Positions 1-32,574 of a stretch of DNA of 32,574 nt are shown here, in pieces (position 1 is the stretch's first letter; the number at the start of each line of letters is the position of its first letter). Made by a program: the position numbers and the translations under genes. The notes under the pieces are model-generated. The model made no database searches. It was not told the DNA's origin and worked only from the letters and a program-made list of their open reading frames with translations. This DNA is from Omnitrophica bacterium RIFCSPLOWO2_01_FULL_45_10b (GTDB lineage Bacteria > Omnitrophota > Omnitrophia > Omnitrophales > Danuiimicrobiaceae), in the NCBI GenBank assembly GCA_001804205.1, contig MHFM01000011.1, forward strand, positions 21,198 through 53,771. The letters run 5' to 3'.

Positions 1-545
1 TGATTCAGGATCCGGGGCTTTTCCGGTTATTGGAAGATAAGTTGGATTGGTTTCTTTCTTGCGTTGCCAGTCATTCGTTTGGAAGCAAACAATGGGCTTT
101 TTTGGAAACGGTTATATGGCGCTCGGTGCGGATTAAGGCAAAGGTGGTAGAAGAAGATGAGCGGGAAATAAAGGGAAAACGCATGATTTTAAACTATGGC
201 CATACGTTTGCCCATGCTCTAGAGGGGGTTTCCGGCTTTAAAATGCCGCATGGCCGAGCAGTCGCTTGGGGCATGGTTTTAGCTGGAGAACTTGCCGTCC
301 GGATGGGAATTTTCCCGCAACAAGCTCAAAAACGTCAAAAAAAGCTGGTTTTTAAGCTTGGTTTTCCGTTACAATACCGATTCTCAGCCCGCAAAGCGTT
401 GTCCTTTATGAAGCATGATAAAAAGGCTGTGAATGGAAAACTGAAGCTAATTTTGCCTCGCAAAATCGGCCGGGTGGAAGTCAATGATCAAGTTTCAGAG
501 AAAGAGGTTTTGAAAGTGTTAAACCAGTTTGGGAGTACGTCATGA
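1..545 (+). CDS. aroB: 3-dehydroquinate synthase, C-terminal part (5' end outside window)
   Basis: The enzyme converts DAHP to 3-dehydroquinate in the shikimate pathway, using NAD and a divalent metal. The open frame runs in from the window edge (first whole codon at base 3), so the TTG at 30 in the ORF track is not the true start. About 180 C-terminal residues are present. They include the family's LNYGHTFAHALE metal-binding segment and the following HGRAVAWGM helix, plus the KHDKKA and ILPRKIG motifs near the end. The N-terminal NAD-binding half is missing only because of the window boundary. The stop codon overlaps an ATG at 542 (ATGA) that opens a short reading frame. Identification is by motif and is strong. 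Confidence 0.93.
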   Translation, partial: IQDPGLFRLLEDKLDWFLSCVASHSFGSKQWAFLETVIWRSVRIKAKVVEEDEREIKGKRMILNYGHTFAHALEGVSGFKMPHGRAVAWGMVLAGELAVRMGIFPQQAQKRQKKLVFKLGFPLQYRFSARKALSFMKHDKKAVNGKLKLILPRKIGRVEVNDQVSEKEVLKVLNQFGSTS

Positions 546-649
546 AAGGGAAGGTCATGCTTGTGGTTGGGTTCTTTATCGGCCTTGTGCTTGCGCACTG
601 GCTTAAGATAGTAGGAACTCAATATCTTTGGGTTTTGTTTTATCATTAA
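542..649 (+). CDS. possible 35-aa single-pass membrane microprotein
   Basis: This frame is too short for the ORF track. It starts at an ATG that overlaps the aroB stop (ATGA), which is the usual sign of translational coupling, and ends at TAA 647-649. It encodes MKGKVMLVVGFFIGLVLAHW followed by a short polar and aromatic tail, giving one hydrophobic segment after two lysines. It spans the gap between aroB and dprA and overlaps the longer dprA start options. No family was recognised. It could be a real microprotein or a chance open frame in a spacer; the ATGA junction and clear hydrophobic segment favour the first only modestly. Confidence 0.35.
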   Translation: MKGKVMLVVGFFIGLVLAHWLKIVGTQYLWVLFYH

Positions 650-663
650 AAAATGTGAAGGCA

Positions 664-1758
664 ATGGAGCTTCAAAAAGCGGTCTGGACCCTCAATCAGC
701 TGCCGGATTTTGGAATTCAGAAATTTAAACGTTTGCGCGAAACCGTCCGCGATTTAAACCAACTTTTTGATCCGCAGTTTAGAATTCCTTCCGAATGGAC
801 CGCAGATTTATCCTCAAAATTTCAGGAGCTTTCAACTTCAGATAAGTTTGAACAAGAAATTGACAAATGCCGAAAAGCCGGCATTCGAATCCTTTCGCTT
901 TTAGATCCTGAATATCCGAAAAATCTTTCTGCCGTTTACGATCCTCCGCTTATTCTTTATATAAAAGGAAATTTCATTCCGGAAGATGAGGTTGCCATTG
1001 CGGTTGTGGGTTCGCGTCACCCTACTACATATGGCATTCGGATCGCAAACCGTTTGGCACGCGAACTTGCCGAAAAAGGCGTGACCGTTGTTTCAGGTTT
1101 TGCTCGCGGCATTGATGGCCAAGCGCATCGCGGGGCGATTTCTGCTAAGGGCCGAACGATTGCAGTACTTGGTTCGGGTCTTGACGTTATTTATCCGAAA
1201 GAGCACGAGTTGCTTTTCGAAGAGATTTCAGAACATGGCGCGCTTATCAGTGAGTTTCCGCTGGGCACGCCTCCTCAAGCATTTAATTTCCCAAAACGCA
1301 ACCGAATCATCAGCGGTCTTGCGCGCGGCGTGTTGGTTGTTGAAGCAAGCCAAAAAAGTGGATCGCTTATCACAGCCCGCCTTGCGGCAGAAGAAGGCAG
1401 GGAAGTGTATTCTGTTCCTGGGCCGATTGATTCAATTGTTTCAAGCGGTACGAATCAGCTCATTCAAACCGGCGCGAAACTCGTGATGCAAGCTGAGAAT
1501 ATTCTCGAAGATTTGGCCCCTCAAATTCGCGCTTCTTTAGATTCATTAGAAGTTTCATCTGAGAAAGTGACAGCTGAATCGAAGATCAGTAACGTCGAAG
1601 ACCCTTTGCTTAAATTATTGACGAATCAACCGCTTTCCTTTGATGAAATTGCCGTTGGTGTCAGCCAAAATCCCGCCCAGCTTCGTTCTCGTTTAACGTA
1701 TCTTGAGCTCGAAGGCATTGTGAAACGTGTTTTTGGCGGCCGCTATGTCAGAAGTTGA
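664..1758 (+). CDS. dprA: DNA-processing protein DprA (Smf)
   Basis: DprA binds incoming single-stranded DNA in the cytoplasm and loads RecA during transformation; it is also common in bacteria not known to be competent. A helical N-terminal region contains a helix-hairpin-helix-like LNQLPDFGIQKFKRL segment. The Rossmann-like core follows, with AVVGSRHPT, VSGFARGIDGQAHRGA, VLGSGLDVIYPKEH, FPKRNRIISGL and EASQKSGSLITA, all DprA hallmarks. The last ~65 residues look like the DprA winged-helix domain (SFDEIAVGVSQ to VKRVFGGRYV). The ORF track starts at TTG 628; in-frame GTG 655 and ATG 664 are alternatives. I chose ATG 664 because it is the only ATG and loses no conserved residues, but none has a good ribosome binding site. 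dprA near topA and xerC is a recurrent bacterial arrangement. Confidence 0.95.
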   Translation: MELQKAVWTLNQLPDFGIQKFKRLRETVRDLNQLFDPQFRIPSEWTADLSSKFQELSTSDKFEQEIDKCRKAGIRILSLLDPEYPKNLSAVYDPPLILYIKGNFIPEDEVAIAVVGSRHPTTYGIRIANRLARELAEKGVTVVSGFARGIDGQAHRGAISAKGRTIAVLGSGLDVIYPKEHELLFEEISEHGALISEFPLGTPPQAFNFPKRNRIISGLARGVLVVEASQKSGSLITARLAAEEGREVYSVPGPIDSIVSSGTNQLIQTGAKLVMQAENILEDLAPQIRASLDSLEVSSEKVTAESKISNVEDPLLKLLTNQPLSFDEIAVGVSQNPAQLRSRLTYLELEGIVKRVFGGRYVRS

Positions 1759-1772
1759 TATATTGCAATCAC

Positions 1773-1801
1773 TTGCAAAGGTAAAAGGCATTCGTTATAA
1801 T
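1773..1801 (+). promoter_or_regulatory. sigma70-type promoter for the RDD membrane protein gene
   Basis: TTGCAA (1773-1778) and a perfect TATAAT (1796-1801) are separated by exactly 17 bases, just downstream of dprA. Transcription would begin near 1808, leaving a leader of about 60 bases before the RDD gene. That gene also has a strong AAAGGAG ribosome binding site at 1853-1859. The match to the housekeeping promoter consensus is seen directly; activity is inferred. Confidence 0.7.
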
Positions 1802-1867
1802 AAAGTTCGTATTTAGTGCTGTTATTTGATAGTTCTTATGTGATTAACAACGAAAGGAGCATAAGTC

Positions 1868-2260
1868 ATGGCAAATGGAGGATCAGAAGTCCCCAAGGGA
1901 AAGCGCGTTATTTCTGCATTGGTTGATTTACTTGCTATTCCCATTCTGCTCGGCATTGTGGCGGGCCTTGTTTTAATTGCAGTGCCTGAAGGGATTCGCA
2001 ATGTGCTTTTAATTGCGCTCAATATCGGATGGCTTATTTTTCGAGACGTTGTATTTTCTCCCGGCCGCAAAATGGTTGGTTTGAAAGTGACCGGTGTGGA
2101 GGGCGGCAAAGTCACAATCGGGCAAGCGTTTATTCGAAATATTTTACTGATGGTTCCTTTTATTTTAGTCATTGGTTATATCGTTGAGATCATTTTCGTT
2201 CTTACAAAGGGAAATCGGCTGGCGGATGGATGGGCCAAGACCCACGTGGTTAGCGCTTAA
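1868..2260 (+). CDS. RDD family integral membrane protein
   Basis: This is a 130-residue inner-membrane protein of the RDD family, whose members are small helical proteins mostly of unknown role (some are linked to ion transport). The sequence shows the N-terminal KRVISALVDLL segment with the conserved Arg and Asp, two hydrophobic helices, the FSPGRKMVGLKV loop, a further helix around residues 95-115, and a C-terminal GNRLADGWAKTHVV that matches the usual end of the family. The start is well supported: AAAGGAG lies 8 bases before the ATG, with a good promoter upstream. The next reading frame follows in the same frame after only three sense codons. Confidence 0.85.
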   Translation: MANGGSEVPKGKRVISALVDLLAIPILLGIVAGLVLIAVPEGIRNVLLIALNIGWLIFRDVVFSPGRKMVGLKVTGVEGGKVTIGQAFIRNILLMVPFILVIGYIVEIIFVLTKGNRLADGWAKTHVVSA

Positions 2261-2269
2261 ATCTTTATC

Positions 2270-3385
2270 TTGAGCTCAGAGCCGAGCGTTTCTAGCATCA
2301 TTAGTTTTTCTTGGCAAAAAACGAAGGAAATCCTGCTTCCTTTCGAGTTTAAACGGTGGCTTAAAATCTTGGTCATCGTATGGTTGGCAGGCCATTCTGC
2401 AGGTTTGGGCGGCAATTACCGATTTCCTCAGCAGCCCAAACCCAATCCGCAACAGTCACAGGAAAAACAAGTCCAGCTTGTTAATCAAGGGACACCCAAG
2501 CAGCCTAGCGTACAAGGCGAGACAAGTCTTTCTGGAGATCCTACTGCTTCGGAGCAAAAAGTTGCCATCGCCCCCACGCCTTTATCCGTAAAGACAAGCT
2601 CCGATTTCAAATTATCCCCATCAGCGATAGTCGCAATCCTTATCGCTACTCCGTTTGTCATCGCCTTAGCTTTATTTTTTGGTTGGTTGAGTGCGCGCTT
2701 CAATTTTGTTTTTATTGATTTGTTAGTTCGCCGCGATATCCGTATTCGAGAATCATTTCGAACGTATAAGACTTTTGGAAATTCCTACTTTTTGTGGTCG
2801 TTGGGCTTTACCCTGATCGCCATCCTTGTTCTTGGATTAAGCATACTTGGGATTATTTTTTCTGCTGCCAAGGCCAAAGCACTTCTTTTGTTATTTGTTC
2901 CGCTTGCGTTATTCGCTCTTCTTGCAGCCCTTGTGGTTGTTTTGCTGGTGAGCGATTTTGTGTTGCCGATGATGTATCGCGAAAGTTCCTTGAATACAAT
3001 GGAAGGATTAAAGAAGTTTTTTTCTTTTAGGGCAGGGATCGGGCGGATTGCATTTTATTTTTTGATTAAGATAGGGCTTGGTATTTTAGCGGGCATTTTT
3101 GCCTTAGTGATTGCTTTGGTGATTGGCATTGCTGCCTTTGTCATTGGATTATTGATTGCTTTGTTGGGAAGTTTGCTGCTAGGAGTTCTGCCGATTTTAA
3201 AACCAATTCTGATCGCTGTCGGTATTATCGGAATTACGGTTGGGGTGCTTGCGATTATTATCCTGCTCAGCTTCGCTACATTGCCCATTTCTATCTTTTT
3301 TGGTACGTTTACGCTGAGTTATCTTGCGCGTTTAATCCCAACTTATAATCTTCTCAACTCTCCGTCGTCCAGCTCTAACGCTTAA
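2270..3385 (+). CDS. polytopic membrane protein of unknown function
   Basis: The 371-residue product was not assigned to a family. The N-terminus (WQKTKEILLPFEFKRWLKI) is an amphipathic segment running into a short hydrophobic stretch. A polar linker rich in Gln, Pro and Ser follows (about residues 50-110), then some six or seven hydrophobic helices between residues 115 and 360, separated by short basic loops. This layout resembles membrane proteins of the type found beside RDD proteins, with a role perhaps in membrane organisation; that is inference. The start is uncertain. TTG 2270 is the first plausible codon, no ribosome binding site is visible, and there is no ATG before the middle of the gene. 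It lies in the same frame as the RDD gene, separated by a single TAA. Confidence 0.6.
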   Translation: MSSEPSVSSIISFSWQKTKEILLPFEFKRWLKILVIVWLAGHSAGLGGNYRFPQQPKPNPQQSQEKQVQLVNQGTPKQPSVQGETSLSGDPTASEQKVAIAPTPLSVKTSSDFKLSPSAIVAILIATPFVIALALFFGWLSARFNFVFIDLLVRRDIRIRESFRTYKTFGNSYFLWSLGFTLIAILVLGLSILGIIFSAAKAKALLLLFVPLALFALLAALVVVLLVSDFVLPMMYRESSLNTMEGLKKFFSFRAGIGRIAFYFLIKIGLGILAGIFALVIALVIGIAAFVIGLLIALLGSLLLGVLPILKPILIAVGIIGITVGVLAIIILLSFATLPISIFFGTFTLSYLARLIPTYNLLNSPSSSSNA

Positions 3386-3455
3386 AGAAACCCGCCTCAC
3401 ATAAGTCTTTTCGATGCGAAGATTAAGTGAAAACTATAAACGTCCGATAAACTTG

Positions 3456-3484
3456 TTTACAAATTTAGGCAAAACCCATATAAT
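3456..3484 (+). promoter_or_regulatory. sigma70-type promoter ahead of hairpin array and thiS-topA
   Basis: TTTACA (3456-3461) and a perfect TATAAT (3479-3484) are 17 bases apart. The expected start of transcription (about 3490) falls inside the first hairpin, so the RNA would begin at or within that stem. It probably drives thiS, topA and the genes beyond. Confidence 0.68.
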
Positions 3485-3485
3485 C

Positions 3486-3522
3486 TGAGCCATCGGGGAC
3501 AGATTAACTCCCCGATGGCTCA
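3486..3522 (+). repeat. hairpin 1: 13-bp perfect inverted repeat
   Basis: TGAGCCATCGGGG (3486-3498) pairs perfectly with CCCCGATGGCTCA (3510-3522) around an 11-base loop. It follows the -10 box by one base. No run of T follows, so it does not look like a standard terminator. Confidence 0.8.
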
Positions 3523-3559
3523 TCCTGAGCCCGCCAACGATCTTTGGCGGGCGTAGGAT
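3522..3559 (+). repeat. hairpin 2: GCCCGCCAA/TTGGCGGGC inverted repeat
   Basis: GCCCGCCAA (3529-3537) pairs with TTGGCGGGC (3544-3552) around a 6-base loop. After a 2x2 mismatch the stem extends with ATCCT (3522-3526) and AGGAT (3555-3559). This form, a GC-rich core with an outer ATCCT/AGGAT pair, resembles dispersed intergenic palindromic repeats. Confidence 0.75.
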
Positions 3560-3572
3560 TTCGATAAGGTAA

Positions 3573-3626
3573 CCCTCTGCCAGCTTCATTGAACTTGAGT
3601 CTTAAATTTAATGAAGCTGGCGAGGG
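3573..3626 (+). repeat. hairpin 3: CCAGCTTCATT/AATGAAGCTGG inverted repeat
   Basis: CCAGCTTCATT (3580-3590) pairs perfectly with AATGAAGCTGG (3610-3620), with a 19-base loop. The flanks CCCTC (3573-3577) and GAGGG (3622-3626) can extend the stem past a small bulge. Confidence 0.75.
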
Positions 3627-3656
3627 TGAGGGGTCGGAAAATATCTCGACCCCTCA
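3627..3656 (+). repeat. hairpin 4: TGAGGGGTCG/CGACCCCTCA inverted repeat
   Basis: TGAGGGGTCG (3627-3636) pairs with CGACCCCTCA (3647-3656) around a 10-base A/T-rich loop. The following TATAATTTC is A/T-rich without being a clean T run, so it is at best a weak terminator or attenuator. It ends 32 bases before the thiS start. Confidence 0.75.
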
Positions 3657-3688
3657 TATAATTTCAAAGTTACCGTTTTAGGTGAACA

Positions 3689-3898
3689 TTGGAAGCTATA
3701 AGCGTTTGTATTAATGGTAAAAAGCGTCAAGTGCCTGCTGGCACAACACTTGGAAGCTTAATTGACCTGTTTCAATTAAAGAACAAATCAGTTGCCCTTG
3801 AACTAAACCACCAGGTGATTGAGCGGGAAAGATATGCTGCCACTCACCTTAACGAAAACGATGCCATTGAGATCGTTCAATTCGTCGGTGGGGGATAG
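3689..3898 (+). CDS. thiS: sulfur carrier protein ThiS
   Basis: ThiS is a small ubiquitin-fold protein whose C-terminal Gly-Gly is activated as a thiocarboxylate to donate sulfur for the thiazole of thiamin. The 69-residue product has the ThiS length, a beta-grasp pattern, the N-terminal INGKKRQVPAGTTLGSLI segment, the VALELNHQVI strand and the terminal DAIEIVQFVGGG tail. The start is TTG 3689: an in-frame TGA lies just upstream at 3683-3685, and AGGTGA precedes it at a short distance. No thiG, thiF or other thiamin gene is nearby. A MoaD-type role cannot be excluded, though the tail and length favour ThiS. Confidence 0.85.
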   Translation: MEAISVCINGKKRQVPAGTTLGSLIDLFQLKNKSVALELNHQVIERERYAATHLNENDAIEIVQFVGGG

Positions 3899-3913
3899 AA
3901 AGGATTATAAGGA

Positions 3914-5995
3914 TTGGCTAAAAATCTAGTGATTGTGGAATCACCCGCCAAGGCGGGAACCATCAATAAATTCCTCGGTAAGGATTATGAAGTAGAAGCT
4001 TCTTTTGGCCACGTTCGAGATTTGCCCAAGAGCAAAATGGGTGTGGACCCAACGAACGGTTTTATCCCGCAATACGTCATTCCCACAAAAGCCAAAAAGA
4101 GAGTCAGCGCCTTAAAGAAGCAAGCCAAGGGAAAAGAAACGATTTACTTGGCCACGGATCCGGATCGGGAGGGAGAAGCCATCAGTTGGCATCTGGCCGC
4201 ATTGTTATCGGAGGATAACAATGCCGTAATTAAGCGGGTCATGTTTAATGAATTAACCAAGGAAGCAGTAAAAAACGCTTTCGAACACCCGCGCGGCATC
4301 GATCAAAATTTAGTCAACGCTCAACAAGCTCGCCGCGTTCTCGATCGAATTGTTGGATATGAATTAAGTCCTCTCCTTTGGCGCAAAGTCGGCCGCGGCT
4401 TAAGCGCTGGACGCGTTCAATCGGTTGCGCTCCGTTTAATTGTGGAACGGGAACGCGACATTCGAAATTTCAAGCCCGAAGAATATTGGTCGCTCCATGC
4501 GAAACTTTCTTCCACGCGTCCGTCTGAGGCAGAAAAAATATTTCAAGCGAAATTGGATCGCATCGGAAAGAAAAAAGCAGAACTAAAAAATGAAGCGGAT
4601 ACCTTAAAAATAAAATCCGCTTTAGAGAAAGAAACGTTCAAAGTCATTTCCGTCCAGAAAAAAGAGCGCAACCGAAAACCGCAAGCCCCTTATACCACCA
4701 GCAAACTTCAACAGGAAGCATATAACCGTCTCGGTTTCTCAGCGGCAAGGACCATGAAAATCGCTCAGATGCTTTACGAAGGAATTGAATTGGGCGAGGA
4801 AGGAAGCGTTGGGCTTATTACTTATATGCGCACAGACTCGGTCAATATTGCCGAAGTGGCGCGTAAAGAAGCCGCACAATTTGTTAAAGAGCACTTTGGC
4901 AAAGATCATCTTCCAAAAGTTCCTAACTTTTATCGTTCCAAAAAAGGCGCCCAGGAAGCGCACGAAGCGGTTCGGCCCACCTCCGTTTTTCGGGAGCCAG
5001 AGAAAATCAAATCGTTCCTCTCGGAAGAGCAATACAAATTATACGATTTAGTCTGGCGTAAATTCGTTGCCTCTCAAATGGCCGGCGCAGTTGATTTGGT
5101 TACATCCATTGAAATTCTTGCCGGATCCGAATATTTCTTCAAAGCCAGCGGAACCCGCAATTTATTTCCCGGCTTCCTTGCGGTGTTTGAGGATGCTTCG
5201 AAAGCGGCTAAAAAGAAGGAAGAAAATTCAGACGATGAAGAAGAAGGCGAGCAAGAGTTTCCTGAACTAGAGCAAAATGAATTGCTGAAACTCCATGAAT
5301 TGATTCCAGCGCAGCATTTCACCAAACCCCCAGCACGGTATAACGATGCCAGCCTTGTAAAAATCCTTGAAGAAGAAGGAATCGGCCGGCCAAGCACGTA
5401 CGCCCCAATTATCTATACGCTCGTAAGCCGCGATTATGTTGAACGAAAAGGGGGCGCTTTAATTCCCACAGAGCTGGCTGAAACTGTTATTGAGCTTTTG
5501 GTACAACATTTCCCTTATGTTTTAAATGTTCAGTTCACAGCTTTGATGGAAGAAGAGTTAGATAAAATTGAGGAAGGCGAACTGGATTGGGGCAAGGTGC
5601 TTCATGATTTTTATCAGCCGTTTGAAGAACATTTGAAAGAAGCAAAAGAGAAAATGAAAAATGTGCGCCAAGAACCAGTCCCGGCCAATGAAGATTGCGA
5701 GAAATGCGGCAAGCCCATGATGATCAAATGGGGACGGTTCGGAAAATTTGTGGCGTGTTCGGGCTTTCCAGAATGCCGCAGTACAAAACCCATTTCCACC
5801 GGTGTAGCGTGCCCAAAAGAAAACTGCGGCGGCTATCTCGTCAAGCGAAAAGGAAAAGGCGGCAGAAAGTTTTTTGGTTGTTCCAAGTATCCAAATTGCG
5901 ATTACATTGCAAATCAACTCCCAACTCAAAAAGTTGCCGGCGAGGAATCAGAAGAAAAACCACCTGAAGCAGATGAGGTGGATGCAGACGTTTGA
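3914..5995 (+). CDS. topA: DNA topoisomerase I (type IA)
   Basis: This cytoplasmic enzyme relaxes negatively supercoiled DNA by breaking one strand through a 5'-phosphotyrosine. The 693-residue protein begins with the Toprim domain (LVIVESPAKAGTI with Glu9; ATDPDREGEAISWHL with Asp82, Asp84 and Glu86). It continues with NAQQARRVLDRIVGYE and GLSAGRVQSVALR, then the active-site Tyr304 in GLITYMRTDS and the EGIGRPSTYAPI motif. An acidic Lys/Glu/Asp insertion lies near residues 430-455. The C-terminus has two four-cysteine zinc ribbons (starting CEKCGKP and CPKENCGG). The start is TTG, with AAAGGA nine bases upstream, 15 bases after thiS. Confidence 0.97.
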   Translation: MAKNLVIVESPAKAGTINKFLGKDYEVEASFGHVRDLPKSKMGVDPTNGFIPQYVIPTKAKKRVSALKKQAKGKETIYLATDPDREGEAISWHLAALLSEDNNAVIKRVMFNELTKEAVKNAFEHPRGIDQNLVNAQQARRVLDRIVGYELSPLLWRKVGRGLSAGRVQSVALRLIVERERDIRNFKPEEYWSLHAKLSSTRPSEAEKIFQAKLDRIGKKKAELKNEADTLKIKSALEKETFKVISVQKKERNRKPQAPYTTSKLQQEAYNRLGFSAARTMKIAQMLYEGIELGEEGSVGLITYMRTDSVNIAEVARKEAAQFVKEHFGKDHLPKVPNFYRSKKGAQEAHEAVRPTSVFREPEKIKSFLSEEQYKLYDLVWRKFVASQMAGAVDLVTSIEILAGSEYFFKASGTRNLFPGFLAVFEDASKAAKKKEENSDDEEEGEQEFPELEQNELLKLHELIPAQHFTKPPARYNDASLVKILEEEGIGRPSTYAPIIYTLVSRDYVERKGGALIPTELAETVIELLVQHFPYVLNVQFTALMEEELDKIEEGELDWGKVLHDFYQPFEEHLKEAKEKMKNVRQEPVPANEDCEKCGKPMMIKWGRFGKFVACSGFPECRSTKPISTGVACPKENCGGYLVKRKGKGGRKFFGCSKYPNCDYIANQLPTQKVAGEESEEKPPEADEVDADV

Positions 5996-6022
5996 TGTTG
6001 GGTTGTTTTGGTTTTCGTTATT

Positions 6023-6916
6023 ATGAGTGAGTCACATCTGTCAGCAGAAAGTTTCATCGTGCGTTTTCTCAACTTCCTTGAAGCTGAGAAGAATGCCTCC
6101 CCTCATACCATTAAAAACTACAAAGCCGACTTGGTAGAGTTTTTCCATTTTCTTGGAAAAAGTCCCTTGACTGATGTGAATTATCTTTCCATCCGCCGGT
6201 TTTTGGCTTATTTGAGGGAACGAGAGTTTTTGAAGAGTACGGTATCACGCAAGTTGGCTTGTTTGAAGTCGTTCTTTAAATATTTAACGCGCGAGCATTT
6301 GGTTTCCTCAAATCCGGCGAGCAGCATTGCCACTCCAAAGCGGGAACGGCGTTTGCCCTCCTTTTTAGAAACAGGCGAGGTGGAACGTTTGCTTGAGGCA
6401 GCTAAAGGAGATTCTTGGGAACGAAAACGGGATTTGGCAATTTTGGAAACGCTTTATAGTTCGGGGATTCGAGTCAGCGAATTGGTCGGTTTGAATTCAG
6501 ATGACGTTGATCTTTTAAGCAATCTTCTTAAGGTTCGCGGTAAAGGAAAAAAAGAGCGCATTGTTCCGATCGGCTCCTGTGCGGTGCAAGCGGTTAAAAA
6601 TTATCTCGATGCTTTGCCGGTTCATCTTCAAAACGGTTCCGTGCCTGTTTTTCTTAACCGTTCTAAGAATCGCCTTACCGATCGCAGCATTCGGCGGATT
6701 ATTTTAAGATGCGCAAGACGGGCGGAGATTAAAAAAGAAATTTCACCTCATACGCTTCGCCATACATTTGCAACGCATCTTTTAGACCGAGGGGCTGATC
6801 TCAGGAGCGTTCAGGAACTTTTAGGTCATTCTCATCTTTCAACGACACAAATTTATACTCATGTGACGGCACGGCGATTGCGTGAAGCTTATGATCAAGC
6901 GCATCCGAGGGCATAA
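6023..6916 (+). CDS. xerC: tyrosine recombinase XerC/XerD family
   Basis: Xer recombinases resolve chromosome dimers at dif sites. The 297-residue protein has an N-terminal SAM-like core-binding domain (FLNFLEAEKNASPHTIKNY) and a C-terminal catalytic domain. The active residues are visible: Arg in SSGIRVSELVGL, Lys in VRGKGKKERIVP, His and Arg in HTLRHTFATHL, His in LLGHSHLSTTQIY, and the nucleophile Tyr in IYTHV. The ORF track starts at TTG 6008; I prefer ATG 6023, which fits the family's usual length, although neither has a clear ribosome binding site. It follows topA by under 30 bases, consistent with a chromosomal Xer protein and not a phage or integron integrase. XerC versus XerD cannot be settled here. 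Confidence 0.92.
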   Translation: MSESHLSAESFIVRFLNFLEAEKNASPHTIKNYKADLVEFFHFLGKSPLTDVNYLSIRRFLAYLREREFLKSTVSRKLACLKSFFKYLTREHLVSSNPASSIATPKRERRLPSFLETGEVERLLEAAKGDSWERKRDLAILETLYSSGIRVSELVGLNSDDVDLLSNLLKVRGKGKKERIVPIGSCAVQAVKNYLDALPVHLQNGSVPVFLNRSKNRLTDRSIRRIILRCARRAEIKKEISPHTLRHTFATHLLDRGADLRSVQELLGHSHLSTTQIYTHVTARRLREAYDQAHPRA

Positions 6917-6934
6917 GGAGGCCGAACAAAATTT

Positions 6935-8233
6935 ATGAAGTGGCTTTACGATTTTTGTTTTTTAATCTTCGCACTTTTTTCAATTCCAAAATTTTTGGTT
7001 CGCTTGAATCAAGCGCACGATTCAAAAGAACTGATTTGGCAAAGATGGGGTATTTTTTCAAAAACGTTAAAGGGGCGATTTTCAGGGCGGCGAATTCTTT
7101 GGCTTCATGCGGTGAGCGTTGGAGAAGTAATGGCGGCCAGACAATGGATTCAGAACTTTCTGAAAGATTATCCAACATGGACCCTCGCACTTTCAGCCAC
7201 TACGCCCACGGGCCGTCAAATGGCCGAAACGTTGGCTTCGGATCGAGTGGTCGTTTTTTATGCCCCATTTGATTTAAGCAACGTGGTGCGGCGGTTCCTT
7301 AATATTCTTCAACCCAAAATGATTGTGTTAATGGAAACGGAGCTTTGGCCTAATTTAATTTCCGAAGCCAGCGCTTTCGGAATTCCGATCGGTATTGTGA
7401 ATGGCCGAATTTCACCCCGTTCGTTTAAGCAATATCAGCTGGTTTCTTGGTGGCTTGGTTCGATTTTAAGAAAGCTTTCTTTTTGTTTGGTTCAATCGGA
7501 ACGAGATGGAGAATATTTCTCCAAGTTGGGCATGCCTCAAGACAAGATTTTTTGTACAGGGAATATGAAATTTGATCATTTTGGCGCTCCTGAAAAAGCG
7601 CCGTTTTCAACATCCGTGATCTCCGAAAGAGAAAAAAAGCTTGTTTGGGTTGCCGGAAGTACCAATTGGAATGAGGAAGAGGCGATTCTACGGGTGTTCA
7701 GCCGTTTGCGAAATAATTTCCAAAATCTTCAATTGATTTTAGCTCCGCGCCATCCGGAGCACCTTTCTAAAGTCATTGGCGCTGTTCGCCGGAACGGGTT
7801 TCAGTATCGCCTCTTTTCTGAAAATGGCTCGAATCATCAAGCTCCGGTGCTTTTAATCGATCGGATGGGTGTTTTGGCCTCTCTTTATTCATTGGCGGAC
7901 GTTGTGTTTGTGGGAGGAAGTTTTGTGCGCCGCGGCGGACAAAATCCCATTGAAGCTGCTTGTTGTAGAAAACCTTTGCTCCATGGGCCGAACGTATTTA
8001 ATTTTTCGGAAGTCTATCAACTCTTAAACCAAAACCACGCTGCGTTCCAAGTTCAATCAGAAGAGGAGTTGTTTCAGAAGCTCAAACTGCTTCTTGAACA
8101 ACCCAAGCTTCGAGCGGACATGGGTTCTCAGGCTTGGTCTGTTGTTCAATCAATGAAAGGAGCTACGGCACGAACGCTGGATTATTTATCTCGTTGGATT
8201 GAACTCCGCGAGCAGCCCGTTGCTGTGGCATAA
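6935..8233 (+). CDS. waaA: 3-deoxy-D-manno-octulosonic acid (Kdo) transferase
   Basis: WaaA transfers Kdo from CMP-Kdo to the lipid A precursor at the cytoplasmic face of the inner membrane. The 432-residue length is normal for this GT30, GT-B-fold family. An N-terminal hydrophobic anchor (residues 4-20) is followed by the family motif LWLHAVSVGEVMAARQ, with the catalytic Glu at 64. Then come METELWPNLI, GRISPRSFK, TGNMKFD, APRHPEH and, in the C-terminal half, GGQNPIEAACC. A strong AAGGAGG site (6915-6921) overlaps the xerC stop and precedes the ATG. The next gene, lpxK, follows after four bases. Whether it adds one or more Kdo residues cannot be read from the sequence. Confidence 0.95.
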   Translation: MKWLYDFCFLIFALFSIPKFLVRLNQAHDSKELIWQRWGIFSKTLKGRFSGRRILWLHAVSVGEVMAARQWIQNFLKDYPTWTLALSATTPTGRQMAETLASDRVVVFYAPFDLSNVVRRFLNILQPKMIVLMETELWPNLISEASAFGIPIGIVNGRISPRSFKQYQLVSWWLGSILRKLSFCLVQSERDGEYFSKLGMPQDKIFCTGNMKFDHFGAPEKAPFSTSVISEREKKLVWVAGSTNWNEEEAILRVFSRLRNNFQNLQLILAPRHPEHLSKVIGAVRRNGFQYRLFSENGSNHQAPVLLIDRMGVLASLYSLADVVFVGGSFVRRGGQNPIEAACCRKPLLHGPNVFNFSEVYQLLNQNHAAFQVQSEEELFQKLKLLLEQPKLRADMGSQAWSVVQSMKGATARTLDYLSRWIELREQPVAVA

Positions 8234-8237
8234 AAAT

Positions 8238-9569
8238 ATGACACCACGTAATTATTTTCGACTTCTTGCCGAGGATCATCTTCGTGTCAGCCGATGGGCT
8301 TGGTTGTGGAAGCCTTTTTTGATGTTGGCGTCCGCTTTTTATTCAATAGGACTGGATATCCATCGCACGCTTTATCAAATTGGAATTTTGAAGCGGCGCT
8401 CATTTTCTTGTCCGGTGATTAGCGTGGGCAATCTCACATGGGGCGGCACTGGCAAAACACCGATTGTGGAATATATTGCCCGGTTTTATTTAAACCGGGG
8501 GAATATACCGCTCATTTTATCCCGTGGTTACGGGGCGGATGAGAGCAGGGCGCTTATTCGCCAGCTTCCGGATGCATTATTTGGCATTGGCAAAGACCGG
8601 TATCAATCGGGACGAAAAGCTTTGGAACGACGGCAAGCGAATGTCGCCGTTTTAGATGATGGTTTTCAGCATTGGAACCTCAAACGCGATTTGGATGTGG
8701 TCGTGGTCAATGTGCTCAATCCGTTTGGTAATTTATGGCTGATTCCGCGTGGGATTCTCAGAGAGCCTTTAAGTAGTTTGAAGCGCGCTTCCATCGTTGT
8801 TCTAAGCGATGTGAATTTAACTCCCCGAAAAGATTTGGAGCATTTGAAAAATGCAATTCGAGCGGTTGCTCCAAAAGTAGAGTTTGTAGAAGCCCATCGC
8901 GAGGCGCTTTATTTTTATCGGCCCGGTTCCCGCGAACGGATATCGCCCGATCGGCTTCAGGGCCAGCGTGTCACCAGTTTTTCCGGAATTGGAACTCCCC
9001 GCTCATTTCAAATGTTATTGAATCAATTGGGCATGAAAACGATTCGAAATTTTGAATTTTCAGATCACCACCGTTATTCGGATCAGGAATTAAACGAAAT
9101 TCTGAAGGCAAAGGAATCCAGTGAATCGGATGAAATTGTCACAACCGAGAAGGATTTTTTTCGCTGTGAAGAAGCGATGAAAAAAATTGTGAAGCCGCTT
9201 GTTTTGAAAGCACGTTTGCGCCTGACAACCGGCGAAAACATACTTCATCAATATCTCGGCCGTTTTGCGGCACCTTCTCAACCGAAGCCTTATATGGCAA
9301 GGCGAAATGATGGTGCTAGGGATTCGGCAAGAAATGATTCTGCCCAAGCCCACCGCCGGCCAAATCGTTTTCGCAGGCCTTCATCTAGGCCGCATTCCCC
9401 ATTTGTCCCTCAAAAGGGTGATGCCCAACTTGCTCCAACTTCTGAAAGTACAGCGCTTCCCACAGAAAAGGGAACTTCAGACCCGTTACCGGAGAAGCCA
9501 TTGGGAAAGGAAATATCAGATACAAAATTGAACAATCATGATGGATCAAATGCTGGTTTGGTATCTTAA
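8238..9569 (+). CDS. lpxK: tetraacyldisaccharide 4'-kinase with unusual C-terminal tail
   Basis: LpxK phosphorylates the 4' position of the lipid A disaccharide at the inner membrane. An N-terminal hydrophobic helix (about residues 26-40) is followed by the family P-loop GNLTWGGTGKTP (64-75), LSRGYG, GKDRYQSGRKAL, VLDDGFQHW and IPRGILREPLSSL. The later SDHHRYS and TTEKD motifs are also typical. ATG 8238, four bases after waaA, is preferred to the track's TTG 8199 inside waaA. The recognisable domain ends near residue 350 (base ~9290). About 90 further residues are rich in Arg, Pro, Ser and charged residues, match no family I know, and overlap the next gene by 32 bases. The true 3' end is therefore doubtful. 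Confidence 0.9.
   Translation: MTPRNYFRLLAEDHLRVSRWAWLWKPFLMLASAFYSIGLDIHRTLYQIGILKRRSFSCPVISVGNLTWGGTGKTPIVEYIARFYLNRGNIPLILSRGYGADESRALIRQLPDALFGIGKDRYQSGRKALERRQANVAVLDDGFQHWNLKRDLDVVVVNVLNPFGNLWLIPRGILREPLSSLKRASIVVLSDVNLTPRKDLEHLKNAIRAVAPKVEFVEAHREALYFYRPGSRERISPDRLQGQRVTSFSGIGTPRSFQMLLNQLGMKTIRNFEFSDHHRYSDQELNEILKAKESSESDEIVTTEKDFFRCEEAMKKIVKPLVLKARLRLTTGENILHQYLGRFAAPSQPKPYMARRNDGARDSARNDSAQAHRRPNRFRRPSSRPHSPFVPQKGDAQLAPTSESTALPTEKGTSDPLPEKPLGKEISDTKLNNHDGSNAGLVS
9226..9531 (+). other. alternative open frame over the 3' end of lpxK
   Basis: The frame offset from lpxK is open from 9226 (after a run of stops) to TGA 9529-9531, which ends six bases before the ATG of the next gene. From ATG 9307 it would encode about 74 residues with a balanced hydrophobic/basic composition (for example GQIVFAGLHLGRIPHL). 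The lpxK frame over the same bases encodes a low-complexity polar tail. The clean junction hints that this frame was, or is, the coding one, as a small gene or a frameshifted extension. No family was recognised and it may be chance. Confidence 0.3.
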
Positions 9570-11487
9570 AAGATTAAGTGCTTTTTTGCAGGCACTGCCA
9601 TTGGAATGGGCCCTTGGTTTGGGACGTTGTGTGGGAATTTTTCTTTCTTGTATACATCCTCGCCGTGAAATTGCCTACGTCAATTTAAAAGCTGCTTTCG
9701 GAAGTCGTTACAGTGCCCGCGAACGAAAGGCAATTGTACGGAAACACTTTTGTCATTTAGGGCAAACGGCCGTGGAAGTTTTGCGTTTTCCAAAAATGGA
9801 TCTGAATTATTTTGAGCGTTACATTCAAGTCGAGCATCGAGAACGTTATGAACAAATCGTCCAAAAAAATCAAGGCACAATTTTAATCACGCCGCATTTT
9901 GGAAATTGGGAATTATCGCAAATTTTATCTGCCATTGTTGGAAAATCTCTTTATGTTTTAGCGCGCGAACAAAAACATACCAAGCTCGACGATTTTTTAA
10001 ATGAACTCCGCTCTTCCCACGGCTCCGTGGCCATACACAAAGGCGGCGGCGTGCGGGATTTGATTCGCGAACTTCGAAAAGGGGGGCTCGTAGGAGTCTT
10101 GGGAGATCTTTCCGGCGGGCGCACGGGGAATATTGTTCGCTTTTTTGGACGCAAGACCACCGCTCCACAAGGTATTTTTGAAATTGGGTTGAGAACTCAT
10201 TCCACAATTCTTCCATGTTTTCTCGTGCGGCTCAAAGGTCCGCATCACCAGGTATTTGTTGAGGAACCATTTGCTTTGGCGCAATCCGGCAATGAAGCAA
10301 AAGATATACATGATAGCGTTCAGAATTATTACCGCCTTTTGGAAACATGGATTGAGCGATATCCGGATCAGTGGTTTTGGATTTATAAGCGCTGGAAGCA
10401 TTGCTTTACAAAACGGATTGTGATGTTGCACGATGACCGTGCCGGGCATACCCATCAGTCTGAGGCAATCATGAAAGAATTTGAAGGACTTAAAGAATCG
10501 TTGCCTCATGACTATGAACTTGAACTCCGCTCTGTTCCTGTTCAGTTCAGAAGCGATTGGCACCGGAAGTTATTCTTTGTTTTTGCTTTTTTTGCCCGAC
10601 CGTTTATCCAAGGCCGATTAGGCTGTTTAAACTTTTTTTTAGAACCCAATTGCGCTGTGACACTCCGTGATTTGCATGCGGATATTATCATTTCAGCAGG
10701 CTCTGGCCTTGCGCCTTTAAATCTTCTCTTGAAACGGGAAAATCTTGCGAAATCCGTTGTCATGATGAAACCGTCATTTCCTTATTTGGCACGTTTTTTT
10801 GATCTTTTAGTCGTTCCCCTTCATGATGCTTTTCCAAGGCACACGAACCGTACCATCCGGACATTGGTTACGCCAAGCCGTGTGGATGAAGATTTGCTTC
10901 AAGCTTCTCGGGATCAATTAAGTTCAAACGCTTCCTTGCATTCGAACGGTGCCGGCAGAGTCAGTGTATTTATCGGAGGAAAAACAAGATCGTATCAGCT
11001 AAACCCAGATGTTTTTCGTAAGTGGCTTTCTACGCTTAAAGCATGCGCTGCAGAGAAAAAATGGGAACTTTTAGTCACTACGTCAAGGCGTACAGCGCCT
11101 GAAATTAGCGCAATTATTAAAGAAGAATTGGCTGGGCACCCAGCGACTAAATTGTTGATCATTGCCAACGAATCCAATATCGAAAATGCCGCTTACGGAA
11201 TGCTGGCGCTTTCTGAACTCGCTTTGATCACCGAAGACAGTATTTCTATGGTTTCGGATGCGGTCAGCGCCGGAAAAAATGTTTTGGTGATGCAGCTTGG
11301 AAATGGAAAACTTCCCAAGAAACATGCCCGCTTTCACCAAGCGTTGGAAGCAAATGCCCTCATTCAGCGTGCCGACGCTGCCAATTTTCTCACCCAATTA
11401 GCCGCTTTTAATGGAACTCGCAAGAAAGATACTGTTTTGGAACAACAGTCTCGTCTCATTCAAGAGGCATTGCGTAAATTATTATGA
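9538..11487 (+). CDS. fusion: LpxL-type lipid A acyltransferase + ELM1-like domain
   Basis: The 649-residue protein has two parts. Residues 1-290 form a lauroyl/myristoyl acyltransferase of the LpxL/HtrB family, which adds secondary acyl chains to lipid A. It shows an N-terminal membrane segment, the catalytic HFGNWE (His120, Glu125), a substrate-loop region around GDLSGGRTGN and a terminal QWFWIYKRWKH. Residues 292-649 resemble the ELM1 family (named after a plant mitochondrial fission factor), seen in HDDRAGHTHQSEA, FIGGKTRSY, TTSRRTAPE and TEDSISMVSDAVSAGK. That fold is predicted to be glycosyltransferase-like, with no established reaction. The two parts join without an obvious linker. The start is one of two adjacent ATGs; the stop overlaps the next gene by ATGA. 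Confidence 0.85.
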   Translation: MMDQMLVWYLKRLSAFLQALPLEWALGLGRCVGIFLSCIHPRREIAYVNLKAAFGSRYSARERKAIVRKHFCHLGQTAVEVLRFPKMDLNYFERYIQVEHRERYEQIVQKNQGTILITPHFGNWELSQILSAIVGKSLYVLAREQKHTKLDDFLNELRSSHGSVAIHKGGGVRDLIRELRKGGLVGVLGDLSGGRTGNIVRFFGRKTTAPQGIFEIGLRTHSTILPCFLVRLKGPHHQVFVEEPFALAQSGNEAKDIHDSVQNYYRLLETWIERYPDQWFWIYKRWKHCFTKRIVMLHDDRAGHTHQSEAIMKEFEGLKESLPHDYELELRSVPVQFRSDWHRKLFFVFAFFARPFIQGRLGCLNFFLEPNCAVTLRDLHADIIISAGSGLAPLNLLLKRENLAKSVVMMKPSFPYLARFFDLLVVPLHDAFPRHTNRTIRTLVTPSRVDEDLLQASRDQLSSNASLHSNGAGRVSVFIGGKTRSYQLNPDVFRKWLSTLKACAAEKKWELLVTTSRRTAPEISAIIKEELAGHPATKLLIIANESNIENAAYGMLALSELALITEDSISMVSDAVSAGKNVLVMQLGNGKLPKKHARFHQALEANALIQRADAANFLTQLAAFNGTRKKDTVLEQQSRLIQEALRKLL

Positions 11488-13613
11488 AGATTGCACAGAT
11501 TCTGCCTCATCTTGATGTCGGCGGCGTTGAAACCGGAACGGTTGATTTGGCCAAGGCGCTTAAAAAACGCGGCGATCAACCTTATGTTATTTCCAACGGC
11601 GGTGTTTTGGTGGAAGAACTTGTGAAAGCAGGAATTCCGCACCTCAAGCTTCCCGTTCACCAAAAATCGATCACCTCACTTCGGTTGGTTCGCGAAATTG
11701 CGGATTTTCTGGAACGGGAGCGAATCGATATCATCCATGCCCGGAGCCGCGTGCCGGCTTGGCTTGCTTACCTCGCCGTCCGCAGGACCAATTGCGATTT
11801 TGTGACCACATGTCATGGCTATTATTCGAAACATTTTTTAAGCCGGGTGATGGGATGGGGCAAGAAGGTTATTGCGATTTCTCATTCGATTGGGCGGAGA
11901 ATGATCGATGATTTTGGCGTTCCGCCAGAGCGCATCGCCTTAATTCATCGGGGTGTGGATTTGAGCCGTTACCCCTTTGTTCAAACCAAGTATGATCGGC
12001 CTAAATCTGGGCCGTTTAAAATTATTAATGTAGGACGGATTACACCCATCAAAGGGCATCAGGAATTTATTCGCGCCGTTCATCTGCTTTCAAGGCGCTT
12101 TCAGAATTTTGAAGTTTCCATTGTGGGGGCAGCCGATGATGACAAGGCCTCTTATTTTCGGGATTTAAAAATTATGGTCCAGCGCCTTGGTTTAAATTCA
12201 CAAGTCAAATTTTTGGGGACTCGGCGGGATATCCCCGAACTTTTAAAAGAAGCTGATCTTCTTGTTTTATCTTCCAAGATTCCGGAAGCGTTTGGGCGTG
12301 TTTTGATTGAAGCGGGTGCCTGCGGTACCGCTGTGATCGCATCCCGGATTGGCGGTATTTTAGACGTGGTTAATGACAATGAAAACGGCCTTTTGTTTTC
12401 TCCTGAAAATTTCGAAGAAATGGCGGTTGCGATGGAACGCTTGCTTCGCGACCGCGCGCTTGCGAAGAAATTTTCTTCCAATCTGCGTCAAAAAGTGGAG
12501 CGTGAATTTTCGCTTGACCGAATGGTGGAAAAAACCTGCCAAGTCTATGATGAGGTGAAACATCAAAAAAGAATCCTCGTCACTAAATTAGGAGCGGTTG
12601 GCGATTTGGTGCTCGCGGTTCCCAGTTTTCGAATGCTTCGGAAAAGATTTCCGAGCGCCAATATTTCACTTTTGGTTGAATCTAAATTGATTCAGCTGGT
12701 CGAACGCTGCCCTTATCTTGACGAGATCATTGTCTTTGACCGGTCAAATCAAAAGGACCAGTGGCGGCGTCTTTTGATATTGGGCAAGCGGTTGAAACAA
12801 AGGGGATTTGATATTTCCATCGATTTGCAAAACAACTGGAAAACCCATTTGCTTGCTTTCTTAGCCCGAATTCCCAAGCGCTACGGTTACAAGCGTGGCT
12901 CCGCAGGCTTTTTGTTAACTCATCCCATTACATTTTGGGATCAAAGTTTGGGCCCTATCGAACATCAATTTCAGGTGCTCAAACGCGCAGGTGTCGTCCA
13001 TTTTGAAGATGCCATCGAGCTTTGGCCGGGGGCAGAAGAGGAAGCTTCCATCGGCGCTCGATTAAAGCAGGCTGGTAGAGATTCGGCAAAACGACTGGTG
13101 GGTTTCATTTTAGGTTCGAGCCCTAACTGGCCAACGAAACAATGGCCGATTGAGCGTTTTGTGGAGCTTTCTAAAAATTTACTTCAAAGATTCGACTGTC
13201 AAATCGCTCTGATTGGAACTAAGGAGGATGAGAAGCTGGCCCAGTCATTTAATCCCTTGAATTCAAAGCATATTTTCGACTTTACCGGAAAAACATCTCT
13301 GGGCGAATTGGCCAGCTTAGTCAAGCATCTTGACGTGATCCTTACAGGGGATACGGCACCGCTTCATATCGCAAGCGCATTTGAAACGAAGATCGTAGCG
13401 CTGTTCGGTCCTACGGAACCCAAGCGCCATATGCCGCCCGGAAAAGATCACATCGCTTTGGTGAAACGTATTCCATGTCAGCCTTGCTACAGTGGAACTT
13501 GCAAAAATTCAGAGAAATTGCTCTGCATGCGCGAAATCAGCGTTTCTGAAGTTGTGGATGCGGTAAGCCGGCAATTGGAACAATGTTCCGCCGCTTTAGG
13601 CACGACTCATTAA
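11484..13613 (+). CDS. fusion glycosyltransferase: GT4 domain + GT9 (heptosyltransferase-like) domain
   Basis: The 709-residue protein joins two GT-B glycosyltransferases. Residues 1-358 are GT4: LPHLDVGGVETGTVDLAKAL at the start, INVGRITPIKGHQEFI, and the E-x7-E nucleotide-sugar motif PEAFGRVLIEAGA (Glu268/Glu276). Residues 362-709 are GT9: VTKLGAVGDLVLAVPSFRML, GSSPNWPTKQWPIERF, LTGDTAPLHIASAF and ALFGPTEPKRH, ending in a four-cysteine cluster (CQPCYSGTCKN...LLC). The two activities could add consecutive core sugars on the cytoplasmic face. The ATG overlaps the preceding stop (ATGA). Donor and acceptor sugars cannot be read from the sequence. Confidence 0.9.
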   Translation: MKIAQILPHLDVGGVETGTVDLAKALKKRGDQPYVISNGGVLVEELVKAGIPHLKLPVHQKSITSLRLVREIADFLERERIDIIHARSRVPAWLAYLAVRRTNCDFVTTCHGYYSKHFLSRVMGWGKKVIAISHSIGRRMIDDFGVPPERIALIHRGVDLSRYPFVQTKYDRPKSGPFKIINVGRITPIKGHQEFIRAVHLLSRRFQNFEVSIVGAADDDKASYFRDLKIMVQRLGLNSQVKFLGTRRDIPELLKEADLLVLSSKIPEAFGRVLIEAGACGTAVIASRIGGILDVVNDNENGLLFSPENFEEMAVAMERLLRDRALAKKFSSNLRQKVEREFSLDRMVEKTCQVYDEVKHQKRILVTKLGAVGDLVLAVPSFRMLRKRFPSANISLLVESKLIQLVERCPYLDEIIVFDRSNQKDQWRRLLILGKRLKQRGFDISIDLQNNWKTHLLAFLARIPKRYGYKRGSAGFLLTHPITFWDQSLGPIEHQFQVLKRAGVVHFEDAIELWPGAEEEASIGARLKQAGRDSAKRLVGFILGSSPNWPTKQWPIERFVELSKNLLQRFDCQIALIGTKEDEKLAQSFNPLNSKHIFDFTGKTSLGELASLVKHLDVILTGDTAPLHIASAFETKIVALFGPTEPKRHMPPGKDHIALVKRIPCQPCYSGTCKNSEKLLCMREISVSEVVDAVSRQLEQCSAALGTTH

Positions 13614-13615
13614 CC

Positions 13616-14635
13616 ATGAATATTTTGGTGGTTACAAAGAATTGGCTCGGGGACGTTATTTTTGAAACGCCGGCTCTTCGTACCATCAAGGAAAATTTTC
13701 CCCAAGCGCATTTAATCGCAGTAACTCCTAACCGCTGCGTTGAGATTTTGCAGGCTTGCCCTTATGTCGATGAAATCATTCCTTTTGATGACCGGAAGAG
13801 AAAAATGGGTTTTATTTTTAGATGGGGCCTCATTTGGAGCCTTAGAAAACGTAAGATCGACAAAGCTTATTTATTTCATCAGGCCCGTAAATTTGCTCAG
13901 ATCGCTTTTCTTTCCGGTATTCCCGAGCGAATCGGTTATCAAACCAAACGGCGCGGCCATTTGTTAACCCATGGTTTTCCGGAACCTGAAGGGCCTATTC
14001 ATAACGTTCAATATTTTTTAGACCTTTTGCGCTTAAAAGGCCTTAAAGTCAGCGGGGATTATTGGTATGAATTTCGTTATTTGCCTGAAGATGATGCTCG
14101 AGCCTCTTCTTTATTAAAAGAATGTAACTTTGAACCTGGCAACATCGTTGCGATCAACCCTGGCGCAAATTGGGCTCCCAAGCGCTGGCCTGCCGAATCC
14201 TTTCGCGAATTAGCCCATTGTTTGATGGAAAAATATGGGGTTCAGATCGTCATCACGGGAACTGAAGACGACCAACCGGTAGCGCGCGCCATTTTAAATT
14301 CGCACAACGGTACTTCCCTGATGGCTTCGGTGTGCGGAAAGACCTCCGTTCGCGAATTGGGGGCATTGTTTGCGAAATGCCGGCTTGTGATTTCCAATGA
14401 CACAGGCCCGCTTCATATTGCGGCTGGAGTTGGAACAAATGTGATCGGTATTTTCGGGCCGACTCAGCCTTTGGAAACGGCTCCTTTGGGCTCTGGACGG
14501 AATATCGTGATTCAATACGCTCATGAAGGCGTGAAATTGCCTTGGATTGGTGAAAATTTTCCTGCGCCTTGGATGGAATGTATTTCTGTAAATGATATCC
14601 TCCGCGTCATTGAGAAAGAAAAGCTGCTTTCATAA
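13616..14635 (+). CDS. waaF: GT9 family glycosyltransferase, likely heptosyltransferase II-like
   Basis: This member of the ADP-heptose:LPS heptosyltransferase family has 339 residues. The N-terminal half carries VTKNWLGDVIFETPALRTIK, the family's first motif with its conserved Asp, and ACPYVDEIIPFD. The C-terminal half has NPGANWAPKRWPAESF, GTEDDQP, SNDTGPLHIAAGVG and GIFGPTQPLETAP. The ATG at 13616, two bases after the previous stop, is preferred to the track's TTG 13583. It is the only one of the five GT9 domains in this cluster without the C-terminal four-cysteine cluster, and the closest by eye to classical WaaF. The exact acceptor is not known. Confidence 0.85.
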   Translation: MNILVVTKNWLGDVIFETPALRTIKENFPQAHLIAVTPNRCVEILQACPYVDEIIPFDDRKRKMGFIFRWGLIWSLRKRKIDKAYLFHQARKFAQIAFLSGIPERIGYQTKRRGHLLTHGFPEPEGPIHNVQYFLDLLRLKGLKVSGDYWYEFRYLPEDDARASSLLKECNFEPGNIVAINPGANWAPKRWPAESFRELAHCLMEKYGVQIVITGTEDDQPVARAILNSHNGTSLMASVCGKTSVRELGALFAKCRLVISNDTGPLHIAAGVGTNVIGIFGPTQPLETAPLGSGRNIVIQYAHEGVKLPWIGENFPAPWMECISVNDILRVIEKEKLLS

Positions 14636-15621
14636 TGGCTTCTGTTAATTCGAGTAAGGTTCAAAAAATTCTCGTCATTTCGCTAAGCAATATTGGCGAT
14701 ATCATTTTGACGACGCCTGTTATTTCCATACTTCGCGAACGCTTTCCAAAAGCTTCCTTGTCTGTACTGGTGGGCCCAAAAGGAGTTCCTCTTTTTACCA
14801 ATAGCTCTACGGTTGATGAAGTCATTTGTTTTGATAAGCATGCCTCCTGGCCAGAAATGCTTCGGCTGATTTTTCAATTACGGGAAAAAAAATTTAATCT
14901 CATTGTCGATTTACGCCACACGGCAATTCCTTTTTTGCTTCAGCCAAACTACCGGACGTCGCTTTTTGTAGATCGTTCTTCAACTTCTATGCGCCAGAGG
15001 CATTTGGACCGACTATGTTTACTTTTAGAAGTCGAATCTTGCAAAAATCATTTTAATTTTTTTACGGATGAAGAGAAAAACTCAGCTCGATCAAAGTTAA
15101 ACCGGTTCAGTTCAGTTCCCGGCACAAATGATTTTGTTGTGCTTGCCCCAGGCGCCGGAAGTGCGCTTAAGCGTTGGACTATTTCTGGTTTTGTTGAACT
15201 TACCCATTATTTTCTTAGCTCAGGCAAACGAGTTGTTTTGATAGGGGATGAGCACGAAGTTGATTTGGGTAAGGAGTTAGAAGAAAAGGTTTCTAAGTCT
15301 GTCACAAATCTCATTGGTTTATTAACTTTGAGGGAATTGGCAGGATTGATTCATGAGTCTTCATTGGTTGTTGCCAATGACAGCGCTGTCATGCATTTAG
15401 CACATGAGTTGAACCGGCCCACCGTATCTATTTTTGGGCCGACGAATGATAAAAAATATTGGCAAGCGGCCGCCGGCCGAAAATTAGTCCGTTTAAATTT
15501 AGATTGCACCCCTTGCGAACAAGCTCAATGCCGCTTGCCACGCCGTCTTTGTTTGGATGATTTACCGGCGTCATTAGTGATCCGAGCTTGCGAAGAACTT
15601 TTGAACCATGTACCCCATTAA
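14635..15621 (+). CDS. GT9 family glycosyltransferase
   Basis: This is a 328-residue heptosyltransferase-like protein expected to work at the cytoplasmic face of the inner membrane on the LPS core. It shows ISLSNIGDIILTTPVISILRE at the N-terminus, LAPGAGSALKRWTISGF, VANDSAVMHLAHEL and SIFGPTNDKKYW. A four-cysteine cluster (CTPCEQAQCRLPRRLC) comes before the last helix. The 'VANDSAVMHLA' motif has Ala-Val where classical members have Gly-Pro, so its donor specificity may differ. The start overlaps the preceding stop by one base (TAATG). Confidence 0.88.
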   Translation: MASVNSSKVQKILVISLSNIGDIILTTPVISILRERFPKASLSVLVGPKGVPLFTNSSTVDEVICFDKHASWPEMLRLIFQLREKKFNLIVDLRHTAIPFLLQPNYRTSLFVDRSSTSMRQRHLDRLCLLLEVESCKNHFNFFTDEEKNSARSKLNRFSSVPGTNDFVVLAPGAGSALKRWTISGFVELTHYFLSSGKRVVLIGDEHEVDLGKELEEKVSKSVTNLIGLLTLRELAGLIHESSLVVANDSAVMHLAHELNRPTVSIFGPTNDKKYWQAAAGRKLVRLNLDCTPCEQAQCRLPRRLCLDDLPASLVIRACEELLNHVPH

Positions 15622-16675
15622 TCGTTCAGCCATTAAACGGATTTTGATTACGCGGACAGATCGAATCGGTGATTTGGTGTTATCAACCCCCATTTTTCCG
15701 GCCATTAAAAAAAGATATCCCGAAAGTCATGTGGCCGTGTTGGTATTTCAAGAGACAGAACCTATCGTGCAAGGGAATCCATGGATTGACCAAGTGATTC
15801 CATACGATAAACAAGGCCGCCACCGAAGTTGGTGGCAAACGTTACTTTTTGGATTGAAATTGAGGAAAGAAAACTTTGATGTAGCCATTCATCTTCATGC
15901 GACCAATCGTGTCAATATCATTTCTTGGCTTGCGGGCATCCCAGTAAGGATCGGTTACCATATTCAGTTGGGAAGCCATGGAAGACTTGATTCGTTTCTG
16001 ACCCATACGATTGATGAAAAAAAATGGCAGGGGAAGAAACATGAAGCAGAGTACAATTTTGATCTTTTGGCTTTGATTGATGTGCCAAAACCAGAGCCGT
16101 TGCAGCTTCATTTTCCTCTTGAAGTTTCAAGCCGTGAGACTTTGAAACGTATTTTGCCTGAGCGCTTCAACCAGCGATACGTTGTTTTTCATCCCAGCGC
16201 GAGCTGTGTTTCTAAACGCTGGTCTCCTGAGCGCCTCGCTTCTGTTGCTGACAAGCTGGCAAGGGATTATGAAGTTTTGCCCGTGATTATCGGCGAAAAA
16301 GAAGGAGTGTTTCACGCCGCACAAATGCAGGAATTTATGAATGAAGATGCGCTTAATTTAGCCGGGAAATTAAGTTTGGGGATGCTGGGGTGGCTTTTGA
16401 AAGGCGCGCGGCTTTTAATTTCCAATGATTCCGGCCCCGTTCATATTGCAGCAGCAGTGGGGACTCCGGTGGTTTCGATTTTTGGAAGAAACCAGCCCGG
16501 CCTAAGCGCTATAAGGTGGCGCCCTCTTTCTCAAAACAGTTCTTATCTTCAAAAAGATGTGGGCTGCGTCGAATGCCTTGCCCACAATTGTCAGATTGAT
16601 TTCAAATGCCTCAAAGAACTTACGGTAAACGATGTCCTTCACGAAGCGAGAAAATATGAGCCTTTTTTGGTTTAA
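15608..16675 (+). CDS. GT9 family glycosyltransferase
   Basis: This is a 355-residue heptosyltransferase-like protein. Its motifs are RILITRTDRIGDLVLSTPIF, GNPWIDQVIPYD, HPSASCVSKRWSPERL, ISNDSGPVHIAAAVGTPVVSIFG and a cysteine cluster (CVECLAHNCQIDFKC). The ATG at 15608 lies 14 bases inside the previous gene, a typical coupled junction in this cluster. It may transfer heptose or another core sugar; the sequence does not decide. The shared architecture with its neighbours suggests tandem duplication and divergence. Confidence 0.88.
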   Translation: MYPINRSAIKRILITRTDRIGDLVLSTPIFPAIKKRYPESHVAVLVFQETEPIVQGNPWIDQVIPYDKQGRHRSWWQTLLFGLKLRKENFDVAIHLHATNRVNIISWLAGIPVRIGYHIQLGSHGRLDSFLTHTIDEKKWQGKKHEAEYNFDLLALIDVPKPEPLQLHFPLEVSSRETLKRILPERFNQRYVVFHPSASCVSKRWSPERLASVADKLARDYEVLPVIIGEKEGVFHAAQMQEFMNEDALNLAGKLSLGMLGWLLKGARLLISNDSGPVHIAAAVGTPVVSIFGRNQPGLSAIRWRPLSQNSSYLQKDVGCVECLAHNCQIDFKCLKELTVNDVLHEARKYEPFLV

Positions 16676-17816
16676 CGGAGCCATTCCAAAACAAGGATAT
16701 CTTAAGCGCGTGTTAATCGTTCATCCTCATGGCATCGGCGACGTGCTTTGGATCACCCCCGTGATTCGCGCGTTAAGCGAATATGGCGTCAAGCGTATTG
16801 ATTTGCTTCTCGGGAGTCGGACACGCGAGATTTTTGAACGCAACCCCCATGCAAATGAAATGTTTGAATGGGATAAATCGCCTGTAGCAAATATTTTTAA
16901 AAAGTGGTCCCGGTTTAAAAAGTTGGCGGTCACTTTTTGGAAACTTTGGCGCAATCATTATCAAGTGGTTCTTGATTTTTCGCTTGGTTCGCAATATGCG
17001 TTTTTATGCCAGTTCTTTTTTTGGATTCCTGTACGGCTTGGTTTTAATTTTAAAGGCCGAGGAAGATTTTCAACCCATCGCCTTGAGCTTCCCGATGGCT
17101 ACACTGACAAGCCGGTGGCCGATTACTATCTCGATCTTCTCAATATTTTAAACATCCAACCCACGCATAAGCGAACAGAACTTTTTCTGGACGAAAGGGA
17201 TTTTCAAAACGCAGAAGCGATTTTAAAAGAGCTCGGGCTTCATTCTGGAAGTTCTATTTTAGCGATTGCACCAGGCGGGGGAGAATCGTGGGGGAGCGAT
17301 GCGCGTCTTAAACGTTGGCCCGTTCAATATTTTGTTCAGTTAGTAAAGGAATTGCATCGGGATTACGGTTCTTTGTGTGAGGCGATTTTCATTTTAGGAG
17401 GGGCCGCTGAATCTCAGCTGGCCCAGCAGTTTTTAGAAGCGTTTCCTGAGAGATCAGTTTATAATCTTTGTGGCCGTGTTTCAATTCGGACAGCAGCGGC
17501 TTTAATACAAAAAGCTTCGCTTATGCTTGCCAACGATGGAGGCCTTGTGCATGTGGCCCATGCAATCGACACACCAGTCGTCGCTATTTATGGCCCGGTG
17601 GATCCTAAGGTCTATGGGCCTTATCCGGCTAAAAGCGCAGCACTTTCACTTACTGCCAGCGGCCCCGCTTGTCGGCCTTGTTACCAAAGGTTTCGTTATC
17701 AAGCGGCATGTAAAGGAATCGAGTGTTTAACCATGTTAACACCCGATCGGATTTTAGCGCGCCTTCATTCGGAACGTTTTCTCGAACGATTGTCTTCGGT
17801 AGGAGTTTCCAAATGA
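16656..17816 (+). CDS. GT9 family glycosyltransferase
   Basis: This 386-residue protein is the fifth GT9 domain in a row. The N-terminal motif is VLIVHPHGIGDVLWITPVIRAL, where His-Gly replaces the more usual residues before Ile-Gly-Asp. The C-terminal half has APGGGESWGSDARLKRWPVQYF, LANDGGLVHVAHAIDTPVVAIYG and a cysteine cluster (CRPCYQ...CKGIEC). The ATG at 16656 is preferred to the track's TTG 16632 and lies 20 bases inside the previous gene. The stop overlaps the next ATG (ATGA). It is somewhat longer than its neighbours owing to a longer middle region. Confidence 0.86.
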   Translation: MSLFWFNGAIPKQGYLKRVLIVHPHGIGDVLWITPVIRALSEYGVKRIDLLLGSRTREIFERNPHANEMFEWDKSPVANIFKKWSRFKKLAVTFWKLWRNHYQVVLDFSLGSQYAFLCQFFFWIPVRLGFNFKGRGRFSTHRLELPDGYTDKPVADYYLDLLNILNIQPTHKRTELFLDERDFQNAEAILKELGLHSGSSILAIAPGGGESWGSDARLKRWPVQYFVQLVKELHRDYGSLCEAIFILGGAAESQLAQQFLEAFPERSVYNLCGRVSIRTAAALIQKASLMLANDGGLVHVAHAIDTPVVAIYGPVDPKVYGPYPAKSAALSLTASGPACRPCYQRFRYQAACKGIECLTMLTPDRILARLHSERFLERLSSVGVSK

Positions 17817-18634
17817 GGCTTAAAAAACTTTCCGTATGCGCCATTTTAGCCGCAGGTCTTTTATTTGTTTTACAGGGGTGTAGTGGTATTCAAACGAAAA
17901 AAATCAATTCGTCCGCGGAACTGCCTGCACCGAAGGTGATTGAAAAATTGTCCTCCAGCATTCGCGAGGGAGAGAAACTAAAATTTAGCGTTAGATGGCT
18001 TGGCATGGAAGTTGGAACGGCAGAGGCGACGGTAAAGGGGATCGAAGAGATTCGCGGACGAAAAGCATATCACATTGAAGCTCTCGCGCGCTCGAATTCG
18101 CTCATCGACCTTGTTTATCCAGTGCGTGACGAACATCATACGTATCTTGATACAGAACGTTTTCATTCACTTCGTTATGAAAAAATAATACAAGAGGGCC
18201 GATATCGGGCGGATGAAGTGATGGAATATGATCAAGAGAATCATACGGCTACCTACTATTCACGGAAAAATAAAAGCCGAAAACAAATGTTTATTGCAAA
18301 AGACGTTAAGGACCAACTTGCAGCTGCCTATTGGTTCCGGTTACAGCCAATGGCCGTTGGTGATACCGTGCATATTCCTACCGAGGCGGATGAGAAGAAT
18401 TGGGATTTAGAAGTTAAAATACTTCAAGTCGATGAAGTTGAATTGGACAAATTGGATACGTTCCGTGCATTTCAAATTGAACCTATGGCGACCTTTCAGG
18501 GAATGTTCATTCGCCGCGGAAAAATTCGCGGTTGGATAAGCGCAGATGAAAAAAGGCTCCCTTTGATGATGAAAACAAAAGTTCCTGTCCTCGGAACTGT
18601 TACCGTCGTGTTGGTGGGCTATGAAGGCTGGTAA
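17813..18634 (+). CDS. DUF3108 lipoprotein
   Basis: The 273-residue product starts with a lipoprotein signal peptide: a basic n-region, a hydrophobic core and a lipobox LQGC with the acylated Cys at 23. The mature part is a DUF3108-type beta-rich domain, shown by GEKLKFSVRWLGMEVGTAE, the VRDEHHTYLD strand, and the late GKIRGWISADEKRLPLMMK and VPVLGTVTVVL. Such proteins sit at the periplasmic side of the membranes; their reaction is unknown. The track's earlier start (TTG 17723) lies within the GT9 gene and would bury the signal peptide, so ATG 17813 is chosen, with AGGAG seven bases upstream. Its place in an LPS cluster suggests an envelope role. Confidence 0.85.
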   Translation: MRLKKLSVCAILAAGLLFVLQGCSGIQTKKINSSAELPAPKVIEKLSSSIREGEKLKFSVRWLGMEVGTAEATVKGIEEIRGRKAYHIEALARSNSLIDLVYPVRDEHHTYLDTERFHSLRYEKIIQEGRYRADEVMEYDQENHTATYYSRKNKSRKQMFIAKDVKDQLAAAYWFRLQPMAVGDTVHIPTEADEKNWDLEVKILQVDEVELDKLDTFRAFQIEPMATFQGMFIRRGKIRGWISADEKRLPLMMKTKVPVLGTVTVVLVGYEGW

Positions 18635-19490
18635 GATCAAACGGCTGTTGTTAGGGTCGGTCTTCGCCATAGTTATTTTTGGCGGAGTTGCTTTTTTTAT
18701 TTTGCCCCCAAAAGGTTATATTCCGGTGTTGATGTATCACTTTGTTGTTCCAAAAGCTCAGGTTGGTTCGACCTCACTTGATGTTAGCGTTGAGAATTTT
18801 AGCCGTCAAATGTGGTTCTTAAAAACTTTTGGATTTAGAACAATTTCATTGGATGAATACGAAGCGATCAAAACCGGCCGAACGAAAGCTCATGGCCGGG
18901 AAGTTTTGATTACCTTCGATGATGGGAATGAAACCTATATTCAGTATGCGTTGCCGGTATTGGAGCGCTATCAGATCAACTCAGCTAATTTCCTGGTTTG
19001 GAATTTTATGGTACAGAAGCAGTACGGAAGCATGAGTTTGGAAGATGCAAAGCGCCTTTCTTCCCATCCATTGATTACGTTCGCATCTCATTCTTTATCT
19101 CATATTCCTTTGGCCGATTCGCCAGCCGAAGAAGTGAGAACAGAGATTTTTGAATCTAAAGCAAAGCTCGAAGAGGCGTTGGGAGCAAAGATTAACTATT
19201 TTTGTTATCCTGAAGGCTCGCATGATGAACGAACAATAAAAATGGCGGAAGAAGCAGGTTATCGGCTTGCTTTTACGACCTCAAGGAAACAGCTTCAAGG
19301 CCGTCCAGGAACTCTCTACTCCATCGTCCGAATAAAAGTTTCTCCTACCCAGAATTTATTTGTTTTTTGGATTAATGTTTCCGGTTTTACTGCTTGGGGC
19401 AAGGAAATCGACTCTTTTTTCCATCAATTGACAGGTCAAAACTACAATGGTACACTAACACCTTATAAGCTGAATCCAAAAACATCATAA
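18621..19490 (+). CDS. membrane-anchored polysaccharide deacetylase (CE4 family)
   Basis: CE4 enzymes remove N- or O-acetyl groups from glycans with a metal ion. The 289-residue protein has an N-terminal anchor (about residues 8-28), then PVLMYHFV, the catalytic LITFDDGNET (Asp100, Asp101), the metal-binding ASHSLSH motif, NYFCYPEG and AGYRLAFTTS. It should face the periplasm. The start overlaps the DUF3108 gene by 14 bases. Substrate is unknown: given the neighbours, an envelope glycan such as the LPS core, peptidoglycan or an exported polysaccharide is plausible. The C-terminal ~40 residues after the barrel have no recognised function. Confidence 0.88.
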   Translation: MKAGKIKRLLLGSVFAIVIFGGVAFFILPPKGYIPVLMYHFVVPKAQVGSTSLDVSVENFSRQMWFLKTFGFRTISLDEYEAIKTGRTKAHGREVLITFDDGNETYIQYALPVLERYQINSANFLVWNFMVQKQYGSMSLEDAKRLSSHPLITFASHSLSHIPLADSPAEEVRTEIFESKAKLEEALGAKINYFCYPEGSHDERTIKMAEEAGYRLAFTTSRKQLQGRPGTLYSIVRIKVSPTQNLFVFWINVSGFTAWGKEIDSFFHQLTGQNYNGTLTPYKLNPKTS

Positions 19491-19518
19491 GTTATTTTCC
19501 TGAAAGGATTTAAGTTAA

Positions 19519-20566
19519 ATGCGCACGTCTGAAAAAACCAATCGCCTGAACGGCAAATACACCCAAGGTTTAAACCGCCTTGTGGACCGCCTGACAGACG
19601 CTAAAGTTATGGTTGTTGGCGATTGGATTTTGGATGAGTTTGTGTGGGGGACTGTTGATCGAATTTCACCGGAAGCGCCGGTGCCCGTCGTCAATGTTAC
19701 CCGCGAGTCTTTTGTTCCTGGAGGTGCCCTGAACGTTGCCAATAACATCAGGACCTTAGGTGGATCCGTTTATCCATGCGGACTTGTGGGTCGAGATCTC
19801 CGTGGCCGGATGTTGGTAAAAGCAATGCGCAGAGAAGGCATTGATACCAGCGGTGCTATTTATGACAAAACCCGCCCCACGACATTAAAGACGCGCGTCG
19901 TAGCCCATTCGCAACAAATGGTTCGTTTTGACCGCGAAGACAGCCGAAATTTGAGCGGGGATCATTTAAAAAAAGTGTTGGTTTTTATTGAAAAGCTATT
20001 ACCAAAAGTTGACGCGGTCGTTATTGAAGACTATGGCAAGGGGATGATTACTCCCGCATTGCTCAGCCATATTTTGAAGCAAGCCAATGCCCTTAAAAAA
20101 CCGATACTCGTCGATCCGAAAGAGAAGAATTTTGCTTATTACCGCGGTGTTACAGCAGTGACCCCAAACCGCAGAGAAGCTCTGAACGCTTATGGCCAAA
20201 ATGTTGACAGCGGTGCGCCAAACATAGATAAAGTTGGCCGAGCGTTGCTCAAAAAATTTTTGTGCCAAGCGGTTTTAATTACGCTGGGTGAAGAAGGAAT
20301 GATTTTGTTTGAAAAAAATGGAGCGATTACCAAAATCCCTACGGCTGCTCAGGAAGTTTATGACGTTTCAGGAGCCGGCGATACAGTCATCGCAGTTTTT
20401 GCAATGGCTTTAGCCGTAGGCGCAACAATGAAAGAAGCTGCAGTACTATCCAATTGCGCGGCAGGAATTGTGGTGGGAAAATTAGGGACCGCTACCGTAA
20501 CCCCTCAAGAGTTAAAAGCTTCTCTTTCCGTTTCATCGGGTCGAATGAGGAAGCGAGCGCTTTCCG

Positions 20567-20574
<8 letters not shown>
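19519..20574 (+). CDS. rfaE1: D-glycero-beta-D-manno-heptose-7-phosphate kinase (HldE kinase domain)
   Basis: This PfkB-family kinase phosphorylates heptose 7-phosphate at O-1 in the ADP-heptose pathway. At 351 residues it matches the kinase half of E. coli HldE and lacks the adenylyltransferase domain. Motifs are VVGDWILDEFVWGTVDRISPEAPVPVV (the RfaE signature), PGGALNVANNIRTLGG, GLVGRDLRGR, VDPKEKNF, VTPNRREA and the anion-hole VSGAGDTVIAVF with its catalytic Asp. AAAGGA lies about ten bases before the ATG, after a 28-base gap, so it may restart translation independently. gmhA, gmhB and the adenylyltransferase are not in this window and must lie elsewhere if the pathway is complete. Confidence 0.93.
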
Positions 20575-23846
<3,272 letters not shown>

Positions 23847-23850
<4 letters not shown>

Positions 23851-24812
23851 GACAAGATCTTGTGCTTGCCAAAAAAGTGTTGAAAATCGAATCTCAAGCG
23901 ATTCAAAAGCTGAGCGCCAGAATCGGCCGAAATTTTGAACAAGCCCTTGATTTGCTCAAGTCATGCACAGGCCGTGTTGTGGTAACAGGCATGGGCAAGC
24001 CCGGCTTCATTGCACGCAAAATCGCCGCTACGTTTGCTTCTACCGGAACGCCAAGTCTTTTTCTTCATCCTGCCGAGGCCATTCATGGAGATTTAGGCAT
24101 GGTGACCAAAGCGGATGTGATTTTGGCCATTTCCAATAGCGGCGAAACGGAAGAAATTACGCGGCTGCTCTCCACCATTAAAAAAATCGGCGCGAAATTG
24201 ATTGCGCTGACCGGAAATATTCAGTCTACCTTAGCAAAAAATTCAGATGTAGTTCTCAATATAGGTTTGGAGCAGGAGGCATGTCCCTTGAATTTAGCAC
24301 CCACCGCTTCCACAACTGCCGCACTTGCTATGGGAGATGCGTTGGCTGTATGTTTGGCCAAACGAAAAGGTTTCCGTGAAGAAGATTTTGCATTCTTACA
24401 TCCGGGCGGAAGTCTTGGGAAAAAATTGATCAAAGTTCGTGATTTGATGAGGCGCGGAAAATTAAATCCCATTGTCCGTGGAACAGCCACGGTAGAAAAA
24501 GCGCTGTTGGCAATTACAAGCGCTCGCGCGGGTTCTTGCACCATTGTGGACAAGCAAGGAAAATTAAAAGGTATTTTTACCGATGGTGATCTGCGCCGCC
24601 ACTTAAAACAAAATGGAGTTTCCATTCTCTCAAAACCGATTGAACCCTTCGCCACGAAAAGGCCGATTGCCATTCAAGATGAAAAATTAGCGGCGGAAGC
24701 GCTTCAAATTTTGCGCGATCGAAACATCGACGAATTGCCCGTTGTGGACCGAAAAGGCCGGGCGGTTGGCCTCTTGGACGTCCAGGATCTTTTGAAAGCG
24801 GGATTTGTATGA
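23847..24812 (+). CDS. kdsD: arabinose 5-phosphate isomerase (KdsD/KpsF)
   Basis: This enzyme isomerises ribulose 5-phosphate to arabinose 5-phosphate, the first step of Kdo synthesis. The 321-residue protein has a SIS domain (VVVTGMGKPGFIARKIAATF, HPAEAIHGDLGMV, ISNSGETEEITRLL, LNLAPTASTTAALAMGDALA, FLHPGGSLGKKL) followed by two CBS repeats (about residues 205-260 and 270-320, ending in VVDRKGRAVGLLDVQDLLKAG). The ATG overlaps the kdsA stop (ATGA). kdsC, the Kdo 8-phosphate phosphatase gene that often follows, is not here. Confidence 0.95.
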
Positions 24813-24824
24813 AGAGGTTTGTTC

Positions 24825-25769
24825 TTGAGTAAGACGCGAAAGCACCGATTTTTTTTGTATCTTGGGCTTGAGCTGTTGAGGCATTTGGTTTTAATTTTGC
24901 CCAGATGGTTGAATCATGCGATGGCCAGCGGCATTGGGTTCTCTGCTTATTGGATTCTTCCAAAAGAACGGGCCAAAACGGTCCGGCATCTAAAGGAAGC
25001 ATTCGGAAACGAGAAAAGCGAACGCGAATTTCTCAAGATCGGCCAAGAAGCTTTTATCCATTTATCGAAATCGGCAATCGATGTGCTTTGTTTTCCAAAG
25101 CTCAATCAAAAACGAATTGAACGCCTTGTTCGTTTTGATGTGGGACGAAGCCTTTTAGACGATGCTTTAGCGCGGGGCAATGGGGCTATTGTTTTAACGG
25201 GGCATATCGGCAATTGGGAGCTTTTGGCCTCCTATTTTCGATTTTTAGGTTATCCGGGTTCTTTGGTTGGTCGCCGAATTTATTATGAGCTGTTCAACCA
25301 GGTTTTAGTTTCGCTTCGCAAGAGCGCTTTGGTTTCGACCATTTATCGAGATGAATCGCCGCGACAAGTTTTGGCGGAGCTTAAAGCCAATCATACGATT
25401 GGAATGTCCGCCGATCAGGACGTTGATAGCATCGAAGGTATTTTTGTTCCTTTTTTTGGAAAACCGGCATGGACACCCACTGGCCCGGCCAAGATCGCCT
25501 TGGCGAGCGGAGCGGCGATTGTGCCGGCTTTTATGATGCATGAGGGAGATCATTACCGTTTGTTCGTGGAAGAGCCAATTTGGCCATCTCAAGAGGAGTC
25601 AAAGGAAAAGGCTGTAAAAATGATGACTGAAGCATGGTCGCAGATTGTGGAGCGGTACGTCCGGCTTTTTCCGAATCAATGGGTATGGATGCATAACCGT
25701 TGGAAAACCAAAGCGGAACCGCAAACAAAATCAAAAAATTTTGTCGGCTTGGAACGAGTAGCTTCATGA
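24825..25769 (+). CDS. LpxL/HtrB-type lipid A acyltransferase
   Basis: This is a second late acyltransferase for lipid A, 314 residues, bound to the inner membrane by an N-terminal hydrophobic segment. Motifs are the catalytic HIGNWE, SLVGRRIYYELFN, the GMSADQDVDSIEGIFVPFFG loop and the terminal QWVWMHNRWK. The track starts at TTG 24819; TTG 24825 is preferred because GAAGAGG (24811-24817) lies seven bases upstream. It resembles the N-terminal part of the fusion at 9538 but has no ELM1-like domain, so the two probably add different secondary chains. Acyl chain length and position cannot be read. Confidence 0.9.
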   Translation: MSKTRKHRFFLYLGLELLRHLVLILPRWLNHAMASGIGFSAYWILPKERAKTVRHLKEAFGNEKSEREFLKIGQEAFIHLSKSAIDVLCFPKLNQKRIERLVRFDVGRSLLDDALARGNGAIVLTGHIGNWELLASYFRFLGYPGSLVGRRIYYELFNQVLVSLRKSALVSTIYRDESPRQVLAELKANHTIGMSADQDVDSIEGIFVPFFGKPAWTPTGPAKIALASGAAIVPAFMMHEGDHYRLFVEEPIWPSQEESKEKAVKMMTEAWSQIVERYVRLFPNQWVWMHNRWKTKAEPQTKSKNFVGLERVAS

Positions 25770-26653
25770 TCCGAAAACTGATTTTAGCCTGCGTTATTTT
25801 GGTCCTTGCTTATGTTGCTTTAATCCAATTCAAAATTTGGATGCACACACGTGCCGATCGGAAAGGCCATGGTAAAGAGGAGCAGGAGCAGAAAAGTGAA
25901 GTAGCGCAGCGGGTTTATAGTTTTTCATTTTCTAAATACACAGACACCGGTGAAAAGGAACTGGAAATCGAAGGTGACTCTGCGGATATTTTTTCTCAAA
26001 ATGTTGCCCTGATCAACGTTATTGCAAAAGCTTATGCCGAAGAATCACCGGTGACCATTACGGCTGACCAAGGTTCCATTGATCGCTCAACGAGCGACGT
26101 TCAGTTGCATAAGAATGTTGTGGCAACGACCGAAAATGGAACGCGCTTGATGACAGATCAACTGAATATTCATCCGTCGGATAAGCGAATGGATACAGAT
26201 TCTGAGGCGAAAGTGAAGAAAGACAACATCAATATTGAAGGTACTGGCGCGAGCAGTGATTCACAATTAAGCAAAGTGACCTTTAAGAAAAATGTAACCG
26301 TTGTGGTACAAGACCCGGATTCCGAGTCCAAAGTACCAACGGTGATTACCTCAGACGGCCCCCTTGAGGTTGATTACAAACGTAATATTGCGCACTTTTC
26401 AAAGAACGTGGTGGCCCATCATGCTCAAGGGACCCTGAACGCGGATTACATGGATGTGATTTACGAAAAAGACACGCGCAAAGTTTCTAAAATTGTTGCC
26501 CGCGGCAATGTCATTATCGTCAGTAAGGAAGGAAATAAAACCTATAGTGACATCGCCGTTTATTTGGCCAAAGAGGGCAGAGTGGTGTTGGGAGGAGATG
26601 TGGATGCCAAGTACCGCTCTGACGAATCCGGCCTAGGGAAATCTTTGTTTTAG
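25766..26653 (+). CDS. lptC: fusion of LptC and LptA-like (OstA) domains
   Basis: LptC anchors the periplasmic LPS bridge to the inner membrane and LptA forms the bridge. This 295-residue protein starts with a membrane anchor (about residues 4-21), then a charged linker and an LptC-like beta-jellyroll (about 40-165: YSFSFSKYTDTGEKELEIEG, ITADQGSIDRSTSDVQLHKN). A second stretch with the OstA repeat pattern follows (about 185-285: PLEVDYKRNIAHFSKNVVA, GTLNADYMDVIYEKDTRKVSKIVARGNV). ATG 25766 overlaps the previous stop (ATGA) and starts the anchor properly; the track's 25700 start is inside the upstream gene. No separate lptA lies between it and lptB. Confidence 0.82.
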   Translation: MIRKLILACVILVLAYVALIQFKIWMHTRADRKGHGKEEQEQKSEVAQRVYSFSFSKYTDTGEKELEIEGDSADIFSQNVALINVIAKAYAEESPVTITADQGSIDRSTSDVQLHKNVVATTENGTRLMTDQLNIHPSDKRMDTDSEAKVKKDNINIEGTGASSDSQLSKVTFKKNVTVVVQDPDSESKVPTVITSDGPLEVDYKRNIAHFSKNVVAHHAQGTLNADYMDVIYEKDTRKVSKIVARGNVIIVSKEGNKTYSDIAVYLAKEGRVVLGGDVDAKYRSDESGLGKSLF

Positions 26654-26663
26654 GGAGACCAAA

Positions 26664-27389
26664 ATGAATTTGCTTGAAACCCATGGTTTAACAAAAAGTT
26701 ATAAGGGCCGTTGCGTGGCCAATCAAGTTTCCATTCAAATTTCACGCGGTGAGATTGTGGGACTTTTGGGCCCTAATGGAGCTGGAAAAACAACGACATT
26801 TTATATGGTTGTGGGTGTGATTAAAGCCGATAGCGGGCAAATTCTTTTTCGCGGCGAAGAAGTGGCGCAGTTGCCGATGTACCGGCGCGCCCGCATGGGA
26901 ATGGGTTATTTATCGCAAGAACCCTCCATTTTTCGAAAATTGACCGTTGAGGAAAATATTATGGCCATTCTGGAAACATTGGATATTCCTCAATTGGAAA
27001 GAAAAAAACGGTTGGAACGCCTTTTGGAAGAACTTGACATTACTTATGTAGCTAAAAATAAAGCGTACACACTTTCCGGCGGAGAACGCAGGCGACTTGA
27101 AATTACGCGAGCGCTTGTGACCAATCCATCGCTTCTTTTATTGGACGAGCCCTTTAGCGGCGTAGATCCAATCGCGGTATTTGAGGTTCAAAAGATTTTG
27201 CGAAAATTGAAATCTCAAGGCCTCAGCATTTTACTGACCGATCATAGCGTTCGAGAAACTCTTTCCATTACGGATCGGGCTTATATTATGTGCGAAGGAA
27301 AAATAGAAGTTTCCGGGTCGTCTCATTTTCTGTCGACCGATAAAAAAGCCCGCGAAATTTATTTGGGCGAACGTTTTGTTCTTGCTTAA
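26664..27389 (+). CDS. lptB: LPS export ABC transporter ATP-binding protein LptB
   Basis: LptB powers extraction of LPS from the inner membrane with LptF/G. The 241-residue protein carries Walker A GPNGAGKT (36-43), the Q-loop YLSQEPSIFRKL, signature LSGGERRRLEI, Walker B LLLLDEPFSGVDP and the H-loop LLTDHSVRE. The VDPIAV and SVRETL segments are typical of LptB within the ABC superfamily. AGGGAG lies six bases before the ATG, ten bases after the lptC stop. lptF, lptG and lptD are not in the window. Confidence 0.95.
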   Translation: MNLLETHGLTKSYKGRCVANQVSIQISRGEIVGLLGPNGAGKTTTFYMVVGVIKADSGQILFRGEEVAQLPMYRRARMGMGYLSQEPSIFRKLTVEENIMAILETLDIPQLERKKRLERLLEELDITYVAKNKAYTLSGGERRRLEITRALVTNPSLLLLDEPFSGVDPIAVFEVQKILRKLKSQGLSILLTDHSVRETLSITDRAYIMCEGKIEVSGSSHFLSTDKKAREIYLGERFVLA

Positions 27390-27420
27390 TCAATCTTAAC
27401 ATTGTGACGGAGGAATGTGA

Positions 27421-27885
27421 ATGAAGATTTCTGAAACTTTGGATAAACGCGCAATTAAAATCGGGCTTAATGCTACAGCGAAGGAAGATGTCCTCAAAGA
27501 GTTGGTCGATGTTTTAGCGCAAGTTGAGAATATCGGCGATGCCAAGGGAATTTTAAAGGCGCTTATTGAGCGCGAAAATTTGGGTTCAACCGGTATTGGG
27601 CAGGGGATTGCTATCCCCCACGGGAAAACCGACAAGGTAACGCGCCTCGTTGCTGTTTTGGGAATCAGCAAATCGGGAGTCAATTTCGATGCGTTGGATG
27701 GAGAGCCGGTCTACATTTTTTTTCTATTGGTGGCACCCAAAGCTACAGCAGGCCCTCATTTAAAAGCATTGGCTCAGATTTCACGTCTTCTTCGAGATAG
27801 TTACTTTTGCGAATTAATTCGTAAATGTAAGACAGAAGAAGAACTATTTCAACTCATTAAAAACGAAGAAGAAAAGAAACATTAA
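27421..27885 (+). CDS. ptsN: PTS EIIA domain protein (PtsN/fructose-mannitol type)
   Basis: EIIA proteins of this family accept a phosphate from HPr on a histidine. The 154-residue protein is a single EIIA domain with the active His67 in GIGQGIAIPHGKT and the later VYIFFLLVAPKATAGPHLKALAQISRLL segment. GGAGGA lies six bases before the ATG. No EIIB or EIIC transport subunits are present, so a regulatory role like EIIA-Ntr is likely. In proteobacteria ptsN follows lptB and rpoN; here rpoN is absent between them. Confidence 0.88.
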   Translation: MKISETLDKRAIKIGLNATAKEDVLKELVDVLAQVENIGDAKGILKALIERENLGSTGIGQGIAIPHGKTDKVTRLVAVLGISKSGVNFDALDGEPVYIFFLLVAPKATAGPHLKALAQISRLLRDSYFCELIRKCKTEEELFQLIKNEEEKKH

Positions 27886-27919
27886 CTTCTGTTTTTCAAT
27901 CACATAACATAACCTATCC

Positions 27920-28876
27920 ATGGCGTACCTTTCCGTTCAAAACTTCTACGATGGGATGAAGGATCAGTTAAAACTGAGCCTGATAACTCCCACTGTTCCC
28001 TTGACCCGTAAGATCCATTCTCCCGAGATCCATAGGCCGGGCCTGGCTTTTTCGGGTTTTTATGATTACTTTGCGTTTGACTGCCTTCAGATTCTCGGAA
28101 AAACGGAAATTCGTTTTCTTAAAAAATTACAGGGCCACGCCCGACGGGTAAATTTAGGCCGTTTTTTCTCATTCCGAATTCCATGCATTATTGTGTCGAA
28201 ACAACAAAGCGTACCGCGCGATTTTTTAGAGCAAGCGGTTCGTGCCGGCATTCCGGTTTTTCGCTCGCCGTTCCGCACCGCGCGGGTAGCAAGCCAGGTA
28301 ACTGTTTTTATCGAAGAAGCAAGCGCGCCGGAAGCCAGCATTCATGCAACGCTTGTCGATGTTTATGGCGTAGGGACGCTTCTCCTTGGAAAAAGCGGGG
28401 TTGGAAAATCGGAATGCGCCCTTGAGCTTGTGGAACGTAAGCACCGGCTTGTGGCGGATGACATTGTAGAAATTCGAGTTGAGAATCACGAACTCATCGG
28501 GCGCTCGAATGATGTTTTGCATCATCATATGGAAATTCGCGGGTTAGGCATTATTGACGTTCGAGCTATTTTTGGAGTGGGTGCCGTGCGGAATCGTAAA
28601 CGCATTACTTTAGCCGTGACGCTTGAACATTGGAAAAAAGAACGCGAATATGAACGGCTTGGCCTTGAAGGGCAGGAATATGAACTTTTAGGCATGAAAG
28701 TTCCTCATTTGATTATTCCTGTGCGACCAGGCCGAAATATTCCAATTTTGGTCGAGACAGCCGCTTTAACTCAGCGGCTTAATAAGATGGGCGCTAATCC
28801 GGCGAAAGAATTTAACCAAAGATTAATTCAATCGATGGGGTCTGCGGCCCAAGCCGGCAACGGATTGGAAACATGA
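27920..28876 (+). CDS. hprK: HPr kinase/phosphorylase
   Basis: HprK phosphorylates and dephosphorylates HPr on a serine. The 318-residue protein has an N-terminal domain (about 1-130) and the catalytic domain with HATLVDVYGVGTLLLGKSGVGKSE (Walker A 157-164), HRLVADDIVEI and the family signature EIRGLGIIDVRAIFGVG. The C-terminal VPHLIIPVRPGRNIPILVE and NPAKEFNQRL are also typical. It starts at ATG 27920 after a 34-base gap with no clear ribosome binding site. Its target, an HPr with the matching serine, is encoded two genes downstream. Confidence 0.95.
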   Translation: MAYLSVQNFYDGMKDQLKLSLITPTVPLTRKIHSPEIHRPGLAFSGFYDYFAFDCLQILGKTEIRFLKKLQGHARRVNLGRFFSFRIPCIIVSKQQSVPRDFLEQAVRAGIPVFRSPFRTARVASQVTVFIEEASAPEASIHATLVDVYGVGTLLLGKSGVGKSECALELVERKHRLVADDIVEIRVENHELIGRSNDVLHHHMEIRGLGIIDVRAIFGVGAVRNRKRITLAVTLEHWKKEREYERLGLEGQEYELLGMKVPHLIIPVRPGRNIPILVETAALTQRLNKMGANPAKEFNQRLIQSMGSAAQAGNGLET

Positions 28877-30117
28877 AATTTTTTAGATGGTTTTATCCCG
28901 GAATTGGGATCAAGCGATGGGTTATTTTGGCTGCATTTGGCCTGGGTTGCATGGTGGTGGTCGGGCTTTCCGCAGTCAAAACTATGTCTCAGCATAGTGT
29001 TCTGCTGGCAAGTTTCGCCACAGCATTTTTGATCTTTGGCATTTTTCTGGTGTATACGGCTCTTAAAAATATTGTCCGGATTTTTGTTCGAGCTTTAATG
29101 CCGGCGCCATCTGAAGATTTAGCCAATCTCGTTTATCAAAGTAGAAAAAGGAATTTTTTGGCCCGCGGGCCAAGGGTTGTTGTAATTGGAGGCGGAACCG
29201 GCTTAAGTGTTCTTTTGCAAGGAATTAAGGCCTATACCAATAATATTACCGCTGTTGTGACGGTGACCGATACGGGCGGAAGTTCAGGGCGCCTCCGTGA
29301 CGAACTGGATATTCTTCCACCTGGCGATATTCGGAACTGTCTTGTTGCCTTGGCAGATGCTGAACCTCTCATTCGGGATTTGTTTCAATATCGTTTTGAG
29401 GAAGGACAAGGGTTGAAAGGGCACAGTTTCGGAAATTTGTTTATCACCGCTCTTTCCATGGTGACAGGCGATTTTGAAAAGGCGATTCGTGAGTCGAGTA
29501 AGGTTCTGGCCATCCGAGGGCGAGTTCTTCCTTCCACTTTAGATAAGGTAACCTTGGTAGGTGAATTTGCGGATGGCACTGTTGAGGAAGGGGAAACCAA
29601 AATTACCGATGCCAGGAAGCCATTGAAACGTATTTTGCTTCGCCCGGCCAATTGCCGCGCGACAGAGGAAACAATTGAGGCCATTCAAAATGCAGATCTA
29701 ATTGTCATGGGTCCCGGTAGTCTTTATACGAGCATCCTACCCAATCTTTTGATTAAGGATATTTTGAACGCCGTTTTGGAATGCGACGCTTATAAGGTTC
29801 TTATTATTAATGCAATGACGCAGCCTGGAGAAACTGAAGGATATACGGCCTATGACCATCTTCGTGTGCTGGTTAGCCATACGGATCCGCATATTGTTGA
29901 TGCTTGTTTTGTCAGCACTCAATTGATTCCTGCAGAAATTTTAGAACGGTATCGTAAGACCCATTCACATCCTGTTGAAGTGGATGCCGCAAAGATTCGA
30001 GAGCAAGGCTGTGAAGTAATTGACGGCGAAATTCTTAGGATCGATACTCAAGTGCGGCATGACTCTGCAAAACTGGCAAAACGAATTATCGATCAATATT
30101 TTGAAGTGCTTCGATAA
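28873..30117 (+). CDS. YvcK/CofD-like protein with N-terminal membrane anchor
   Basis: YvcK-family proteins bind UDP-sugars and are needed for cell-wall homeostasis and growth on gluconeogenic substrates in Bacillus. The core here (about residues 98-414) shows VVVIGGGTGLSVLLQGIK, VTVTDTGGSSGRLRDEL, LPPGDIRNCLVALA, GHSFGNLFITAL and VMGPGSLYTSILPNL. Ahead of it are about 95 residues with two predicted membrane helices (roughly 14-33 and 42-62), which the ~317-residue Bacillus protein does not have. The ATG overlaps the hprK stop (ATGA). Anchoring would place the nucleotide-sugar sensor at the membrane. Confidence 0.9.
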   Translation: MKFFRWFYPGIGIKRWVILAAFGLGCMVVVGLSAVKTMSQHSVLLASFATAFLIFGIFLVYTALKNIVRIFVRALMPAPSEDLANLVYQSRKRNFLARGPRVVVIGGGTGLSVLLQGIKAYTNNITAVVTVTDTGGSSGRLRDELDILPPGDIRNCLVALADAEPLIRDLFQYRFEEGQGLKGHSFGNLFITALSMVTGDFEKAIRESSKVLAIRGRVLPSTLDKVTLVGEFADGTVEEGETKITDARKPLKRILLRPANCRATEETIEAIQNADLIVMGPGSLYTSILPNLLIKDILNAVLECDAYKVLIINAMTQPGETEGYTAYDHLRVLVSHTDPHIVDACFVSTQLIPAEILERYRKTHSHPVEVDAAKIREQGCEVIDGEILRIDTQVRHDSAKLAKRIIDQYFEVLR

Positions 30118-30130
30118 ATCATACCATTTC

Positions 30131-30424
30131 ATGGAATCAGAAAAAGTTGTTGAGAAAAGAGTGGTCATTCAAAATAAACTAGGGTTGCATGCGCGGCCTG
30201 CAGCTCTATTTGTCCGTACGGCCAACCGATTTAAAAGCGAGATTACAATTCTAAAGGGCAAACATAAGGTCAATGGAAAATCCATTATGGGTTTGATGAT
30301 GCTTGCTGCGGCTCCGGGAAGCCATCTAATCATTCGGATCGTGGGCCCTGATGCGGAACGCGCCATGGAAGAAATTGAAAAATTAATCGACCAAAATTTT
30401 GGCGAAGAAGCAAGCGAGACTTAA
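30131..30424 (+). CDS. ptsH: phosphocarrier protein HPr
   Basis: HPr receives phosphate from EI and passes it to EIIA proteins. The 97-residue protein has the active His20 in LGLHARPAALFVRTA and the regulatory Ser51 in VNGKSIMGLMMLAA, the site expected to be modified by HprK. The track's start at 30020 lies inside the upstream gene; ATG 30131 gives normal HPr length with a few extra N-terminal residues. A C-terminal extension of about six residues goes past the usual helix. Confidence 0.95.
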   Translation: MESEKVVEKRVVIQNKLGLHARPAALFVRTANRFKSEITILKGKHKVNGKSIMGLMMLAAAPGSHLIIRIVGPDAERAMEEIEKLIDQNFGEEASET

Positions 30425-30425
30425 T

Positions 30426-32174
30426 TTGGAAACACTTCACGGAATCCCCGTTTCACCAGGCGTTGCCATTGGGAAAGCCCTCATTTTGCATAGTGAGGAC
30501 TCTTTTATCGTTTCAAAAACGGAAATCCGGCCGGATGAAATCCCAAAGGAAATTGTGCGATTTGAAGAGTCACTTACCAAAACACGATCCGAACTTTTTG
30601 GTATTCGGAAGAAAATTGCCCAGGACATCGGTCATGAACATTCCGATATTTTTAGCGCTCATTTGCTCATTCTGGAAGACCGCACCCTGATTGAAGATGT
30701 TTTTTCTAAGATTAAAAACGAAAATGTACCGGCAGAATATGCTTTTTCAGTTGTCATTCAGCGTTATTTTCACGCCTTCGCGCAGATTGACGATGAATAC
30801 CTGAAGGAACGCGTGGCCGACATTAAAGATGTGGCCCGCCGCATCATGCAAAATTTGCGCGGCGAGAAAAAAGATTCATTAATGCATCTTAAGGATGAAG
30901 TGATCGTTGTGTCCCACGATTTATCTCCTTCCGAAACTGCCATGATGGATCGCGAGCACGTCATTGCTTTCGCTACCGATATTGGCGGCCCAACTTCTCA
31001 CACGGCCATCATGGCCCGTTCTATGGAAATTCCCGCTGTGGTAGGGCTTGACCGGATCAGCAAAGAAGTTTCCAACGGCGACATGATGATCATTGATGGT
31101 AATCGTGGGATCGTTGTGATTGACCCTGATCCGTTGACGATTGATCGCTACGGCCGCGAAGAACGCCGCTTCGTTGAGCTTGTTACAGAGCTTGATAAAT
31201 TAAAAACACTTCCCGCCGAAACCTTAGATGGCTATAAACTTCAGTTGGTTGCGAATATTGAATTTCCTGACGAAATTCCATCCGTGATTGCACATGGCGC
31301 GGAAGGGATTGGGCTTTACCGGTCTGAATATTTTTATATGAATCGCACCGACCTTCCTTTGGAACAAGAGCAATTTGAGGCCTATCGCAATGTGGCCGAG
31401 CAATTGGCCCCGAAACCCGTTGTGATTCGTACGTTGGATTTAGGAGGCGATAAGTTTTTATCGTCTCTGGATATTCCGCAAGAAATGAATCCCTTTATGG
31501 GATGGCGCGCCATCCGTTTTTGCCTGGCACGAGTCGATATTTTTAAAGCTCAGCTGCGCGCGATTCTTCGAGCAAGCGTTTATGGCAATTTAAAGCTCAT
31601 GTATCCCATGATTTCCAATGTAGTTGAATTAAGACAAGCAAATCAAGTATTGGAAGAAGCGAAAAAAGAATTGCGTGAAGCCAAAATCCCTTTTGACGAA
31701 AAAATTCAGGTAGGGGCTATGATTGAAATCCCATCTGCCGTTTTAATCAGCGATATTCTGGCCCACGAAGTTGAGTTTTTTTCGATTGGTACTAATGATT
31801 TAATTCAATATTCACTCGCCGTGGATCGGGTGAATGAGAAAATCGCTTATCTGTACGAACCGACTCATCCAGCAATCCTTAGATTAATTCGGCACACGAT
31901 TGATAATGCTAAAAAGGCCAAGATTTGGATCGGCGTTTGCGGAGAAATGGGGGGAGACCCCGCCATGGCCCTTCTTTTATTAGGACTTGGGATTAATCAA
32001 TTAAGCATGAGCGCTTTTGCGCTTCCCAAGGTGAAAAGGGCCATTCGCGCCGTGACGTTTAAACAAGCCCAAGAAATTGCCTCACGCGCTTTGGAATTTA
32101 CAACAGGTGAGGAAATTAAGCGCTTTGCCGAAGCAAAACTTAAAGCCGTTACCCCTGAACTTTTCGAGGAATAA
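30426..32174 (+). CDS. ptsI: PTS enzyme I (phosphoenolpyruvate-protein phosphotransferase)
   Basis: EI takes phosphate from PEP and passes it to HPr. The 582-residue protein has an N-terminal HPr-binding helical domain, the swivelling domain with the phospho-accepting His192 in GGPTSHTAIMARSMEIPAVVGL, and the C-terminal PEP-binding barrel (IGLYRSEYFYM, RTLDLGGDKF, FFSIGTNDLIQYSLAVDR, GVCGEMGGDP with the active-site Cys). TTG 30426, one base after the ptsH stop, gives the family-standard distance to the active His; the track's TTG 30399 lies inside ptsH. Either start is possible. Confidence 0.95.
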   Translation: METLHGIPVSPGVAIGKALILHSEDSFIVSKTEIRPDEIPKEIVRFEESLTKTRSELFGIRKKIAQDIGHEHSDIFSAHLLILEDRTLIEDVFSKIKNENVPAEYAFSVVIQRYFHAFAQIDDEYLKERVADIKDVARRIMQNLRGEKKDSLMHLKDEVIVVSHDLSPSETAMMDREHVIAFATDIGGPTSHTAIMARSMEIPAVVGLDRISKEVSNGDMMIIDGNRGIVVIDPDPLTIDRYGREERRFVELVTELDKLKTLPAETLDGYKLQLVANIEFPDEIPSVIAHGAEGIGLYRSEYFYMNRTDLPLEQEQFEAYRNVAEQLAPKPVVIRTLDLGGDKFLSSLDIPQEMNPFMGWRAIRFCLARVDIFKAQLRAILRASVYGNLKLMYPMISNVVELRQANQVLEEAKKELREAKIPFDEKIQVGAMIEIPSAVLISDILAHEVEFFSIGTNDLIQYSLAVDRVNEKIAYLYEPTHPAILRLIRHTIDNAKKAKIWIGVCGEMGGDPAMALLLLGLGINQLSMSAFALPKVKRAIRAVTFKQAQEIASRALEFTTGEEIKRFAEAKLKAVTPELFEE

Positions 32175-32177
32175 AAA

Positions 32178-32574
32178 ATGAATCTTTTGGACCAAAAAGA
32201 AGCTATCGAGCGCGTCGACCGGCAGAATATGAGGAAGTTAATTCACGACTTTTCCGCTCAAATGAGACAAGCTGAAGAAATTGGTACCGCTCTTCATATT
32301 GATCCCGCGCTTGGAACAGGCTTATCAAAAATTGTTTTTTCAGGCTTGGGCGGTTCTGCCATTGGAGCCGATTTCATTCGGTCTTACCTAGCTTATGATT
32401 TTCCGATTCCTATTTTTGTCAATCGCCACTATCAGCTTCCTGAATTTGTGGACAAAACCACACTTCTTGTTGCCAGTAGCTATTCAGGAGATACGGAAGA
32501 AACACTTTCTGCGCTGAAAGACGGAATGAAGCGGGGCGCTCGTATTTTGGCCATTACTTCCGGCGGAGAACTTA
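32178..32574 (+). CDS. PGI/PMI-type sugar-phosphate isomerase, N-terminal part (3' end outside window)
   Basis: The ORF track omits this gene because the window ends before the stop. From ATG 32178 the frame is open to the edge, giving 132 residues. The SIS-domain motifs VFSGLGGSAIGADF, LLVASSYSGDTEETLSAL and LAITSGGEL match the N-terminal half of archaeal-type bifunctional phosphoglucose/phosphomannose isomerase, which interconverts glucose 6-phosphate or mannose 6-phosphate with fructose 6-phosphate. It follows ptsI by three bases. A different SIS-family sugar isomerase cannot be fully excluded from half a protein. Confidence 0.85.
   Translation, partial: MNLLDQKEAIERVDRQNMRKLIHDFSAQMRQAEEIGTALHIDPALGTGLSKIVFSGLGGSAIGADFIRSYLAYDFPIPIFVNRHYQLPEFVDKTTLLVASSYSGDTEETLSALKDGMKRGARILAITSGGEL

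Follow-up and report, generated by a model that had tools for sequence, protein, structure and literature searches.

What kind of protein results when an acyltransferase of lipid A synthesis and a domain of the ELM1 family share one reading frame, and is such a protein real? The question is raised by a gene of a member of the Omnitrophota, bacteria of groundwater that form a little-known phylum. The genome that carries it was assembled to 1.84 Mb in 75 contigs, its close relatives are recorded as Candidatus Omnitrophota, and the gene was analysed within a stretch of 32,574 nucleotides (here called the window).

A two-domain gene in a lipid A and Kdo cluster

The original prediction held that a complete acyltransferase and an ELM1-family domain are joined in one unbroken frame, and this is borne out by the open-reading-frame reading of the window (an ATG start and no stop inside) and by Pfam matches to both halves. 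The features of the gene are the following:

9538..11487, + strand: LpxL-type acyltransferase fused to an ELM1/KdoT-type domain, one frame of 649 aa
9538..10398, + strand: N-terminal acyltransferase domain, residues 1-287 (PF03279, E 1.3e-47; conservation; model matches)
9895..9912, + strand: HFGNWE, HX4(D/E) catalytic motif, residues 120-125 (motif position, conservation)
10399..10416, + strand: short junction, residues 288-293, HCFTKR (ends of the Pfam matches, alignment)
10408..11484, + strand: C-terminal ELM1/KdoT-type domain, probably GT-B-like (PF06258, E 7.8e-51; BLASTP to KdoT; GT-B-type fold matches)
10432..10449, + strand: D299...H304, aligned with KdoT D8 and H13 (alignment of fusions)
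10822..10827, + strand: H429-D430, aligned with KdoT H109-D110 (alignment of fusions)
11083..11094, + strand: SRRT, residues 516-519, aligned with KdoT S178-R179-R180-T181 (alignment; function of R180 from PMC12856342)

The Lip_A_acyltrans match (PF03279; residues 5-287, 162.9 bits against a curated cut-off of 22.3) covers profile positions 14-294 of 295, that is, up to the end of the profile, and the Mito_fiss_Elm1 match (PF06258; residues 302-613, 173.4 bits against a cut-off of 27) covers positions 1-279 of 304. Since the acyltransferase profile stops at W286-K287 and the first ELM1 strand begins at about residue 293, the linker is only some six residues long. The HFGNWE motif lies at residues 120-125, as had been predicted. 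The N-terminal half has the HX4E motif, fold and profile coverage in common with the late acyltransferases LpxL and LpxM; these, in contrast, carry no C-terminal glycosyltransferase, and the domain in the window falls below the cut-offs of all named NCBIfam acyltransferase equivalogs (best, PRK08419, 139 bits against 248), so that its sequence does not fix the acyl chain or its position. In an AlphaFold2 model computed from few sequences (mean pLDDT 72 for the whole protein), the N-terminal part matches LpxM of Acinetobacter baumannii (5kn7, E 7e-14) and PatA.

The fusion gene lies in the order xerC, WaaA (KdtA), LpxK, fusion, a GT4::GT9 gene, four GT9 genes, DUF3108, polysaccharide deacetylase and heptose kinase, followed by KdsB, PyrG, KdsA, KdsD, a second LpxL, LptC and LptB. 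The neighbours of most relevance are:

6935..8233, + strand: WaaA/KdtA, Kdo transferase (PF04413, E 1.3e-59)
8199..9569, + strand: LpxK, tetraacyldisaccharide 4'-kinase, overlapping the start of the fusion (PF02606, E 1.5e-72; TIGR00682 above cut-off)
11484..12557, + strand: GnaT-like GT4 domain of the next gene, residues 1-358, EX7E at 268-276 (two-way best match)
12570..13571, + strand: GT9 (heptosyltransferase II-like) domain of the same next gene (profile matches)
13583..17816, + strand: four successive GT9 (heptosyltransferase-type) genes (profile matches)
20567..21325, + strand: KdsB, CMP-Kdo synthetase (TIGR00466 above cut-off)
22978..23850, + strand: KdsA, Kdo-8-phosphate synthase (TIGR01362 above cut-off)
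23847..24812, + strand: KdsD-type arabinose-5-phosphate isomerase (TIGR00393 above cut-off)
24819..25769, + strand: second, unfused LpxL-type acyltransferase (PF03279, E 2.3e-40)

The order from xerC to the GT4::GT9 gene recurs in a genome of the divergent deep family f48 (G248, locus L129), and WaaA lies no more than 6 kb from the fusion in 83 of 101 genomes and no more than 12 kb in 90. ELM1 and WaaA are also missing together more often than expected by chance (nine genomes without both; Fisher p 3e-7), which lends weak support to a functional tie, the co-absence being due in part to missing contigs because the two genes are usually neighbours.

Distribution of the fusion

A window from a genome in 75 contigs could in principle owe such a frame to faulty assembly or gene calling, an explanation of vanishingly small probability that is ruled out by the conservation of the fusion throughout the phylum: independent genomes carry it, the nearest with 36-70% identity, and it is still recognisable in distant families. 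Both halves are spanned in 36 of the 39 nearest genomes, in some of them cut by contig ends, with identities from 70% down to 36%. The remaining genomes comprise two with an N-terminal fragment alone (one at a contig end) and a third with other acyltransferase genes alone. A profile search detected PF06258 in 264 of 285 genomes from Omnitrophota; among the matches listed, almost all are in frames of about 600-720 aa, and the short frames are explained mostly by contig ends or by a small number of separate stand-alone genes. A second search with the whole fusion, in 69 genomes whose ELM1 matches were weak, missing or unusual, showed that the divergent families f48 and f36 also join the two halves, in a frame about 600-625 aa long. 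The fusion thus occurs in most of the families sampled, including a deep lineage, and it is likely ancestral in Omnitrophota, since f48, f36 and the rest of the phylum all carry the two halves in a single frame.

Two separate genes in relatives, with a stop near residue 290, had been named with the original prediction as evidence against a fusion. This split form was not encountered in Omnitrophota and was seen only in two distant genomes (L116, L117), which share their phylum with a Pseudomonadales genome and are termed gammaproteobacterial here from a reading of their sequences. In both, genes for an acyltransferase (above the TIGR02207 cut-off for LpxL/LpxP in L116), a KdoT-like protein and a GnaT-like protein adjoin one another. 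The same three functions occur in the same order in Omnitrophota, where, in contrast, one gene encodes the first two and the third has a GT9 domain attached; L116 and L117 show an unfused form of the cassette rather than a sign of artefact.

The ELM1 genes detected outside Omnitrophota mostly occupy short frames. In the phylum to which a Pseudomonadales genome belongs, 76 of 399 genomes have them; the counts are 15 of 199 for Planctomycetota, 3 of 198 for the phylum that includes a Geobacter genome and 1 of 199 for Acidobacteria. The long ELM1 frames examined in other phyla (L081, L138, L150, L151, L140) have no acyltransferase domain, so that within the groups sampled Omnitrophota alone appear to have the fusion. 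No relative turned up in viral contigs, and the open-licence PMC papers searched contained nothing relevant on a fusion of LpxL with ELM1 or with a Kdo transferase, or on Kdo and lipid A in Omnitrophota.

The ELM1 half, KdoT and the GnaT-like partner

The statement in the original prediction that ELM1-like proteins have no settled enzyme activity is outdated. The ELM1-family protein A1S_2903 of A. baumannii, earlier predicted as GtrOC1 (PMC4172580), proved necessary for the third core Kdo (PMC10936431) and was described in December 2025 as KdoT, a CMP-Kdo transferase that converts Kdo2-lipid IVA to Kdo3-lipid IVA in vitro (PMC12856342). KdoT prefers a tetra-acylated acceptor and does not start on lipid IVA devoid of Kdo, and a Rickettsia homologue restores core synthesis (PMC12856342). 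Mutagenesis implicated SRRT, and R180 above all, while the candidate bases D8, H13, H109 and D110 are each dispensable singly and no catalytic base was found; H13 was reported as not conserved outside Acinetobacter (PMC12856342). On the strength of this biochemistry and of the bacterial LPS context, a plant-like role in mitochondrial fission was rejected for the ELM1 half. A replacement of WaaA by ELM1 was likewise rejected as a general rule, since WaaA is present in 267 of the 285 Omnitrophota genomes and usually linked to the fusion, and KdoT cannot start on lipid IVA (PMC12856342). WaaA (GT30) is a CMP-Kdo-dependent GT-B enzyme of the same pathway but belongs to another family and is a separate gene in the window.

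As reference for KdoT, the A. baumannii gene L080:4746-5633, adjoining an ilvE-type aminotransferase gene, was used; its residues 8, 13, 109, 110 and 178-181 are D, H, H, D and SRRT, in agreement with the published numbering. The C-terminal half of the fusion resembles KdoT in its PF06258 membership, its probable GT-B-like character, the D8, H13, H109, D110 and SRRT positions and a neighbourhood of Kdo genes and a GnaT-type GT4, and differs in that KdoT is a stand-alone protein of 296 aa whereas the Omnitrophota domain is half of an acyltransferase fusion with predicted donor and acceptor. Identity to KdoT is only 29%, over 232 aa (BLASTP, E 4e-18). In an alignment of 40 fusions, D299, H304, H429, D430, S516, R517, R518, T519 and S568 are invariant and correspond to KdoT D8, H13, H109, D110, S178, R179, R180, T181 and S227; in the acyltransferase half H120, W124, E125, R158, D190 and R231 are equally invariant. 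H304 is a notable case, being constant in the fusions though its KdoT equivalent was reported to be confined to Acinetobacter.

With the motif residues of each half invariant in 40 fusions, both halves look like working enzymes. A catalytically dead ELM1 half, acting as a scaffold or as a binder of Kdo-lipid to recruit the acyltransferase or regulate it, is quite improbable: mutagenesis of KdoT yielded no catalytic base (PMC12856342), so a base residue cannot tell whether the domain is active, but a dead domain would not need SRRT, HD and D299/H304 to be kept in all 40 proteins from many families, and KdoT, its stand-alone relative, is enzymatically active.

The C-terminal model, of low confidence (pLDDT 64.6), has as its best PDB matches proteins of GT-B type (UDP-GlcNAc 2-epimerases, LmbT, WaaG and trehalose transferase; E 3e-6 to 1e-4), with TM values of about 0.35 that are low because the relative placement of the two subdomains is poorly predicted; it agrees with a GT-B fold, short of proof. 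No solved structure of an ELM1 homologue came up in a sequence search of the PDB. The unrooted tree of ELM1 domains has three arms, consisting of the alphaproteobacterial type, KdoT with gammaproteobacterial proteins, and the Omnitrophota fusions with two gammaproteobacterial paralogues. A specific grouping of the fusions with KdoT, suggested by a quick tree, is not claimed, as the careful tree leaves the three arms. The Rickettsia-like sequence L118 falls in the alphaproteobacterial arm of the quick tree, on a long branch; if it stands for the published Rickettsia protein, two of the three arms have members with known Kdo transfer.

The gene that follows the fusion bears on function as well, since in A. 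baumannii KdoT is active in the cell only with GnaT (LpsB), a GT4 enzyme. The ATG of this downstream gene shares bases with the stop codon of the fusion (ATGA), and the best match of its GT4 domain in the A. baumannii chromosome record is a 366-aa protein (E 1.2e-60; runner-up 1e-14) which in the reverse search finds the same domain of the window (2.4e-60; next 2e-19) and has E283 and E291, the published EX7E residues of GnaT. By similarity the GT4 domain is GnaT-like, its use of UDP-GlcNAcA being a prediction. In each of the 41 loci whose downstream sequence is long enough to tell, a GnaT-like gene directly follows the fusion. L121, L122, L141 and L147 likewise have a KdoT-like gene beside a GnaT-like one, and in A. 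baumannii (L131) an acyltransferase gene lies directly upstream of gnaT. The alphaproteobacterial-type ELM1 genes (L084-L113) have no adjoining GnaT-like gene within the flanks examined.

Proposed function and significance

The fusion is real and phylum-wide, and the two enzymes that it joins are most likely an LpxL-type acyltransferase and a KdoT-type Kdo transferase, a variant of enzymes already known. We regard it as rather probable that the protein is a bifunctional enzyme of lipid A and inner-core synthesis, a reading based on the fusion itself, the homology of its halves, their invariant motifs, the fold class and the gene context. The role in LPS assembly and the GT-B-type glycosyltransferase originally predicted are supported by the KdoT homology, the motif identity, the gene context and the fold, and can be narrowed to Kdo transfer. 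From these we infer a donor sugar, an acceptor, an order of steps and their coupling. The N-terminal half would act as a late (secondary) LpxL-family acyltransferase at the cytoplasmic face of the inner membrane, with predicted use of acyl-ACP, and the C-terminal half as a glycosyltransferase of GT-B type, from the KdoT (ELM1/GtrOC1) family, which would add Kdo from CMP-Kdo to the Kdo placed earlier on lipid IVA by WaaA. The neighbouring GnaT-like GT4 may then cap the added Kdo and the GT9 enzymes lengthen the core, while the fusion would keep both enzymes on the same Kdo-lipid IVA molecule and coordinate acylation with the KdoT step.

The donor is where the strongest alternative arises, namely an active inner-core GT-B glycosyltransferase using another ulosonic acid, heptose or a UDP-sugar. 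Donors within the ELM1 family may vary, because the outer-core loci of A. baumannii hold several different ELM1-family glycosyltransferases (PMC10327509). Sequence cannot tell donor specificity, many heptosyltransferase-type genes follow the fusion in the window, and SRRT does not fix CMP-Kdo as the donor since it occurs in nearly all ELM1 proteins inspected, including alphaproteobacterial-type members of unknown donor. This alternative is nevertheless unlikely: KdsA, KdsB and KdsD are encoded in the same cluster, the GnaT-like partner is constantly adjacent, the equivalent of KdoT H13 is kept in the fusions and CMP-Kdo is, to our knowledge, the sole donor demonstrated for the family.

Under the preferred reading, as a bifunctional acyltransferase and Kdo transferase, two steps in the building of the outer-membrane lipid are probably physically coupled in Omnitrophota. 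A bolder version, in which the coupling is obligate across the phylum, Kdo-lipid IVA passes between the active sites and one step gates the other, is speculative and rather doubtful; WaaA may then be monofunctional and the fused domain may supply the second Kdo needed by the acyltransferase.

The KdoT type of Kdo transfer, which the papers found document for Acinetobacter proteins and the Rickettsia homologue alone, would thus extend to an uncultured phylum. The mostly unassigned ELM1 proteins of bacteria are tied to lipid A synthesis by two independent signs, the fusion to LpxL and the adjacency to GnaT. The fusion would also offer a natural single-chain construct for testing any coupling between late acylation and inner-core Kdo addition, and it bears on the unexplained dependence of KdoT on GnaT in the cell.

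Separate and fused forms of the cassette

In two genomes, called gammaproteobacterial from a reading of their sequences, LpxL, KdoT-like and GnaT-like proteins are encoded by three separate adjacent genes (L116:907-3935 and L117:1078-4174), and these sets represent the cassette in unfused form. In the window, a second fusion lies directly downstream of the acyltransferase-ELM1 fusion:

11484-13613, single frame, GnaT-like GT4 joined to a GT9 heptosyltransferase (GT4::GT9)

This GT4::GT9 fusion is also found in the divergent Omnitrophota family f48 (L129:6413-8464). It is followed in the window by four divergent GT9 genes in succession (13583-17816), an unusually long run for heptosyltransferase-type genes.

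ELM1 domains outside the fusion

Stand-alone ELM1 genes of the alphaproteobacterial type occur in three Omnitrophota genomes, G036 (L049), G269 (L050) and G263 (L051), and were probably acquired by transfer. Genome G025 carries two stand-alone ELM1 genes (L126:3071-4141 and L127:2200-3321). The tree places both of them within the branches of the fused domains, a position that would fit duplication of the domain followed by its release from the fusion. The ELM1 domain is also present in frames of 780-866 aa (L081:2567-4906, L150:1213-3762 and L151:1-2598), the long N-terminal part of which shows no Pfam match and no acyltransferase.

Labels of database records

Three plasmid-labelled records of 3.7-4.1 Mb each, NZ_CP064203.1 (L079), NZ_CP077849.1 and NZ_CP104448.1, appear to be entire A. 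baumannii chromosomes that were mislabelled. An LpxL-type acyltransferase is carried by contig CAIKBN010000129.1 (L017), labelled "uncultured archaeon", probably through a binning error.

Omnitrophota without WaaA and ELM1

Five Omnitrophota genomes that are >90% complete (G084, G110, G112, G113 and G163) lack both WaaA and ELM1 and still contain LpxL-type acyltransferase genes; these are possibly Kdo-free lineages.
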